Origin: Ruminococcus sp. | GTDB taxonomy: Bacteria; Bacillota; Clostridia; Oscillospirales; Ruminococcaceae | Length of the DNA stretch: 64,000 nucleotides | Direction: 5' to 3' | Assembly: GCA_024697545.1 (NCBI GenBank) | Contig: JAILFN010000123.1 | Span: forward strand, 16,251-80,250 | Part shown: positions 1 through 64,000 of the stretch, one piece after another | How positions within the stretch are numbered: position 1 is the first letter of the stretch | How the letters are laid out: every line of letters starts with the position of its first letter | Notes under the pieces: model-generated | Told to the model about the DNA's origin: nothing | The model's database searches: none | Seen by the model: the letters and a program-made list of their open reading frames with translations, nothing else | Translations under genes and position numbers: made by a program

Positions 1-659
1 GCACCGTCGATAGTCGTAACGCCCGTTACCATATGACCGTCGGTAGCAAAATAATATGTATTGCCTTTGATCTCGGTAAAGCCCTTTGCCATCTCGCCCT
101 CATGAGGACCCGACTCAAAGAAATAATACTTGATGCCGTTGATCTCGCAAAGACCTGTGATGCGCTTTCCCGTATCATCGTAATAATAATCGCCGTCGGT
201 GTTAAAGCCTATATCGGGGAATCCGTGATCGTTGAAGTAATACTCATCACCGTTAAAGTCGTGCAGACCGACCTTGAATATGCCCGACTCATCGGAGAGG
301 TAGTATTCCTCGCCGTCTATCTCGACAACGCCCTTGAGCATAACGCCCGATTTGTCGAAGTAATAGGTATATCCGTCATACTTCTGCCAGCCCGTCTGCA
401 TGATGCCTTTGTCATCAAACAAATAAGATGCGCTGTCGATCTGCTTCAGACCGACCGCACGCTCGCGCGTGGAGCGAACGATATAATAAGTACCGTCCTC
501 TGCCGTATGCCAGCCGGGAGACAGCTTGGCGTCATATCTGAAATAGGCTGCAAAACCCAGTCCGACAAGAGAAGCGAACACAGCCGATGTAAACGCCATG
601 CTGACACGCTTGCCGTGGCTGCGCATTGTAAAAGCACTCAGTTTTCCGTTAATGCTCAT
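1..659 (-). CDS. Membrane-anchored protein with cell-wall/glucan-binding (CW_binding_1/choline-binding-like) repeats; C-terminus runs off the window edge
   Basis: Reverse complement translates from ATG (cat at 657-659): MSINGKLSAFTMRSHGKRVSMAFTSAVFASLVGLGFAAYF...GWQKYDGYTYYFDKSGVMLKGVVEIDGEEYYLSDESG... Repeated G-W/YYF units; no stop before position 1, so it is absent from the ORF track. Confidence 0.85.
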   Translation of the reverse strand, partial: MSINGKLSAFTMRSHGKRVSMAFTSAVFASLVGLGFAAYFRYDAKLSPGWHTAEDGTYYIVRSTRERAVGLKQIDSASYLFDDKGIMQTGWQKYDGYTYYFDKSGVMLKGVVEIDGEEYYLSDESGIFKVGLHDFNGDEYYFNDHGFPDIGFNTDGDYYYDDTGKRITGLCEINGIKYYFFESGPHEGEMAKGFTEIKGNTYYFATDGHMVTGVTTIDG

Positions 660-954
660 AACTAAATAATCTTTCCTTTTATAAAATACTGTCTATCAGC
701 GTACTTAATTATTATATCATAATAAAAGCGCGATTTCAAGGGTTTACCGCAAATTTCCCGCAATTTTCACCTTGCTGTTATAAAAAGCGCCGCACAATAA
801 AATATTAACCTCAAAACGCATCTGCCTGTCAAAATTCAAAATGCAAATATATTAAAGCGATAATATATTTATAAATATAAATTCTACAATTATCGGCGAA
901 TAATTTTGTCTACTATACCTAAAAATTGGCATTGTGCTTTGTTTTTAATGCTTA

Positions 955-983
955 TTGACAACATTTGCGGTTTGATATATAAT
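955..983 (+). promoter_or_regulatory. Sigma-A type promoter upstream of the solute-binding protein pair
   Basis: TTGACA (955-960), 17 nt spacer, TATAAT (978-983). Confidence 0.75.
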
Positions 984-1053
984 TAAAGTGATATAGATGC
1001 GAATACAAACATTTTCGCTATTAACGCTCAGATAAACGAAAGGAATAGGTTTT

Positions 1054-2478
1054 ATGAAGAAAATCACGATAAAAAGATCGGCAGCTGTTATAGTTGCTTT
1101 GTTATCTGCATTTGCGGCAGCAAGCTGCTCATCCGCAAATGCAGAAAAAAAGACCACCGAGACCAGCGTAGAGACCGTTGTGGTCGAGGACACCAACGAA
1201 ATAGAGGCTATCCCCGACGATGCCGAAAAAGAGATCAGATGGCTCGGCACATATGACCTCAACCCTTCAAAGGGGCAGGACAAGACCGTTGAGATGACGC
1301 TGTTCAACAACAAAGGCGGCTCTGTCGTTTGGGATCAGGTCATAGATTCGGAAAAGTTTGACAAGCTGGCGGCAGCGCTCATGTCAAAAAAGAATATGCC
1401 CGATATATTCAAGTATGAATGGATGGCTTTCCCCTGTCAGGTAGTAAAGGATATGTACCAGCCCGTGGACGAGATAGTCGATTTCGACAGCGATCTGTGG
1501 GCGGATACCAAGCCCACCGCAGACCAGTTCGTGCTGGACGGAAAGCACTATGTTGCTCCCATATCCTTTGAGCCGACGACTTACATGATGTACGACTACG
1601 CGGTAGTTGAGAGCGAGGGACTTGACGATCCTTACGAGACATACCTCGCGGGAGACTGGAACTTTGACGCATGGCAGGACATCGTAAATTCCTTCTGCTC
1701 CAACGCTTCGGGAGACGAGGAGCGTTACGGCATCAACGGCTGGTTCAACACCCAGATAATCCAGCAGACGGGAAAGACGATGGTAAATTACGACGCCGAC
1801 ACCAACACCTTCGTATCAAACCTCAACGATCCCGACATTGAACGTGCGGAGAATATGCTCTATGAGATGGGCAAGAACGGATACATATGGGACACATGGA
1901 CAGGAAGCGCCAACAATGCTTTAAAGGACGGCAACTGTCTGTTCTACTGCATGGGAACATGGGCTATGACAGGAAATGCGGGTCCCAAGGAGGGCGATGA
2001 CTGGAGGATAGTTCCCATGCCATACGACCCCAACACCGAGGAGAAGTATATGTCTTCGGCAATGACCGCATATATGTGGGTCAAGGGTTCGGATAAGAAG
2101 GAAGCCGTAAAGGCGTGGTATGAATGCTGCCGCATAGCCGCTACCGACGAAGAATATCAGGAAAACGGAAAGCAGAAGTTCCTGAACGCAAATCCCGGCT
2201 GGACAGAGGATATGTATCAGGTGCTTTTAGATACACGCTCTACCGAGTACATTCAGGTGTTCGACTACGGCTACGGCATATCGGGAACGCTTTCGGACGA
2301 CAATGTTGCTGAGGACGGAAGCTGCGTGACGAGAAAGCTTTACGAGTACACCAACAAGACCGACGACGACGGCAAGCGTTACACATGGAGCGCTCTCAGA
2401 GAGAGTTATTCCGCGACGGTAGAATCCGAGCTGAAGGAGATCAATGCGGCGATACAGGATTACATCAGCAAAAACTGA
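1054..2478 (+). CDS. Extracellular solute-binding lipoprotein (family 1-like)
   Basis: Lipoprotein signal with lipobox (FAAASC); SBP-like body; paralogous to the next gene. Confidence 0.8.
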   Translation: MKKITIKRSAAVIVALLSAFAAASCSSANAEKKTTETSVETVVVEDTNEIEAIPDDAEKEIRWLGTYDLNPSKGQDKTVEMTLFNNKGGSVVWDQVIDSEKFDKLAAALMSKKNMPDIFKYEWMAFPCQVVKDMYQPVDEIVDFDSDLWADTKPTADQFVLDGKHYVAPISFEPTTYMMYDYAVVESEGLDDPYETYLAGDWNFDAWQDIVNSFCSNASGDEERYGINGWFNTQIIQQTGKTMVNYDADTNTFVSNLNDPDIERAENMLYEMGKNGYIWDTWTGSANNALKDGNCLFYCMGTWAMTGNAGPKEGDDWRIVPMPYDPNTEEKYMSSAMTAYMWVKGSDKKEAVKAWYECCRIAATDEEYQENGKQKFLNANPGWTEDMYQVLLDTRSTEYIQVFDYGYGISGTLSDDNVAEDGSCVTRKLYEYTNKTDDDGKRYTWSALRESYSATVESELKEINAAIQDYISKN

Positions 2479-2506
2479 TCGGGATATACAGAAAGGACGA
2501 TGAACT

Positions 2507-3925
2507 TTGAAAAACTATAAACGTATATTTGCAGGCGTTATGGCGCTGGGAATGGCGCTCGCGACTGCCTCCTGCGGAAGCTCGAAAAAAGAAAGCAAAA
2601 GCGACGAAAGCTTTGAGCCTACCAACAACGTAGAGGTTGAGGAGAGCGATCAGATATCCGAGATCCCTGAGGGCGCGGATGCAAACCTGCTCTACCTCGG
2701 CGAGGGCGACCTCAATCCGACGAAGGGCAACAAGGAGACATCGACAGAGCTGACGCTTTTCCAGCAGAAGGGCGGCTCTATATCCTTCACCCCCACCACC
2801 CACGAACAGCGCTTTGACAAGCTTGCAGCTGCCATCACAGCAAACAAGGATATCCCCGATATATTCAAGTACGAGTGGATAGCATTCCCCGCACACATCG
2901 TAAAGGATATGTACAATCCCATCGACGATATAGTTGACTTTGAGGACGACCTCTGGGCACCGACAAAGGAAGTTGCCGACCAGTTCATGCTCCGCGGCAA
3001 GCACTACGTCGCACCGCTCGGATATCAGGCTTCGGCGATGCTTTGCTACAATGCGGCTGTAATTGAAGCTGAGGGACTTGACGATCCTTATCAGCTCTAC
3101 ATTGACGGCGAGTGGACATGGAGTAACTGGATAAACATCATGACCGAATACACGGGCAACGCGAGCGGCGACGAGGAAAGATTCGGCGTTAACGGATTCT
3201 TCAAGAACCATTTCGTACAGCAGACGGGCAAGCGCATGATAGAATACGATCAGCCGAACAACAAGTTCGTCAGCAACCTGCTCGACCCCGATATAGAAAA
3301 GGCAGAGAACCTGCTTTACGATATGAACAAGAACGGTCTTATCAAGGACGGCTGGATAGGTTCGGCGAGCGAATGCTTCAAGCAGAATGTTCTGTTCTAC
3401 GGCATGGGCGACTGGGCTTACACGGGAGCTTCGGGTCCTAAGGAAGATGACAGCTGGGGCATTGTACCGATACCTATGAGCGACGACAATCCGCAGAAGA
3501 TCACCACCTCCGATATGACCGCATTCATGTGGGTAAAAGGCTCGGACAAGGCAGATGCCGTAAAGACATGGTTCGAGTGCTGCCGTGTAGCAAAGACCGA
3601 CCCCGAATACGAGCAGACCAACAAGGACAAGTTCTTTGAGAACAATCCATACTGGACAGAGGAAATGTATCAGGTACGTCAGGACGTTATATCCGACGAC
3701 TACATGATGATGTTCGACTACATCTTCGGCATATCGAACGTGCTTGCCGACGAGAAGAGCTTCGACGGCAACCAGAAGCTCGCCGACTATATGTACAGCG
3801 CTGTCGCCTCCATCGACGAGGACGGCAACCAGCCCACATGGGCGCAGGTGCGTGAGCAGTACAGCGCGACCATCGACAGCGAGATCGAAGAGATGAACAA
3901 GCAGATGGCAGCGATCGGCGGTTAA
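2507..3925 (+). CDS. Extracellular solute-binding lipoprotein, tandem paralogue, TTG start
   Basis: Lipobox ATASC; collinear similarity to 1054..2478 along the whole length (e.g. DIFKYEWxAFPxxxVKDMYxPxDxIVDF). Start codon is TTG at 2507. Confidence 0.8.
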   Translation: MKNYKRIFAGVMALGMALATASCGSSKKESKSDESFEPTNNVEVEESDQISEIPEGADANLLYLGEGDLNPTKGNKETSTELTLFQQKGGSISFTPTTHEQRFDKLAAAITANKDIPDIFKYEWIAFPAHIVKDMYNPIDDIVDFEDDLWAPTKEVADQFMLRGKHYVAPLGYQASAMLCYNAAVIEAEGLDDPYQLYIDGEWTWSNWINIMTEYTGNASGDEERFGVNGFFKNHFVQQTGKRMIEYDQPNNKFVSNLLDPDIEKAENLLYDMNKNGLIKDGWIGSASECFKQNVLFYGMGDWAYTGASGPKEDDSWGIVPIPMSDDNPQKITTSDMTAFMWVKGSDKADAVKTWFECCRVAKTDPEYEQTNKDKFFENNPYWTEEMYQVRQDVISDDYMMMFDYIFGISNVLADEKSFDGNQKLADYMYSAVASIDEDGNQPTWAQVREQYSATIDSEIEEMNKQMAAIGG

Positions 3926-3940
3926 GATCGGGCTTTAACA

Positions 3941-3974
3941 GTACAAAAAAGAGGACTTGTGCGAGTCCTCTTTT
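3941..3974 (+). terminator. Rho-independent terminator after the SBP pair
   Basis: AAAGAGGACTtgtgcgAGTCCTCTTTT hairpin with T-run. Confidence 0.85.
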
Positions 3975-3982
3975 CTATTCTA

Positions 3983-4011
3983 TTGACTTCTCTGCCCTGC
4001 TGTGATATAAT
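3983..4011 (+). promoter_or_regulatory. Sigma-A type promoter for dusB
   Basis: TTGACT (3983-3988), 17 nt spacer, TATAAT (4006-4011). Confidence 0.7.
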
Positions 4012-4057
4012 GTAAAATGCTCAACAAGAGAAGAAATAATGACCGGAAGGAACGATC

Positions 4058-5032
4058 ATGGAATACATTCAGATAGGGAACGTGAAAATCGAACGGACGG
4101 CGGCGCTGGCACCTATGGCTTCGGTCGCGGACAGGACATACCGCCTCATATGCCGCGGATTCGGGGCGGCATACACCGTCAGCGAGATGATATCCTCAAA
4201 GGGACTTTGCTACGGCGATAAGAAGTCGGCGAAGATGTGCAGACTTGACGACACCGACAGACCGACAGCGCTCCAGCTTTTCGGAGAAGACCCCGAATTC
4301 GTCGGCAGGGCGGCGTATATGCTCGGCGAATACAAGCCCGACATTATCGACATAAACATGGGCTGTCCCGTGCCCAAGATAGTCAGCGGCGGCAGCGGTT
4401 CGGCACTCATGAAGGTCCCCGAGACTGCGGAGAAGATCTGCGAAGCCGCGGTAAAAAACGCCGCCTGTCCCGTCACCGTCAAAATGCGTATCGGCTGGGA
4501 CGTCAGCAGCATAAACGCCGTTGACTTCGCAAAGCGAATGGAGCAGGCGGGTGCGGCGGCAATAACGGTACACGGTCGGACCAGGCAGCAGTTTTACTCG
4601 GGACGTGCCGACAGGGATATGATACGTCGGGTCAAGGAGGCAGTGAGCATACCTGTCATCGGCAACGGCGATGTGTCCGATCCTTTGGACTGCAAAGCGA
4701 TGTACGAGCAGACAGGCTGCGACCTCGTGATGATAGGACGCGGCAGCTACGGACGGCCGTGGTTATTTGAGGAAGTGCGTCACTACCTCGAAACAGGCGA
4801 GCTGCTCCCCGAAAAGCCCGTGACCGAGCGCATGGAGATAATGCTCCGACACGCCGAGATGCTTGCCGCAGACATCGGCGAAACGCCCGCCATGAAGGAA
4901 ATGCGCCACAACGTCATCTGGTACGTCAAGGGTATGCACGGCGCTGCCGCCTACCGCCGCGAATGCGGAGAGGTATGCACCCTCGAACAGCTGAGGGCGC
5001 TGGCGGGGAAGGTCATTGCGGACAATACTTAA
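4058..5032 (+). CDS. dusB: tRNA-dihydrouridine synthase
   Basis: APMASVADRTYR, DINMGCPVPKIV, TVKMRIGW, TVHGRTRQQFYSG motifs of the Dus family. Confidence 0.93.
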   Translation: MEYIQIGNVKIERTAALAPMASVADRTYRLICRGFGAAYTVSEMISSKGLCYGDKKSAKMCRLDDTDRPTALQLFGEDPEFVGRAAYMLGEYKPDIIDINMGCPVPKIVSGGSGSALMKVPETAEKICEAAVKNAACPVTVKMRIGWDVSSINAVDFAKRMEQAGAAAITVHGRTRQQFYSGRADRDMIRRVKEAVSIPVIGNGDVSDPLDCKAMYEQTGCDLVMIGRGSYGRPWLFEEVRHYLETGELLPEKPVTERMEIMLRHAEMLAADIGETPAMKEMRHNVIWYVKGMHGAAAYRRECGEVCTLEQLRALAGKVIADNT

Positions 5033-5033
5033 T

Positions 5034-5067
5034 GTACAAAAAAGAGGACTTTTGGAAGTCCTCTTTT
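5034..5067 (+). terminator. Rho-independent terminator after dusB
   Basis: AAAGAGGACTtttggaAGTCCTCTTTTT; nearly identical to 3941-3974. Confidence 0.85.
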
Positions 5068-5074
5068 TAATTGT

Positions 5075-5674
5075 TTATTGCGAACTAATTATAACATCAA
5101 GGGTAGATATAATATCTTGTGCTATTCTGTATTTTCTACTATATTCACTGCTGCTTTTATCAGTAGAGGACGATATAAGGCTAATATACTCAGTCGGAGC
5201 ATTTATACTCTTAATTGTTATTTTGATTTCTAATTTTGTACAAATCGGATTCATTGTTTTTTCACCCGTAGTCCCGCCAATTACTGCTCCGGCACCACCA
5301 AATAATAATCCGCCTGCAACTGCTCGACCTATATCTGCTCCGCCTTGTATTACTGTATTTCCATCTTCAATCAGCTGATAATTCAATATATCACTATAAT
5401 TATATCTCACAAAATTAGTAGAATAAGAATCTAGCCCATATCTTGAAAACTTAATTTTTTTATTGATATCATCAATATATACATAATCACCTATTTTCTT
5501 AGTGGTGTGGAACCCATTTACGTTAACCTTTTCTAATAATTCATTTCTTTTACGTTCTTCATATTCACGATTGGATCGAGCAGCAGAAGAATCAAGCACG
5601 TCAATAAGTTTATATAACAAATATAGCAGTCCTAATCCTCCAAGTATAAGCATAAATACTAATTCACCAGGCAT
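5075..5674 (-). CDS. Hypothetical membrane protein with glycine-zipper-like segment
   Basis: GGAGGTG Shine-Dalgarno before ATG at 5674; N-terminal TM segment; GGADIGRAVAGGLLFGGAGAVIGGTTG motif; AT-rich. Confidence 0.75.
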   Translation of the reverse strand: MPGELVFMLILGGLGLLYLLYKLIDVLDSSAARSNREYEERKRNELLEKVNVNGFHTTKKIGDYVYIDDINKKIKFSRYGLDSYSTNFVRYNYSDILNYQLIEDGNTVIQGGADIGRAVAGGLLFGGAGAVIGGTTGEKTMNPICTKLEIKITIKSINAPTEYISLISSSTDKSSSEYSRKYRIAQDIISTLDVIISSQ

Positions 5675-5704
5675 TTTTTTCACCTCCATATTTTTTCAAA
5701 CATT

Positions 5705-6157
5705 CTAATTAACGCATTCAACTATTTTTTTATCAGAATCATAGTAGCCATAACGCATATGATCTGTTCCATTAACAGCATTTTGAGTTTCATAATATTT
5801 GTCGCTATGTTCGGCAAAGGATTCAATTTTAGAAAACGGAATTATGAACACTTTTTCGTACAGAGAAGTATTACAGCCGTTAATATTTATCTTCTTTGCA
5901 ACAGCAGTTATTTTGTTTCCACCCAGATAAGCACATACACTCTTAAAACTTGAAGAATTATTAGTGCTATGTAAATTAGCTAAACAAGTCAAATAACAGT
6001 TATACGATTCAAGTGCCATTATCATGTAATCATAATTCAAAAGATTATCTCGTTCATGATTAACGATCAGGCAATCTTCACCTATATTTTTAAAAATCAG
6101 TCGCTTATTGTGGAAAAGTCCATCAATAAATGCTTTTCTATCGTCAGTCCACTTCAT
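5705..6157 (-). CDS. Hypothetical protein (150 aa)
   Basis: AT-rich ORF preceded by AGAAGAGG; no family recognised. Confidence 0.6.
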   Translation of the reverse strand: MKWTDDRKAFIDGLFHNKRLIFKNIGEDCLIVNHERDNLLNYDYMIMALESYNCYLTCLANLHSTNNSSSFKSVCAYLGGNKITAVAKKININGCNTSLYEKVFIIPFSKIESFAEHSDKYYETQNAVNGTDHMRYGYYDSDKKIVECVN

Positions 6158-6292
6158 GATACACCTCTTCTTTCACCCCCCAGCAACCACAGCAGCTACC
6201 ACCACAGTAAATACACGATTTTTCAACACAATCATTTCAAATACCTCCAATTCTTTGTGCCAAATAGCACTCATTTATTAAATTCTACCATC

Positions 6293-6312
6293 AAAAAAAA
6301 AAAAAAAAAAAA
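6293..6312. repeat. Homopolymeric A(20) tract (T20 on minus strand)
   Basis: 20 consecutive A counted in the sequence. Confidence 0.95.
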
Positions 6313-6359
6313 GAATATTTTATTAAGCTAATGTTAATTTTGAAAATCACAATTACTGC

Positions 6360-6388
6360 TTGCAATACACCAAAAAGTGTGCTATAAT
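6360..6388 (+). promoter_or_regulatory. Promoter for the rsmI operon
   Basis: TTGCAA (6360-6365), 17 nt spacer, TATAAT (6383-6388). Confidence 0.65.
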
Positions 6389-6421
6389 AATAAGATAGCA
6401 AAAAAGAGATCGGGTGAAAAT

Positions 6422-7261
6422 ATGGGAATTCTATATATTGTCGGTACGCCTATCGGGAATCTTGGGGATATGACCTACCGCGCTGTAGAAACGCTCAAAA
6501 GCGTGGACTTTATATGCGCCGAGGATACCCGCGTTACGGCGAAGCTTTTGAACTATTTTGAGATAAAAAAGCCGCTTGTCAGCTACCACGAGCATAACGC
6601 GGGGGCTGTCGGCGAGCAGATAGCGCAGAGGATATTGTCGGGCGAAACGGCGGCTGTCGTGACCGACGCGGGTATGCCCTGCATCTCCGACCCCGGCGAA
6701 CTGCTGGTAAAGCGCTGCGCCGAACTGGGCGTTGAGGTCAAGGTCGTCCCGGGGCCTACTGCCGCCATGTCGGCGATCGCTATCAGCGGGCTGTCAACGC
6801 AGAATTTCAGCTTCCGCGGGTTCCTCTCGGTCAACAAAAAACAGCGTCAGGCACACCTCGCGGCGATACGCGACTGCACCGATACGCTGATATTCTACGA
6901 AGCCCCGCACAAGCTTGAGGCGACACTTTCAGACCTGCTCGCATTTCTCGGCGACAGAAGGATCTCTCTCTGCCGCGAGCTGACAAAGATACACGAAGAG
7001 GTGCGCCGCACAACGCTTTCCGAAGCGGTAGAGTATTACAAGACCAACAAGCCGAAGGGAGAGTTTGTGCTCGTGATCGAGGGCGCAAGGGCGGAAGAGT
7101 ACGAAAATACGGACAGTATTGAAGCTGCACTCGCTCAGGTCGCTGCTCTTGCCGAAAAAGGTATGCGTCCCGCCGACGCCTGCCGCGAGATCGCCAAGGT
7201 CTCTCCCTTCTCCAAAGGCGAGCTTTACACAGCGTATCTGGAGGGCAAAGAGGATGCTTGA
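6422..7261 (+). CDS. rsmI: 16S rRNA (cytidine1402-2'-O)-methyltransferase
   Basis: MGILYIVGTPIGNLGDMTYRAVETL, CAEDTR, VVPGPTAAMSAIAISGL motifs; start at 6422, not the track start 6377. Confidence 0.93.
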   Translation: MGILYIVGTPIGNLGDMTYRAVETLKSVDFICAEDTRVTAKLLNYFEIKKPLVSYHEHNAGAVGEQIAQRILSGETAAVVTDAGMPCISDPGELLVKRCAELGVEVKVVPGPTAAMSAIAISGLSTQNFSFRGFLSVNKKQRQAHLAAIRDCTDTLIFYEAPHKLEATLSDLLAFLGDRRISLCRELTKIHEEVRRTTLSEAVEYYKTNKPKGEFVLVIEGARAEEYENTDSIEAALAQVAALAEKGMRPADACREIAKVSPFSKGELYTAYLEGKEDA

Positions 7262-7706
7262 GATAATGTCAATGACCGAGGAAAACTACAAGGCAGCTGC
7301 CGATATCGAGCAAACTTGTTTTTCCGACCGCCCATGGACTGCCGAGCAGTTCCGCGAGGAGCTTTCGCTTGATTTTTCGAGGACATTCATCGCCTACTCA
7401 GACGGCGTGGCGGCAGGATTTGTAAACCTTTGGCTCACACCGCCGATGGCACTTATCAATAACATCGCCGTGCTGCCGCAGTTTCGGCGGCAGGGTATAG
7501 CCGCGAAGCTGATAATGACCGCACTTTCCGCCTGCGATGATTGCAGCTCTCTGACACTCGAAGTCAGAGAGAGCAACGAAGGGGCTATAAAGCTGTACAA
7601 TAAAATGGACTTTTCGCAGGTCGGGAGGCGCAGGAGATTTTACGAGAATCCGACCGAAGACGCGCTTATCATGACTAAATTTTTCCGCAAGGGTGAGTAT
7701 ATATGA
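7254..7706 (+). CDS. rimI: Ribosomal-protein-alanine N-acetyltransferase
   Basis: GNAT core (FRRQGIAAKLI, LEVRESNEGAIKLYNKMDF); start at 7254 overlaps the rsmI stop. Confidence 0.85.
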   Translation: MLEIMSMTEENYKAAADIEQTCFSDRPWTAEQFREELSLDFSRTFIAYSDGVAAGFVNLWLTPPMALINNIAVLPQFRRQGIAAKLIMTALSACDDCSSLTLEVRESNEGAIKLYNKMDFSQVGRRRRFYENPTEDALIMTKFFRKGEYI

Positions 7707-8404
7707 GTGATATCAAGGGGCATTCGGTCGAAATGCTGGGCGGGACAGGGCTGCACATATCGGCTTCACACCGATTCGGGACGGATGCTTTCCTGCTTGC
7801 GGATTTTGCAGCACCGCGCCACAAGGATACGGTCATTGACCTGTGCTCGGGCTGTGGGATAGTCGCTGTTGTGATGAAGCTGAGATTTGCCCCCAAGTCG
7901 GTCACGGCTGTCGAAATCGAGCGTGAGGGCACCGAGCTTACGAATATAACTATCCAAGAAAACGGACTGCAAGACTTTGCCGCGGTCTGCGCCGATCTTC
8001 GTGAATGGAAGGCGGAGCGCGAGGTCGATCTCATCACCTGCAATCCGCCGTATTTTGCCGAAAGCGCAGGCTACCGCAGTCAAACGGCAGCAACCGCCCG
8101 ACATGAGCTGCTCTGCTCTATCGAGGACGTATGCAGCGCGGCAAAGCGCTCGCTGAAATTCGGCGGCAGGCTGTGCATCTGCAACCGTCCCGAGCGGCTT
8201 GCAGACATCATCTGCGCCATGCGGGCAAACGGGATCGAGCCGAAGCGGGCAAGGTTTGTGTCCAAAAATGCGGACACTCCGCCATGGCTGGTGCTGGTCG
8301 AGGGGCGCAAGGGCGGCAAGGCGTTCCTGACTGTCGAAAAGTCGTTATATACGACTGCCGAGGACGGCAGCTTCTCCGACGAGCTGCGCAGAGTTTATCT
8401 TTGA
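7703..8404 (+). CDS. trmN6: tRNA1(Val) (adenine37-N6)-methyltransferase-like SAM methyltransferase
   Basis: DLCSGCGIVAVVMK, CNPPYF motifs; TrmN6/YfiC-like layout. Confidence 0.85.
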   Translation: MSDIKGHSVEMLGGTGLHISASHRFGTDAFLLADFAAPRHKDTVIDLCSGCGIVAVVMKLRFAPKSVTAVEIEREGTELTNITIQENGLQDFAAVCADLREWKAEREVDLITCNPPYFAESAGYRSQTAATARHELLCSIEDVCSAAKRSLKFGGRLCICNRPERLADIICAMRANGIEPKRARFVSKNADTPPWLVLVEGRKGGKAFLTVEKSLYTTAEDGSFSDELRRVYL

Positions 8405-8431
8405 CAATACATTACATCATAAGGTGATAGC

Positions 8432-9448
8432 ATGAAAATATTAGGCATTGAATCCAGCTGCGATGAGACTGCGGCTGCTGTGGTCGAGGACGGCAAGCGC
8501 GTCCTCTCGAACGTTGTGGCAAGTCAGATAGACGAGCATCGGCTGTACGGCGGCGTGGTGCCCGAGATAGCGTCGCGCCGGCACGCGGAGAACATCTACT
8601 GGGTCGTGCAGGAAGCACTGCTGAAAGCCGACTGCGATCTTGATGACATCGACGCTGTCGCGGTGACGTATGCACCGGGGCTGATCGGTGCGCTGCTGGT
8701 CGGTATAAGCTTTGCGAAGGGTCTTGCGATGGCGGCAGACAAGCCGCTGGTGCCCGTGCATCACATCGCGGGGCATATCGCGGCTAATTATATCACGCAT
8801 GACGATCTGGAGCCGCCCTATCTCTGTCTTGTGATCTCCGGCGGTCACAGCCACATCATAGAGGTACGCGACTATACCCATTACCACGTCTTGGGGCGCA
8901 CCCGCGATGATGCGGCGGGAGAATGCTTTGACAAGGCGGCAAGGGTGCTGGGTTACGAGTACCCGGGCGGCAAATTCATCGACGCGGCGGCAAAGCTGGG
9001 CGACCCGGGTGCTTACAAGCTGCCCAAGCCGAGAATACCGGGTAGCGATCTCGATTTCAGCTTTTCGGGACTGAAGACCGCTGTTATCAACACAGTACAT
9101 AACGCCCAACAGAAAGGCGAGGAGCTGCGACGCGAGGATATGGCAGCGAGCTTTCAGAAGACCGTTGCGGACACGCTGGTGGAACGCACCATCTCGGCAG
9201 CCGAGATGCTCGGCAGCAAAAAGCTCGCCATTGCGGGCGGAGTGTCTGCAAATTCGGGGGTGCGTTCCGCATTCGAGCAGGCTTGCGAAAAACGCGGCAT
9301 AAAGCTCTATATGCCCGAGCTGAGATACTGCGGCGACAATGCCGCTATGATCGCCTGTCAGGGATATTACGACTACCTTGCGGGAAAACGTGCAGATGAG
9401 AGCCTCAACGGTATAGCGACGCTTTCGCTGGACAAAATATCGGAATAA
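8432..9448 (+). CDS. tsaD: tRNA N6-adenosine threonylcarbamoyltransferase
   Basis: MKILGIESSCDETAAAVV, GLIGALLVGISFAKGLA, VPVHHIAGHI, GGVSANSGVR. Confidence 0.97.
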   Translation: MKILGIESSCDETAAAVVEDGKRVLSNVVASQIDEHRLYGGVVPEIASRRHAENIYWVVQEALLKADCDLDDIDAVAVTYAPGLIGALLVGISFAKGLAMAADKPLVPVHHIAGHIAANYITHDDLEPPYLCLVISGGHSHIIEVRDYTHYHVLGRTRDDAAGECFDKAARVLGYEYPGGKFIDAAAKLGDPGAYKLPKPRIPGSDLDFSFSGLKTAVINTVHNAQQKGEELRREDMAASFQKTVADTLVERTISAAEMLGSKKLAIAGGVSANSGVRSAFEQACEKRGIKLYMPELRYCGDNAAMIACQGYYDYLAGKRADESLNGIATLSLDKISE

Positions 9449-9452
9449 GGCT

Positions 9453-9917
9453 ATGAAGTATATCAGAAAGGCATCGCCGCAGGATGCCTCGCGCATAGCT
9501 GAGCTTATCGTTGTGAATTACAGGATGAATTTCTATCCTTTCTTCAAAAACGACGAATTTTATTTCGGAGAGCTCAACGTGATAGATACGGCTTCGGAAT
9601 ACGCCGAGGGTTCCGAAGCGCTCAGAAACACATACGTTTACGACGACGGCGCTGTTAAAGGCATGATAAGGATAGAAGGCACCGAGATAAGAAAGCTGTT
9701 TGTCGAACCATCGTTTCAGAACCTTCATATCGGACAGAAACTGCTGGACTTTGCCGTTTCGGAGAAAAAAGCCTCGTGGCTGTGGGTACTGGAATATAAC
9801 GAACGTGGCAGACGATTCTATGAGCGGAACGGGTTTATCCTCACGGGAGAGAAAATGCTCGAGGACGGCTGGGTGCCGCTTTTGAAAATGGAAAAGAATA
9901 TTAACACAAGCAGGTGA
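9453..9917 (+). CDS. GNAT family N-acetyltransferase
   Basis: IRKLFVEPSFQNLHIGQKLLDFAV ... NERGRRFYERNGF acetyltransferase core. Confidence 0.85.
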   Translation: MKYIRKASPQDASRIAELIVVNYRMNFYPFFKNDEFYFGELNVIDTASEYAEGSEALRNTYVYDDGAVKGMIRIEGTEIRKLFVEPSFQNLHIGQKLLDFAVSEKKASWLWVLEYNERGRRFYERNGFILTGEKMLEDGWVPLLKMEKNINTSR

Positions 9918-9921
9918 TATA

Positions 9922-12447
9922 ATGAAACTTCTTGCAATAGACGGAAACAGCATCATGAACCGTGCGTTTTACGGCATCAAAGCGCTTTCCACATCAAAGG
10001 GCGAGTATACCAACGCGCTTACGGGATTCATGAACATTTATCTTAAAGAGCTTGAAGCCGTAAAGCCCGACTGCGTGGCTGTGGCATTCGATCTCAAAGC
10101 TCCTACTTTCCGTCACAAGGCGGATCCGACCTACAAAGCCAACCGCAAGGGTATGCCCCACGAGCTGGCTTTGCAGATGCCGCTCATCAAGGAGATACTG
10201 GGCTATCTCGGTGTCAGGATCATCGAGTGTGAGGGCTGGGAGGCTGACGATGTACTCGGGACACTTTCAAAGCTGTTCAGCGGCAGCGATGAGTGCGTGA
10301 TACTGACAGGCGACCGCGATAATCTTCAGCTCGTGACCGACAGCTGCACCGTAAGGCTTGCCACCAACCGCGAAACTGTGGTATACACCCCCGACAAGTT
10401 CAGCGAGATGTACGACGGTCTGAAGCCTTTGCAGCTTATCGAGCTAAAAGCTCTGATGGGCGACAGCTCGGATAATATCCCCGGCGTAAAAGGCATCGGC
10501 GAAAAGACTGCCATGCAGCTGATAAAAGAGTGCGGCTCGGTCGATGAACTGTACAACAGACTGGACAGTTTAACTCTTACACCGTCGGTTCGCAAAAAGC
10601 TCGAAGCGGGTCACGACGACGCTCTCAACAGTCATTTCCTTGCGACCATCGTGACCGATGCGCCTATCGAAAGCGACAAGGATAAATATCATACAGGCGA
10701 AAGAAACGAAAGTGCGTTAAAGGAACTGCTTGCAAGGCTCGAAATGAACAAGCTGATGCAGCGTCTTGAGCTTACGGGCAATGTCGAAGCTGAGCCTCAG
10801 CCCGTTGTTGCCGAAAACAAGGAGCCGTTTGACATCCTACCGCTTACCGCCGAGAATATGCCTTCGGCTGTCACGGAGTTTTCTTTTGACGGCAGCAAGC
10901 TGGCTGTTGTCTGCGAGAACAAGGTCTATATCACCGAGGACGAAAAGCTTATACTCGGATACCTCTCCTCGGACACCGAAAAGCGATGCTTTGAGGGCAG
11001 GACTGCACACCTTTATGCCTTCGGGCACGGTACACATCTGAACGGGCTTTCTTTCTGCTGCGATCTTGCGGGGTATCTTCTGAACTCACAGGCAAGCGGA
11101 TATACCGTTGAGAATCTTTGTCTCACCTATCACACGGCATACCGAAGTGATATGGGCGAGCACGCAGACGTTTGTTCGCTTCGCGATCTGATCGCCGCAT
11201 TATCGCGCGAGCTTGAGCTTGCCGAGATGAAAGATCTTTACAACGACATAGAGCTGCCTCTCTGCGAGGTGCTGGCATCTATGGAACATTACGGCGTAAG
11301 AGCGGATTCTGACGGCATCCGTGCGTTCGGCGAAAAGCTTGCCGTCAAGATGGAGGAGCTGAAAGCGGATATATTTGAGATCGCAGGCAGCGAATTCAAT
11401 ATACTCAGCCCCAAGCAGCTGGGTAAGGTCTTGTTTGAAGACCTTGGACTTCCCGCAAAGAAAAAGACTAAAAGCGGCTACTCGACAAACGCCGAGGTGC
11501 TGGAGTCTCTCGCGGACAAGCATCCGGTCATTCCAATGATACTTGAATACCGAACGCTTGCCAAGCTCAACGGAACTTATGTAGACGGACTGCTGAAACA
11601 GGTACACGCCGACGGCAGAGTACACAGCTATTTCAAGCAGACAGAAACCCGCACGGGGCGAATAAGTTCGAGCGAGCCTAATATGCAGAATATCCCCGTC
11701 CGAAAGGAGCTGGGGCGCGAGATGCGAAAATTCTTCACGGCGGAGGAAGGCTTCCTGCTGGTAGATGCAGACTATTCTCAGATCGAACTCAGAGTGCTTG
11801 CAAGCGTCTGCGGCGATGAAAATATGCGCGAGGCTTTTCTTTCGGGAAAGGACATACACACATCGACCGCAGCTCAGGTCTTCGGATTGCCCGAGGATTT
11901 TGTTGACAGCTCTATGCGTTCGGCTGCAAAGGCTGTCAACTTCGGGATAATATACGGCATCGGCGCTTTCTCTCTTTCTAAAGATATCGGCGTAAGCGTT
12001 GCCGAAGCCAAGAGATATATACAGAACTATCTCGACAACTTCTCGAAAGTGTCCGAATTTATGGACACTACCGTTGAAAACGCAAAGCGCGACGGATATG
12101 TTACGACCATATTCGGGCGAAGAAGATATATCCCGGAGCTTTCAGCCTCCAACAAGATCATGCAGGCATTCGGAAAACGCGCAGCTATGAACGCGCCGAT
12201 ACAGGGTGCTGCTGCCGACATCATAAAGCTTGCAATGGTAAAGGTCTACCGCAAACTCAGGCAGGAGCTGCCCGAAGCAAGGCTTATCCTGCAGGTACAC
12301 GATGAGCTTATCTTGGAAGTTCCAAAGGAACAGGCAAAGGCGGCAGAGAAGCTTCTGAAGGAAGAAATGGAATCGGCTGTCGATATGGCAGTGCCCATGA
12401 CGGTAGATGTTCATTCGGGCAAAAGCTGGTATGACGCCAAAGGCTGA
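9922..12447 (+). CDS. polA: DNA polymerase I
   Basis: 5' nuclease (GDSSDNIPGVKGIGEKTA) and polymerase motifs (DADYSQIELRVLA, AVNFGIIYGI, LQVHDELILEVP). Confidence 0.97.
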   Translation: MKLLAIDGNSIMNRAFYGIKALSTSKGEYTNALTGFMNIYLKELEAVKPDCVAVAFDLKAPTFRHKADPTYKANRKGMPHELALQMPLIKEILGYLGVRIIECEGWEADDVLGTLSKLFSGSDECVILTGDRDNLQLVTDSCTVRLATNRETVVYTPDKFSEMYDGLKPLQLIELKALMGDSSDNIPGVKGIGEKTAMQLIKECGSVDELYNRLDSLTLTPSVRKKLEAGHDDALNSHFLATIVTDAPIESDKDKYHTGERNESALKELLARLEMNKLMQRLELTGNVEAEPQPVVAENKEPFDILPLTAENMPSAVTEFSFDGSKLAVVCENKVYITEDEKLILGYLSSDTEKRCFEGRTAHLYAFGHGTHLNGLSFCCDLAGYLLNSQASGYTVENLCLTYHTAYRSDMGEHADVCSLRDLIAALSRELELAEMKDLYNDIELPLCEVLASMEHYGVRADSDGIRAFGEKLAVKMEELKADIFEIAGSEFNILSPKQLGKVLFEDLGLPAKKKTKSGYSTNAEVLESLADKHPVIPMILEYRTLAKLNGTYVDGLLKQVHADGRVHSYFKQTETRTGRISSSEPNMQNIPVRKELGREMRKFFTAEEGFLLVDADYSQIELRVLASVCGDENMREAFLSGKDIHTSTAAQVFGLPEDFVDSSMRSAAKAVNFGIIYGIGAFSLSKDIGVSVAEAKRYIQNYLDNFSKVSEFMDTTVENAKRDGYVTTIFGRRRYIPELSASNKIMQAFGKRAAMNAPIQGAAADIIKLAMVKVYRKLRQELPEARLILQVHDELILEVPKEQAKAAEKLLKEEMESAVDMAVPMTVDVHSGKSWYDAKG

Positions 12448-12466
12448 TACAGAAAGGAAGATCATA

Positions 12467-13321
12467 ATGAAAAGAAAGTACGCACTTCTCGGCGAGACAC
12501 TCAAACACACCATGTCCCCGCCGATACACAAAGCGCTGTTTGATCTGAAAGGGCGCGAATTTGAATACGAGATAGTTGAAGTCACCCCCGATGAGCTTTC
12601 GGGAAAGGTCGGCTATCTCAATTCCCTTGCGGGTTATAACATCACCATCCCGCACAAGATGGGCATTATCGCTCACATCGACAAGCTTGACGATACTGCA
12701 AAACGCTACAATTCCGTCAACTGCGTTGACAACAAGGACGGCGTTCTGACAGGCTACAACACAGACTGCGTTGGCTTTCTTGAATCGATCCGCGCGATGA
12801 AGGTACATCTCGACAGAAAGGTGCTGCTCATCGGCTGCGGTGGTGTCGGAAGAATGATGGCTATCGAAGCTGCACTCGCAGGCGCAGACCTGAACATCGC
12901 CGTACTTGAAAGCGATATCCCCCTTGCGGAAAAGGCTGCCGAAGAGATCAGGGAAATGAAGCCCGACGCTGCAATAAGCATCATCGACATCAGGAAGATA
13001 GGAGCCACCGCGCATTTTGACCTGCTCCTGAACGCCACTCCTGTAGGTATGTACCCGAAGATAAACGGCTGCCCCGTTCCCGACGAAGTCATTGCCGCCT
13101 CCGACGCAGTATTTGACGTTATCTACAACCCCGGCGAAACACAGCTCCTGAAAAAGGCAAAGGCTATGGGCAAGAAATGTTCGGGCGGCATGGCTATGCT
13201 TGTATGGCAGGCGGTAAAGGCGCACGAGATATGGGACGACGACAGCTACTCGGACGATGAAGTCCGCGCGATCATAGACGAGATGCAGGCACAGGTAGAC
13301 AAGGATTTCCCCGTTGCCTGA
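12467..13321 (+). CDS. aroE: Shikimate dehydrogenase
   Basis: LGETLKHTMSPPIHKALF, NITIPHK, LIGCGGVGRM; start 12467. Confidence 0.9.
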   Translation: MKRKYALLGETLKHTMSPPIHKALFDLKGREFEYEIVEVTPDELSGKVGYLNSLAGYNITIPHKMGIIAHIDKLDDTAKRYNSVNCVDNKDGVLTGYNTDCVGFLESIRAMKVHLDRKVLLIGCGGVGRMMAIEAALAGADLNIAVLESDIPLAEKAAEEIREMKPDAAISIIDIRKIGATAHFDLLLNATPVGMYPKINGCPVPDEVIAASDAVFDVIYNPGETQLLKKAKAMGKKCSGGMAMLVWQAVKAHEIWDDDSYSDDEVRAIIDEMQAQVDKDFPVA

Positions 13322-13339
13322 GAATAAGGGAGCGAGCTT

Positions 13340-13755
13340 ATGAGACTTGACGGATTTGGATTATTTGTTGAAGACATGGGCAGGATGATCCGTTTTTACA
13401 GAGATGTTCTCGACTTTGAGATCAAGGAGACAGAGGACACATCGAACGTTTATCTTGTAAAGGACGGCACGCTGTTTCTGCTCTACGGCAGAAAAGACTT
13501 CGAGAAGATGACGGATCGAAGGTACGAATACATAAAAGGGCTGAACGGTCATTCCGAGATAGCACTCTATGTCGATACATTCGAAGAGGTAGATGAAGCA
13601 TTCAGCAAGGCTGTCGAAAACGGAGCGACCCCCGTCTTAGAGCCCACCCTCGAACCGTGGGGGGGCAGCGCACCTGTTATATCGCCGACCCCGAGGGCAA
13701 TCTCATCGAGATAGGCTCGTGGGATAAGCCGTATGATGTAAAGGATAAACGGTGA
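13340..13755 (+). pseudogene. VOC/glyoxalase family protein, frameshifted at a G7 run
   Basis: MRLDGFGLFVEDMGRMIRFYRDVLDFEI...; frame breaks at GTGGGGGGGCAG (G7 13659-13665). Removing one G restores PWGQRTCYIADPEGNLIEIGSWDKPYDVKDKR*, ending at 13755. Confidence 0.85.
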
Positions 13756-13855
13756 GACAGCATAAAAGCAACAGCCACAGCTGCAACAACGACCGGCGGC
13801 GGAGCCGATTCCGTCGATAAGACAACACCCGAAAAGAAACTGTGAGGAAACGATC

Positions 13856-14353
13856 ATGATAAAGAAAAACAGACCCGTATATCTCTGCGGCTTCATGGGC
13901 TGCGGAAAGTCTACCATCGGGCGTCAGCTTGCAAGAAAGCTGGGACGCGAATTTATCGACCTTGATACATACATCGAAGAGCGTGAGGGAATGAAGATAT
14001 CAGAGATCTTCGCCGAAAAAGGAGAGCCGTACTTCAGACAAAAGGAAACGGAAGCGCTTTCGGATATCCCCGCATCAGTCGGAGTCATCGCAACAGGCGG
14101 AGGAGCTCTGCTCAGCCGTGAAAACGCCGATATCGCAAGAGAACTCGGCACTGTCATATATATCGAAGTGCCCTTTGAGATATGCTACGACCGTATCAGG
14201 GGCGACCAAAGCAGACCGATATCTTTCAGCTCGACCAAAGAGCAGCTGCTCGAGCGCTATAACATGAGGCACCCCCTGTATTCCGCACATTCTGACATCT
14301 CCGTTGACGGCAGCGGGACTCCACTCCAGATAGTCAATGAGATCCTGAAATAA
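13856..14353 (+). CDS. aroK: Shikimate kinase
   Basis: LCGFMGCGKSTIGRQLARKLGREFIDLDTYIEE; ATGGGALL. Confidence 0.93.
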   Translation: MIKKNRPVYLCGFMGCGKSTIGRQLARKLGREFIDLDTYIEEREGMKISEIFAEKGEPYFRQKETEALSDIPASVGVIATGGGALLSRENADIARELGTVIYIEVPFEICYDRIRGDQSRPISFSSTKEQLLERYNMRHPLYSAHSDISVDGSGTPLQIVNEILK

Positions 14354-14450
14354 TATTATCGGCACTTTTTCGGCTTATTGAAAAAATTCAATTAAAGCTG
14401 TCCTGACCCACAATAAGTAAGGGGCGTAAAACCGCCGATATCCATTTATA

Positions 14451-14486
14451 AAACGCCGTCCGGATATTTGGACGGCGTTTTTGTTT
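14451..14486 (+). terminator. Rho-independent terminator between aroK and pcrA
   Basis: AAAACGCCGTCCggatatttGGACGGCGTTTTT. Confidence 0.85.
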
Positions 14487-14612
14487 AACTGTATCGTAAA
14501 TGTTAACAAAATATCCGTTTAAACAAAGCCTAAAATGTGGTATAATTATACTCGGGTAATTATATGCAAATGAGTACTACATATATTGCATCTAATAATG
14601 AAACGGAGTATC

Positions 14613-16994
14613 ATGATGAATGATTTTAACACACTGAAAAAACAAGCAATGGAACGATTCTTTGAGGATCTTAACGATATGCAGCGCAAGGCTGTATTCA
14701 ATATCGACGGTCCTCTGCTGATACTTGCGGGCGCGGGAAGCGGCAAGACTACAGTGCTTATAAACCGCATCGCCAACATGATATACTTCGGCGACGCCTA
14801 TACATACAACGATGAATATCCGCACATCGATGAGGATATCGTTTTCCTCAAAAATTACATAGACGGTCTTTCCGATGATCACTCGCATCTGGCTTCACTT
14901 ATCAGCCACAGGACGGTAAATCCCTGGAATATCCTTGCCATAACATTCACGAACAAAGCTGCAAAGGAGCTGAAGGACAGACTTGTTAAAATGCTTGGCG
15001 ATCAGGGTGAGAGCGTCAGGGCGGCTACATTCCATTCCGCCTGCTCGCGCATACTCCGCGCAGAGGCTGACAGACTCGGCTACAAGTCTTCCTTCACCAT
15101 ATACGATACCGATGACAGCCTGAGACTTATCAAGGGCATAATCAAAGAGCTGGGGCTTTCCGACAAGATCTTCCCTCCCCGTCTGGTGCTCTCTGTAATT
15201 TCCTCGGAAAAGAACAAGATGGTTTCCCCCGAAGACTACTACAAAATGCACATAAACGATGTGCGTGACAGAGATATCGCAAAGATGTACAAGCTTTACA
15301 ACGAAAGGCTGATGTCTGCAAACGCGATGGATTTTGACGACATACTTGTCAACACCGTCAAGCTGCTTGAGCAGTTCGACGATGTGCTCGACCACTATCA
15401 GAATCTATACAAATACATACTCGTGGACGAGTATCAGGATACCAACCACGTTCAGTACAAGCTCATCGACCTGCTTGCTGCAAAGAACGGGAACATCTGC
15501 GTAGTCGGCGATGACGACCAGAGCATATACAAATTCCGTGGTGCTACCATAGAGAACATTTTGAATTTCGAGGACACATTCGCCTGCGACCCCGAAAATG
15601 ACGTTATCCGCCTTGAACAGAATTACCGTTCGACCCAGAATATCCTGACAACGGCAAACGCGCTCATCTCACACAACAAAGGGCGCAAGGGCAAAACGCT
15701 GTGGACAGACTTTGGTGACGGTGAAAAGGTAACGGATTACCTTGCCGTCAACGAGCGCTCTGAGGCAAAGGCTATTGCCAAGATCATCAAGGAAAACAAG
15801 GAAAAGGGCATTCCCTACAATAACAACGCTATCCTTTACAGAATGAATGCACAGTCCAACATAATCGAGCAGACATTCATCAGAGAGGAGATCCCCTACA
15901 TAGTGTTCGGCGGACTTAAATTCTACGACCGCAAGGAGATCAAAGACGTTATATCATACCTTGCAGTTATCAACAACCCCACCGACCGCCTCAGATTCAG
16001 ACGCATAATCAACGAACCCAAGCGAGGTATCGGCGATGCCACGATAACCGCTATAGAGCAGATATCATCAGACCTCGGAGAGGATCCCCTCGAGGTGCTC
16101 AAAAACTGCGAGTCATATGCACCTATCGCCAAAAAGAGCAAGATACTGCTTTCGGTATACGAGATGTTCAATAACCTCAGAGAGCTTTCCGATACAGTAA
16201 AGCCTTCGGAGCTTCTCGATGAGGTTCTGAAGCAGAGCGGTTATGCCGATATGCTGAACAGATCCGGAGAAGAAGGCAGGATGCGTCTTGACAACATAGC
16301 CGAGCTAAAATCGACGCTGATAAACTATGAAGACACAGCCGAAGACCCCACCCTTGAAGGCTTCCTCGAGGAGATATCGCTGTATACCGATATTGACAAA
16401 TACGACGAGAGCGAGGATTACGTCGCACTCATGACGATACATTCCGCAAAGGGTCTTGAGTTTGATAACGTCTTTGTAGCGGGAATGGAAGAAAACGTCT
16501 TCCCGTCTGCGAGAAGCTTTGAAACGGAAGAAGATCTCGAAGAGGAACGCAGGCTTGCATACGTTGCGATCACCCGCGCCAAAAAGAAGCTCTACCTTAT
16601 GCACTCGGCAGTGAGAATGCTTTACGGTCGGACAAGCTCAAACAGACCGTCAAGATTTTTAAGCGAGCTGCCGGAAGACACCATCGAACACATCAAGGAG
16701 GATCCTCCGATACTAAGAGAGCGGCTGAACAGACCTCAGAGACCCGACTACTCACACGAATCGGACGACATTCTCAACCGCCGCAAAAACAGCCTTTCAA
16801 AGACAAGCAGCGGCGGAAGCTTCAAGGTCGGCGATGTTGTAAAACACCCGAACCCAAAATTCGGAAAAGGCGTGATAATCAGCTGCGAATCAATGGGCGG
16901 TGACACACTTCTCGAGATCGCGTTTGACAGCTGCGGCACCAAAAAGATAATGTCAAACTTTGTAAAACTAAAGAAGCTTGACGATCAAGCTTGA
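14613..16994 (+). CDS. pcrA: UvrD/PcrA-type ATP-dependent DNA helicase
   Basis: LAGAGSGKTTVLINRI, AITFTNKAAKEL, DEYQDTNHVQY, LEQNYRST, TIHSAKGLEFDNVF. GGAG at 14605-14608 supports start at 14613. Confidence 0.93.
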   Translation: MMNDFNTLKKQAMERFFEDLNDMQRKAVFNIDGPLLILAGAGSGKTTVLINRIANMIYFGDAYTYNDEYPHIDEDIVFLKNYIDGLSDDHSHLASLISHRTVNPWNILAITFTNKAAKELKDRLVKMLGDQGESVRAATFHSACSRILRAEADRLGYKSSFTIYDTDDSLRLIKGIIKELGLSDKIFPPRLVLSVISSEKNKMVSPEDYYKMHINDVRDRDIAKMYKLYNERLMSANAMDFDDILVNTVKLLEQFDDVLDHYQNLYKYILVDEYQDTNHVQYKLIDLLAAKNGNICVVGDDDQSIYKFRGATIENILNFEDTFACDPENDVIRLEQNYRSTQNILTTANALISHNKGRKGKTLWTDFGDGEKVTDYLAVNERSEAKAIAKIIKENKEKGIPYNNNAILYRMNAQSNIIEQTFIREEIPYIVFGGLKFYDRKEIKDVISYLAVINNPTDRLRFRRIINEPKRGIGDATITAIEQISSDLGEDPLEVLKNCESYAPIAKKSKILLSVYEMFNNLRELSDTVKPSELLDEVLKQSGYADMLNRSGEEGRMRLDNIAELKSTLINYEDTAEDPTLEGFLEEISLYTDIDKYDESEDYVALMTIHSAKGLEFDNVFVAGMEENVFPSARSFETEEDLEEERRLAYVAITRAKKKLYLMHSAVRMLYGRTSSNRPSRFLSELPEDTIEHIKEDPPILRERLNRPQRPDYSHESDDILNRRKNSLSKTSSGGSFKVGDVVKHPNPKFGKGVIISCESMGGDTLLEIAFDSCGTKKIMSNFVKLKKLDDQA

Positions 16995-17007
16995 AAGGAT
17001 CAAGATT

Positions 17008-17946
17008 ATGGCTTTGAATATGAATGACATTCAGCAGGAGATACTCAGGCTGAAAAAGGAAAAGGATATCTGCATACTCGCACACAGCTATCAGGGACAC
17101 GAGATCATCGAGACTTCCGATTTTACGGGAGATTCCTACAAGCTTTCGGTAGACGCCACAAAAGTGACCTCAAAGAACATTGTTTTCTGCGGTGTGCATT
17201 TTATGGCTGAGACAGCTAAAATGCTCTCGCCCGAAAAAAACGTATATCTTGCAAATCCCGCCGCGGGCTGCCCTATGGCTGAGCAGATGGATCCCGAGAT
17301 GATATGCGAGATAAAGAAAAGAGAACCGGACAGAAAGGTAGTTGCTTACATCAACACTACCGCCGCACTCAAGACAGTCTGCGATGTTTGCGTGACATCA
17401 TCATCTGCCGTAAAGATCGTCAGTGCCATGCCCGAGAAAAAGCTTCTCTTCATACCCGACTGCAATCTCGGCTCTTTTGTGCAGAAGGCTTGTCCCGACA
17501 AGGATATCATGCTGCTGAACGGCGGCTGCCCCGTACACGCGGCAGTTCTGCCCGAGGAGGTCGCCGAAGCAAAAGCCGTACACCCGAACGCCCTCGTGCT
17601 CGTACACCCCGAGTGCAGACCCGCGATCTCCGAACAGGCTGATTATGTCGGCTCGACTACCGGTATAATCAACTACGCCGTGAAGTCTGACGCTAAGGAA
17701 TTCATCATAGGCACCGAGATGAGCATCGCCGAGCATTTGCAGTATGAATGTCCGGACAAAAAGTTCTATGTGCTTTCCAAAAAGATCATGTGTCCCAACA
17801 TGAAGCTCACTACACTTATGGATCTTTACAACATTTGCCGCGCGATAGGCACCGATGAAGCAAAGCTCAACGAGATCGTCATGGACAGTGAGCTTATCGC
17901 CAAAGCGCGCGTTTGCATAGACGAAATGCTCAGACTGGGCGGTTGA
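17008..17946 (+). CDS. nadA: Quinolinate synthase
   Basis: ILAHSYQGHEIIETSDFTGDSYKLS, FCGVHFMAETAKMLSPEK, ADQ/MCPNMK-type motifs. Confidence 0.95.
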   Translation: MALNMNDIQQEILRLKKEKDICILAHSYQGHEIIETSDFTGDSYKLSVDATKVTSKNIVFCGVHFMAETAKMLSPEKNVYLANPAAGCPMAEQMDPEMICEIKKREPDRKVVAYINTTAALKTVCDVCVTSSSAVKIVSAMPEKKLLFIPDCNLGSFVQKACPDKDIMLLNGGCPVHAAVLPEEVAEAKAVHPNALVLVHPECRPAISEQADYVGSTTGIINYAVKSDAKEFIIGTEMSIAEHLQYECPDKKFYVLSKKIMCPNMKLTTLMDLYNICRAIGTDEAKLNEIVMDSELIAKARVCIDEMLRLGG

Positions 17947-17963
17947 AAACAGGAGAATAATAA

Positions 17964-18563
17964 ATGCCAACACCTTTAGAAAACAAGAATCGTTTTATTG
18001 AGATATACAACGAAAACATTTCACGTCCCGGAGCGGACAAGCTTCTCGAGTGGCTGGGTTCGCAGGGCAGCGATTTCTTTAGCGCACCCGCTTCCACCCG
18101 CTTTCACGGCGCATACGAGGGCGGGCTTTGCGAGCACTCTCTGAACGTTTACGACTGCCTGAAAATGTACCTTGACACGGATATGGCTAAAAGCTTCGGT
18201 ATGGATTTTACCGAAGAATCCATCGCGATAACAGCGCTTTTGCATGACCTTTGCAAGGTAAACCTCTATCGCACAAGCTACCGCAACAAGAAAAACGACG
18301 AGACAGGGCAATGGGAAAAGGTGCCGTTTTACGAATTCCACGACACTCTGCCCTACGGTCACGGCGAGAAGAGCGTTTATATAATAAGCGGTTTCATGCG
18401 CCTCACCCGCGATGAAGCTATGGCTATACGCTGGCACATGGGTTTCTCGGGTGAAGAAAATAAAAACAGCATAGGTGCAGCGCTTGAAATGTATCCGCTG
18501 GCACTCGCCGTTCATATCGCCGATATGCACGCAAGCTATATCAAGGAAGGCAGATCCGAATAA
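17964..18563 (+). CDS. HD-domain hydrolase
   Basis: GGLCEHSLNVY ... LLHDLCKVNLY HD signature. Confidence 0.8.
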   Translation: MPTPLENKNRFIEIYNENISRPGADKLLEWLGSQGSDFFSAPASTRFHGAYEGGLCEHSLNVYDCLKMYLDTDMAKSFGMDFTEESIAITALLHDLCKVNLYRTSYRNKKNDETGQWEKVPFYEFHDTLPYGHGEKSVYIISGFMRLTRDEAMAIRWHMGFSGEENKNSIGAALEMYPLALAVHIADMHASYIKEGRSE

Positions 18564-18575
18564 AGGAGAAATTCT

Positions 18576-19598
18576 ATGCTTGACAATTTGCCTATACCAA
18601 AACTGTTTGCAGCGGTATTCGCCTTTTTCTTTATTTCTGTCCAGATAAAACAACTGATCCAGGTCGCGTACAGCCTCCTGGCCGCTGAATTTTTCTGCAT
18701 GAAATGCGAAACAATATCACTGTTCGGTCTGCTTCTTACCAAACATGATGGCGGATGGGAATACACACGGGGAAAGCCTTCTCTTCTCTGCAATGTAAAA
18801 ATAACAGCAGACTTAGATATTGTCAGGCAAAAAAATGCTAAGGAACTGGAGCAGAAGGAAAAGCTTTTCAGCATTTTACAAAAAGTCGTTTTGGCGATGA
18901 TCAGCGGACTACTGGTGTTCTTATTCCGCGATTTTATGCTGAGTGGGCTTACTCTCAAAAGCAGCATACTTGAAGTGTTCGCTGCATATCTCGCCATTGC
19001 CATGTGCTTTCATACATTCAGCAGCGTTCTGATACACATATATACATATCAGGTCGCAATGAAAAGGCTCGGCGGTGTTACGCAGAATTATATCAACCGG
19101 ATCAGGGCAGGCGAAGACTTTAGCAGCTTTGACATGAAGCCTGTCGATCAGCTGGGCTTCAAGAACGCGACTAAATGGGAAAGGCTGATATACAACGGTG
19201 TCTATGCGGAGTATCTTCTCGCCACAGACAACACAGACCTGCTCTATCCGATCGCAAATGAACTTACAGCACTGCTTTCCGACGAGGAATTTATCCTTCA
19301 GGAAACTCCGGCATACTATTTCTTGATATTCTGGTATTCCCGCTACGACCTAGACCCGCAGCTTGCAAAGCTTTTTCTTGACAAGTGCATTTCTACGATC
19401 AGCGCAGACAAGGATTCAAACGGCAAACGAGTGCTTGCATACTACGCATTCGGTATAGAACGGGATTTCGCTAAGGCAAGGAAGTACCTGAACGAAGCTT
19501 TTGAAGCGATCAACAGATTCAGCTGCGGTGCAGAAAGGGACCTCGAGAAAAAGCTGCTCTGGGAACTGAATGATTTCCTTAAAGAAAAAGGATTCTGA
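18576..19598 (+). CDS. Hypothetical membrane protein
   Basis: Good coding ORF with several TM segments; no family recognised. Confidence 0.7.
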   Translation: MLDNLPIPKLFAAVFAFFFISVQIKQLIQVAYSLLAAEFFCMKCETISLFGLLLTKHDGGWEYTRGKPSLLCNVKITADLDIVRQKNAKELEQKEKLFSILQKVVLAMISGLLVFLFRDFMLSGLTLKSSILEVFAAYLAIAMCFHTFSSVLIHIYTYQVAMKRLGGVTQNYINRIRAGEDFSSFDMKPVDQLGFKNATKWERLIYNGVYAEYLLATDNTDLLYPIANELTALLSDEEFILQETPAYYFLIFWYSRYDLDPQLAKLFLDKCISTISADKDSNGKRVLAYYAFGIERDFAKARKYLNEAFEAINRFSCGAERDLEKKLLWELNDFLKEKGF

Positions 19599-19636
19599 AC
19601 CTATATAAAAAATCTATTAAACAGGAGTGATCACAA

Positions 19637-21955
19637 ATGGACATTGAAGCTATCTTGAAAAACCTTACACTTGAAGAAAAAGCAGGGCTCTGCTCGGGTG
19701 CGGATTTCTGGCACACCAAAGCAGTAGAACGCATGGAAATACCGCAGATAATGGTATCCGACGGTCCTCACGGACTTCGTAAAATGGAGGACAATGCAGA
19801 GAACCCAAATCAAGCGATAAAGGCTGTCTGCTTCCCCTCTGCCTGTGCTACCGCCTGCTCCTTTGACAGAGAGCTGCTGGGAGAGATGGGCAAAGCGCTT
19901 GGCGAAGAATGTCAGGCTGAAAACCTCGCTGTACTTCTGGGACCCGGCTGCAACATCAAGCGTTCTCCTCTTTGCGGAAGAAATTTTGAATACTTCTCGG
20001 AAGATCCCTACCTTGCATCTCAGATGGCTATCTCCCACATAAAGGGCGTGCAGAGCAAGGGCGTAGGCACATCACTCAAGCATTTTGCGGCAAACAATCA
20101 GGAAAACCGCCGCATGAGCGTTTCCGCCGAGATCGACGAGCGCACGCTTCACGAGATATACCTCGCCGCATTTGAGCCTGTTATAAAGGAGGCAAAACCG
20201 CGCACTGTCATGTGCTCCTACAACAAGATAAACGGCGAATATTCATCGCAGAACAAAATGCTTCTCACCGATATCCTCAGAGACAAATGGGGATACGATG
20301 GACTTGTTGTCAGTGACTGGGGCGCTGTTGACGACAGAGCAAAGGGCATAAAGGCAGGACTTGACCTTGAAATGCCCGGCAGCATGGGCAAAAACGATCA
20401 GGCGATCATTCGTGCTGTTGAGGACGGTTCGCTCTCAATGGACGAGCTTGATGCCTGCGTCAGAAGGATACTCAAGCTTATAGACATAAGCATCGAAAAC
20501 CGCACCGAGACTGTATGGGATAAAGAACGCCACCACAAGCTTGCAAAAAAGATCGCTGTTCAGTCAGCTGTACTTCTTAAAAACGAGAAGAATATACTCC
20601 CTCTCTTCCCCGAGCAGAAGATCGCATTCATCGGTGCATTTGCCGAGAAACCGAGATATCAGGGCGGTGGAAGCTCTCATATAAATTCCTTCAAGACGGT
20701 GTCAGCGCTTGAAGCTGTAAAGGAGATCACTGACGTTACCTATGCACGCGGCTTTGATCTTGATAAGGACGAGATAGATCCCGAGCTTGAAGAAGAAGCG
20801 ATCGCTGCGGCTATGGCTGCCGATGTTGTCGTTGTGTTCGCGGGTCTGCCCGAGGCTTTTGAATCGGAAGGCTATGACAGAAAGCATATGCAGCTGCCTG
20901 ATTGTCAGCTCGACCTTATCGACAAGCTTGCAAAGGTCAACAGACATATCGTTGTAGTGCTTCACAACGGCTCTCCCGTTGAATTGCCTTTTGCAGAAGA
21001 GGGCGAAGGGATAAACACCGTTCAGGGTATACTCGAAATGTATCTCGGCGGACAGGCTGTCGGAGAAGCTACCGTTGACCTGCTTTTCGGCAAGGCGAAT
21101 CCCTGCGGCAAGCTCGCCGAGACCTTCCCGCTCAGGCTTGAAGACAACCCCTCATACCTGAACTTCCCCGGAGAAGGCGACAGAGTTCGCTACGCCGAGG
21201 GCATATTCGTAGGCTACAGATACTACGACAAGAAGAATATGGAAGTCCGCTATCCCTTCGGCTACGGACTCAGCTATACGACATTTGAATACTCCGACAT
21301 AAAGGTATCGGCTTACGAGCTTTCCGATAAAAAGCCTTTCACTGTTGAGTGTACCATCACCAACACGGGCGACAGGGACGGCGCAGAGATCGTTCAGCTT
21401 TACATCGAGCCGCTCACGCCTACCGTTATCAGACCGATAAAGGAACTCAAGGGCTTTGAGAAGGTGTTCCTCAAAGCAGGCGAGAGCCGCAAGATAGTCT
21501 TCAGACTCGACAAGAGCGCATTCTCTTACTACTCCGACATTCTTCACGACTGGCTGGCTGAAAGCGGTGAGTACAACATCCTCATCGGCGAAAGCTCACA
21601 GTCCATCTGCCTTGAAGATCAGGTTCATTTCAACAGCTCTGTCAAGATCCCCGTCAGATTCACACTTGACAACCCAGGCGGCGATATCAAGAAGATCGAG
21701 GAAGGCTTCGCGATATTCAAGGATATGCTTTCGGATGTCGCTGCGACTACAAACGGCGGAGCCGATCAGATGGGTGACGCAGGTGCTCTTATGGCACTTG
21801 CAGTTGCTGAGGATCTGCCGCTTCACGCAATGATAAGCTTCACCGACAACCCAGACATTACTCGCGAGCGTCTGCAAATGATGATAGATCAGCTAAATGC
21901 GCGTATGCTGGAACTGGACATTGAGGAAGCCAAAAAGCATTCGGAAAACAACTGA
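19637..21955 (+). CDS. Glycoside hydrolase family 3 (beta-glucosidase-like)
   Basis: SDGPHGLRK, KHFAANNQE, GLVVSDWGAV, Fn3-like C-terminal domain. Confidence 0.93.
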   Translation: MDIEAILKNLTLEEKAGLCSGADFWHTKAVERMEIPQIMVSDGPHGLRKMEDNAENPNQAIKAVCFPSACATACSFDRELLGEMGKALGEECQAENLAVLLGPGCNIKRSPLCGRNFEYFSEDPYLASQMAISHIKGVQSKGVGTSLKHFAANNQENRRMSVSAEIDERTLHEIYLAAFEPVIKEAKPRTVMCSYNKINGEYSSQNKMLLTDILRDKWGYDGLVVSDWGAVDDRAKGIKAGLDLEMPGSMGKNDQAIIRAVEDGSLSMDELDACVRRILKLIDISIENRTETVWDKERHHKLAKKIAVQSAVLLKNEKNILPLFPEQKIAFIGAFAEKPRYQGGGSSHINSFKTVSALEAVKEITDVTYARGFDLDKDEIDPELEEEAIAAAMAADVVVVFAGLPEAFESEGYDRKHMQLPDCQLDLIDKLAKVNRHIVVVLHNGSPVELPFAEEGEGINTVQGILEMYLGGQAVGEATVDLLFGKANPCGKLAETFPLRLEDNPSYLNFPGEGDRVRYAEGIFVGYRYYDKKNMEVRYPFGYGLSYTTFEYSDIKVSAYELSDKKPFTVECTITNTGDRDGAEIVQLYIEPLTPTVIRPIKELKGFEKVFLKAGESRKIVFRLDKSAFSYYSDILHDWLAESGEYNILIGESSQSICLEDQVHFNSSVKIPVRFTLDNPGGDIKKIEEGFAIFKDMLSDVAATTNGGADQMGDAGALMALAVAEDLPLHAMISFTDNPDITRERLQMMIDQLNARMLELDIEEAKKHSENN

Positions 21956-21961
21956 TAAGTT

Positions 21962-22001
21962 ACCCCCCGAGAGCGGTTATATGCTTTCGGGGGTATTTTT
22001 A
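21962..22001 (+). terminator. Terminator after the GH3 gene
   Basis: ACCCCCCGAGAGC...GCTTTCGGGGGTATTTTT hairpin. Confidence 0.8.
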
Positions 22002-22058
22002 TGCAAAAAATGAGCTGACGCACAAGCGACAGCCCATCTTACTTCTTATAATACAAGA

Positions 22059-23315
22059 TCATTCGTATCTCAGTGCGTCGATAGGATTAAGTCTTGCCGC
22101 CTTTATGGAGGGGATCAGACCGAATACTATTCCGACTACCATAGAGAACACGACCGATACTATGATCGCTGGGGTAGAGATTGCGACGGGCACTTCTGCC
22201 ATTTTCGAGACCATCTTCGCCAAGCCTATTCCCGCGCCCACGCCTATAACGCCGCCGATGCTCGTAAGCACCGCAGCCTCGGTCAGGAACTGCATGAGTA
22301 TCCTTCCGCGGCGGGCGCCGAGAGCCTTTTTCAGACCGATCTCACGGGTACGCTCGGTAACGGACACCAGCATGATATTCATAACGCCGATACCGCCGAC
22401 GAGAAGCGATATGCTCGCGATCCAGATCAGCATATTGTTGGTAGATTTACTAAGATCCTGCATCTGCTGAGCCTGTTCAAGAAGATTCTCAGCCTTATAG
22501 GAAATGTTCGATTTCTCGCCAACCGTAAGCGCTTCATTGAGCGTTTCGGCGGTGATCTTTCCCGCGTTGGTCATGGCATCGGTGTTGACCGCCTTTGCTA
22601 TGACATTCTGCGGTTCATCATATCTGAAAAGTACAGGCCATACCTCGGAGGGAACGAATATGGTACCCGACTCTTCCTGAAAATATGTCCAGTAATCCTC
22701 AATGGAATTGATGACAGGTTCAAACTCTGTCGTTTTGACCGATACACCGATCACGGTAAACGGCTGACCATTGATATCAATGGTAGCTCCTATCGGATCC
22801 TCATCGCCAAAAAGTGAAGATACAATGGTGTCATCAATGATGCACACCTTGCTCTGTCCCTTGTAATCAAACGGAGAGAAGCCCTTGCCTTTTTTGATCT
22901 GAAGTCCTGTGGTATGGAAATAATCCTCATCTATACCGATAAGAGATGCGGACTCGATCATCTTGTTGCCGTAATAAATGCTGTCCATATAAGAACGCTT
23001 GCGGTAGAAGGCACAGCATTCGACCTCTTCGATATCGTTTATCTTGTCCTTTATCTTCTGTGAAACTACGGGAACTCCGTCGGGTACAGGCTGCCAATCG
23101 AACATCATTTCTTCATCGCCCTGTACCAGCCTTACATTTACCGTGTTATTTCCGGAACCGATGAGGTTATTCTTTATCTGCTCGTTAGTACCCTTGATGG
23201 TCGAAACTATCGCAATGATAGCCGCAATGCCGATTATGATTCCGAGCATGGTCAGAAACGAGCGTATCTTATGAGAGAAGATACCCTGAAACGAAAGTCT
23301 AATATTTTCTATCAT
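22059..23315 (-). CDS. MacB/FtsX-type ABC transporter permease
   Basis: MIENIRLSFQGIFSHKIRSFLTMLGIIIGIAAIIAIVS; REIGLKKALGARRGRIL; C-terminal LNPIDALRYE. Confidence 0.92.
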   Translation of the reverse strand: MIENIRLSFQGIFSHKIRSFLTMLGIIIGIAAIIAIVSTIKGTNEQIKNNLIGSGNNTVNVRLVQGDEEMMFDWQPVPDGVPVVSQKIKDKINDIEEVECCAFYRKRSYMDSIYYGNKMIESASLIGIDEDYFHTTGLQIKKGKGFSPFDYKGQSKVCIIDDTIVSSLFGDEDPIGATIDINGQPFTVIGVSVKTTEFEPVINSIEDYWTYFQEESGTIFVPSEVWPVLFRYDEPQNVIAKAVNTDAMTNAGKITAETLNEALTVGEKSNISYKAENLLEQAQQMQDLSKSTNNMLIWIASISLLVGGIGVMNIMLVSVTERTREIGLKKALGARRGRILMQFLTEAAVLTSIGGVIGVGAGIGLAKMVSKMAEVPVAISTPAIIVSVVFSMVVGIVFGLIPSIKAARLNPIDALRYE

Positions 23316-23328
23316 GATACCGCCCCCC

Positions 23329-25374
23329 TTACCAATCAACTTCGTCAGAGACCTTGGTCTTGACTCCGACCTTTACGTCTTTACCATAGGGGAAGCAGAG
23401 CTTATCTTCATCATCGACCCCGCCCAGTATCTCGATATAAGATCCCCAAAGGGTCTTTCCTGTCTGTATCGTCTTCTTGACGAGCTTGCCGTCCTTGTCA
23501 GCCTTCATGACATAATAGCCGTTGCCTTCCTTGCGGCAAAACTCGATCGGCAGATACCAGCTCGAGGATTCGTCTTCTTGCTGTTCATCATCCTGCGGCA
23601 TATTCACATCTATCCATGTGCCTACCGAAAGGCTGTTCTTGCCGATGACATCGGCTGTAACGATATAGGTACTGCTGTTGGGATTTGAAGCGTAATCCTG
23701 AGAATAATAGGAAGCAGGCTGCTCCTTGACGCCTGTTACAACAGCGGTTATCGACTCACCTGTCTCATATGACATTCCCGTGACCTCAGTGCCTTCGGGG
23801 AATTTTGAAAGATTCAGCTCACTGACACTGATATCAAGGCTGACACCTGCACTTCCCTGAACGATCAGATATGCCGATTCGTTCTCATCGTCATAGTAAT
23901 CGCCGAAGTCTTCGCCATCATCGTAATCATCGCCGTAATCGTAGTCAGATCCGTCGTCGTAATCATCGCCGTAATCGGAATAGTCTTCCTCTTCGTCGAG
24001 ATATTCTTCGCCGTCGTCAAGGTCTTCATCATAATCGACGTTTTCAAAGATATTGACTATCGGCTGACGATAAGCCATATCCTCAAACATCTCCTCTTCC
24101 GCGAATTCCTCGTCTTCGAGTTCCTCGCCCTCTTCGATCTCAGGCTCAAACCTTTCATCGCCGACCTTCATAACGATACCGTCGATATCCGCGACCTCAA
24201 CTCCCGAATCCTTTTTCTTCTTGCTGTTTTTGTATTCAAGCCTTGCCATACGGATATCGAGCTTCTTTTTCTTGATATCCATTTCCTTTTCCTTGACCTT
24301 TATGGCAAGCTCGGCACGGGTATACTGATAGTTTTCGCTGTCTTCTTCCTCGTCGTCAGCATCGTCATAATCATCGTAGTCATCGTAATCGTCGTAGTCT
24401 TCGTAGTCTTCGTAATCCTCGTAATCTTCGTCTTCAAACTCTTCATCGTCGGGAATGCTGTCATCGGTCTCTTCGTCCTCATAGGAATCTTCCGGTTCGC
24501 TGTCGTCAACGGGAGTATAGATATAGAAAACAGCGCCGGAGGTATTAGAGCCGTCATAAAGCACCTTATCCTCCTGAACGGAAACCCCGTCGCCGACGCA
24601 CCAAGCGACATTTGAAAGCTTGCTGTTAGCCGAAAAATCCAAGTCCCAGCAGTAGCGCAGCTTCAGATCGGCATCATATACATTAATAACGATATGACGT
24701 TTAAGATACAAAGCCTTACCCATAAACCGCTGTTCTACCTGAGTGTTGGCTGTGCAGGCAAATTCATACACCCCATCGTTCAGTGTATAACCGATCTCGG
24801 GATCGGAAAGCACAGACAAAGGCTCAACATCGGGTACATCGGGAACGGATTCATCGGGAACGGACGATTCGTCGGACTCAGAACTATCATCTTCATACGG
24901 TTCTTCATCATCGGGATAATAAGGATCGGGATCGTAATCGTAATTCGGGTTCTCGCGTGGCTTCATTTCGGAAGGAAGAGTTTTCTTCAGCTTGTCAAGC
25001 TCTTTTTCAAGCTTTACAAGCTCCTGCTTCAGAACGTTTATACGATTCTTTTTCTGCTGGACTTCCAGCTCCGCGACCGTGGTATCGTATACCAGCAGCA
25101 CGTCGCCTTTCTTAACTGCCTGACCAGGCTCTACCTTGACCTCTTTTATAAGTCCTTCGGTAGATACGTTTACTCTCTGTACATTGCCCGAGGTAACTTC
25201 TGCGCCCATAGTGGTCTCTTCTTCGCTATACCAGTCCTCCTCCTTGAGAAGGCTGACTGAATATACATCGACCACGCGCTTTGCGTCCTTGCGCTTCTGG
25301 TATTCCTTGTATCCGCCAAAGCTTCCGCCTGCAACAAGTGCGAGACAGAGAAGAGTGATTATTACCTTTTTCAC
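23329..25374 (-). CDS. HlyD/membrane-fusion-type adaptor with large acidic insertions
   Basis: GLIKEVKVEPGQAVKKGDVLLVYDTT lipoyl half; coiled-coil; DEDYEDYEDYEDYDDYDDYDDYDDADDEEED and DEEEDYSDYGDDYDDGSDYDYGDDYDDGED tracts. ATG overlaps the ATPase stop. Confidence 0.85.
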   Translation of the reverse strand: MKKVIITLLCLALVAGGSFGGYKEYQKRKDAKRVVDVYSVSLLKEEDWYSEEETTMGAEVTSGNVQRVNVSTEGLIKEVKVEPGQAVKKGDVLLVYDTTVAELEVQQKKNRINVLKQELVKLEKELDKLKKTLPSEMKPRENPNYDYDPDPYYPDDEEPYEDDSSESDESSVPDESVPDVPDVEPLSVLSDPEIGYTLNDGVYEFACTANTQVEQRFMGKALYLKRHIVINVYDADLKLRYCWDLDFSANSKLSNVAWCVGDGVSVQEDKVLYDGSNTSGAVFYIYTPVDDSEPEDSYEDEETDDSIPDDEEFEDEDYEDYEDYEDYDDYDDYDDYDDADDEEEDSENYQYTRAELAIKVKEKEMDIKKKKLDIRMARLEYKNSKKKKDSGVEVADIDGIVMKVGDERFEPEIEEGEELEDEEFAEEEMFEDMAYRQPIVNIFENVDYDEDLDDGEEYLDEEEDYSDYGDDYDDGSDYDYGDDYDDGEDFGDYYDDENESAYLIVQGSAGVSLDISVSELNLSKFPEGTEVTGMSYETGESITAVVTGVKEQPASYYSQDYASNPNSSTYIVTADVIGKNSLSVGTWIDVNMPQDDEQQEDESSSWYLPIEFCRKEGNGYYVMKADKDGKLVKKTIQTGKTLWGSYIEILGGVDDEDKLCFPYGKDVKVGVKTKVSDEVDW
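24361..24429 (-). repeat. 9-nt tandem-repeat-like coding DNA encoding (D/E)DY units
   Basis: Plus strand ...tcgtagtcatcgtaatcgtcgtagtcttcgtagtcttcgtaatcctcgtaatc...; degenerate 9-mers. Confidence 0.8.
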
Positions 25375-26063
25375 AGCGACTCCCCCTCTCTGGCGAAAAG
25401 CTCGCCGTCAAGGATATATACCACACGCTTGGCACGGTCTGCTATATCCTGAGCATGAGTTATCATCACAACGGTAACGCCCTCATCGTTGAGTTCTGAG
25501 AAAAGCTGCATCACCTGCTCGCCCGACTTGGAGTCAAGAGCGCCTGTAGGTTCGTCTGCAAGCAGCAGACGGGGCTTGTTCACTATAGCCCTTGCGATGG
25601 CAACGCGCTGCTTCTGACCGCCTGAAAGCTGCGTCGGCTTGAAGAGCATCCTGTCCTCAAGACCCACTCTTGTGAGAGCTTCCTTGGCTCTGCGCCTGCG
25701 CTCGCTCCTGCGTACTCCCGCATAAAGAAGAGGGAGCTCGACGTTTTCGAGAGCGGTGGAACGCGGCATAAGATTGAAATTCTGGAAGACAAAGCCTATC
25801 TTCTCATTTCTGATGATAGACAGCTGCTTGTCGCGGCATTTTGAAACATCAACGCCGTCAAATATAAATTCGCCCGATGTTTGTTTATCGAGACAACCGA
25901 TTATGTTCATCATTGTGGATTTTCCCGAGCCCGAGGGTCCCATTATAGCCACATACTCACCGTCGGAAACGGTGAAACTAATGTTCTTTAACACGGGAAC
26001 AGAGAGCTTGTCAAGCTTATAGTCTTTATCCACATTTTTAAGCTGCAATACTATATCCGACAT
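25371..26063 (-). CDS. MacB-type ABC transporter ATP-binding protein
   Basis: GPSGSGKSTMMNIIGCLD, LSGGQKQRVAIARAI, LLADEPTGALDS. Confidence 0.95.
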   Translation of the reverse strand: MSDIVLQLKNVDKDYKLDKLSVPVLKNISFTVSDGEYVAIMGPSGSGKSTMMNIIGCLDKQTSGEFIFDGVDVSKCRDKQLSIIRNEKIGFVFQNFNLMPRSTALENVELPLLYAGVRRSERRRRAKEALTRVGLEDRMLFKPTQLSGGQKQRVAIARAIVNKPRLLLADEPTGALDSKSGEQVMQLFSELNDEGVTVVMITHAQDIADRAKRVVYILDGELFAREGESL

Positions 26064-26075
26064 ACCCTCACCGCC

Positions 26076-27476
26076 TTAGTCTTCTTCACCGATAACATCG
26101 GCGGGTTCTTCAAAGTCTTCATCGTCTGCGAATTCTTCATCTTCTTCGAGGTCTTCATCTTCAAAGTCCTCTTCGTCAAACTCATAATCTTCCTCGCCGA
26201 GGTATTCGTCCTCAGGTTCACCTTCATCTTCGGCATCTTCACTGCTCTTCTTGGGAACGGTAGCCTTTTCCTCGTCCTTGGTGACCTTCATGCCTTCCTC
26301 GTATTCCTTATCGGGATATGCGATCAGATCCTTCTTGTCAAGACCCTTGAGGATCTCAACATCGCCCATTTCATCATCCTTCTTACCGAGCTTGACCTCA
26401 CGCTTTTCTATCTTATCCTTATCGTTGGCAGCCCACACATAGCTCTTGCCGTCCTCTTCAAAGACAAAATCGCTGTAAAGCCATATGCCCTTCTTCTCGA
26501 CACCCGAATCGACCATGCCCATATCGGGTTCAACGATAAGATGCTGACCAAGCATAAGCCCGTCAAAGCTTTCGGGAAGGATATAGAAGGAATACTTCGA
26601 CGTTACAGCCGAGCTGTCTTCCTCCATCTCGTCGTACATACCGCTTTCAGAGGCAGGCTGAGGCGTGGTCTCGATACTGCTGACAGTACCCGACCAAGTA
26701 ACATTATTGTCGATCCTGGAACGCAGGATAACGGGCATATCGGCGTATACCATGTTTATCATCTGCTCGTTAACGCTTGCCCTGATCTGAAGATCATCGC
26801 CCTTTGAAAGGCTGACGGCAATATTTTCACTGGAATTGCCTTCCTCTCCGTAAGGATCGTAGGACGAACCACCGTCAGGATCCTTGATGCTCTTGACAAT
26901 ACCGTCGATAGGCGAATAAACGTCTGCATTCTTTATCGACTCTTTGAGCTTTTTATTAGCCTGCTTCTTGGTCTTGATATCATACTCTGACTTTGCGATA
27001 TCGCTCTGGAGCGAAAGGATACGCATAGTAAGTTCGACTTGATCGTCCTGTTTGGCAGTTTTCTTTTCCTTTTCAAGCTGTTCGATCTCGAGCTTGTTGG
27101 TCTCGGTCTCATTTTCCATACGTTCGACTTCTATCTTAGCCTGCTCGTACTGGAGCTGCATAGCTTCGACATCGTATGTAAAGAGCTTATCGCCCTCCTT
27201 GACCTCATCACCGACCTCCACATAAAATTCCGAGATCGTTTTGTTGACATCATATTTTACGTCCTCTGTTTTCTGCATCTCAACAACTCCGCTGAATTTG
27301 CTTCCCGTAAGGGAAAGACCCTCGGCGGTATTGAGTGAGCTTACCGTCTGAACGTATACCGTACCTTTCTTTGCTATGTTATCTCTCTTTTTCCACAGCA
27401 TAAATCCGGTAACGCCGACTGCACCGACAACAGCAACAGATATGACTGTTGTCACGATCTTTCTAGCGTTTGCCAT
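26076..27476 (-). CDS. Membrane-fusion/HlyD-type adaptor with acidic C-terminal tail
   Basis: N-terminal TM, coiled-coil hairpin, VYSPIDGIVKSIKDPDGG, and a tail DEYLGEEDYEFDEEDFEDEDLEEDEEFADDEDFEE. Start at 27476. Confidence 0.88.
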   Translation of the reverse strand: MANARKIVTTVISVAVVGAVGVTGFMLWKKRDNIAKKGTVYVQTVSSLNTAEGLSLTGSKFSGVVEMQKTEDVKYDVNKTISEFYVEVGDEVKEGDKLFTYDVEAMQLQYEQAKIEVERMENETETNKLEIEQLEKEKKTAKQDDQVELTMRILSLQSDIAKSEYDIKTKKQANKKLKESIKNADVYSPIDGIVKSIKDPDGGSSYDPYGEEGNSSENIAVSLSKGDDLQIRASVNEQMINMVYADMPVILRSRIDNNVTWSGTVSSIETTPQPASESGMYDEMEEDSSAVTSKYSFYILPESFDGLMLGQHLIVEPDMGMVDSGVEKKGIWLYSDFVFEEDGKSYVWAANDKDKIEKREVKLGKKDDEMGDVEILKGLDKKDLIAYPDKEYEEGMKVTKDEEKATVPKKSSEDAEDEGEPEDEYLGEEDYEFDEEDFEDEDLEEDEEFADDEDFEEPADVIGEED

Positions 27477-27903
27477 TTTTGTCTCCTCCTCATCATTTTT
27501 GACTTTTGTTCTGTAAGCAAAGCCGAAAACTCTGCCAATATATATTATATCACTTCTGAACCGAAAGTCAATATTTTGAAGTTTATTTTGACAAAATAGA
27601 CACAATAAAAAATATAGGGATTTAAAGAGAGAATAACTTATACAGAACTATGAAGCAAAGATTTTTAAATATAAATGAATTAGTGCAATTGTAATTATTC
27701 GGGATAAAAAAATTAAAGTTATTTTATTAAGTTTCTGTTTTTTAGTGCATTTTTGGACTTGTATTTTTTTGTAATATGGTGTATAATAAATGTTAATTGG
27801 TCTTTTCAGATATTAAATGAAACGGCCGAAACACAACAATATGTATTTTATGAAGGATGTATTCCAACAGATGGTATACATTCCTGAAAAGGAGAATGAT
27901 CGT

Positions 27904-28338
27904 ATGCAATTTGGATTGCTGGCTCTTGCCGAAGATGTGATACACACATCGGACAGGGACCTTGGCGCGACCACAGTCGCTTCTGTGGTTATTACAGGTA
28001 TAGCAGTCGTGTTTATAGCACTGATACTGCTGATAGCCCTTGTTTCAGTTTATGGTGCTGTGTTTAAATCCATAAACAAGAAGGCTGCCGAAAAGGCTGC
28101 CAAGGAAGCAGAAAAGCCAAAAGAATCATCATCTGTCAAAGCTGCTGCTCCCGCACCGGCTGTTGAAGATGGTATAGAGGAAGAAATAGTCGCGGTCATC
28201 ACCGCAGCTATCGCAGCATACGGAGCAAACAGCGGAAAGACGCTTGCCGTAAAGAGCATCAGGCGTTCAGGCAGCGCACCTTCGGGCAGAAGTGCTTGGG
28301 GTTCGGCAGGACTTGCCGAGGCGACCCGCCCCTTCTGA
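27904..28338 (+). CDS. Sodium-pump decarboxylase gamma-type subunit (OadG family)
   Basis: Single N-terminal TM (VVITGIAVVFIALILLIALVSVYG), Ala/Pro linker, IAAYGANSGKTLAVKSIRRSG; located just before the beta subunit. Start 27904. Confidence 0.8.
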   Translation: MQFGLLALAEDVIHTSDRDLGATTVASVVITGIAVVFIALILLIALVSVYGAVFKSINKKAAEKAAKEAEKPKESSSVKAAAPAPAVEDGIEEEIVAVITAAIAAYGANSGKTLAVKSIRRSGSAPSGRSAWGSAGLAEATRPF

Positions 28339-28416
28339 TCGTATCCAAACGGCAGCTTGTTACTCTGAATGTAATTATTTGACTTACTGCCTTACAGAAA
28401 GGAATGTATAAATTAA

Positions 28417-29676
28417 ATGGCTATAATAGAAGGCTTTCTCAACACTCTTCTGGACCTCTGCAATAAATCCGGCTTTGCGGGATTCTTAGAAGCAGGCGGC
28501 TGGAAAAACATAATAATGATACTGATATCATTCGTATTCATGTATCTTGCGATCGCCCGCGGTTTTGAACCGCTCCTGCTGCTTCCGATTTCTTTCGGTA
28601 TGCTGCTGACGAACCTCCCCTTTGCGGGAATGTATCACTCGGAATACTGGGAATACATCACAAAGATCGAAGTTGACCCGACCACGGGCTCACAGGTCGT
28701 CAACGACCACTATCTCGATTACGGATACATATTGCGGCACGGCGGATTGCTTGATATGCTCTACCTCGGCGTAAAGCTTCAGATATATCCCCCGCTGATA
28801 TTCTTAGGCATCGGCGCTATGACCGACTTCGGTCCGCTGATTGCAAACCCCAAGAGCTTCCTGCTTGGTGCAGCTGCTCAGGGCGGTATATTCTTCACCT
28901 TCGTGGGCGCTGCCCTCCTCGGGATGACCGCTGCCGAGTGTGCTTCTATCGCCATCATCGGCGGTGCTGACGGTCCTACTGCTATATTCGTATCTTCCAA
29001 GCTGCTTTCCAAGACCGACGACATAGGCGTTGGTACCATCGCTCTTGCAGCTTACACATACATGGCACTCGTGCCTATAATTCAGCCTCCTATAATGAAG
29101 GCTCTTACCACCAAAAAGGAACGCTCGGTAGTTATGGGGCAGCTGAGAACTGTTTCCAAGACCGAGAAGATACTCTTCCCGATCCTTGTAACCGTTGTTA
29201 TCGCGCTGATGATTCCCGACGCTGCTCCGCTGGTAGGTATGCTGATGTTCGGCAACCTGCTCAAGGAATCGGGCTGCTGCGACAGAATAGCAAAGACCGC
29301 TCAGAATGAGCTTATGAACATCATCACGATATTCCTCGGCACTTCGGTAGGCGCTACCACCCGTGCCGACAACATCATCACACTCGCTTTCGGAAAGGTA
29401 ATACTCCTCGGCGTTATCGCATTCTCGCTGGCTACTGCCTGCGGCGTGCTGCTCGGAAAGGTAATGTACCTTGTATCCGGAAAGACCATCAATCCGCTCA
29501 TCGGTTCCGCGGGCGTTTCCGCAGTTCCTATGGCTGCCCGTGTTGCTCAGAAGGTCGGTCAGGAAGAGAATCCTACCAACTACCTGCTGATGCACGCTAT
29601 GGGTCCGAACGTTGCAGGCGTTATCGGTTCTGCTGTTGCGGCAGGCGTACTGCTCTCCATCGTTCACATCGGTTGA
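28417..29676 (+). CDS. Na+-translocating decarboxylase beta subunit (OadB/GcdB/MmdB family)
   Basis: GGADGPTAIFVSSKL, polytopic; PLIGSAGVSAVPMAARVAQ. Confidence 0.94.
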   Translation: MAIIEGFLNTLLDLCNKSGFAGFLEAGGWKNIIMILISFVFMYLAIARGFEPLLLLPISFGMLLTNLPFAGMYHSEYWEYITKIEVDPTTGSQVVNDHYLDYGYILRHGGLLDMLYLGVKLQIYPPLIFLGIGAMTDFGPLIANPKSFLLGAAAQGGIFFTFVGAALLGMTAAECASIAIIGGADGPTAIFVSSKLLSKTDDIGVGTIALAAYTYMALVPIIQPPIMKALTTKKERSVVMGQLRTVSKTEKILFPILVTVVIALMIPDAAPLVGMLMFGNLLKESGCCDRIAKTAQNELMNIITIFLGTSVGATTRADNIITLAFGKVILLGVIAFSLATACGVLLGKVMYLVSGKTINPLIGSAGVSAVPMAARVAQKVGQEENPTNYLLMHAMGPNVAGVIGSAVAAGVLLSIVHIG

Positions 29677-29697
29677 TTCAGCGAACATAAAAAGATA

Positions 29698-29732
29698 AAT
29701 GACGGGACATATCTTCCCGTCATTTTTTATAG
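29698..29732 (+). terminator. Hairpin/terminator between the OadB gene and the HD nucleotidase gene
   Basis: AATGACGGGacatatctTCCCGTCATTTTTTAT. Confidence 0.75.
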
Positions 29733-29743
29733 GAGGTAAAACT

Positions 29744-30328
29744 ATGAGCGAAAGATTCTTCGCCGTCATTTCACGAATGAAATACATAAACCGATGGGCG
29801 CTTATGCGAAACACCATCACCGAGAATATCAGCGAGCATTCCCTTGAAGTCGCATTCATCGCACACGCTCTCGCGCTTATACGGAATAAGCGGTTCCACG
29901 GGAAGATCGACCCCGAACGCTGTGCGCTTCTTGCCATGTATCATGACGTTTCAGAGATCATAACTGGCGACCTTCCCACCCCCGTAAAATATTACAACAA
30001 GGAGATAAGGAGCGTCTACGAAGAGATCGAGCACAAGGCTATCGACCAGCTTCTTTCATATCTCCCGGATGACTTGAAAGAGGATTACCGTCCCCTGTTC
30101 TCATATACCGAAGAAGAAACCGAGCTCTGGGCGATCGTCAAGGCAGCGGACAAGCTTTCTGCGCTTATCAAATGCATCGAAGAACGCAGGATGGGAAATG
30201 ATGACTTTGTTTCAGCCGAGCAGTCAACGCTTGATTCCATTCATGCGCTTGATCTCCCCGAGGCTGAGGTATTCCTCGAAGAGTTCATTCCCGCATACAC
30301 ACTGACGCTCGACGATCAGGCTAAGTAG
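29744..30328 (+). CDS. YfbR-type HD-domain 5'-deoxynucleotidase
   Basis: MKYINRWALMRNTITENISEHSLEVAFIAHAL ... MYHDVSEIITGDLPTPVKY. Confidence 0.9.
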   Translation: MSERFFAVISRMKYINRWALMRNTITENISEHSLEVAFIAHALALIRNKRFHGKIDPERCALLAMYHDVSEIITGDLPTPVKYYNKEIRSVYEEIEHKAIDQLLSYLPDDLKEDYRPLFSYTEEETELWAIVKAADKLSALIKCIEERRMGNDDFVSAEQSTLDSIHALDLPEAEVFLEEFIPAYTLTLDDQAK

Positions 30329-30365
30329 AAAGTGTTAAGATACTGTATAGTTTTATTATATTCAC

Positions 30366-30394
30366 TTGACTTGTGTCTGATAATGGGTTATAAT
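30366..30394 (+). promoter_or_regulatory. Sigma-A promoter for rpe
   Basis: TTGACT (30366-30371), 17 nt spacer, TATAAT (30389-30394). Confidence 0.75.
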
Positions 30395-30423
30395 GTATGA
30401 GTAAATGTTAGGAGGTGCCGTAT

Positions 30424-31074
30424 TTGGATACAATTATTTCTGCATCACTTCTTTCGGCAGATTTCAGCCGGCTGGGAGATGATATCAAAAGAGCAGAAAA
30501 TGCGGGTGCCGACTGGCTGCATTACGACGTTATGGACGGTCTTTTTGTTCCCAGCATAAGCTTTGGCGAGCCTGTTTTAAAATACGTGAGAGCTTCCGCC
30601 AAGATTCCTCTTGACGTTCATCTCATGATAAACGATCCGATCAGATACATTGACAACTACGCTTCTCTCGGTGCGGCGGGAATAACCTTTCACGTTGAGT
30701 CGTGCGACGACCCCGCAGCCGTTATCGAAAAGATACATAATGCAGGCTGCAAGGCGGGTATCTCCGTCAAGCCCAACACCCCCGTCAGTGTTATCAAAAG
30801 TTACATAAACGATATAGAGCTGATACTGATAATGACCGTTGAGCCGGGTTTCGGCGGACAGTCGTTTATTGAAAGCACTCTCGATAAGATAGCGCAGGCG
30901 CGTGAGCTTGCCGAAAGATCGGGCAGAAGGATATACATTCAGGTGGACGGCGGCATAAACGATAAGACCGCACCCCTTGTAAGGAAGTACGGCGCCGATG
31001 TTCTAGTTTCCGGTTCTTATCTGTTCTGCTCGGAGGACATGAAAGAGCGCATTATCGGGCTTCGGGGTCGATAA
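30424..31074 (+). CDS. rpe: Ribulose-phosphate 3-epimerase
   Basis: ISASLLSADFSRLGDDI, HYDVMDGLFVPSISFG, MTVEPGFGGQSFI. The SD AGGAGG (30410-30415) overlaps the GTG at 30415, so the TTG at 30424 is preferred. Confidence 0.93.
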   Translation: MDTIISASLLSADFSRLGDDIKRAENAGADWLHYDVMDGLFVPSISFGEPVLKYVRASAKIPLDVHLMINDPIRYIDNYASLGAAGITFHVESCDDPAAVIEKIHNAGCKAGISVKPNTPVSVIKSYINDIELILIMTVEPGFGGQSFIESTLDKIAQARELAERSGRRIYIQVDGGINDKTAPLVRKYGADVLVSGSYLFCSEDMKERIIGLRGR

Positions 31075-31558
31075 GCTCTAATAACTGCATAAACGGAGTA
31101 TCGGAGAGCAGCTCTCCGTACTCCTTTATTTTTGCGCTGAGATACGGCGGTGAGGCTTTCGTTTTATCGTACTCACGGCAGATGAGCGCATAGCGGTCGT
31201 CGTATTTGTAAAGCACAGCCGATTCGGGTTCGGGTAAGCTCTGAATAAGCTCTATCACCCTACGAGGGGTATCGCATAGCACAACGCGCTCCCCTGCCAG
31301 TTTGGTCAGCTTCATGCCTTTGCCCGAAAGGTACACTATGAGTCCGCCGCCGCTTTTTTTGAATACCTCAGCCGTAAGCTTGTCGGGAGAGATCTCGCAC
31401 AGCCCCATGTCTGATAACCGCCTCAGAGCAGAAGCTATAAACAGCCTCGATGCAGTGTCGCTGCCTGAAAAGCTTTCATAATCTATCCCGAAAACGGCAC
31501 ACTCATCCGCCGTGACCTCTATCTTTGCACAGCATTCATTCATCACCGTGATATCCAA
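31052..31558 (-). CDS. MecA-like adaptor protein
   Basis: AKIEVTADECAVFGIDYESFSGSDTASRLFIASALRRLSDMGL...GGGLIVYLS resembles the MecA N-terminal domain pattern. Start ambiguous (31558 TTG or 31543 ATG). Confidence 0.65.
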   Translation of the reverse strand: MDITVMNECCAKIEVTADECAVFGIDYESFSGSDTASRLFIASALRRLSDMGLCEISPDKLTAEVFKKSGGGLIVYLSGKGMKLTKLAGERVVLCDTPRRVIELIQSLPEPESAVLYKYDDRYALICREYDKTKASPPYLSAKIKEYGELLSDTPFMQLLELIDPEAR

Positions 31559-31565
31559 AAGATCA

Positions 31566-31605
31566 CCCCCGTGCAGACTGTCTTTTACAGTATACTGCAC
31601 GGGGG
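31566..31605 (-). terminator. Strong hairpin between the ABC-F gene and the mecA-like gene
   Basis: CCCCCGTGCAG...CTGCACGGGGG with inner ACTGT/ACAGT pairing. Confidence 0.75.
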
Positions 31606-31614
31606 CGTATTTGG

Positions 31615-33552
31615 TTACTCTTCAAGAGCGACCCATTCTTCGGTTTTTTCCTCGACTTCATTGCGAAGGCTTTCGAGAAGGTTGCATTTTTCTGTCATCA
31701 ACGCAAAATCAGCCGCAACTGCGGGGTCTGAGATCTCCTCCTCAAGCTCTGCTATCCGAGTCTCAAGGGCGTCTATCTCCTCTTCGAGCTGCTTTATACG
31801 CTGACGTCTTTTGGCGTCTTCTGCACGCTGCTGCTTGGAGCGGTATTGCTTCTGCTTGTTCGCAGCGTACTCCTCCTCGCGGCGGATACGCTTGTCCTCA
31901 GCTATCTGTTCCTGCTCGGCACGCTGTTCCTCGGCTATGACATTCATATAATTTGAAAAGCTTCCGGGGAATGAACGAACTCCGCCCTCCCGTACCTCGA
32001 CCACGCGGTCGGCGATCTTACTTAACAGGTAACGGTCGTGGGAAACTATGAGCATTGTCCCCTCAAACTCTCTCAGCGCCTCTTCAAGAACTTCCTTTGT
32101 AGGAAGGTCTATATGGTTCGTAGGCTCATCGAGCATCAGGAAATTGCCGTGGTTCTGTACCATTATCGCAAAACATAGCTTGGCACGTTCTCCGCCGCTA
32201 AGGACGGACACGGGCTTGAATACGTCCTCACCGTGGAAAAGCACAGACGCGAGCGCTGAGCGTATCTCTCCATCGCTGAGTGACGGACAGTTCCTTGCCA
32301 TAGATTCAAGAGCATTATCGTAAGGCTCGAGCTGCGCGTGTTCCTGATCGAAATAGCTCAGCTTTACATTATTGCCCCAGACGATATTGCCTTTGCTGTG
32401 AGGCACCGTGCCAAGGATTAGGCGTAAGATAGAGGTTTTGCCGATGCCGTTGTCGCCCACAAGTGCGACGTGTTCACCGCGGCGGATATGAAGATCAAGG
32501 CTCTCGATGAGCGTTTTCTGCTCAAAGCCCTCGCCGACGACAAGCGGGCAATTCACAACCTGAACGATATCCTTAGTCGGCTCAATGGTGTATTCCAGCT
32601 TTATCTTCTGCGCTTTATCAAATACAGCGGGGCGTTCGAGGGGCTCTATCCTGTCGAGCATCTTTTCGCGCGACTTTGCCATCTTTGCTGTCGATGCGCG
32701 TACTTTGTTCCGTGCTATATAGTCCTCGAGCTTCTCGATCTCCTTCTGCTGAGCCTGATACTCCTTTATCTGCCTGGCCGTTCTCTGCTCACGCTGGGCG
32801 ATATACTCGGTATAATTTCCGCGATAGCTTACAAGCCTGCCGTTTTCGATCTCGCAGATCCTGCTGCAAAGCTTGTCGAGGAAATAACGATCGTGCGATA
32901 CTATTATAATAGCACCGCGGTAGGTCTTCAGATAACCCTCGAGCCACATCAGCGTCTTAAAATCCAGATGGTTGGTAGGCTCGTCAAGGATAAGCAGCTC
33001 GGGCTGTTCCAGAAGCAGCTTTGCAAGCGCCAGACGGGTCTTCTCTCCTCCCGAAAGGGTCGAGATCACCCTGCCGTAAGAAAGATCTGAGAACCCCATG
33101 CCGTTGAGTATCTGCTTGATCTTGAACTCAGTGTTGTAGCCGTCATGAAGCTCGAAATACGCGGACAGGCGGCTGTATTCCGCGCCAGCGAACTCAAGCT
33201 CGTCGCCGACACAATCGGTCATCAGCTCGGTAAGCTCGTCCATTCGCTGTTTGATCTTCGTAAGCTTATCGAATGCCGCGTTCATCTCTTCGATAACCGT
33301 TGCATCCGAATCAAGACCCGTATTCTGTGCCAGAAATCCGAGCCCTACATCGCGTACTGTAAGTTCACCGCTGCCGTCGGGCGCTTTGTCATACTCTTCC
33401 TCGCCCATGATGATCTTCAGCAGCGTTGACTTGCCGCAGCCGTTGCGCCCGACAAGTCCCACCGTTTCATTCTCATTGAGCGTGAAACAAATGTCCTTCA
33501 GCAATGGTTCTCCATTAAAGTATTTATATATATGTTCGATATTGATAATCAA
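31615..33552 (-). CDS. ABC-F family ATPase
   Basis: Two ABC modules (GRNGCGKSTLLK, LSGGEKTRLALAK; GDNGIGKTSILR, LSGGERAKLCFA), linker, C-terminal coiled-coil. Confidence 0.95.
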   Translation of the reverse strand: MIINIEHIYKYFNGEPLLKDICFTLNENETVGLVGRNGCGKSTLLKIIMGEEEYDKAPDGSGELTVRDVGLGFLAQNTGLDSDATVIEEMNAAFDKLTKIKQRMDELTELMTDCVGDELEFAGAEYSRLSAYFELHDGYNTEFKIKQILNGMGFSDLSYGRVISTLSGGEKTRLALAKLLLEQPELLILDEPTNHLDFKTLMWLEGYLKTYRGAIIIVSHDRYFLDKLCSRICEIENGRLVSYRGNYTEYIAQREQRTARQIKEYQAQQKEIEKLEDYIARNKVRASTAKMAKSREKMLDRIEPLERPAVFDKAQKIKLEYTIEPTKDIVQVVNCPLVVGEGFEQKTLIESLDLHIRRGEHVALVGDNGIGKTSILRLILGTVPHSKGNIVWGNNVKLSYFDQEHAQLEPYDNALESMARNCPSLSDGEIRSALASVLFHGEDVFKPVSVLSGGERAKLCFAIMVQNHGNFLMLDEPTNHIDLPTKEVLEEALREFEGTMLIVSHDRYLLSKIADRVVEVREGGVRSFPGSFSNYMNVIAEEQRAEQEQIAEDKRIRREEEYAANKQKQYRSKQQRAEDAKRRQRIKQLEEEIDALETRIAELEEEISDPAVAADFALMTEKCNLLESLRNEVEEKTEEWVALEE

Positions 33553-33815
33553 AGGAAGCGCATCTCCTTTTATTCATATTTTAAGTTAAAATTATTTGCA
33601 ATTGAAAAACAGCTTAATCGTTTAAGATTTTGTACAGACTGACATTTTCAAGCACGAATACGAGGCGCGTTTTGTAAGCTTATACAAAAGAGTCTAGAAA
33701 ATTGTAAATTTCTTCAAGCGCCACTTGAAAAAGTTGAAATAGTTTGTTAAAATATATTTAGACAATTATTAATCATACCGACAGCCGGACCCCTTACGAG
33801 ATGGGAGTGATCGTA

Positions 33816-34286
33816 ATGACATTTAAGAAAAGAACAGATAAACCCGAATCAGCAGAACGCGGTATCATTTACAGCTGTTGTCTGGGTGAAGTAAAGTCTC
33901 TTGACAGAATTTCAGAGGATCTGTTCCCAAGCTTATTTGTCGGTGATGGTTTCTGCATCTTACCGACAGGTAACATTTTTGTCTGTCCTGTCAAAGGAGT
34001 TATCAAGGACGTTTCGGAAAACGGAATGGATATCACAATAAAAACTTCTGATGGCTTGATACTCATCGTTTCCCTCGGAAAAGATGGCGGCAAAGCGATA
34101 AACGCAGAGGTATGCGTTCAGCGCGGCGACATCGTTCCCGCAGGTGCCGAGCTATGGAAGACTGACGGTATCGACGGTTCTTTAGTCTGCGTAGTGGTCG
34201 TTACCAACTGCAACGGTAAAGACTTCAAGATTAACTACGGCAGAGTTAAGCAATTGAATCAGCCAATTATGAAAATCTCCATATAA
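33816..34286 (+). CDS. PTS EIIA-Glc-like domain protein lacking the catalytic histidines
   Basis: LFPSLFVGDGFCILPTGNIFVCPVKGVI...RGDIVPAGAELWKTD matches the EIIA-Glc (Crr) scaffold; no His anywhere in the translation. Confidence 0.8.
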   Translation: MTFKKRTDKPESAERGIIYSCCLGEVKSLDRISEDLFPSLFVGDGFCILPTGNIFVCPVKGVIKDVSENGMDITIKTSDGLILIVSLGKDGGKAINAEVCVQRGDIVPAGAELWKTDGIDGSLVCVVVVTNCNGKDFKINYGRVKQLNQPIMKISI

Positions 34287-34301
34287 TTTCAATTCCATTG
34301 T

Positions 34302-34331
34302 ATTTGACCCGAGCATATCGGGTCACTTTTT
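34302..34331. terminator. Bidirectional-looking terminator between the EIIA-like gene and comF
   Basis: GACCCGAgcataTCGGGTCacTTTTTT. Confidence 0.7.
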
Positions 34332-35021
34332 TGCCCTGAGACAGATCGCCGCAGCAAATACTCTCTCGGCACCCATCTGCTTTAACAGACGCGCGCAGGC
34401 GTTTAGGGTGGAACCTGTGGTAAATACATCGTCGCAGATAAGTATATTCTTGCCGTCAAGACGCTTTGAGGCGTCCTTTATGTAATATGTAGTGTCGGCA
34501 GATCTGTTTCTGCTTTTTGCCGAACGTTTGTGCTGGGAGATGTACCTGAACCTGTGTCCGAGCAGCGTCGGGTCATAGTCCTTGCCGATCCTGTCCGCGA
34601 GCTTTACGGCGAACAGCTCCGCCTGATCGTACCCTCTGTGATTTCGGTTGACGATGTTCATCGGCACCGAGGTCACGATGTCTATGCGTTCGGTGATATC
34701 ATTTTCAAGCTTGATCGCCATTCGTTCAGCGGCATAATCTGCAAAGGGCAGGCATCTCCTGAACTTGAAAGACTTCACCGCAGCTGCGGCTGTGCCTGTG
34801 TAGTAGAACAAAGCCGTTGCGATATCAAAGCTCACTTTCCTGCCGTTTATCTCATCTTCAAAAAAGCTCTGCCACGGAAGATCTTCAAGGTATTCAAGCT
34901 GTTTTTCACACTCGCTGCACATACATCTGCCTTTGTCCACGACAATATCGCAGCCCGGGCAATGCTCGGGAAAGAGGATATCCAGAATAAACTCAAAAGA
35001 TCGAGGTCTGTCCGTCTGCAT
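34323..35021 (-). CDS. comF: ComF family protein / phosphoribosyltransferase
   Basis: N-terminal Cys4 (CPGCDIVVDKGRCMCSEC) and PRT loop ILICDDVFTTGSTLNACARLLK. Confidence 0.93.
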   Translation of the reverse strand: MQTDRPRSFEFILDILFPEHCPGCDIVVDKGRCMCSECEKQLEYLEDLPWQSFFEDEINGRKVSFDIATALFYYTGTAAAAVKSFKFRRCLPFADYAAERMAIKLENDITERIDIVTSVPMNIVNRNHRGYDQAELFAVKLADRIGKDYDPTLLGHRFRYISQHKRSAKSRNRSADTTYYIKDASKRLDGKNILICDDVFTTGSTLNACARLLKQMGAERVFAAAICLRAKK

Positions 35022-37236
35022 CGCCGTTCAACTCCTTCAGCAGGTATTTCAGGCAGGTATAACGCAGGTCGCGGCGGTTGTTATCTATCATATAATCAAC
35101 CAGACGATTCTGACCGATAATAATAAGCAGCTTCTTTGCACGAGTTACTGCCGTGTACAGAAGATTGCGGTAATACAGCTTTTCATAGCCATCGAATATC
35201 GTGAGTATAACAGCATCATATTCGCTGCCCTGACTTTTATGAACGGTTATCGCATATGCAAGCTCAAGATATGAAAGCATCTCGCCCGTATATTCTGCTA
35301 TCCTGCCGTCAAAATCAATTGTCAGTGTGCGCAGGACTTTGTTGCATTTTATTATGCGTCCGATATCTCCGTTGAAGATACCTGCTCCCTCTTCGGTCTT
35401 GTCGCCGACCTTCTTTTTCCAAAGTATCTCATAATCGTTGTGGTTCTGCATGACCTTATCGCCTGTGCGGAAGGTGTAAAGCTTAGTCTTTATCTCACTC
35501 TTGCCGTCGGCGGGAGGATTAAGCTCTTGTTGAAGGAGCTTGTTCAGCTCCATAGTACCCGAGGGACCCTTTCTCGTAGGCGAAAGCACCTGTATGTCTT
35601 CAAACGGCGAATAATCATAAGCTTTCGGAAGGCGCTTGCTGCAAAGCTCGGCTGTGAGTATCTGCAAGCCTTCGTAATCCAGCCGCTGAAAGAAAAAGAA
35701 ATCATTGTCTTTCTGCGTGAGATCTATATGTCCTCCGCTGACTATCTTGTGCGCGTTTGTAATAATAGCACTTTGCTGAGCCTGACGGAAGATCTGTGTG
35801 AGCCTTACGACGGGCATTACATCACTTTCGATGATGTCCTTCAGAACATTTCCCGCACCGACAGAAGGCAGCTGATCCGAATCCCCGACAAGCACAAGCT
35901 TGCAGGTCAGGCTGATAGATTTCAGCACAGCTTCAAACAGCAGCGTATCGACCATCGACATCTCATCTATTATCAGTGCATCGCAGTCGAGCATATTGTT
36001 CTCATCATGTACAAAGCTCATATTCCCGAGCTCTGTCGGCTTGACTTCAAGCATACGGTGAATGGTCTTTGCCTCACAGCCTGTTACATCCGACAGACGC
36101 TTTGCGGCGCGTCCCGTAGGCGCAGCAACAAAAACGGTCATTCCCTGCTGCTTATAAAGGTCGATGATAGCATTGAGCGCAGTCGTTTTTCCCGTTCCCG
36201 GTCCGCCCGTGATAACAAGAAAACCGTATGACAGCGAAAGATTTATAGCCTCACGCTGAAGCTCGTCGTACTCAACGCCGTTTTTCTTCTCGGCATTGTC
36301 AATGACATCGGAGAAGTCTATCTTATTATCAAAGGAGCATTCCTTCATGATCGAAAGCCGTCTTGAAATATAGTTTTCGGCGCGGAAATAATCGTGCAGC
36401 ATAGCATAACGCACGCCGTCGATGTCGCAGCTGTGGATATTCTCCTCTTCAAGCTCTTCAACGAGCACGGTGTCAAACAGTCGGCTTTCGATATTAAGAT
36501 ACGAGCAGCTATCCTTTTTGAGCTTGTCCAGAGGATAGCAGGTGTTGCCCGAATATGTTTGCAGCTTTAGCAGATAGCGGATCCCCGCCTTTATCCTGTC
36601 GGTGCTGTTGGCATCAATACCAAGATCACGCGCCATAGAATCGGCTTTTTCAAATGTCACATTTATATTATCGGAACACAGCACATAGGGATTTGAGCGT
36701 ATAAGCATCTCGGCATCATCACCCCATTTTTTATATGCTTTTACCCCGACCGACATTGATATCTCATACTCGGCAAGAAAGATCATAAGCGTGCGTGCCG
36801 CGAAGTTCTTTTTGAAATGCTCGGAGATAGCCTTGGCTTTTGCCTCGCTTATACCGTTTACCTCGACAAGTTTTTCTGGATGATTCTCGATAACATCAAG
36901 GGTGTCTTCACCAAAGCGTTTAACGATAGCTTTTGCCCCTGCGGGACCTATCCCCTTTATGACACCGCCCGAAAGATACTTCTGTATCGCAGCAGCGGAG
37001 CGCGGCATCGGGCGCTCGCAGACCTGACAGCGGAACTGCTCGCCGAATTTCTGGTGAGTGGTGTAATAACCCGTACATTCGAGTTCCTCGCCCTCATCAA
37101 CATTACCGAGAGGGCCTACAACATTGATAAGCTCATCGCCGCAGACCATCATCACTACGCAGAATTCGCCGTCGTCACTCTGAAATATGATACTGTCTAC
37201 TTCACCGCGTATAGTTTCGGTTTTATTCTCTGCCAT
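34993..37236 (-). CDS. recD2: RecD2-type ATP-dependent helicase
   Basis: GGPGTGKTTALNAIIDL, APTGRAAKRL, IIDEMSMVD, YAITVHKSQGSEYDAVIL. Confidence 0.93.
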   Translation of the reverse strand: MAENKTETIRGEVDSIIFQSDDGEFCVVMMVCGDELINVVGPLGNVDEGEELECTGYYTTHQKFGEQFRCQVCERPMPRSAAAIQKYLSGGVIKGIGPAGAKAIVKRFGEDTLDVIENHPEKLVEVNGISEAKAKAISEHFKKNFAARTLMIFLAEYEISMSVGVKAYKKWGDDAEMLIRSNPYVLCSDNINVTFEKADSMARDLGIDANSTDRIKAGIRYLLKLQTYSGNTCYPLDKLKKDSCSYLNIESRLFDTVLVEELEEENIHSCDIDGVRYAMLHDYFRAENYISRRLSIMKECSFDNKIDFSDVIDNAEKKNGVEYDELQREAINLSLSYGFLVITGGPGTGKTTALNAIIDLYKQQGMTVFVAAPTGRAAKRLSDVTGCEAKTIHRMLEVKPTELGNMSFVHDENNMLDCDALIIDEMSMVDTLLFEAVLKSISLTCKLVLVGDSDQLPSVGAGNVLKDIIESDVMPVVRLTQIFRQAQQSAIITNAHKIVSGGHIDLTQKDNDFFFFQRLDYEGLQILTAELCSKRLPKAYDYSPFEDIQVLSPTRKGPSGTMELNKLLQQELNPPADGKSEIKTKLYTFRTGDKVMQNHNDYEILWKKKVGDKTEEGAGIFNGDIGRIIKCNKVLRTLTIDFDGRIAEYTGEMLSYLELAYAITVHKSQGSEYDAVILTIFDGYEKLYYRNLLYTAVTRAKKLLIIIGQNRLVDYMIDNNRRDLRYTCLKYLLKELNGDADGQTSIF

Positions 37237-37595
37237 TAATCCACCCAACTGTCCGAGTAATTGTACTCATTATAATTTTTGCTAATATATTCTTCCAGAT
37301 CTTCAAGCAGGACGGCAGTAACTCCGTCAAGCTTTCCGGCAAGCTCATACGCTGCCCCTGACAGCCGCTCGTCGTTGATAACTATGATTATCTCACTCAC
37401 ATACCGACCGTCGCAGAACATTTGCTCGGCATAAAACGCCCTTACCCGCTGTTCAAAAAGCGTTTCATCGCCGCTTGTCGGGATAAGTATCAGTGAACAT
37501 GGGGTTCTGCTTGTGATCCTGTTTATCGCCCCCGCTTTTGCGATGACGACAACAATGACAAACAGGATAAAAACTGTCAGTAGATAATAAAGCAT
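37236..37595 (-). CDS. Small hypothetical membrane-anchored protein
   Basis: N-terminal TM; stop overlaps the recD2 start. Confidence 0.65.
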   Translation of the reverse strand: MLYYLLTVFILFVIVVVIAKAGAINRITSRTPCSLILIPTSGDETLFEQRVRAFYAEQMFCDGRYVSEIIIVINDERLSGAAYELAGKLDGVTAVLLEDLEEYISKNYNEYNYSDSWVD

Positions 37596-37689
37596 AAACG
37601 TACCACCCTTTCGGAACAGTACATTATATGCCGCGGCAGACGACGCCGTTACTTGTTATCATACCATATTTTTCGGCTGTTGTCAACAA

Positions 37690-37725
37690 AAGAGCGCCTT
37701 CGCCGCAACGAAAGCGCTCGGATAA
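37690..37725 (-). terminator. Terminator after pnp
   Basis: Minus strand GAGCGCTTTCGttgcggCGAAGGCGCTCTTTTGTT. Confidence 0.8.
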
Positions 37726-37740
37726 ATATCAAGCTTCAGA

Positions 37741-39855
37741 TCAGCCGTTAGCACGCTTTGCAGCGATGTCTGCAAGAGCGTCCTTTCTGGAAAGGCTTAT
37801 CTTGCCCTGGCTGTCGATGTCCATTACCTTAACAACGATCTCATCGCCAAGGGCAACAACATCTTCAACCTTCTCAACTCTCTGGTTATCCAGCTTGGAG
37901 ATGTGGCAGAGACCATCCTTGCCGGGAGCAATCTCAACAAAAGCGCCGAAGTTCTTGATGGAAACTACCTTGCCCTTGTAGATAGCACCGATCTCGGGAT
38001 CATGAGCGATGGTGTTGATAACGCTGATAGCAGCCTGAGCCTTGTCAAGATCAAGACCCGAAACGAATACGTTACCGTCTTCCTGAATGTCGATCTTAAC
38101 ATCATACTCAGCGGAGATCTTCTGGATTACCTTTCCGCCGGAACCGATGACCTCACGGATCTTGTCAACGGGCACCTTGGTAGTGAGCATCTTAGGAGCC
38201 CACTTGTTAACAGTAGGTCTGGGCTCAGGGATAGCCTTGAGCATGATCTCATCGAGTATATAATCTCTTGCCTTGTGAGTCTTTGCAAATGCTTCCTTGA
38301 TGATATCGTAGGTCAGACCGTCAACCTTTATATCGACCTGAATAGCAGTGATACCGTTCTTTGTACCGCCAACCTTAAAGTCCATATCGCCGTAGAAGTC
38401 CTCAAGACCCTGGATATCTACCATAGTCATCCAGCTGCCGTCTTCCTTAGTGATAAGACCGCAGGAGATACCTGCAACGGGAGCCTTTATCGGAACGCCT
38501 GCGTCCATAAGCGCGAGGGTCGAACCGCAGATGGAGCCCTGAGAGGTAGAACCGTTAGAAGAAAGAACCTCGGATACCATTCTGATAGCATAGGGGAACT
38601 CTTCAACGGAGGGGATAACGGGAACGAGAGCCTTTTCGGCAAGTGCGCCGTGACCGATCTCACGTCTTCCGGGACCGCGCGAAGGCTTGGTCTCGCCAAC
38701 TGAATAGCTGGGGAAGTTATAGTGGTGGATATATCTCTTGTTTGTCTCCTCGTCGATGCCGTCAAGCTTCTGGCAATCGCTTACGGGACCCAGTGTGCAG
38801 ATAGTGAGCACCTGAGTCTGACCTCTAGTAAACAGACCCGAGCCATGAACTCTGGGGAGCAGACCGACCTCGGAAGCAAGAGGACGGATCTCGTCGATGC
38901 CTCTGCCGTCAACACGCTTGCCCTCATAGAGCCAGTTGCGGACGATCTTCTTCTGAAGCTTATAAAGAACTTCATCGAGCATAGCGCCCTGCTCGGGATA
39001 CTGCTCGTCATACTTCTCATGAACAGCGTCATAGATGGGCTTGAGTCTTGCATCGCGAACGTTCTTGTCATCGGTATCGAGAGCGACCTTTACATCTTCA
39101 CCGACCATAGCCTCAACAGCATCGAACAGGTCGTGATCTATCTCCATAGACTGGAACTCAAACTTAGGCTTGCCGATCTCCTTGCGGATATCATCGATGA
39201 AAGCTACCATCTTCTTGATCTCGGTGTGACCTGCAATGATAGCCTCGAGCATCTGATCGTCGGGCACTTCATCAGCGCCTGCCTCGATCATAACGACCTT
39301 CTCCATAGAACCTGCAACGGTAAGGTTCAGCTTGTTGTTCTGTCTCTGCTCAAGAGTAGGATTAAGAACGATCTCGCCGTCAACCAGACCAACGCTGATG
39401 CCCGCAACAGGACCTGCCCAGGGAATATCGGAAATATGTACAGCGATGGAAGCCGCGCACATACCTGCGATCTCGGGGGAGCAGTCGGGGTCAACACTCA
39501 TAACGGTCATAACGATGGAAACATCGTTTCTCATATCCTTGGGGAAAAGCGGACGCATCGGACGGTCTACCATACGCGATGCAAGGATAGCCTTGTCGGT
39601 AGGCTTGCCCTCACGCTTGGTGAAGCTTCCGGGGATCTTGCCTACGGAGTAGAGCTTCTCTTCAAAATCAACGGAGAGAGGGAAGAAGTCGATACCGTCA
39701 CGGGGCTTTGCCGAAGCGGTAACGTTAGCCATAACAACGGTCTCGCCGTAGCGTACCCAGCAGGAACCGTTTGCAAGTCCGCAGGTCTTGCCGGTCTCAA
39801 CGATAAAGGGTCTGCCGGCATAGGTCGTCTCAAATGTTCTGTAATTTTCAAACAT
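37741..39855 (-). CDS. pnp: Polyribonucleotide nucleotidyltransferase
   Basis: Two RNase PH domains, KH (IREVIGSGGKVIQKI) and S1 (GAIYKGKVVSIKNFGAFVEI). Confidence 0.97.
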   Translation of the reverse strand: MFENYRTFETTYAGRPFIVETGKTCGLANGSCWVRYGETVVMANVTASAKPRDGIDFFPLSVDFEEKLYSVGKIPGSFTKREGKPTDKAILASRMVDRPMRPLFPKDMRNDVSIVMTVMSVDPDCSPEIAGMCAASIAVHISDIPWAGPVAGISVGLVDGEIVLNPTLEQRQNNKLNLTVAGSMEKVVMIEAGADEVPDDQMLEAIIAGHTEIKKMVAFIDDIRKEIGKPKFEFQSMEIDHDLFDAVEAMVGEDVKVALDTDDKNVRDARLKPIYDAVHEKYDEQYPEQGAMLDEVLYKLQKKIVRNWLYEGKRVDGRGIDEIRPLASEVGLLPRVHGSGLFTRGQTQVLTICTLGPVSDCQKLDGIDEETNKRYIHHYNFPSYSVGETKPSRGPGRREIGHGALAEKALVPVIPSVEEFPYAIRMVSEVLSSNGSTSQGSICGSTLALMDAGVPIKAPVAGISCGLITKEDGSWMTMVDIQGLEDFYGDMDFKVGGTKNGITAIQVDIKVDGLTYDIIKEAFAKTHKARDYILDEIMLKAIPEPRPTVNKWAPKMLTTKVPVDKIREVIGSGGKVIQKISAEYDVKIDIQEDGNVFVSGLDLDKAQAAISVINTIAHDPEIGAIYKGKVVSIKNFGAFVEIAPGKDGLCHISKLDNQRVEKVEDVVALGDEIVVKVMDIDSQGKISLSRKDALADIAAKRANG

Positions 39856-40048
39856 ATTCAGCCAATTCCTTTCAAATCAGTTGTCGGAACGGTGAACTCT
39901 TTTAGCAATAAACACAGCCTGTTTTGAAGAAAAAATAAGCTCTGTTTACTGCTAAGCTGCGTTCACCGCTGCCATTTTCAACAGTCTGTAAAAACACGCA
40001 AAGGCAGTAACGGCATGAGCCGTCCTGCCCGCATGATTTTTAACGAAA

Positions 40049-40315
40049 TTACTTACGAATACCAAGCTTCTCGATGCAAGCACGATATCTCTCGATATCC
40101 TTGCTCTTGAGGTAAGCAAGAAGGTTTCTTCTCTTACCTACCATCTTCAGAAGACCTCTTCTGGAGTGATGGTCCTTCTTGTGGACCTTGAGGTGCTCGG
40201 TAAGTTCGTTGATCCTCTTGGTGAGGATAGCGATCTGTACCTCAGGGGAACCGGTGTCGTTCTCATGAGTTCTGTTAGCTTCGATAACAGCAGTTTTCTC
40301 GTCTTTTCTTAACAT
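40049..40315 (-). CDS. rpsO: 30S ribosomal protein S15
   Basis: [35 protein letters not shown]...[22 protein letters not shown]. Confidence 0.97.
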
Positions 40316-40445
40316 TGTGCAATACCTCTTTCTGAATATTTCCCACAAGGAAGTAAACGGCAGGTACCATTCTCCACAGGAGCTTTACCCGTAAACTGCC
40401 TTTGCGGATAGATCGTGCTGTGTAATGTCACACAACAGTATAATT
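40316..40445 (-). promoter_or_regulatory. Long structured 5' leader of rpsO (candidate autoregulatory leader)
   Basis: Minus strand TATAAT-like box, then ~120 nt with GGCAG...CTGCC and CTCCtgtGGAG pairings. Confidence 0.4.
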
Positions 40446-40494
40446 ATACACTGTTTTACAAGCGTTGTAAATAGAGTTCATGAAAATTTTACAT

Positions 40495-41355
40495 TCACTC
40501 TATGCACTGCTGCTGTTTAGCTGCTGTAAGTGTATTCTGCATGAGCATAGCTATCGTCATGGGACCTACGCCGCCGGGGACGGGGGTGATGTACCCTGCC
40601 TTGTCCTTGCAGTCTTCAAAATCAACGTCGCCGCAGAGCTTGCCGTTTTCATCGCGGTTCATACCAACGTCTATAACGACAGCGCCCGGCTTTATGTAAT
40701 CGGCAGTTACCATCTTTGCTCTGCCGACCGCCGCAACGAGGATATCTGCATCAGCGCATATCTCCTTGAGGTTCTTGGTCTTGCTGTGGCAGATGGTAAC
40801 GGTACCGCTTTCGTGCAGGAGCAGCATTGCCATAGGCTTGCCGACGATATTGCTGCGTCCGATGACCACGCACTGCTTTCCCGCAACTTCAACACCCGTC
40901 GAATGGATAAGCTCCATAACGCCCGCGGGTGTGCAGGGCAGGAAGCTGTAATCGCCGATCATTATCTTGCCCACATTTACGGGATGGAACGCGTCAACGT
41001 CCTTTTCATACTTTATGTTGTCGATGATGACCTTGTCGTTGAGGTGCTTGGGCAGGGGGAGCTGAACGAGTATACCGTTCACCTTGGGGTCGTTGTTGAG
41101 CTTATCGACCAGTTCAAGCAGCTCACTTTCGGTAGTCTGCTCGGGAAGCGCGTACTTGTAGGAATTGAAACCGACCGCCTCGCAAGCCTTCTCCTTGTTT
41201 CTTACATACACCTGAGAAGCAGGGTCTTCGCCCACGATAACTACCGCAAGCCCTACCTCTATGCCTTTTGTTTTGAGTTCGGCAGTCTCCTTGGCTATCC
41301 TAGCCTTAACGTCTGCCGAAACCTGCTTGCCATCAATGATCTTGCTCATGTTCAT
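40495..41355 (-). CDS. folD: Methylenetetrahydrofolate dehydrogenase / cyclohydrolase
   Basis: [57 protein letters not shown]. Confidence 0.97.
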
Positions 41356-42731
41356 TCGTCCTTTCCGTCTGTATTATCAGTGTTTTCATTGCTGTCCGTG
41401 TTACTCTCTTCCGAAGCATCATCATCGGCAAGGATAGAGGCATATGCTTCACCTTTGGCGTTTTCAGCTGCATCTGTAATACCGCCCATGCTCCCGCCGA
41501 ACTTATCGGCATATTCGCTTTTCAGCTTTGAAAGCTCGTCCGACTTGCCGTCCTTTTTAGCCTGCCTGATCTTCGCCCTGAGCTCCTTCTTTTCGGCATG
41601 AAGCTCCTCTGCCTTTTTCTTGGCAGCTTCCTTTGCCTCCTTGCCGAACTTCTTTTCGTATTCCTTTTCAAGCTCTGCAAAGCTCTCGCCCTTTTTCTTC
41701 GCTTCGGCGATCTTCTTTTTCAGAGCTGCGCGTTCCTTTTCGCCTGCTTCATACTCCTCTACCGCAGCGAGCTGCCTCTTTGAAAGCTCGGTCTGGTAGA
41801 AGAACTTATAATCGCTGCGCTTTACCATGCTGCGGAAAATTATAATGAGTATAACTGCGCTGAATACACAGGTACCTGCGACCAGCTGCGATACCTTTAT
41901 GTTCGCTATATAAAGCGAGTCGGTTCGGGTCCCTTCTATGAAGAATCTTCCCAGACCGTAGAGCCCGATGTACATAAGGAAGACCTCACCGTCAAACTTG
42001 CGGTGCTTGTCATAGAAGTGAAGTATCACAAAGCAAAGCGCACACCAAAGCGATTCGTATAAAAAGCAGGGGTGTACGGGCGCAAACGACGATACCCTTC
42101 CGCCGAGCTCATCAAAATTCTCGGCTATATAATCCATCGTTGATGCACTCATCATGCCCCAGGGCTTGTCGGTGTTGGCGCCAAAGCATTCCTGGTTGAA
42201 GAAGTTACCCCATCTGCCGATGCACTGTCCTATCAGAAAACAGGGGGCTGTGACATCGAGCATGGCGGACAGCTTGAATTGGCGTATCTTTACCATTGCG
42301 CCGCCGACAACGATAGCGCCGATGATACCGCCGTATATCGCAAGACCGCCCTCGCGGAAGTTGAAGAAATCCTTCCAGGATACCGTATCATTAAAGGCGA
42401 TGTAATACGCCCTGAGTCCGAACATCGCTCCTACAAAGCCCGCTATGACAGCATCGGTCGCCCGGTCGGGGTCGATACCGTGGCTCTTCATTCTCCTAAA
42501 GCCGTACATAAGTGCAAGCATGATACCGACAGCTATCAGCAATCCGTACCAGTATATCTTAAAATCGGTACCGGGGACAGTCAGGAACACACGGTCTATC
42601 GTGATACCTCTCCTGAGTATATTATCCGAGCTGCCGAAATTCGGGAAGAAAACCTTATCGGGGTTTTCAGCTACCTTCTGCCTCACCTCGTCGCTTACAT
42701 GCTCTACGAGATACATAACATTTTGCGACAC
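41352..42731 (-). CDS. lgt: Prolipoprotein diacylglyceryl transferase with long charged C-terminal extension
   Basis: [38 protein letters not shown]-terminal ~140 aa Lys/Glu-rich coiled-coil. Confidence 0.93.
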
Positions 42732-42776
42732 CTTAAAATCCAGTCCTTTCCTTCATACTTTCTTGCCTTTATGGTG

Positions 42777-44054
42777 TTATCTGAGAACAGATATGCAACA
42801 CTTGTCCCTTGCAAACAATTCCTTTACGGCATTATTGACATCGTCAAGCGTTATCGACGCAAGCATATCTTCAAGATCAAAGCACGTTTTATTCGCATAA
42901 TATGCCAGTGTCATTTCTTCGGCACAGGTCTCGGCATATCCCAGAAGCTGTATCGTGCCACCGTAATCGGCTTTCTTGTTAAGCTCAAAGGTATGCTCGT
43001 CAAAACCTTTATCCTTTGCGATATCTATGCAATCCCAAACCTCTGCAAGAACAGCGTCGGGATCTTCCGATTCACCTGTCAGCACCAGCGAAAAATAGCC
43101 GTTCCCGCTGAACACTTCCCTGCCGAGCTCTACCTGCATCAGCTGTTTATCTGTGATACGCCTGTAAAGCTCCGAGGACTTGCCTGCCAGCAGGTTCAGC
43201 ATGATATCGGCTACCATTTCCTTTCTGAAAAGCTCCTCGGGCGGCAGTGCCTTGCACTTGAAGCCTATATTGAACATAGGCACGCCTACCGAGAAATTCT
43301 CTTCCACCCTTTCCGTAACAACGGTATCGGGCTCTTCGGGAAACTTTGTCTCTACCTTAACGTCCTTTGAAGGCTTCAGGTTCTCATCGCAGTGCTTTAT
43401 CACTTCATCTACATCAAGGTTTCCCGCAATGGCAAGCACCATGTTGTGAAGATCGTAGAATGCGTTATAGCATTTATAGAGCAGTTCGGGAGTGATCTCG
43501 GCGATCGACTCCTCTGTGCCCGCTATATCCGTATTGATCGGGTGCTCATGGTACAAAGCCTTCAGCAGATTAAAGAACACGCGCCTGCGGGGAACATCAT
43601 TTGACATCCTGATCTCCTGAGCGATTATCCCGCGTTCCTTATCAACGTTTTCTTGTGTGAAGTAAGGGGTCTGGACGAGGTCTGTCAGTATCTTCAGAGA
43701 TTCGAGATAATTCTCCGAGCAGGAAAACAGATAGCTTGTCCTTTCAAAACCCGTATATGCGTTAGCGCTCGCTCCTGTCTTGGCGTAAAGCTCAAAGGCG
43801 GCGCAGTCTTCGTTTTCAAACAGCTTATGCTCGAGGTAATGTGCTATACCGTCAGGCACAGTGCAGAAATCCTTATCCCCGCTCGTTTTGAAGGTGCGGT
43901 TGATGGAGCCGTATTTTGTGGAGAAAAGCGCATAGGTCTGAACGTAGCCCTCCATCGGCATGAGCAGCAGGCAAAGACCCGAGCTGTGATCTACCTTGTA
44001 ATAGCTTTCACCCGTGCGTTCACTGACTATCTTTTCGATAACGGTCTCTTTCAT
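42777..44054 (-). CDS. M16 family metallopeptidase, active-site HxxEH present (YmfH-like)
   Basis: GIAHYLEHKLFENED. Confidence 0.9.
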   Translation of the reverse strand: MKETVIEKIVSERTGESYYKVDHSSGLCLLLMPMEGYVQTYALFSTKYGSINRTFKTSGDKDFCTVPDGIAHYLEHKLFENEDCAAFELYAKTGASANAYTGFERTSYLFSCSENYLESLKILTDLVQTPYFTQENVDKERGIIAQEIRMSNDVPRRRVFFNLLKALYHEHPINTDIAGTEESIAEITPELLYKCYNAFYDLHNMVLAIAGNLDVDEVIKHCDENLKPSKDVKVETKFPEEPDTVVTERVEENFSVGVPMFNIGFKCKALPPEELFRKEMVADIMLNLLAGKSSELYRRITDKQLMQVELGREVFSGNGYFSLVLTGESEDPDAVLAEVWDCIDIAKDKGFDEHTFELNKKADYGGTIQLLGYAETCAEEMTLAYYANKTCFDLEDMLASITLDDVNNAVKELFARDKCCISVLR

Positions 44055-45361
44055 TCCTGCTCACCTCCGTTTACTGTTTCAGGCTCAAGCACATATACGC
44101 AGTCGGGAATAAAACCGTTTGCTGCCTTTATCACTCTTTCGCGGGTGACTTCATTTACGAGCGCTATCTCTTGTTCGGGGGTGATATCTATGCCCCTGAG
44201 CTGGCGGAGATAGTTCCATGAATTAAAATCCTCGGAAACGTCCGTGACTATCCTTAAAGCACTGCGGAGACTCTTCTTGCAGTTCTCAAGCTCCTCATCG
44301 GTGAAATCGCCTTTTTTAAGCAGGTCGAGCTGGTGGAGTATCTCCTGTCTCGCAAGCTGCTCATTTGCGGCATCAACGCCGCTGTCAACGAACATTGTCT
44401 GTTTAAAGTCCATGATAAACGACTGACAGTAATAGCAGAGCGAAAGCTTTTCGCGGACATTGGTGAACAGCTTTGAGAAATCGGTGCCGCCGAAGAGCAT
44501 ACAAGCGAGCTTTTCGGCATAGAAGTCACCGCCCTCGGTCTTGAATCCCATGACCAGTTTCAGCTGCTCCTGCTCTATCTTTTCACGCACCTCTTTGACC
44601 TCAGCCCTGAGCGGCGACGGGGATATCACGCTCTCTTTATCAATTATCTCACCGGAGTGTTCGGCAAGACGCTTTTCGGCAAATTCCGTGATGCGTTCTT
44701 TTACGATCTTCTGCGCTTCGGTATTATGCCCGCTTCCGCAGAAGGTGACCGATATGCCCGCAATGGAAAGCATCTTCTTATACTCGCGGTAGAGCTGTTC
44801 GGCGGTAAGCTTCTCTGCGGCTTCTATCGTGCCGAAGGGAGGCAGGCTTGCGGGCTCGCCCTCAAACGCCACCTCTCTTGCGCGGCGGACGGCATAGTTA
44901 TGCCTGTTATTGGATACAGACTTTATAGCCTCGATGACCTCACGGCGTGCCATCTCGAAATATTTCTGATCGAAAGCGCCTTCCTTCACATTCGGCGAGA
45001 ACAACAGCTCGTTCATAAGCTTTGCCGCTTCGGTCGTAACCGTTTCGCCGTTTATCGCAAAGCGATCGCCCATGCATTGCAGGGAAAACCCCAGCACAAT
45101 GTTGTCGCCGACCCTCACGAAGTTATAATTCTGCACGGCGCCGTAAAGGCTTTTAAGCTTTTCGGACATCTTAGCTTTAGTGGGATACACTGACGTAGAA
45201 TCGACCATAAGCGTCCCGAGCATCTGGTATATCTGCGGCGTGTTTTCTTCAAGCGGCAGCAGGAGCCTTACAGAGATAAGCTCACCTCTGTACTTAGGAT
45301 CCTCTATATAGGTAAAAGACAGACCTTTTACCGACGATTCTTTTTTGATCTTATATGCCAT
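44051..45361 (-). CDS. M16 family peptidase-like protein lacking HxxEH (YmfF-like)
   Basis: M16 fold-like sequence; no HxxEH at the N-terminal position; translationally coupled to the active paralogue. Confidence 0.85.
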   Translation of the reverse strand: MAYKIKKESSVKGLSFTYIEDPKYRGELISVRLLLPLEENTPQIYQMLGTLMVDSTSVYPTKAKMSEKLKSLYGAVQNYNFVRVGDNIVLGFSLQCMGDRFAINGETVTTEAAKLMNELLFSPNVKEGAFDQKYFEMARREVIEAIKSVSNNRHNYAVRRAREVAFEGEPASLPPFGTIEAAEKLTAEQLYREYKKMLSIAGISVTFCGSGHNTEAQKIVKERITEFAEKRLAEHSGEIIDKESVISPSPLRAEVKEVREKIEQEQLKLVMGFKTEGGDFYAEKLACMLFGGTDFSKLFTNVREKLSLCYYCQSFIMDFKQTMFVDSGVDAANEQLARQEILHQLDLLKKGDFTDEELENCKKSLRSALRIVTDVSEDFNSWNYLRQLRGIDITPEQEIALVNEVTRERVIKAANGFIPDCVYVLEPETVNGGEQE

Positions 45362-45478
45362 CGGTTCCTCCTTGCAGGGTTTATTTTACTATTATATTTT
45401 AGCACATCATGCTGGATATTACCATACTTTTCACAAGAATTTCATAAAGGCATTGCTGTGCGAAAAGAAAAAGCGGTC

Positions 45479-48400
45479 TTACTTCTTCATGAACATAACG
45501 TTCCTGACGCCCGCTATCTCCGCAAGCTCGTTCAAAAGCTCGCGCGAGAGCAAAACTTTGGGCAGCGAGCGCGGTACGGCTGCGGTCTTTTTATCCGAAA
45601 GATAGAATACTATCCTGCGTCCGTCGGCAGAGGAATGCTTCTTCGCCGTCTGCTTGATCTTTTCTATGATATCGGAAGCATCCGAAGACAGCTTTACGCA
45701 TATATCGCGGGAAGCGCATACGCGGACAAGTCCTTCGGCGTCCATGACGATATCGGCTATCAGCTCAGGCGGGTCGTCATCCTTTACGGAGATCTTTCCG
45801 CTTACATAGACCGTCCTGCCTGTTTTAAGAAGATGCGCCGCACCCTCATACACCGAGGGGAACACTATGAGCCCTGCCGAGCCCGTTTTGTCTTCGCCCT
45901 GTGCAAAGCACATCATAGCGCCGTTTTTTGTCTTGTGGGTGCGTATCTCTGTGAGCTGTAAAAGCAAAGCTGCGGGTCTACCCGCCGACGCTGAGCTGCC
46001 GCCGCTGAGTTGTGCGGCGGAGACAGCGCCCATTGCATTCGCATAGGGCAGGCAGCTGTCAAGAGGATGACCCGAGAGATACATTCCCGTCACCTCATAT
46101 TCAAGGTCGAGAAGCTGCTGTGCGGGCAGCTCGGGCAAGGCTGGTATATATATATCATCCTGCCGGCTGCTGTCCGTTCCGAAGAAATCGAGCTGACCTT
46201 CGGGGTTGTCCCTGACGCGCAGCTGTACACGCCTGAAAACGTCCTCACAGGCGGAGAGCATTTCGGCGCGGTTGTTCGGGAAGCTATCCAATGCGCCGGA
46301 TTTTATAAGCGCTTCGCAGATCTTTGAAGTAACTCCGACAGCGGAGGTGCGCTTGCAGAAATCGACGAAGTCGGAAAAATCGCCTCCATTTTCTCTTTCC
46401 CTCTCGATGGCGGTTATCATGCCGTCGCCTAGACCCTTTATCGCGAGGAGCGCAAAGCGTATACCCTCCTGCTCGGCGACGAATCCCGATGAGCTTTTAT
46501 TGATATCAAGCGGCAGGAGCTTTACCCCGCTGTAACCGAGCTCGGATATATAATCGGGCAGCTTGTGCGGTTTTTCAAAAAGGGTGACGGTCATGAGAGC
46601 TGCCATATAGTTTTTGTAGTAATGGCATTTGAGGTACGCTGTCTGGTAAGAAATAGTAGCGTATGCTGCCGCGTGGGATTTGTTGAAGGCGTAGCTTGCA
46701 AATGATATCATCTCATCGAAGATGGAATTTGCAGTGCGCTCGTCAACACCGTTCGATAACGCGCCGCAGACTTCGTCGTCGCCGTATATGAATGCGCGGC
46801 GTTCGTTTTCAAGCACGCTGTGCTTTTTCTTTGCCATAGCGCGTCGGACGATATCCGCCCTGCCGTAGGAATATCCCGCAAGCTCGCGGAATATCTGCAT
46901 TACCTGCTCCTGATAGACGATACAGCCGTAGGTGACTTCAAGAATGTTTTTCAGCAGCGGGTGCTTGTAGGTCACAAGGCTCGGGTCGTGGCGGTTTCGG
47001 ATAAAGGTCGGTATCGAGTCCATAGGACCCGGGCGGTAGAGGGATATGACCGAGATAAGGTCGTCGATGCCCGAGGGCTTCAGGCGCATTACCGTTGCCG
47101 TCATGCCGCCGCTTTCAAACTGGAACACGCCCTGAGTCCTGCCCTGAGCGAACATATCATAAACAGCAGGGTCATCGAGCGGGATAGCCGATATATCAAA
47201 ATCGGGCTGTGTGCGGCGGATATCCTTGACGCACATATCAATGATGGTCAGATTGCTCACCCCGAGGAAATCCATTTTCAGAAGTCCGAGGCGTTCAAGA
47301 TTCGTCATGGTGAACTCGGTAGAGATCTGACCGTCGCGGGCGTAAAGAGGGACGTAGCTGTCAACAGGGTCTTTTGTTATAACGACACCTGCCGCGTGAG
47401 TGCCTGCGTTTCTCGGCATATTCTCTATCCTGCGGGCGGCTTCTATAAGCTCGTGCATCTGTGCATCGCCGTTATAGAGCTTTCTAAGCTCGGGGACATT
47501 CTTTATCGCCTGTTCGAGGCTCATGCCGCGAGGTGCGGCTTTGGCGGCAATATCGCCCGTCTTATACGGCAGCCCCATAACGCGGGCGCAGTCTCTCAGC
47601 GCCTGCTTTGCGCCCAGTGTGCCGAATGTGATTATCTGTGCAACATGGTCGGAGCCGTAGCGGGAGATGACGTAATCTATCACCCGCTGACGTTTCAGCG
47701 TGCAGAAATCAATATCGAAATCGGGCATAGAGACTCTTTCGGGATTGAGAAAACGCTCGAAAATAAGCCCGTATCTCAGCGGGTCTATATCGGTGATGCC
47801 TATGCAGTAAGCGACGATGCTGCCCGCACCCGAGCCTCTCCCGCAGCCCACGGGGATATCATGTGTCTTGGCATAGTGAACAAAATCCCATACGATCATG
47901 AAATAATCGACATAGCCCATCTGCTTTATTACGGAAAACTCATACTCCGCACGCTCGCGGGCTTGCAGAGAGTTCTCACCGTAGTGACGTTCTATGCCCT
48001 CGCGGGTAAGCTCCCACAGGAAAGCTGCGTTATCCGTAACGCCCTCCAGCCTGAAATAGGGCAGCTTGGTCACGCCGAACTCAAAGGTTACGCTGCATTT
48101 TTCCGCTATCTTCACGGTGTTCTCGACAGCATCGGGACAGGAGCGGAAAAGCGCCGCCATCTCTTCGGGCGAACGCAGATAGAAATCGTCGGTCGGCAGC
48201 TCAAGGCGGTCGTCATCGTTCAGGGTAGTGCCGGTGTTTATGCACATGAGTATCCTCTGCGCTTCGCTGTCCTCGCGGCGGATATAGTGGGCATCGTTTG
48301 TCGCCGCCATAGGTATCCCCGTATCACGCGACAGCTTTATCAGCCGTGCGAGCACTTCAAGCTGCTCGGGGAAATCGTGGCTCTGGACTTCGATGTAATA

Positions 48401-48898
48401 ATCCTCGCCGAAAATCTCGCGGTATCTGAGGGCGGTCTCCTTCGCCGCCTCGTAATTGCCCTCGCTGAGCCTGCGCGAGACTTCGCCCGCAAGGCAGGCA
48501 GAAAGACATATAAGCCCCTCATGATATTCACTAAGGAGCTTGAGATCAATGCGCGGTTTTCTGTAAAAGCCTTCGGTGTAACCGAGCGACACCAGCTTTG
48601 ACAGGTTTTTATAGCCCTCATTGTTCTTGCACAGCAATATGAGGTGGTAGGGCTTTTCCGAGCCAAAACGATCGGACATCGAGCCTTCGGCGACATATAC
48701 CTCGCAGCCGATTATAGGCTTGATGCCCTCTTTCAGGCAGGAATCATAGAAATCTATCGCGGCAAAAAGATTGCCGTGGTCGGTGACGGCGAGGGCGTTC
48801 ATGCCCATAGCTTTCGCTTCACGGGCAAGCTCGCTTATGCGGCAGGCACCGTCAAGCAGCGAGTATTCGCTGTGAACGTGAAGATGAACGAAATCCAT
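45479..48898 (-). CDS. dnaE: DNA polymerase III subunit alpha (DnaE type)
   Basis: FVHLHVHSEYSLLDG PHP; PVGCGRGSGAGSIVAY; PDFDIDFC; SD GGGAGGTG before ATG 48898. Confidence 0.96.
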   Translation of the reverse strand: MDFVHLHVHSEYSLLDGACRISELAREAKAMGMNALAVTDHGNLFAAIDFYDSCLKEGIKPIIGCEVYVAEGSMSDRFGSEKPYHLILLCKNNEGYKNLSKLVSLGYTEGFYRKPRIDLKLLSEYHEGLICLSACLAGEVSRRLSEGNYEAAKETALRYREIFGEDYYIEVQSHDFPEQLEVLARLIKLSRDTGIPMAATNDAHYIRREDSEAQRILMCINTGTTLNDDDRLELPTDDFYLRSPEEMAALFRSCPDAVENTVKIAEKCSVTFEFGVTKLPYFRLEGVTDNAAFLWELTREGIERHYGENSLQARERAEYEFSVIKQMGYVDYFMIVWDFVHYAKTHDIPVGCGRGSGAGSIVAYCIGITDIDPLRYGLIFERFLNPERVSMPDFDIDFCTLKRQRVIDYVISRYGSDHVAQIITFGTLGAKQALRDCARVMGLPYKTGDIAAKAAPRGMSLEQAIKNVPELRKLYNGDAQMHELIEAARRIENMPRNAGTHAAGVVITKDPVDSYVPLYARDGQISTEFTMTNLERLGLLKMDFLGVSNLTIIDMCVKDIRRTQPDFDISAIPLDDPAVYDMFAQGRTQGVFQFESGGMTATVMRLKPSGIDDLISVISLYRPGPMDSIPTFIRNRHDPSLVTYKHPLLKNILEVTYGCIVYQEQVMQIFRELAGYSYGRADIVRRAMAKKKHSVLENERRAFIYGDDEVCGALSNGVDERTANSIFDEMISFASYAFNKSHAAAYATISYQTAYLKCHYYKNYMAALMTVTLFEKPHKLPDYISELGYSGVKLLPLDINKSSSGFVAEQEGIRFALLAIKGLGDGMITAIERERENGGDFSDFVDFCKRTSAVGVTSKICEALIKSGALDSFPNNRAEMLSACEDVFRRVQLRVRDNPEGQLDFFGTDSSRQDDIYIPALPELPAQQLLDLEYEVTGMYLSGHPLDSCLPYANAMGAVSAAQLSGGSSASAGRPAALLLQLTEIRTHKTKNGAMMCFAQGEDKTGSAGLIVFPSVYEGAAHLLKTGRTVYVSGKISVKDDDPPELIADIVMDAEGLVRVCASRDICVKLSSDASDIIEKIKQTAKKHSSADGRRIVFYLSDKKTAAVPRSLPKVLLSRELLNELAEIAGVRNVMFMKK

Positions 48899-48924
48899 AT
48901 TGCCGCACCTCCCATCGTTTTGCA

Positions 48925-49845
48925 TCATTGCTGTTTATTTCTTATCTCATCGGCGATAGCCGCTATCTTCTGGAGCCTGTGGTTTGCGCCCGAGCGTGAT
49001 ATCGGCGGCTTTAGTGCCGCGCCGAGATCGGAAAGATTGAAGTCGGGGTTCTCATATCTGAGCAGCGCTATCTCCCGAAGATTATCGGGGAGAGAATCAA
49101 GCCCGCGGGTCTCGTCGATAAGCTCGATATCGGCTATCTGCTTTTCTGCGGCGCGTATCGACTTTTCGATGTTGGCATTGACGCAGTTTACGCCGCGGTT
49201 GATCTTGTTACGCATATCCTTCATCTGCTTAACATAAAAGAGATCGAAATAGCTGCCCGAAGCGCCCATAAGCCCGAGCATATCCATGATATTATCCGAT
49301 TCCTTGAAGTAAAGCACCTGATGACCCTTGCGCTCGACGTTTTTGGCAAGCATATTGAAATTCTCTATCAGCATAAGCCCGAGGTAATTGCAAAGCTCAA
49401 GTGTCGGCATAACAAATTCCATATGATAGCCCTTGTTAGGGTCGCTGAGCGAGCCGCAGGAGAGGAACATACCCGCCGTCATCTGCGGATACAGCGAAGA
49501 CTTCGGGTAGCGTTCACGCAGACGCTGTCTGCCGTCGCCGATGCCGAAATGCTCAAACAGCTTTTCGCGGGCTTCGGCGGTATTTACGCTAAGCGAATAC
49601 ATCACCTGTCCGCCGCCGCGGTCGGTCTCGTGGATATCCAGCACTCCGCGTCCGCAGATCTTCTCAACGCCCTTTTGGAAAAACTCTGCCGCCTTATCGA
49701 GCTCGGTCAGCAGCAGTATCTCATCTGCCGAAAGCTCATTGGCGCACAAAAGCATACCGTAAAGGCAGGCTTCTGCCTTTGCGGCATTGTTTATCTTGGA
49801 CAGTATCTCTTCCTTAACGCTTTGCGAAAAAGAAACCTCCGTCAT
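48925..49845 (-). CDS. whiA: WhiA DNA-binding regulator
   Basis: SFSQSVKEEILSK; NRGVNCVNANIEKSIRAAEKQIADI; C-terminal HTH LSDLGAALKPPISRSGANHRLQKI. Confidence 0.94.
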   Translation of the reverse strand: MTEVSFSQSVKEEILSKINNAAKAEACLYGMLLCANELSADEILLLTELDKAAEFFQKGVEKICGRGVLDIHETDRGGGQVMYSLSVNTAEAREKLFEHFGIGDGRQRLRERYPKSSLYPQMTAGMFLSCGSLSDPNKGYHMEFVMPTLELCNYLGLMLIENFNMLAKNVERKGHQVLYFKESDNIMDMLGLMGASGSYFDLFYVKQMKDMRNKINRGVNCVNANIEKSIRAAEKQIADIELIDETRGLDSLPDNLREIALLRYENPDFNLSDLGAALKPPISRSGANHRLQKIAAIADEIRNKQQ

Positions 49846-49856
49846 AGATCCACTCC

Positions 49857-50717
49857 CTAATGTTTATCAATATCTCTGTGGTCGATGCGTATCTTTCTTC
49901 CCTTGCTGCGAAGGTGTTCGGCAACAGCCTCGGCGAATGTAACGCTGCGGTGTTTTCCGCCCGTGCAGCCGAAGCCTATTACGAGCTGCGCCTTGCCCTC
50001 CTTCTCGTAGAGGGGAAGCATATAGTCGATAAGATCGCAGAATTTGTCCAGCAGCTCGCGGGACTCTTCAAACTTCAGGACATAGCCCGAGACATCGGGA
50101 TCAAGCCCCGTCTTATGCTTCAGCTCGGGGATATAGAAGGGATTCGGCAGGCATCTGACATCGAATACAAGATCTCCCTCGCTGAATACACCGTACTTGA
50201 ACCCGAAGGAGCGGACATCAACACGCATATGCTCGCCCGACGTTTCCTCGAAGATGGAATACAGGCGGGATCTCAGCTCTGCTGCCGAATAATTTGTCGT
50301 GTCGATATAATAATCGCTCATAGCCTTGGCAGACATGAGAAGACCGCGTTCGAGCTGGATAGCCTTTGTAACGCTGCCGCCCGCGCTTTCATCGAGCGGG
50401 TGCTTGCGGCGGGTCTCTTTATATCTCCTTGCGATAACGCTGTCTGCCGATTCAAGGAAGATTATCCGCAGGTCAACATCGCTGCTGCGAAGGTGGCTGA
50501 CGGCATCCTGGAGCTTCAGGAAGAAATCACCGCCGCGGACATCGACCACGAATGCGGCTTTCTTTATCATCCCTCCCGAATTCTCACAGAGATCGACGAA
50601 TTTTATTATAAGCTCGGGAGGAATATTATCCACGCAGTAATAATCCATATCCTCAAGGACATTGACTGCCGTAGACTTGCCCGAGCCGGACATTCCCGTG
50701 ATTATGACCAGCTGCAC
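49857..50717 (-). CDS. rapZ: RNase adapter RapZ (YvcJ family)
   Basis: ITGMSGSGKSTAVNVLEDMDYYCVDNIP; IGFGCTGGKHRSVTFAEAVAEHL. Confidence 0.95.
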   Translation of the reverse strand: MQLVIITGMSGSGKSTAVNVLEDMDYYCVDNIPPELIIKFVDLCENSGGMIKKAAFVVDVRGGDFFLKLQDAVSHLRSSDVDLRIIFLESADSVIARRYKETRRKHPLDESAGGSVTKAIQLERGLLMSAKAMSDYYIDTTNYSAAELRSRLYSIFEETSGEHMRVDVRSFGFKYGVFSEGDLVFDVRCLPNPFYIPELKHKTGLDPDVSGYVLKFEESRELLDKFCDLIDYMLPLYEKEGKAQLVIGFGCTGGKHRSVTFAEAVAEHLRSKGRKIRIDHRDIDKH

Positions 50718-50732
50718 GCTTTGACCCTCCTT

Positions 50733-51649
50733 TTATTCGTATGGGATTATACGGACCTCGCACTCGAGGTTGAACCCTGTGGTATCGCGAACCGTACGCT
50801 GAATATGATCTATCAGACCGCGGACATCAGAGCAGGTAGCACCGCCCTTGTTTATGACAAATCCGCAGTGTTTTTCGGACACCTGAGCACCGCCGACTGT
50901 GCAGCCGCGCAGCCCGCAGTCTTCGATAAGCTTGCCTGCGAACTGACCTTCGGGGCGCTTGAAGGTAGAGCCTGCATTTGGAAATTCAAGGGGCTGCTTT
51001 CCTTGCGTCTGCCGATAAGCTCCTTCATCTTGCCTTCGATATCCTGCTTGCTGCCTTTTGCAAGCTCGAAATCGGCGCTTATTATCATCTCATTGCTGTA
51101 ACAGAACCGTGAACCGCGGTATGTAAATCCTATCTGCGAAGGGCGGTAGGTGCGGAGATTGCCGTGGGTGTCCATAGCGGTGACGCTCTTGACCACATTC
51201 TTGATCTCGCCCTGATAAGCTCCCGCATTCATATAAACTCCGCCGCCTACGGTACCGGGGATACCGTAAGCAAATTCAAGACCGCTCAATGAAAGCTCGA
51301 GGGCTTTTCGGCAGACGGAGATAAGGCTTGCCCCTGAATAGGCACGCAGGGTGACATCATCTATCTGCTCGATCTCGCCCAATGAGTTATCAAACAGGAA
51401 GACAACGCCGTTAAAGCCCTCATCGGCGCAGAGCATATTCGAGCCCTTTCCCATAGTAAGGGTGCGTATCTTCTTTTCGGTTGAGAATCTGACCAGCTTT
51501 GAGAGGTCCTCGACACTGTCGGGAGCTATCATGACGGTGCAGGGACCGCCTATTCTAAAGGTCGTATGCTCGCAAAGCGGCTCGTTGCGGTATACCCTGC
51601 AACCGAGTTCCTCTGCAAGCTGTGCAAGCTGTTCGGCAGCGGTTATCAT
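50733..51649 (-). pseudogene. murB: UDP-N-acetylenolpyruvoylglucosamine reductase, apparent 1-nt frameshift
   Basis: HTTFRIGGPC, YGIPGTVGGGVYMNAGAYQGE; frame breaks at ~50998-51002. Adding one A on the minus strand gives [63 protein letters not shown]...RIIPYE*, ending at 50733. Confidence 0.9.
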
Positions 51650-51678
51650 GCTATCATCTTTCCTTTCGGTGTAATACA

Positions 51679-52638
51679 TTACATCAGATCCCAGCTCTTG
51701 ACCTTATCCTTTTTGTCTACCTGAAGACCGAGGTTATCAAGAAGCTCCTGTGCGGCGTTGTAGCCCATCTTCTTCTGGCGGTTGTTCATAGCGGCAACTT
51801 CAAGGATAACGGCGAGGTTACGTCCCGGCTTTATCGGGATAGTAAGGCTGGGGACGCTCACGCCAAGGATAGTCGTGAACTCATTATCAACGCCCATGCG
51901 GTCGTATACCTTTGTGGAATCCCACGGTTCAAGCTCAACCACCATATCTATCTTCTCGGTGACCTTTACGGCACCCATACCGAACAGTCTGCGGACGTTG
52001 ATGATACCTATACCGCGGATCTCAAGGTAGTGGCGGATATTATCGGGGGAGGAGCCCACAAGGCTGATACTTGACACGCGGCGGATCTCTACCGCGTCAT
52101 CGGCAACGAGTCTGTGACCGCGCTTTACAAGCTCGATAGCGGTCTCAGACTTACCGACGCCGCTTTCTCCGACGATAAGAACACCTTCACCGTAGATCTC
52201 GATGAGTACGCCGTGTCTTGTGATCCTCGGGGCAAGGCGCACATTCAGGAAGCTGATAAGAGATGCCATGAAGGTAGTGGTGCTTTCCGAAGTCCTGCCT
52301 ATCGGTATCTCATATTTCTTGGCAAGATCTAGCATCTCGGGATAAAGCTCATGACCGCGGCAGACGATGAACATTGGGATATGTGTAGCGAAAAGCTGCT
52401 CGATCTTCTTGTATCTGGTCTCCTCGTCAACGCTTGCAAGGTATGCAAACTCCATATTACCGCATATCTGTATGCGCTCGGCGTTAAAGTACTCATAGAA
52501 GCCCATGAGCTGGAGACCCGGTCTGTTGCAGTCGTTGTCGCAGACCTTGAGCTCCTCGGGAGGTGCAGGTGTGTATATCAGTTCGAGATCGACCTGCTTT
52601 ACTATCTCGTCTATCGTAACGGTAAATATCTCAGCCAT
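51679..52638 (-). CDS. hprK: HPr kinase/phosphorylase
   Basis: GESGVGKSETAIELVKRGHRLVADDAVEI; EIRGIGIINVRRLFG. Confidence 0.96.
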   Translation of the reverse strand: MAEIFTVTIDEIVKQVDLELIYTPAPPEELKVCDNDCNRPGLQLMGFYEYFNAERIQICGNMEFAYLASVDEETRYKKIEQLFATHIPMFIVCRGHELYPEMLDLAKKYEIPIGRTSESTTTFMASLISFLNVRLAPRITRHGVLIEIYGEGVLIVGESGVGKSETAIELVKRGHRLVADDAVEIRRVSSISLVGSSPDNIRHYLEIRGIGIINVRRLFGMGAVKVTEKIDMVVELEPWDSTKVYDRMGVDNEFTTILGVSVPSLTIPIKPGRNLAVILEVAAMNNRQKKMGYNAAQELLDNLGLQVDKKDKVKSWDLM

Positions 52639-52718
52639 ATCAATAACTTCCTTTCTATATTATACTTCCGAAACGGTGTGTTCTATTCATAAACGGGCAG
52701 CACCCGTTATATCCATGA

Positions 52719-53987
52719 TCAAAGCTCGATAAGACCTTTATCAAGCAGAGCCTGTGCCGCTTTCAGCACCCCGAGCTTGCCTGTCGGGTAAGTAAGACCG
52801 CCCTGGAGCCATACGGCGTAGGGGTCGCGGATAGGTGCGTCGGCGGAAAGCTCGATGGAAGCGCCCATCGTGAAAGCACCCGCAGCCATGATGACCTTGC
52901 TGTCATAGCCCGGCATATCCCATGCTTCGGGGGAGACATATGAATCGACAGGCGAACCGCTCTGTATGCCGCAGCAGAAAGCCGTAAGGCGTTCTTCATT
53001 TTCAAGGCAGATGGAGGATATGATATCGGTGCGGTATTCGTCGGCTGCGGGGAAGGTCCTGAACCCGAGCAGCCCAAAGAGCGAGCAGGCGAACACGCCT
53101 GTTTTCAGCGCAGCCTCAACGACAGCGGGTGCCATGAAGAAGCCTAAAAACATCTCACGGCTCTGGGTGAGGGTAGCGCCTACCTCCTTGCCGACACCTA
53201 CGCAGGCAAGTCTGTCGGCGCAAAGCCCGACCAGGTCTTTCCTGCCGCAGATATATCCGCCGGTCGAAGCGATGCCGCCGCCCGGGTTCTTTATCAGAGA
53301 ACCCGCGATAAGATCGGCTCCGACATCGGTAGGCTCGCGGGTCTCGACAAACTCACCGTAGCAGTTGTCCACCATGATGATGATATCGGGCTCGGCAGAG
53401 CGGGCGGTCTTTATGATCTTTTCTATGACCTCTATGGTAAATGAAGGTCTGAGCGAATAACCTCTCGAACGCTGGATATAACCCACCTTTGCGCCCTTAG
53501 CCTTCCGAGCTATCGCATCAAGATCGGGAGTACCGTCGGCTTTCAGTTCGACCTGATCGTACTTCACGCCGAAGTCTCTGAGCGAGCCGCGTCCCGAATC
53601 ACCGCGTATGCCTATGACCTCTTCCATAGTGTCATAGGGCGAACCCGTGAGGGAAAGGAGGGTGTCGCCCGGGCGGAGTATACCGAAAAGCGCAGTGGAG
53701 AGGGTATGAGTGCCGTTGACGAAATTATGGCGAACGACCGCGTCCTCGCCGCCGAGCGCCTGAGCGTAAACGGCATCGAGGGTATCACGCCCGATATCGC
53801 CGTAGCCGTAGCCTGTAGTGCCTTTAAGGCAGCCCTCACTGACGCGGTTGTCAATGAAAGCTTTCAGCACCTTTGCGCTGTTATATTCGGTAGTCTGCGA
53901 GATGCGTCTGAACGACTTCTCTGCCGTTTGCTCAGCCTTTTCCGCGAGGGCGGTAAGGCGGGGGTCTATATCAAAAAGGTTTTCCAT
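52719..53987 (-). CDS. PLP-dependent methionine gamma-lyase-like / aluminum-resistance family protein
   Basis: GYGYGDIGRDTLDAVYAQALGGEDAVVRHNFVNGTHTLS; GSLIKNPGGGIASTGGYICG. Confidence 0.9.
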   Translation of the reverse strand: MENLFDIDPRLTALAEKAEQTAEKSFRRISQTTEYNSAKVLKAFIDNRVSEGCLKGTTGYGYGDIGRDTLDAVYAQALGGEDAVVRHNFVNGTHTLSTALFGILRPGDTLLSLTGSPYDTMEEVIGIRGDSGRGSLRDFGVKYDQVELKADGTPDLDAIARKAKGAKVGYIQRSRGYSLRPSFTIEVIEKIIKTARSAEPDIIIMVDNCYGEFVETREPTDVGADLIAGSLIKNPGGGIASTGGYICGRKDLVGLCADRLACVGVGKEVGATLTQSREMFLGFFMAPAVVEAALKTGVFACSLFGLLGFRTFPAADEYRTDIISSICLENEERLTAFCCGIQSGSPVDSYVSPEAWDMPGYDSKVIMAAGAFTMGASIELSADAPIRDPYAVWLQGGLTYPTGKLGVLKAAQALLDKGLIEL

Positions 53988-54002
53988 ATATATTATCCTA
54001 AC

Positions 54003-54788
54003 TTAATTTATTCTGTACTCGTCTTTAAGCTCAAAGACTATATCGTGAGCGATAGCTGCGAAGCCAATCTCCTCATAATAGCTTACGCGGTGAAGGCGTG
54101 CAAAAAGGTGAACCTCATAGCCGTCGTCGCTGAGGCGTTCGCCTATCCAGTAGAGCAGGCGGCGGGCGTAAAGCTGTCCGCGGTATTCGGGGAGGGTCGC
54201 CACCTGACCGATGAGCGCTACGCCGTCGATGATATACTGCATAGTGGCGGTGCTGCGTCCCTTTATGAGAAACGACTGCGAAAGCCCGCGTCTGATACGG
54301 TGCGAGGTATCGGTCAGCCACAGCTCGTATGAATTTGCGAGCGCGGGGAAGGATTCGCGCAGGATAGCGTAAACGTCATCGAGGGCGGGCATCTCATCGA
54401 CTTCGATATCGGGGAGTTCGCCGCGGGGGACGTATGCAAATTCCTTTCGGTGCTCTGTCCTGTAAAGCTCATCGAGCATATACGCCATGCGGCAGGCATA
54501 GAGCGGGTCCAGCTCGATCGAATAAGGCTTCTGGATATTGAGGAATCCGCAGATCTCTTCAAGCTCATCATCGGAAAACACAAAGCCTTCAAGGTCGCAG
54601 ACGAGAGAGGAAGCATTGAATATCGAGATGAGCCCTATCTCCTTGTCACCGCGGCAGATGGCAAAGAACCTTGCGAAATCGTATTTTGTTCCGTAGGACA
54701 TATAATGCGAGCGCATACGCCTTGAATAGCTGCCCCGTTTCAGGCTGTCGAAAAGCGCGTCGTTATCATTTGTAAGCTGATAGATCAT
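54003..54788 (-). CDS. GNAT family N-acetyltransferase
   Basis: IGQVATLPEYRGQLYARRLLYWIGERL. Confidence 0.8.
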   Translation of the reverse strand: MIYQLTNDNDALFDSLKRGSYSRRMRSHYMSYGTKYDFARFFAICRGDKEIGLISIFNASSLVCDLEGFVFSDDELEEICGFLNIQKPYSIELDPLYACRMAYMLDELYRTEHRKEFAYVPRGELPDIEVDEMPALDDVYAILRESFPALANSYELWLTDTSHRIRRGLSQSFLIKGRSTATMQYIIDGVALIGQVATLPEYRGQLYARRLLYWIGERLSDDGYEVHLFARLHRVSYYEEIGFAAIAHDIVFELKDEYRIN

Positions 54789-55810
54789 AGTTTCTGTATC
54801 CGTTCCGCAAGCCCGCAGGCAAGCTTATAAGAGCATTCAAGATCGCTCGCGGCGATCACGCAGGAGGGCGAGTGAAGATATCTGCACGGAAGCGATATCG
54901 CCGCTGTGCGAACTCCGCCGCGGGAAACATGGATAGCTCCCGCGTCATTGCCGCCCGCAACAACGCTCTTGGTCTGACAGGGTATGCCGAGCGCTTCGGC
55001 TTGTTCAAACGCGAGCCTGTAAAGCTCTTTATCGTATATCGTGTGTCTGTCCATAAAGGAAACGACTGCGCCCCTGCCGACTTCGCAGACGCGCTTTTCG
55101 CCCGCAGACGAGGGTATATCCGCCGCAGTCGTGGATTCAAGCACGATCGCGAACTCGGGATCGGCGGTGTATGCGGCAGCCGTCGCACCGCGAAGCCCTA
55201 CCTCTTCCTGAACGACGAATGAGAATATGGTATCATACTCGGTGCCTTCCTCGATCATCTTCAGCATTATGGCACAGCCCGCGCGGTCGTCTATCGCTTT
55301 TGAGCGTATCATTCCGTCGCCGAAATGCAGCACTTCGGAATCGAAAACAACGCTGTCGCCCTGACGGACTAGCTTTTCGGCTTCTTCTTTTGAAGAGCAG
55401 CCGATGTCGATGGTCATGGCGTGAACGGACGGAGCTTTCGAGCGCTCATCGTCGGAAAGATTATGTACCGCCGTGCCGCCGATGACTCCGACGGTCTTAT
55501 TTGCGCCGACGAACACGCGCTTGCCGAACAGCACACGCGGGTCTATGCCGCCGACGGTATCGAATCTCAGGCAGCCGTCGCCGCAGATATGGGTGACGAT
55601 CAGACCGACCTCGTCCATGTGGGCGGATATGAGCAGCTTATGCTTTGCGGGCTGCCTGCCCCTGACGCAAGCGATAACACTGCCGAGGGGGTCAACGGTA
55701 TAGTCGCACCTGCCTTCTATCTTCGATATGATGTACGCGCGAACTGCGCCTTCATCGCCCGAGATGCCGTCGAGCGAGCAGAGTTCTTCAAGGTATTTTA
55801 CAAGCTCCAT
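54785..55810 (-). CDS. M42 family aminopeptidase
   Basis: LLISAHMDEVGLIV, AIDDRAGCAIM, VVQEEVGLRGA. Confidence 0.93.
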   Translation of the reverse strand: MELVKYLEELCSLDGISGDEGAVRAYIISKIEGRCDYTVDPLGSVIACVRGRQPAKHKLLISAHMDEVGLIVTHICGDGCLRFDTVGGIDPRVLFGKRVFVGANKTVGVIGGTAVHNLSDDERSKAPSVHAMTIDIGCSSKEEAEKLVRQGDSVVFDSEVLHFGDGMIRSKAIDDRAGCAIMLKMIEEGTEYDTIFSFVVQEEVGLRGATAAAYTADPEFAIVLESTTAADIPSSAGEKRVCEVGRGAVVSFMDRHTIYDKELYRLAFEQAEALGIPCQTKSVVAGGNDAGAIHVSRGGVRTAAISLPCRYLHSPSCVIAASDLECSYKLACGLAERIQKL

Positions 55811-56835
55811 CAGAACAGCCCCCTTTCGCAGAACTCAGCCACAAGTGCTGCGGTGTTCGTGATATCATCGGGCGAGACCGCTTCAACGGGCGTGTGCATA
55901 TATCTGATCGGCACGGAAACGGTGCAGCATGGTATGCCGCCCTTTGAAACGGAAACGGCATCCGCATCGGTGCCCGTTCTGCCGCCCATCACCTCAGTCT
56001 GATACGGGATACCGGCAGCCTTTGCAGCGCCGATAAGATCGCCCGAGAGCCTTCTGTCGAGAACGGGAGATATACCTATCGCGGCACCTCCGCCGACGGT
56101 GAAGTATTCTTCCGCGGATTCGCCGTGTACTCTGCCAAAGGTGACATCGAGTATGAGCGCAAAGTCCGCATCTAAAGTGAACGCACCCGTCCTTGCGCCT
56201 TGCGAGCCTACCTCCTCGCCTGTTGAGAGCAGCACTTCGATATTATACTTATTATCTTTGCCCGAGAGCATATCGAGAACTTCAAGTATCGTCAGGACGC
56301 AGGCGCGGTCATCGAGAGCTTTGGAGGTAATGAGAGAGCCCATAGCAAGCGGCTCATTCTCGATAAGAACGCGGTCGCCGCGTGAGATGAGCGCCTTTGC
56401 GCGTTCTCCCGAAAGCCCCGTATCGACATAAAGATCATCAAGGCTTGCCGCCTTGGAGCTGTCCGACTGCAAGTGCGGCGGGACGCTCGTGATGATGCCG
56501 TAAAGCTTTTCTCTGCCGTATATCGTCACCTTTGAGGCAGGCAGAACGCGGGTATCTGTACCGCCGCATTTTGATACTTTAAGAAAGCCGTCATCTGTGA
56601 TGTGGGTGACGATCAAGCCGATCTCGTCGATATGGGCGTTCAGCATGAGCGTTTTCTTTGCGGGGTCATATCTGCCGACCTTGCAGAACACGCTTCCGAG
56701 GGGAGTTTTTCCGACCTCCCCGTAAACGGAGAAAAGCTCTGCGCAGACATCGGCTATATTCTCTTCAGCGCCAGAGACACCTGTTGCCGTGCAAAGGGTC
56801 GTCAGGCGGTCAAGTAATGCTTTTTTATCTTTCAT
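55810..56835 (-). CDS. M42 family aminopeptidase, tandem paralogue
   Basis: LMLNAHIDEIGLIVTHI, ALDDRACVLTI, LLSTGEEVGSQGA. Confidence 0.93.
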   Translation of the reverse strand: MKDKKALLDRLTTLCTATGVSGAEENIADVCAELFSVYGEVGKTPLGSVFCKVGRYDPAKKTLMLNAHIDEIGLIVTHITDDGFLKVSKCGGTDTRVLPASKVTIYGREKLYGIITSVPPHLQSDSSKAASLDDLYVDTGLSGERAKALISRGDRVLIENEPLAMGSLITSKALDDRACVLTILEVLDMLSGKDNKYNIEVLLSTGEEVGSQGARTGAFTLDADFALILDVTFGRVHGESAEEYFTVGGGAAIGISPVLDRRLSGDLIGAAKAAGIPYQTEVMGGRTGTDADAVSVSKGGIPCCTVSVPIRYMHTPVEAVSPDDITNTAALVAEFCERGLF

Positions 56836-56848
56836 AACTGTTCGCAGA

Positions 56849-58240
56849 TCAGAGTTCGCTCACAAGGCGCTTGAAATGCTGTCCTCTTTCCTCAAAATTA
56901 TTGTAAAGGTCAAAGCTTGCGCTTGCGGGCGAGAGGGATACGACATCGCCGGGCTGGGAAAGCTTGTAAGCCTGCTGAACAGCCTCTTCGAGGGTCTTGA
57001 CGTTTATGATCTTCAGACCGCTTTCGGGATAGAGCGAAGAAGTCTTTACCGCCGCTTCGATCTTGGGACCTGTCGCGCCGAGGAGTATCAGCAGCTTCAC
57101 CTTTTCATTGACAGTATCAGCCATCGGCTCATAGGGTATCTTCTTATCATAGCCGCCCGCGATCACGATGATCTTCTGATTGAAAGAGTTGAGCCCTGCC
57201 ATTACTCTTGTGGGGCTTGTGGCGATGGAATCGTTGTACCACTTGACACCGTCAAGCTCTCGGACGAACTCTATGCGGTGTTCAACGCCGCCGAAGTTTC
57301 TTGCGGTATTGACGATGCTCTCGACAGAGACTTCGCCCCATACGGCGGAGATCGCGGTAAGGTAGTTGTCAACGTTGTGTATACCGGGGATGCGGATATC
57401 ATCCTTGTGGACTATCTCTGTCACGATGCCCTTGTCGGTATAGCAGAGCATACCGTCATCGCGCAGGAACGCGCCGCGCTCGGTATTGCCCGAAAGAGAG
57501 AACTTGACGAGAGTACCGCGGACCATAGGCGCGAGCTTCATGGTCTCTTCGTTATCGGCATTGAGAACGGTCTTGGAAAAAGCGTTCTGGTGTCTTATAA
57601 GATTGCACTTGGAGTCGATATACTCCTCCATAGTGCCGTGAACGTCGAGGTGGTTGGGCGAGATGTTGGTGATAACGGCAACATCGGGGGAGCGGCGCAT
57701 GGATATAAGCTGGAAGCTTGAAAGCTCAACGACAGCCACATCAGTCTCGCTCATAGTCTCTACCATAGGGAGCAGTGCCTTGCCGATATTTCCGCCGAGG
57801 TGTACCCTTCTGCCCTCTGCCTTCAGGAACTCGCTTATAAGGGTCGTGGAGGTAGTCTTGCCGTCAGAGCCTGTCACCGCGTAGATCTTGCAGGGACAGA
57901 GGTCGAAGAACACCTCCATCTCAGAGGTGATGATAACGCCCGCTTCACGCGCCTTTGTCAGAGCGGGGTTATTATAGTACATACCCGGTGTGCGGAAGAC
58001 GATATCGCAGTTTACAAGTTCATCGAGGTAATTCTCTCCGAGAGCGAAATCCGCGCCCTTTGCGGAAAACTCGCAGTAAAGCTCCTCGGGGAAATGATCC
58101 TCGTCCTTCTTGTCAAGGATAACGACCTTTATGCCCTTTGTCAGGAACAGTCTTATCAGCGCGGTATGGCTGACGCCCGTGCCGATGAAGCCGACTTTTT
58201 TATCCTTTATCGAATTGAAAAATCTCTGTGCCTTTGTCAT
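56849..58240 (-). CDS. murD: UDP-N-acetylmuramoylalanine--D-glutamate ligase
   Basis: AVTGSDGKTTSTTLISEFL, NISPNHLDVHGTMEEYI, AVWGEVSVESI; start 58240. Confidence 0.95.
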   Translation of the reverse strand: MTKAQRFFNSIKDKKVGFIGTGVSHTALIRLFLTKGIKVVILDKKDEDHFPEELYCEFSAKGADFALGENYLDELVNCDIVFRTPGMYYNNPALTKAREAGVIITSEMEVFFDLCPCKIYAVTGSDGKTTSTTLISEFLKAEGRRVHLGGNIGKALLPMVETMSETDVAVVELSSFQLISMRRSPDVAVITNISPNHLDVHGTMEEYIDSKCNLIRHQNAFSKTVLNADNEETMKLAPMVRGTLVKFSLSGNTERGAFLRDDGMLCYTDKGIVTEIVHKDDIRIPGIHNVDNYLTAISAVWGEVSVESIVNTARNFGGVEHRIEFVRELDGVKWYNDSIATSPTRVMAGLNSFNQKIIVIAGGYDKKIPYEPMADTVNEKVKLLILLGATGPKIEAAVKTSSLYPESGLKIINVKTLEEAVQQAYKLSQPGDVVSLSPASASFDLYNNFEERGQHFKRLVSEL

Positions 58241-58393
58241 GGTATGCACTCTCCGTTCTTATATTTCTTTCGTTACTTTCCTTTAGAACGCACGTTTCGT
58301 ATATACGCACGCATTCTATTATATTATACATCAAAACAGGGTGAATGGCAATACTTTAAATGAAAAATTAACAATTATACCCTTTCAATACAA

Positions 58394-58428
58394 AAAGCCC
58401 GAGAACGCGGTGAAACGTTCACGGGCTG
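58394..58428 (-). terminator. Terminator after the small membrane-protein gene
   Basis: Minus strand AGCCCGtGAACG...CGTTCtCGGGCTTTTTG. Confidence 0.75.
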
Positions 58429-58431
58429 ATA

Positions 58432-58602
58432 TCATTCTATATCCCGATAATCATTATCGTAGTCTTTTCGGCTGTCGCAAGCTTCTGCCTCCTGCCTTAG
58501 CTCTTCAAAGGCACGACGGAACATCTCACGGTTGCGGCGTTTGAGTTTTATCGTGATGTACCCCAGAGCTATAACGCCGCCGATAAACAAAAACAGCATC
58601 AT
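58432..58602 (-). CDS. Small single-TM protein (56 aa), missing from the ORF track
   Basis: MMLFLFIGGVIALGYITIKLKRRNREMFRRAFEELRQEAEACDSRKDYDNDYRDIE*; start overlaps the cysE stop. Confidence 0.7.
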   Translation of the reverse strand: MMLFLFIGGVIALGYITIKLKRRNREMFRRAFEELRQEAEACDSRKDYDNDYRDIE

Positions 58603-59561
58603 ATCGTATAGAACCAGGTCTCGTTCTGTCCCGGCTCTTCCTTGTCGATAGCGGGCTTAGCCTTGAAATCGCAGTTGAGCTCTAAGTTCTTTACGCTTAT
58701 CCTTGCACCTGCGGGAACGGACTTTGTGATGAATGCGTTACCGCCGATAACAGCGCCAGCGCCCACAACAGTTTCACCGCCGAGTATCGAAGCGCCCGAA
58801 TATATGGTGACGTTATCCTCGATAGTGGGGTGACGCTTTTTGCTTCTTAGGCTCTGACCGCCGCGGGTCGAGAGTGCGCCGAGAGTGACACCCTGATAAA
58901 CCTTAACGTTATCGCCTATCTCAGTAGTCTCGCCGATAACGATGCCTGTGCCGTGGTCGATAAAGAAGTATCTTCCAATAGTAGCACCCGGGTGGATATC
59001 AATACCCGTTTTGCTGTGAGCGTGCTCTGTCATGATACGGGGTATCAGCGGCACACCGAGCAGGAACAGCTCGTGAGCGATACGGTTTACAAGTATAGCG
59101 TAAAGACCGGGGTAGGAATAGATTATCTCGGTCTTATTATAAGCCGCGGGGTCGCCCTCGAAAGCGGCTTCGATATCCGTTTCGATATACTCGCGTATCT
59201 TCGGGAGCTTATCGAGGAACTCAAAGGTGAGAGATTCTGCCTTTTTAACGATCACGTCATCTTCCGCATCAACATACTGCGGATCGTCGCGCAGAACTAT
59301 CGTTATCTGCTTTATCAGCTTGAAGATAACGTCTTCAAGCAGCATGGAGATATTATTGCGGACGGTATACACGCGGAAGGACTTATTGCGGAAATACCCC
59401 GGGAAGATCATTTTTCTCAGGCTGCTCAGGATATCGACCAGCATCTCCTCATCGGGGTGATCGAAGCGCTTGACCTCGTCTATCGTGCGCCCGCCCTCAT
59501 AGTCGGCGAGCAGCCGCAGGGTCACTGCATTTATCTTTTTTTCTATATTGCTGTTGCTCAT
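58599..59561 (-). CDS. cysE: Serine O-acetyltransferase
   Basis: DIHPGATIGRYFFIDHGTGIVIGETTEIGDNVKVYQGVTLGAL; GAVIGGNAFITKSVP hexapeptide repeats. Confidence 0.94.
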   Translation of the reverse strand: MSNSNIEKKINAVTLRLLADYEGGRTIDEVKRFDHPDEEMLVDILSSLRKMIFPGYFRNKSFRVYTVRNNISMLLEDVIFKLIKQITIVLRDDPQYVDAEDDVIVKKAESLTFEFLDKLPKIREYIETDIEAAFEGDPAAYNKTEIIYSYPGLYAILVNRIAHELFLLGVPLIPRIMTEHAHSKTGIDIHPGATIGRYFFIDHGTGIVIGETTEIGDNVKVYQGVTLGALSTRGGQSLRSKKRHPTIEDNVTIYSGASILGGETVVGAGAVIGGNAFITKSVPAGARISVKNLELNCDFKAKPAIDKEEPGQNETWFYTI

Positions 59562-59695
59562 AGACAGGTACTCCTTAATAGCTGTATTACTGCATCATAT
59601 GCAGATAACAGCGATTTCTTGCCAAATACCATTATATCACAGCGGGGCTAAATTGTCAATCGGCTTTTGTTAAAACATAGTGAACAGATATGAAA

Positions 59696-59724
59696 AGCGC
59701 ACCGAGCCGTTCGGTGCGCCGTAT
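59696..59724 (-). terminator. Terminator after the amidase gene
   Basis: Minus strand GCGCACCGAacggcTCGGTGCGCTTTT. Confidence 0.85.
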
Positions 59725-59726
59725 AA

Positions 59727-60872
59727 TCAGAACAGATATTTAAGCATAGCGGCTGTTTCGACAGACGCATACTCATTTGAAATAGAAGCGTTGTCCATGA
59801 ACTTCCTGCAATAATCGGGATAGGTGTGGTAACCGTGCTCGATGAGCATACCGGGCACGCCGACAGAAGATGCACCCCTGAGGACTGCATAGTAATCATT
59901 AGAGCCCCATTTGCGGTAGATGACCTGACCCTCCCGCTTCAAGCCGTCGTTATAATCGGTGAACTCATAATCATCGGTGTAGACGACGGGCTTTGTGGAG
60001 TTAATCCACGCGCAGGAATAGATGCCGTGAGCCTTGTTTACATTGGTGACGTACTTGCCGATGTAGTTCGCGATCCTGCGGGTACGCTTGCTGCTTTCCT
60101 TGTAAGCGGTCTTATTCACGAACACGACGGTCTTATTGATATACTTAGGCTGGTCGATGGTATCCCTGCCGTTGGCGTTATAGCCGTTGGCGTTTGAGTG
60201 CAGGGAAACGAACAGGTCGCACTTATTATCGCGTGCGGCGGTACCGCGTGCGAAAAGCTGATCGCCGTCGTCAACGTTCTTTTTGCCGCCGACGGTGATG
60301 TTCTTATCGGCTCGGGTCATATACACATCAACGCCCGAAGCTTTAAGGCTGCTCTGAAGAGCAAGACCTGTAGAAAGCACAGCTTCGGCTTCGGTGTAGC
60401 CGTATGTACCCGCATTCAGTTTTTTGAAATGCCCGGGGTCAACGCATACCTTGACGTTTGAAGCAACGACAGTCCCGCCAAGCTCGGCATAATACTTTGA
60501 GCTATCCGAGACTTTTACCTTAACGCGGTACTCATATCTCTGATGGTCGGCAGTGCTGAGTAGATCGGTGTAATAGTTTTTGCCGTCGGTGCGGTCGCCG
60601 TCGGACGCCATCTTTCCGACAGTCTTCCACACGCCCGAGCCGACATCGGAACGCTGTATGGTATAGATGCTTACGCGGTCGTCCTTGGCACCGCTCCAGT
60701 ATATGCGTATCTTTCGGGAACTCAGTTTCTTAAAGGTGAGCTTGCTGATAGAGACAGGCATCTTTGCATCGGCGGGATCATACTCAGCAGAGGCAGAGAG
60801 CGTCCCCGCGGCAGTTCCGAGCACAGTGAGAGAAGCGAGCACCACAGCCGCCGTTCTTTTAAAAAATGACAT
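59727..60872 (-). CDS. Secreted N-acetylmuramoyl-L-alanine amidase (Amidase_3) with N-terminal Fn3-like region
   Basis: Signal peptide; VCVDPGHFKKLNAGTYGYTEAEAVLSTGLAL, LFVSLHSNANGY, MLIEHGYHTYPDYCRKFMDN. Confidence 0.9.
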   Translation of the reverse strand: MSFFKRTAAVVLASLTVLGTAAGTLSASAEYDPADAKMPVSISKLTFKKLSSRKIRIYWSGAKDDRVSIYTIQRSDVGSGVWKTVGKMASDGDRTDGKNYYTDLLSTADHQRYEYRVKVKVSDSSKYYAELGGTVVASNVKVCVDPGHFKKLNAGTYGYTEAEAVLSTGLALQSSLKASGVDVYMTRADKNITVGGKKNVDDGDQLFARGTAARDNKCDLFVSLHSNANGYNANGRDTIDQPKYINKTVVFVNKTAYKESSKRTRRIANYIGKYVTNVNKAHGIYSCAWINSTKPVVYTDDYEFTDYNDGLKREGQVIYRKWGSNDYYAVLRGASSVGVPGMLIEHGYHTYPDYCRKFMDNASISNEYASVETAAMLKYLF

Positions 60873-60918
60873 CGGGATCATCTCCAATCCATATACAGAC
60901 AGTTATTTTTACTTAGAC

Positions 60919-60966
60919 AAAAGCCCCGTACACATATCGTTATCAGACAAATGGTACAGGGCTTAA
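60919..60966 (-). terminator. Terminator downstream of tRNA-Arg
   Basis: Minus strand AAGCCCTGTAC...GTACGGGGCTTTTGTC. Confidence 0.7.
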
Positions 60967-60968
60967 AG

Positions 60969-61041
60969 CGTCCCTGAGACGATTCGAACGTCCGACCCTT
61001 CGCTTAGGAGGCGAATGCTCTATCCACTGAGCTACAGAGAC
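60969..61041 (-). tRNA. tRNA-Arg (anticodon CCU)
   Basis: Minus strand GTCTCTGTAGCTCAGTGGATAGAGCATTCGCCTCCTAAGCGAAGGGTCGGACGTTCGAATCGTCTCAGGGACG; full cloverleaf, anticodon loop CTCCTAA; CCA not encoded. Confidence 0.95.
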
Positions 61042-61231
61042 AAAATTTAAAACAACATGATTATTATACCACATTACGGTCAAGGTGTCAAGGGGTAAGC
61101 TTGTGAATTTTGCATTAAGCGATCAAAATTTCCGCAAGAATGTAAACAATATGTAAACTCCGCTAAAACCTCTTGACAGATAACATATTTACAGGTATAA
61201 TAAAATACTACCCGAAAGGCAGGTGAGGAAT

Positions 61232-61708
61232 GTGGCAGAAAAGAAAGGCTCGGGTACAAAGCAGATAGCCGACAACAGAAAGGCTTACCACGAATACTTC
61301 GTGCTGGAGAAATTCGAGTGCGGGATAGAGCTTTGCGGCACCGAGGTCAAAGGCATACGAAACGGCAGCGTCAACCTGAAGGACGCATGGTGCTCCATCG
61401 AGGACGGCGAATGCTGGGTCAAGGGAATGCACATTTCTCCCTACGAGAAGGGCAACATCTTCAACCGCGACCCAAGGCGCGAGCGCAAGCTGCTGCTGCA
61501 CCGCCGCGAGATCGACCGTCTTTACGGTCAGGTCAAGCAGGAGGGTCTGACGCTCATACCGCTCTCGCTCTACTTCAAGGGCAGCCGCGTGAAGCTCAGC
61601 ATGGGGCTTTGCAAGGGCAAAAAGCTCTACGACAAGCGCGATGATATGGCAAAGAAAGCGGCGCAGCGTGACATTGACAGGGCGATGAAGAATGACAGAC
61701 AGCGATAA
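61232..61708 (+). CDS. smpB: SsrA-binding protein
   Basis: [45 protein letters not shown] start after an AGGTGAGG SD. Confidence 0.96.
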
Positions 61709-61834
61709 AGACCGCTCACGGCAATGCCTGTAACGACAGGAGCAGGCGGCGGTGTTTATATCGTTTATTACCGGGTCACAAGTCCGAACGGACATGACAT
61801 ACACGCGGCAGGCTTGCCGTGGACAAACAACAAG

Positions 61835-62204
61835 GGGGGCGTAAAGGTTTCGACGGGGATCTTGAAGCATGATAAGCGAGCCGGGAAGCGAAAATCCCGT
61901 AAAAAGGCGCACGTTTTAAAATTAGACGACAACGATAATTTTGCTTTAGCTGCTGCTTAAGTCAGCGCTCGTCCTGCCCGAGAGTACCACGGCTCGGGTA
62001 AGGGCGTCGATCAGTGGTGAACGTCGCGGGGCGATGGCTGTGACCCCGTGATGTATCACAGCATACCAACCTTTGCCGCGTGCTTGTTTGCGGCTCTGGG
62101 CGGGAATTGGTTTAGTTCGGAGACTGTACCGAAATAACAAGCTACGCTCGTAGAAATTCGTGGGGATGGGTTTTCGGACAGGGGTTCGACTCCCCTCGCC
62201 TCCA
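61835..62204 (+). ncRNA. ssrA: Transfer-messenger RNA
   Basis: 5' GGGGGCGTAAAGGTTTCGACGGGG pairs with 3' GGGTTCGACTCCCCTCGCCTCC; tag-reading frame ...LDDNDNFALAAA*; adjacent to smpB. Confidence 0.96.
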
Positions 62205-62333
62205 GCATTTTTTAAAACCGCGCAATGCCGCAAAAACCGCGCTATTACGCGATTTTTTATTATTCGGCATTTCAAAAATATTAGAAAACATTTAGTGTAT
62301 TTTTGAATGAATTTTACTATTTTTTAAACTCGC

Positions 62334-62365
62334 TGACACGAAATATGACACGAAACTGACACGAA
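62334..62365 (+). repeat. Three short direct repeats TGACACGAA
   Basis: TGACACGAAA at 62334 and 62346, TGACACGAAT at 62357 (spacing 12 and 11 nt). Confidence 0.85.
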
Positions 62366-62395
62366 TTCCCCCGAACCCGAAAGACTATACCAACA

Positions 62396-62432
62396 AAAAA
62401 GGCGGCTGCCCCTCCCGGACAGTCGCCTTTGA
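62396..62432 (-). terminator. Terminator of the phage lysis cassette
   Basis: Minus strand AAAGGCGACTGTCCgggaggGGCAGCCGCCTTTTTT. Confidence 0.8.
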
Positions 62433-62434
62433 TC

Positions 62435-63247
62435 TTATCGCTTTTTCAGCAGGCGGTTCACCTCGCGCTGCACCGTAACATAATCATACCCCGCAGCCGT
62501 CAGCCTGCGGACGCGCTCCGAGCCGTTGCCCCATTTGCCGGCGATCACCTCGCGGGCTACGTCAGCGGCGGACTTTATCTTCTTGGTGGTCAGATAGTTG
62601 CGGCAGCACCAGTAGCCGCTTTTAAGCCTGACCCACGGAGCACCTGCCACCTCACATTCCGAACCGTTCTCGACTTTGACATTCGTGCCGACTGCAAGCG
62701 TTCCCTTGTAGGTCGCACCGACACCCGGAGCCGTGCGGTAGTTGACTTCCGACTTGACGTACCAGGTCGTGTAGGTGGGCTTTGCGGGCACGGCTGCGGT
62801 CTCGGGATAGCGCAGTACGCAGTCCCACGGGTAGGAGTAGTAGCTGCGGATGCGGATCTCCTGCCCCGTCTGGTCGCCGGGTCTGCCGCCGTAGATGCCG
62901 CCCTGCTCGTTGATAGCCGCCTCCGCCAGCCTGCCCGAGCCTATGTACATAGCCGTGTGGTGTGTCTTGTTCAGCAGCACGTCACCGCGTTTGAGTCCAC
63001 TGCCCGTCTGACGGTTGACCGAGCTTGTAACGTCCTTAAAGCCGCACCGCAGGAAGACGTTATACATATTTCCCGTGTAGGTCGCACCCGCCGTCCTGAC
63101 CTTCACGCCCGCCTGCTCGTAGGCGGATATAACAAGGCTGCTGCAATCGTAATCGGGCGAGCCCCAGCGGCTCAGCTGATCGTAGCCGTGCGAGTTGTCC
63201 GCCGCGATCTGTTCCATAAACCTTGCTGCTTTTTCGACTTTGCTCAT
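62435..63247 (-). CDS. Phage endolysin: Amidase_5-like catalytic domain, SH3-like region, Cpl-7-like C-terminal motif
   Basis: WGSPDYDCSSLVISAYEQAGV...HHTAMYIGSGRLAEAAINE; VNYRTAPGVGATYKGTLAVGTNV; DVAREVIAGKWGNGSERVRRLTAAGYDYVTVQREVN. Confidence 0.9.
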   Translation of the reverse strand: MSKVEKAARFMEQIAADNSHGYDQLSRWGSPDYDCSSLVISAYEQAGVKVRTAGATYTGNMYNVFLRCGFKDVTSSVNRQTGSGLKRGDVLLNKTHHTAMYIGSGRLAEAAINEQGGIYGGRPGDQTGQEIRIRSYYSYPWDCVLRYPETAAVPAKPTYTTWYVKSEVNYRTAPGVGATYKGTLAVGTNVKVENGSECEVAGAPWVRLKSGYWCCRNYLTTKKIKSAADVAREVIAGKWGNGSERVRRLTAAGYDYVTVQREVNRLLKKR

Positions 63248-63250
63248 TTT

Positions 63251-63709
63251 CTATTCCTCCTTCTCTTCGCCCTTTTCGTCCACGACGACTTTCAGGCGAT
63301 GTACCATTGCCACTAAAAATGCGGGCAGGGGGACGCCGAGTGTGCTCAGGTTCTCTAAGATACTGATGCACTCGTTGACGATGAACCATATCGTCACCAT
63401 AAGCCCCATAAAGTAGCTGAGACCTATCGAGATACCGACCTGTTTGAGCCCCGATATGAGCAGCCAGTCAATGATGCCCGCCACGCATACCGCCGTCAGG
63501 TAGCCGACCTTTTTGATTATGCCCAGCACCCCGACACGGCTCGACAGCTCGCCCGTGACCCATGCTTTTGTCATACCCGTGCCGTAGTCTATGCACATTG
63601 CCGCGAACAGCACCGCAAGAGGCACGCCGATCACCCCGAAGTACGCCGACAGCCCGCCGCATACGACCGAGATAAGCGCCTTAAAGCTTGTTTCCTTCAT
63701 TTCGTTCAC
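63251..63709 (-). CDS. Phage holin (Phage_holin_4/TcdE-like family)
   Basis: Small TM protein with LFAAMCIDYGTGMTKAW ... GIIKKVGYLTAVCVAGIIDWLL; directly upstream of the endolysin. Confidence 0.85.
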   Translation of the reverse strand: MNEMKETSFKALISVVCGGLSAYFGVIGVPLAVLFAAMCIDYGTGMTKAWVTGELSSRVGVLGIIKKVGYLTAVCVAGIIDWLLISGLKQVGISIGLSYFMGLMVTIWFIVNECISILENLSTLGVPLPAFLVAMVHRLKVVVDEKGEEKEE

Positions 63710-63713
63710 CCCC

Positions 63714-64000
63714 TCACACAGGCACCCAGTTCCGCCCGTCGTACTCTATGCCGTTCGCTGTCCACTGTAATTTAGTTATCAGCATATCAGCACCGCCCAC
63801 GCCGTTTGCTCCGACGTTAAGACCGTAGGTATAAAAAATACTGTTGGCGTATTCCGTAGATTTCCAGTTTACTTTTGCAACGCCGTTAACGTAAAGTGTT
63901 ACGCGCGTACCGTCATCAACGAACTTAATGTTCGTCACTGCTCCGATAAGTGACGCTTTGGTTATACTGTTATCATTACAGTTGCCGCCCGAATATGGTA
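63714..64000 (-). CDS. C-terminus of a phage structural/tail-associated protein (lectin-like), truncated by the window edge
   Basis: Frame stays open to the edge: PYSGGNCNDNSITKASLIGAVTNIKFVDDGTRVTLYVNGVAKVNWKSTEYANSIFYTYGLNVGANGVGGADMLITKLQWTANGIEYDGRNWVPV*. Confidence 0.7.
   Translation of the reverse strand, partial: PYSGGNCNDNSITKASLIGAVTNIKFVDDGTRVTLYVNGVAKVNWKSTEYANSIFYTYGLNVGANGVGGADMLITKLQWTANGIEYDGRNWVPV

Follow-up and report, generated by a model that had tools for sequence, protein, structure and literature searches.

The window, i. e. the whole 64,000-nucleotide stretch of DNA from a rumen Ruminococcus sp. analysed here, encodes a stand-alone descendant of EIIA-Glc that has probably abandoned phosphotransfer and been retained as a regulator or adaptor independent of phosphorylation. 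Its translation contains no histidine at all, as the initial annotation had stated, and the protein belongs to an orthologous family in which the gene persisted through repeated losses of the phospho-acceptor. The features concerned are listed in Table 1.

Table 1. Features of the EIIA-Glc-like locus and its context (positions are those of the window).
Feature	Position	Strand	Remarks
Gene of the His-less EIIA-Glc-like protein	33816-34286	+	156 aa; Met71 = His75 and Ser86 = His90 (E. coli numbering); Cys21-Cys22 invariant
Promoter candidate, sigma-70 type	33725-33753	+	TTGAAA-17-TAAAAT, extended -10 (TG); relative G006 shares the -10 region
Intrinsic terminator candidate	34305-34325	+	8-pair stem, then T run
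ABC-F protein gene	31615-33552	-	Divergent neighbour; accompanies the orthologue in four genera; context
hprK, HPr kinase/phosphorylase	51679-52638	-	Profile match; context: rest of the regulatory PTS

The EIIA-Glc fold claimed by the initial annotation was supported by sequence and structure comparisons alike. The protein matched profile PF00358 (PTS_EIIA_1) with an E of 1.9e-14 and 53.9 bits, against a gathering score of 27.2; its TIGR00830 score, 45.9 bits, lies under the curated cut-off of 97.5. Sequence matches in the PDB were to IIA-Glc of E. coli, B. subtilis and Mycoplasma, and to the EIIA of entry 3our. An AlphaFold model (mean pLDDT 82.4, pTM 0.78) was compared to known structures with Foldseek, and at E<1e-3 only IIA-Glc structures were returned, 1gpr, 1f3g and 3our scoring E values of 5e-10 to 8e-10 and TM values of 0.74-0.76. 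A different fold, that of the M23/LytM hybrid-motif proteins, was discarded, as its Foldseek scores were far weaker. No match to PF00381 (HPr) was found in the protein at E up to 1.

Aligned to E. coli IIA-Glc, the protein has both His75 and the phospho-acceptor His90 replaced (Table 1). The VHFGID motif does read VSLGKD, as the initial annotation had it; its reading of NHA as NGMD was loose, being off by one position. Because both catalytic histidines are missing, the known transfer from HPr to His90 is predicted to be impossible in this protein, in agreement with what had been proposed. The hydrophobic residues of the E. coli active site are partly retained, Phe41 being kept (Phe37), and Phe71 and Phe88 being changed to Ser67 and Ile84 respectively. 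By the same alignment, the interaction face of dephospho EIIA-Glc is only partly conserved. Compared with the EIIA-Glc/Crr proteins of E. coli and B. subtilis (PF00358, TIGR00830), the window protein is alike in fold, length, descent and the GDGF-x-I-x-PTGN and PVxG motifs, and stands alone as E. coli Crr does, but it lacks His75 and His90, has a serine at position 90 and carries an extra Cys-Cys pair.

An in-frame ATG lies upstream at 33801, and would prepend MGVIV, likewise without histidine. When upstream regions were aligned with that of the nearest relative, G006 (70% protein identity), this ATG was not kept; the start codon at 33816 and its GGAGTGAT ribosome-binding site both were, which makes 33816 the likelier start. 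An alternative start codon bringing back a histidine was thus dismissed, the ATG at 33801 being the sole other one. The promoter proposed in the initial annotation is present, with an extended -10; in G006 the -10 region is kept, and of the -35 the TTG alone. A candidate stem was also found for the proposed terminator. Consensus scans gave scores near chance for both elements, and the promoter rests on its conserved -10, the terminator on its position. Since the ABC-F gene upstream is divergent and the ComF-like gene downstream convergent, a single-gene transcript is likely, which fits the earlier description of the gene as monocistronic. A catabolite-response (cre) site in the promoter region was discounted: one with a single mismatch is present there (33672-33686), but such sites were not in significant excess window-wide. 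No known RNA element was found in the intergenic region. As to the neighbour, the ABC-F protein scored 462 bits with NF000355 (‘ribosomal protection-like ABC-F’), for a cut-off of 380.

Orthologues were found in 11 of 12 congener genomes, the sole exception being a genome that is 56% complete. They come from Ruminococcus sp. metagenome assemblies and from the isolate Ruminococcus sp. YE71; presence in an isolate genome and in many assemblies excludes an assembly artefact. In the alignment of the 12 genus members, position 90 is a serine in every row and Cys21-Cys22, a pair absent from E. coli IIA-Glc, is invariant. The His75 column reads M, F, C, C, C, L, R, R, R, H, H, K, as though this residue drifts freely in the window genus once His90 is gone. 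Several members have histidines at other sites, so that the complete lack of histidine is an incidental peculiarity of the species, and the loss of His90 the trait of the lineage. Consistent loss of both histidines among homologues, envisaged in the initial annotation, was borne out for His90 in the genus (12/12); orthologues that keep one or both occur in other genera. Reading frames are intact in all 12 members. The dN/dS ratio of the gene is about 0.10 for the pair formed by the window genome (G000) and G006, and 0.06 for the G010-G009 pair, the latter being more reliable because synonymous divergence between G000 and G006 is near saturation; the neighbouring comF-like and ABC-F genes gave 0.09 and 0.02. 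Judging from these ratios, the gene is under strong purifying selection.

Profile searching across the taxonomic family (299 genomes), together with searches of two further genera, gave an orthologous set of 35 members, window genus included. An ABC-F match is present in the flank of 30 of them, some of the remaining five being at contig ends, and the ABC-F and EIIA-like genes are divergent wherever positions were checked. Some genomes outside the window genus retain this pair after losing the remainder of the gene block. Both histidines are present in G264 and in three genomes of genus g138. Residues 75 and 90 are His and Cys in eight genomes of genus g95, Arg and His in G342, His and Asn in G339, Leu and His in G352, and Asp, Glu or Asn with Ser in eight genomes of genus g89. 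The gene was searched for and missing in several g89 and g95 genomes, where it is therefore dispensable.

A family tree was built without the trait columns. It placed G352, which has His90, as sister to the g89 serine group with good support, and the best tree needs at least three changes to account for His90 loss. Grouping all Ser/Cys90 rows in one clade was rejected (p-AU 0.01) and grouping the Ser90 rows alone was not (p-AU 0.12), which puts the firm minimum at two losses. As every stage is found at one orthologous locus, we conclude that His90 was lost repeatedly with the gene retained, and that the window protein belongs to a series of old, repeated losses inside one family rather than to a wholly separate protein type. 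The Cys-Cys pair occurs in 27 of the 28 Ser/Cys90 proteins and in none of the 7 others. This association is a lead, strong by count, and corresponds to only two to three independent contrasts, with which a sign test cannot reach significance. The g95 orthologues (L116-L123) combine Cys90 with an invariant His75 and mostly the Cys-Cys pair, which could make a His/Cys site on this scaffold. The invariance of His75 in this Cys90 group suggests that the site may still be used.

The PTS complement was judged from profile searches, the window assembly being 87% complete. EI N-terminal domains and HPr were detected in all 13 genus genomes, and HprK in 12 of them, the window genome having all three. 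The PF02378 EIIC domain was present in 9 of the 13, and none was found in the other three congeners or in the window assembly, an apparent difference from the EIIA-Glc/Crr systems of E. coli and B. subtilis. IIA of the Fru, Man and Lac types was found in none of the 13, and no PF00358 protein other than the window protein in the 87% complete window assembly. In several congeners with EIIC, IIA domains carrying both histidines are fused to it, so that the stand-alone protein does not appear to be needed for transport there. On the minus strand of the window at 49857-52638, hprK is adjoined by murB-like (50852-51679) and rapZ-like (49857-50717) ORFs recognised by eye, hprK alone among the three being profile-matched.

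Unphosphorylated EIIA-Glc binds and regulates GlpK, LacY and MalK, and phosphorylation of His90 breaks these contacts. If the window protein is a regulator or adaptor, as we favour, it would use the same face as dephospho EIIA-Glc to bind its partner or partners; our guesses for these are the ATPases of sugar ABC importers or a metabolic enzyme. The partial conservation of the residues around the active site and the lack of the gene in several g89 and g95 genomes weigh against this reading. The decoy or allosteric role proposed in the initial annotation is a conjecture. Provided that the binding role was kept, a Ser90 protein would be permanently dephospho-like, because serine at this position cannot receive phosphate by the HPr route. 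Its activity would then be set by its own amount or by the partner, and not by PEP or sugar status, since no phosphorylation would be possible at position 90. The stand-alone EIIA would have been in use for regulation before it lost His90, with which the orthologue series fits, and His75 would afterwards have been free to drift in the serine groups.

Crh of Bacillus subtilis is an HPr homologue without the phosphorylatable histidine, kept for regulation and phosphorylated on Ser46 via HprK. The analogy lies in the loss of the phospho-histidine from a homologue of a PTS phosphocarrier whose gene was retained, and among EIIA proteins the window protein would correspond to Crh; it differs in being an EIIA homologue, without a Ser46 site, and not an HPr homologue. 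The targets of dephospho-IIA-Glc, i. e. GlpK and MalK in E. coli and DctD in Vibrio vulnificus, which dephospho-IIA-Glc activates (PMC11077940), offer a precedent for the unphosphorylated form being an active binding partner. Binding is switched there by the phospho-state, unlike in the window protein, which has no His switch. EIIA-Glc regulates through this phospho/dephospho switch, and orthologues without the phospho-site would be natural frozen forms; a series with 0, 1 and 2 of the histidines makes it possible to tell what the scaffold does in regulation apart from phosphotransfer. The finding also bears on the role of EI, HPr and HprK in gut and rumen Ruminococcus with apparently few or no sugar PTS permeases. 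A literature search for His-less EIIA-Glc or Ruminococcus PTS returned nothing relevant, subscription literature being thinly covered, which leaves absence unproven.

Other explanations were weighed against this one. Position 90 might still be used chemically, Ser86 (Cys90 in g95) being phosphorylated in a switch of changed chemistry, with a Ser/Thr kinase or HprK as donor, or by way of a thiophosphate in the EIIB manner. We consider this unlikely, even though Ser or Cys is found in 28 of the 29 members that lost His90 and arose independently at least twice (three times on the best tree). Each residue is moreover invariant in its groups (Ser in 12/12 and 8/8, Cys in 8/8, the latter with His75 kept in 8/8), and the genome encodes HprK. 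Such small residues may however merely fill the pocket vacated by histidine, His75 is mostly not retained with Ser90, and one member carries Asn90. HprK is, as far as established, specific for HPr and Crh, which counts against its phosphorylating Ser86. Alternatively, Cys21-Cys22, joined in g95 by Cys90 and His75, could form a thiol or metal site, in which case regulation by the protein would depend on redox state or on metal. The distribution of the pair and its absence from E. coli IIA-Glc speak for this, but the contrasts are too few for significance, and the window genus shows no other conserved ligand; we find this proposal quite doubtful. Repeated exchange of the histidine for Ser or Cys, together with Cys-Cys, may even have given the EIIA scaffold a novel switch, covalent or of the metal/thiol kind, in organisms where EI and HPr possibly supply no sugar permease, although we give this reading little credence.

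It is, finally, very improbable that the gene is a decaying EIIA-Glc remnant retained by chance beside the ABC-F gene. It does evolve faster than its neighbour (identities of 70% versus 93% for the G000-G006 pair), and some genomes of related genera lack it. Against decay stand the low dN/dS of 0.06-0.10 and the presence of intact frames throughout the genus, which we take to rule it out, as well as the conserved ribosome-binding site and -10 and the invariant residues. The initial annotation had held that homologues retaining the histidines would signify recent decay: such homologues do exist in other genera, but purifying selection and genus-wide presence speak against the decay.

A second PTS homologue missing its histidine was noticed in the same genomes. 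This short HPr-like protein of about 76 aa (G000:C95:8060-8239, L106; also L111, L113 and L114) is present in at least 9 of the 13 genus genomes. It matches the C-terminal part of HPr only: the segment with the phospho-His is missing, and the surroundings of the Ser46 position still read AKSIMG.
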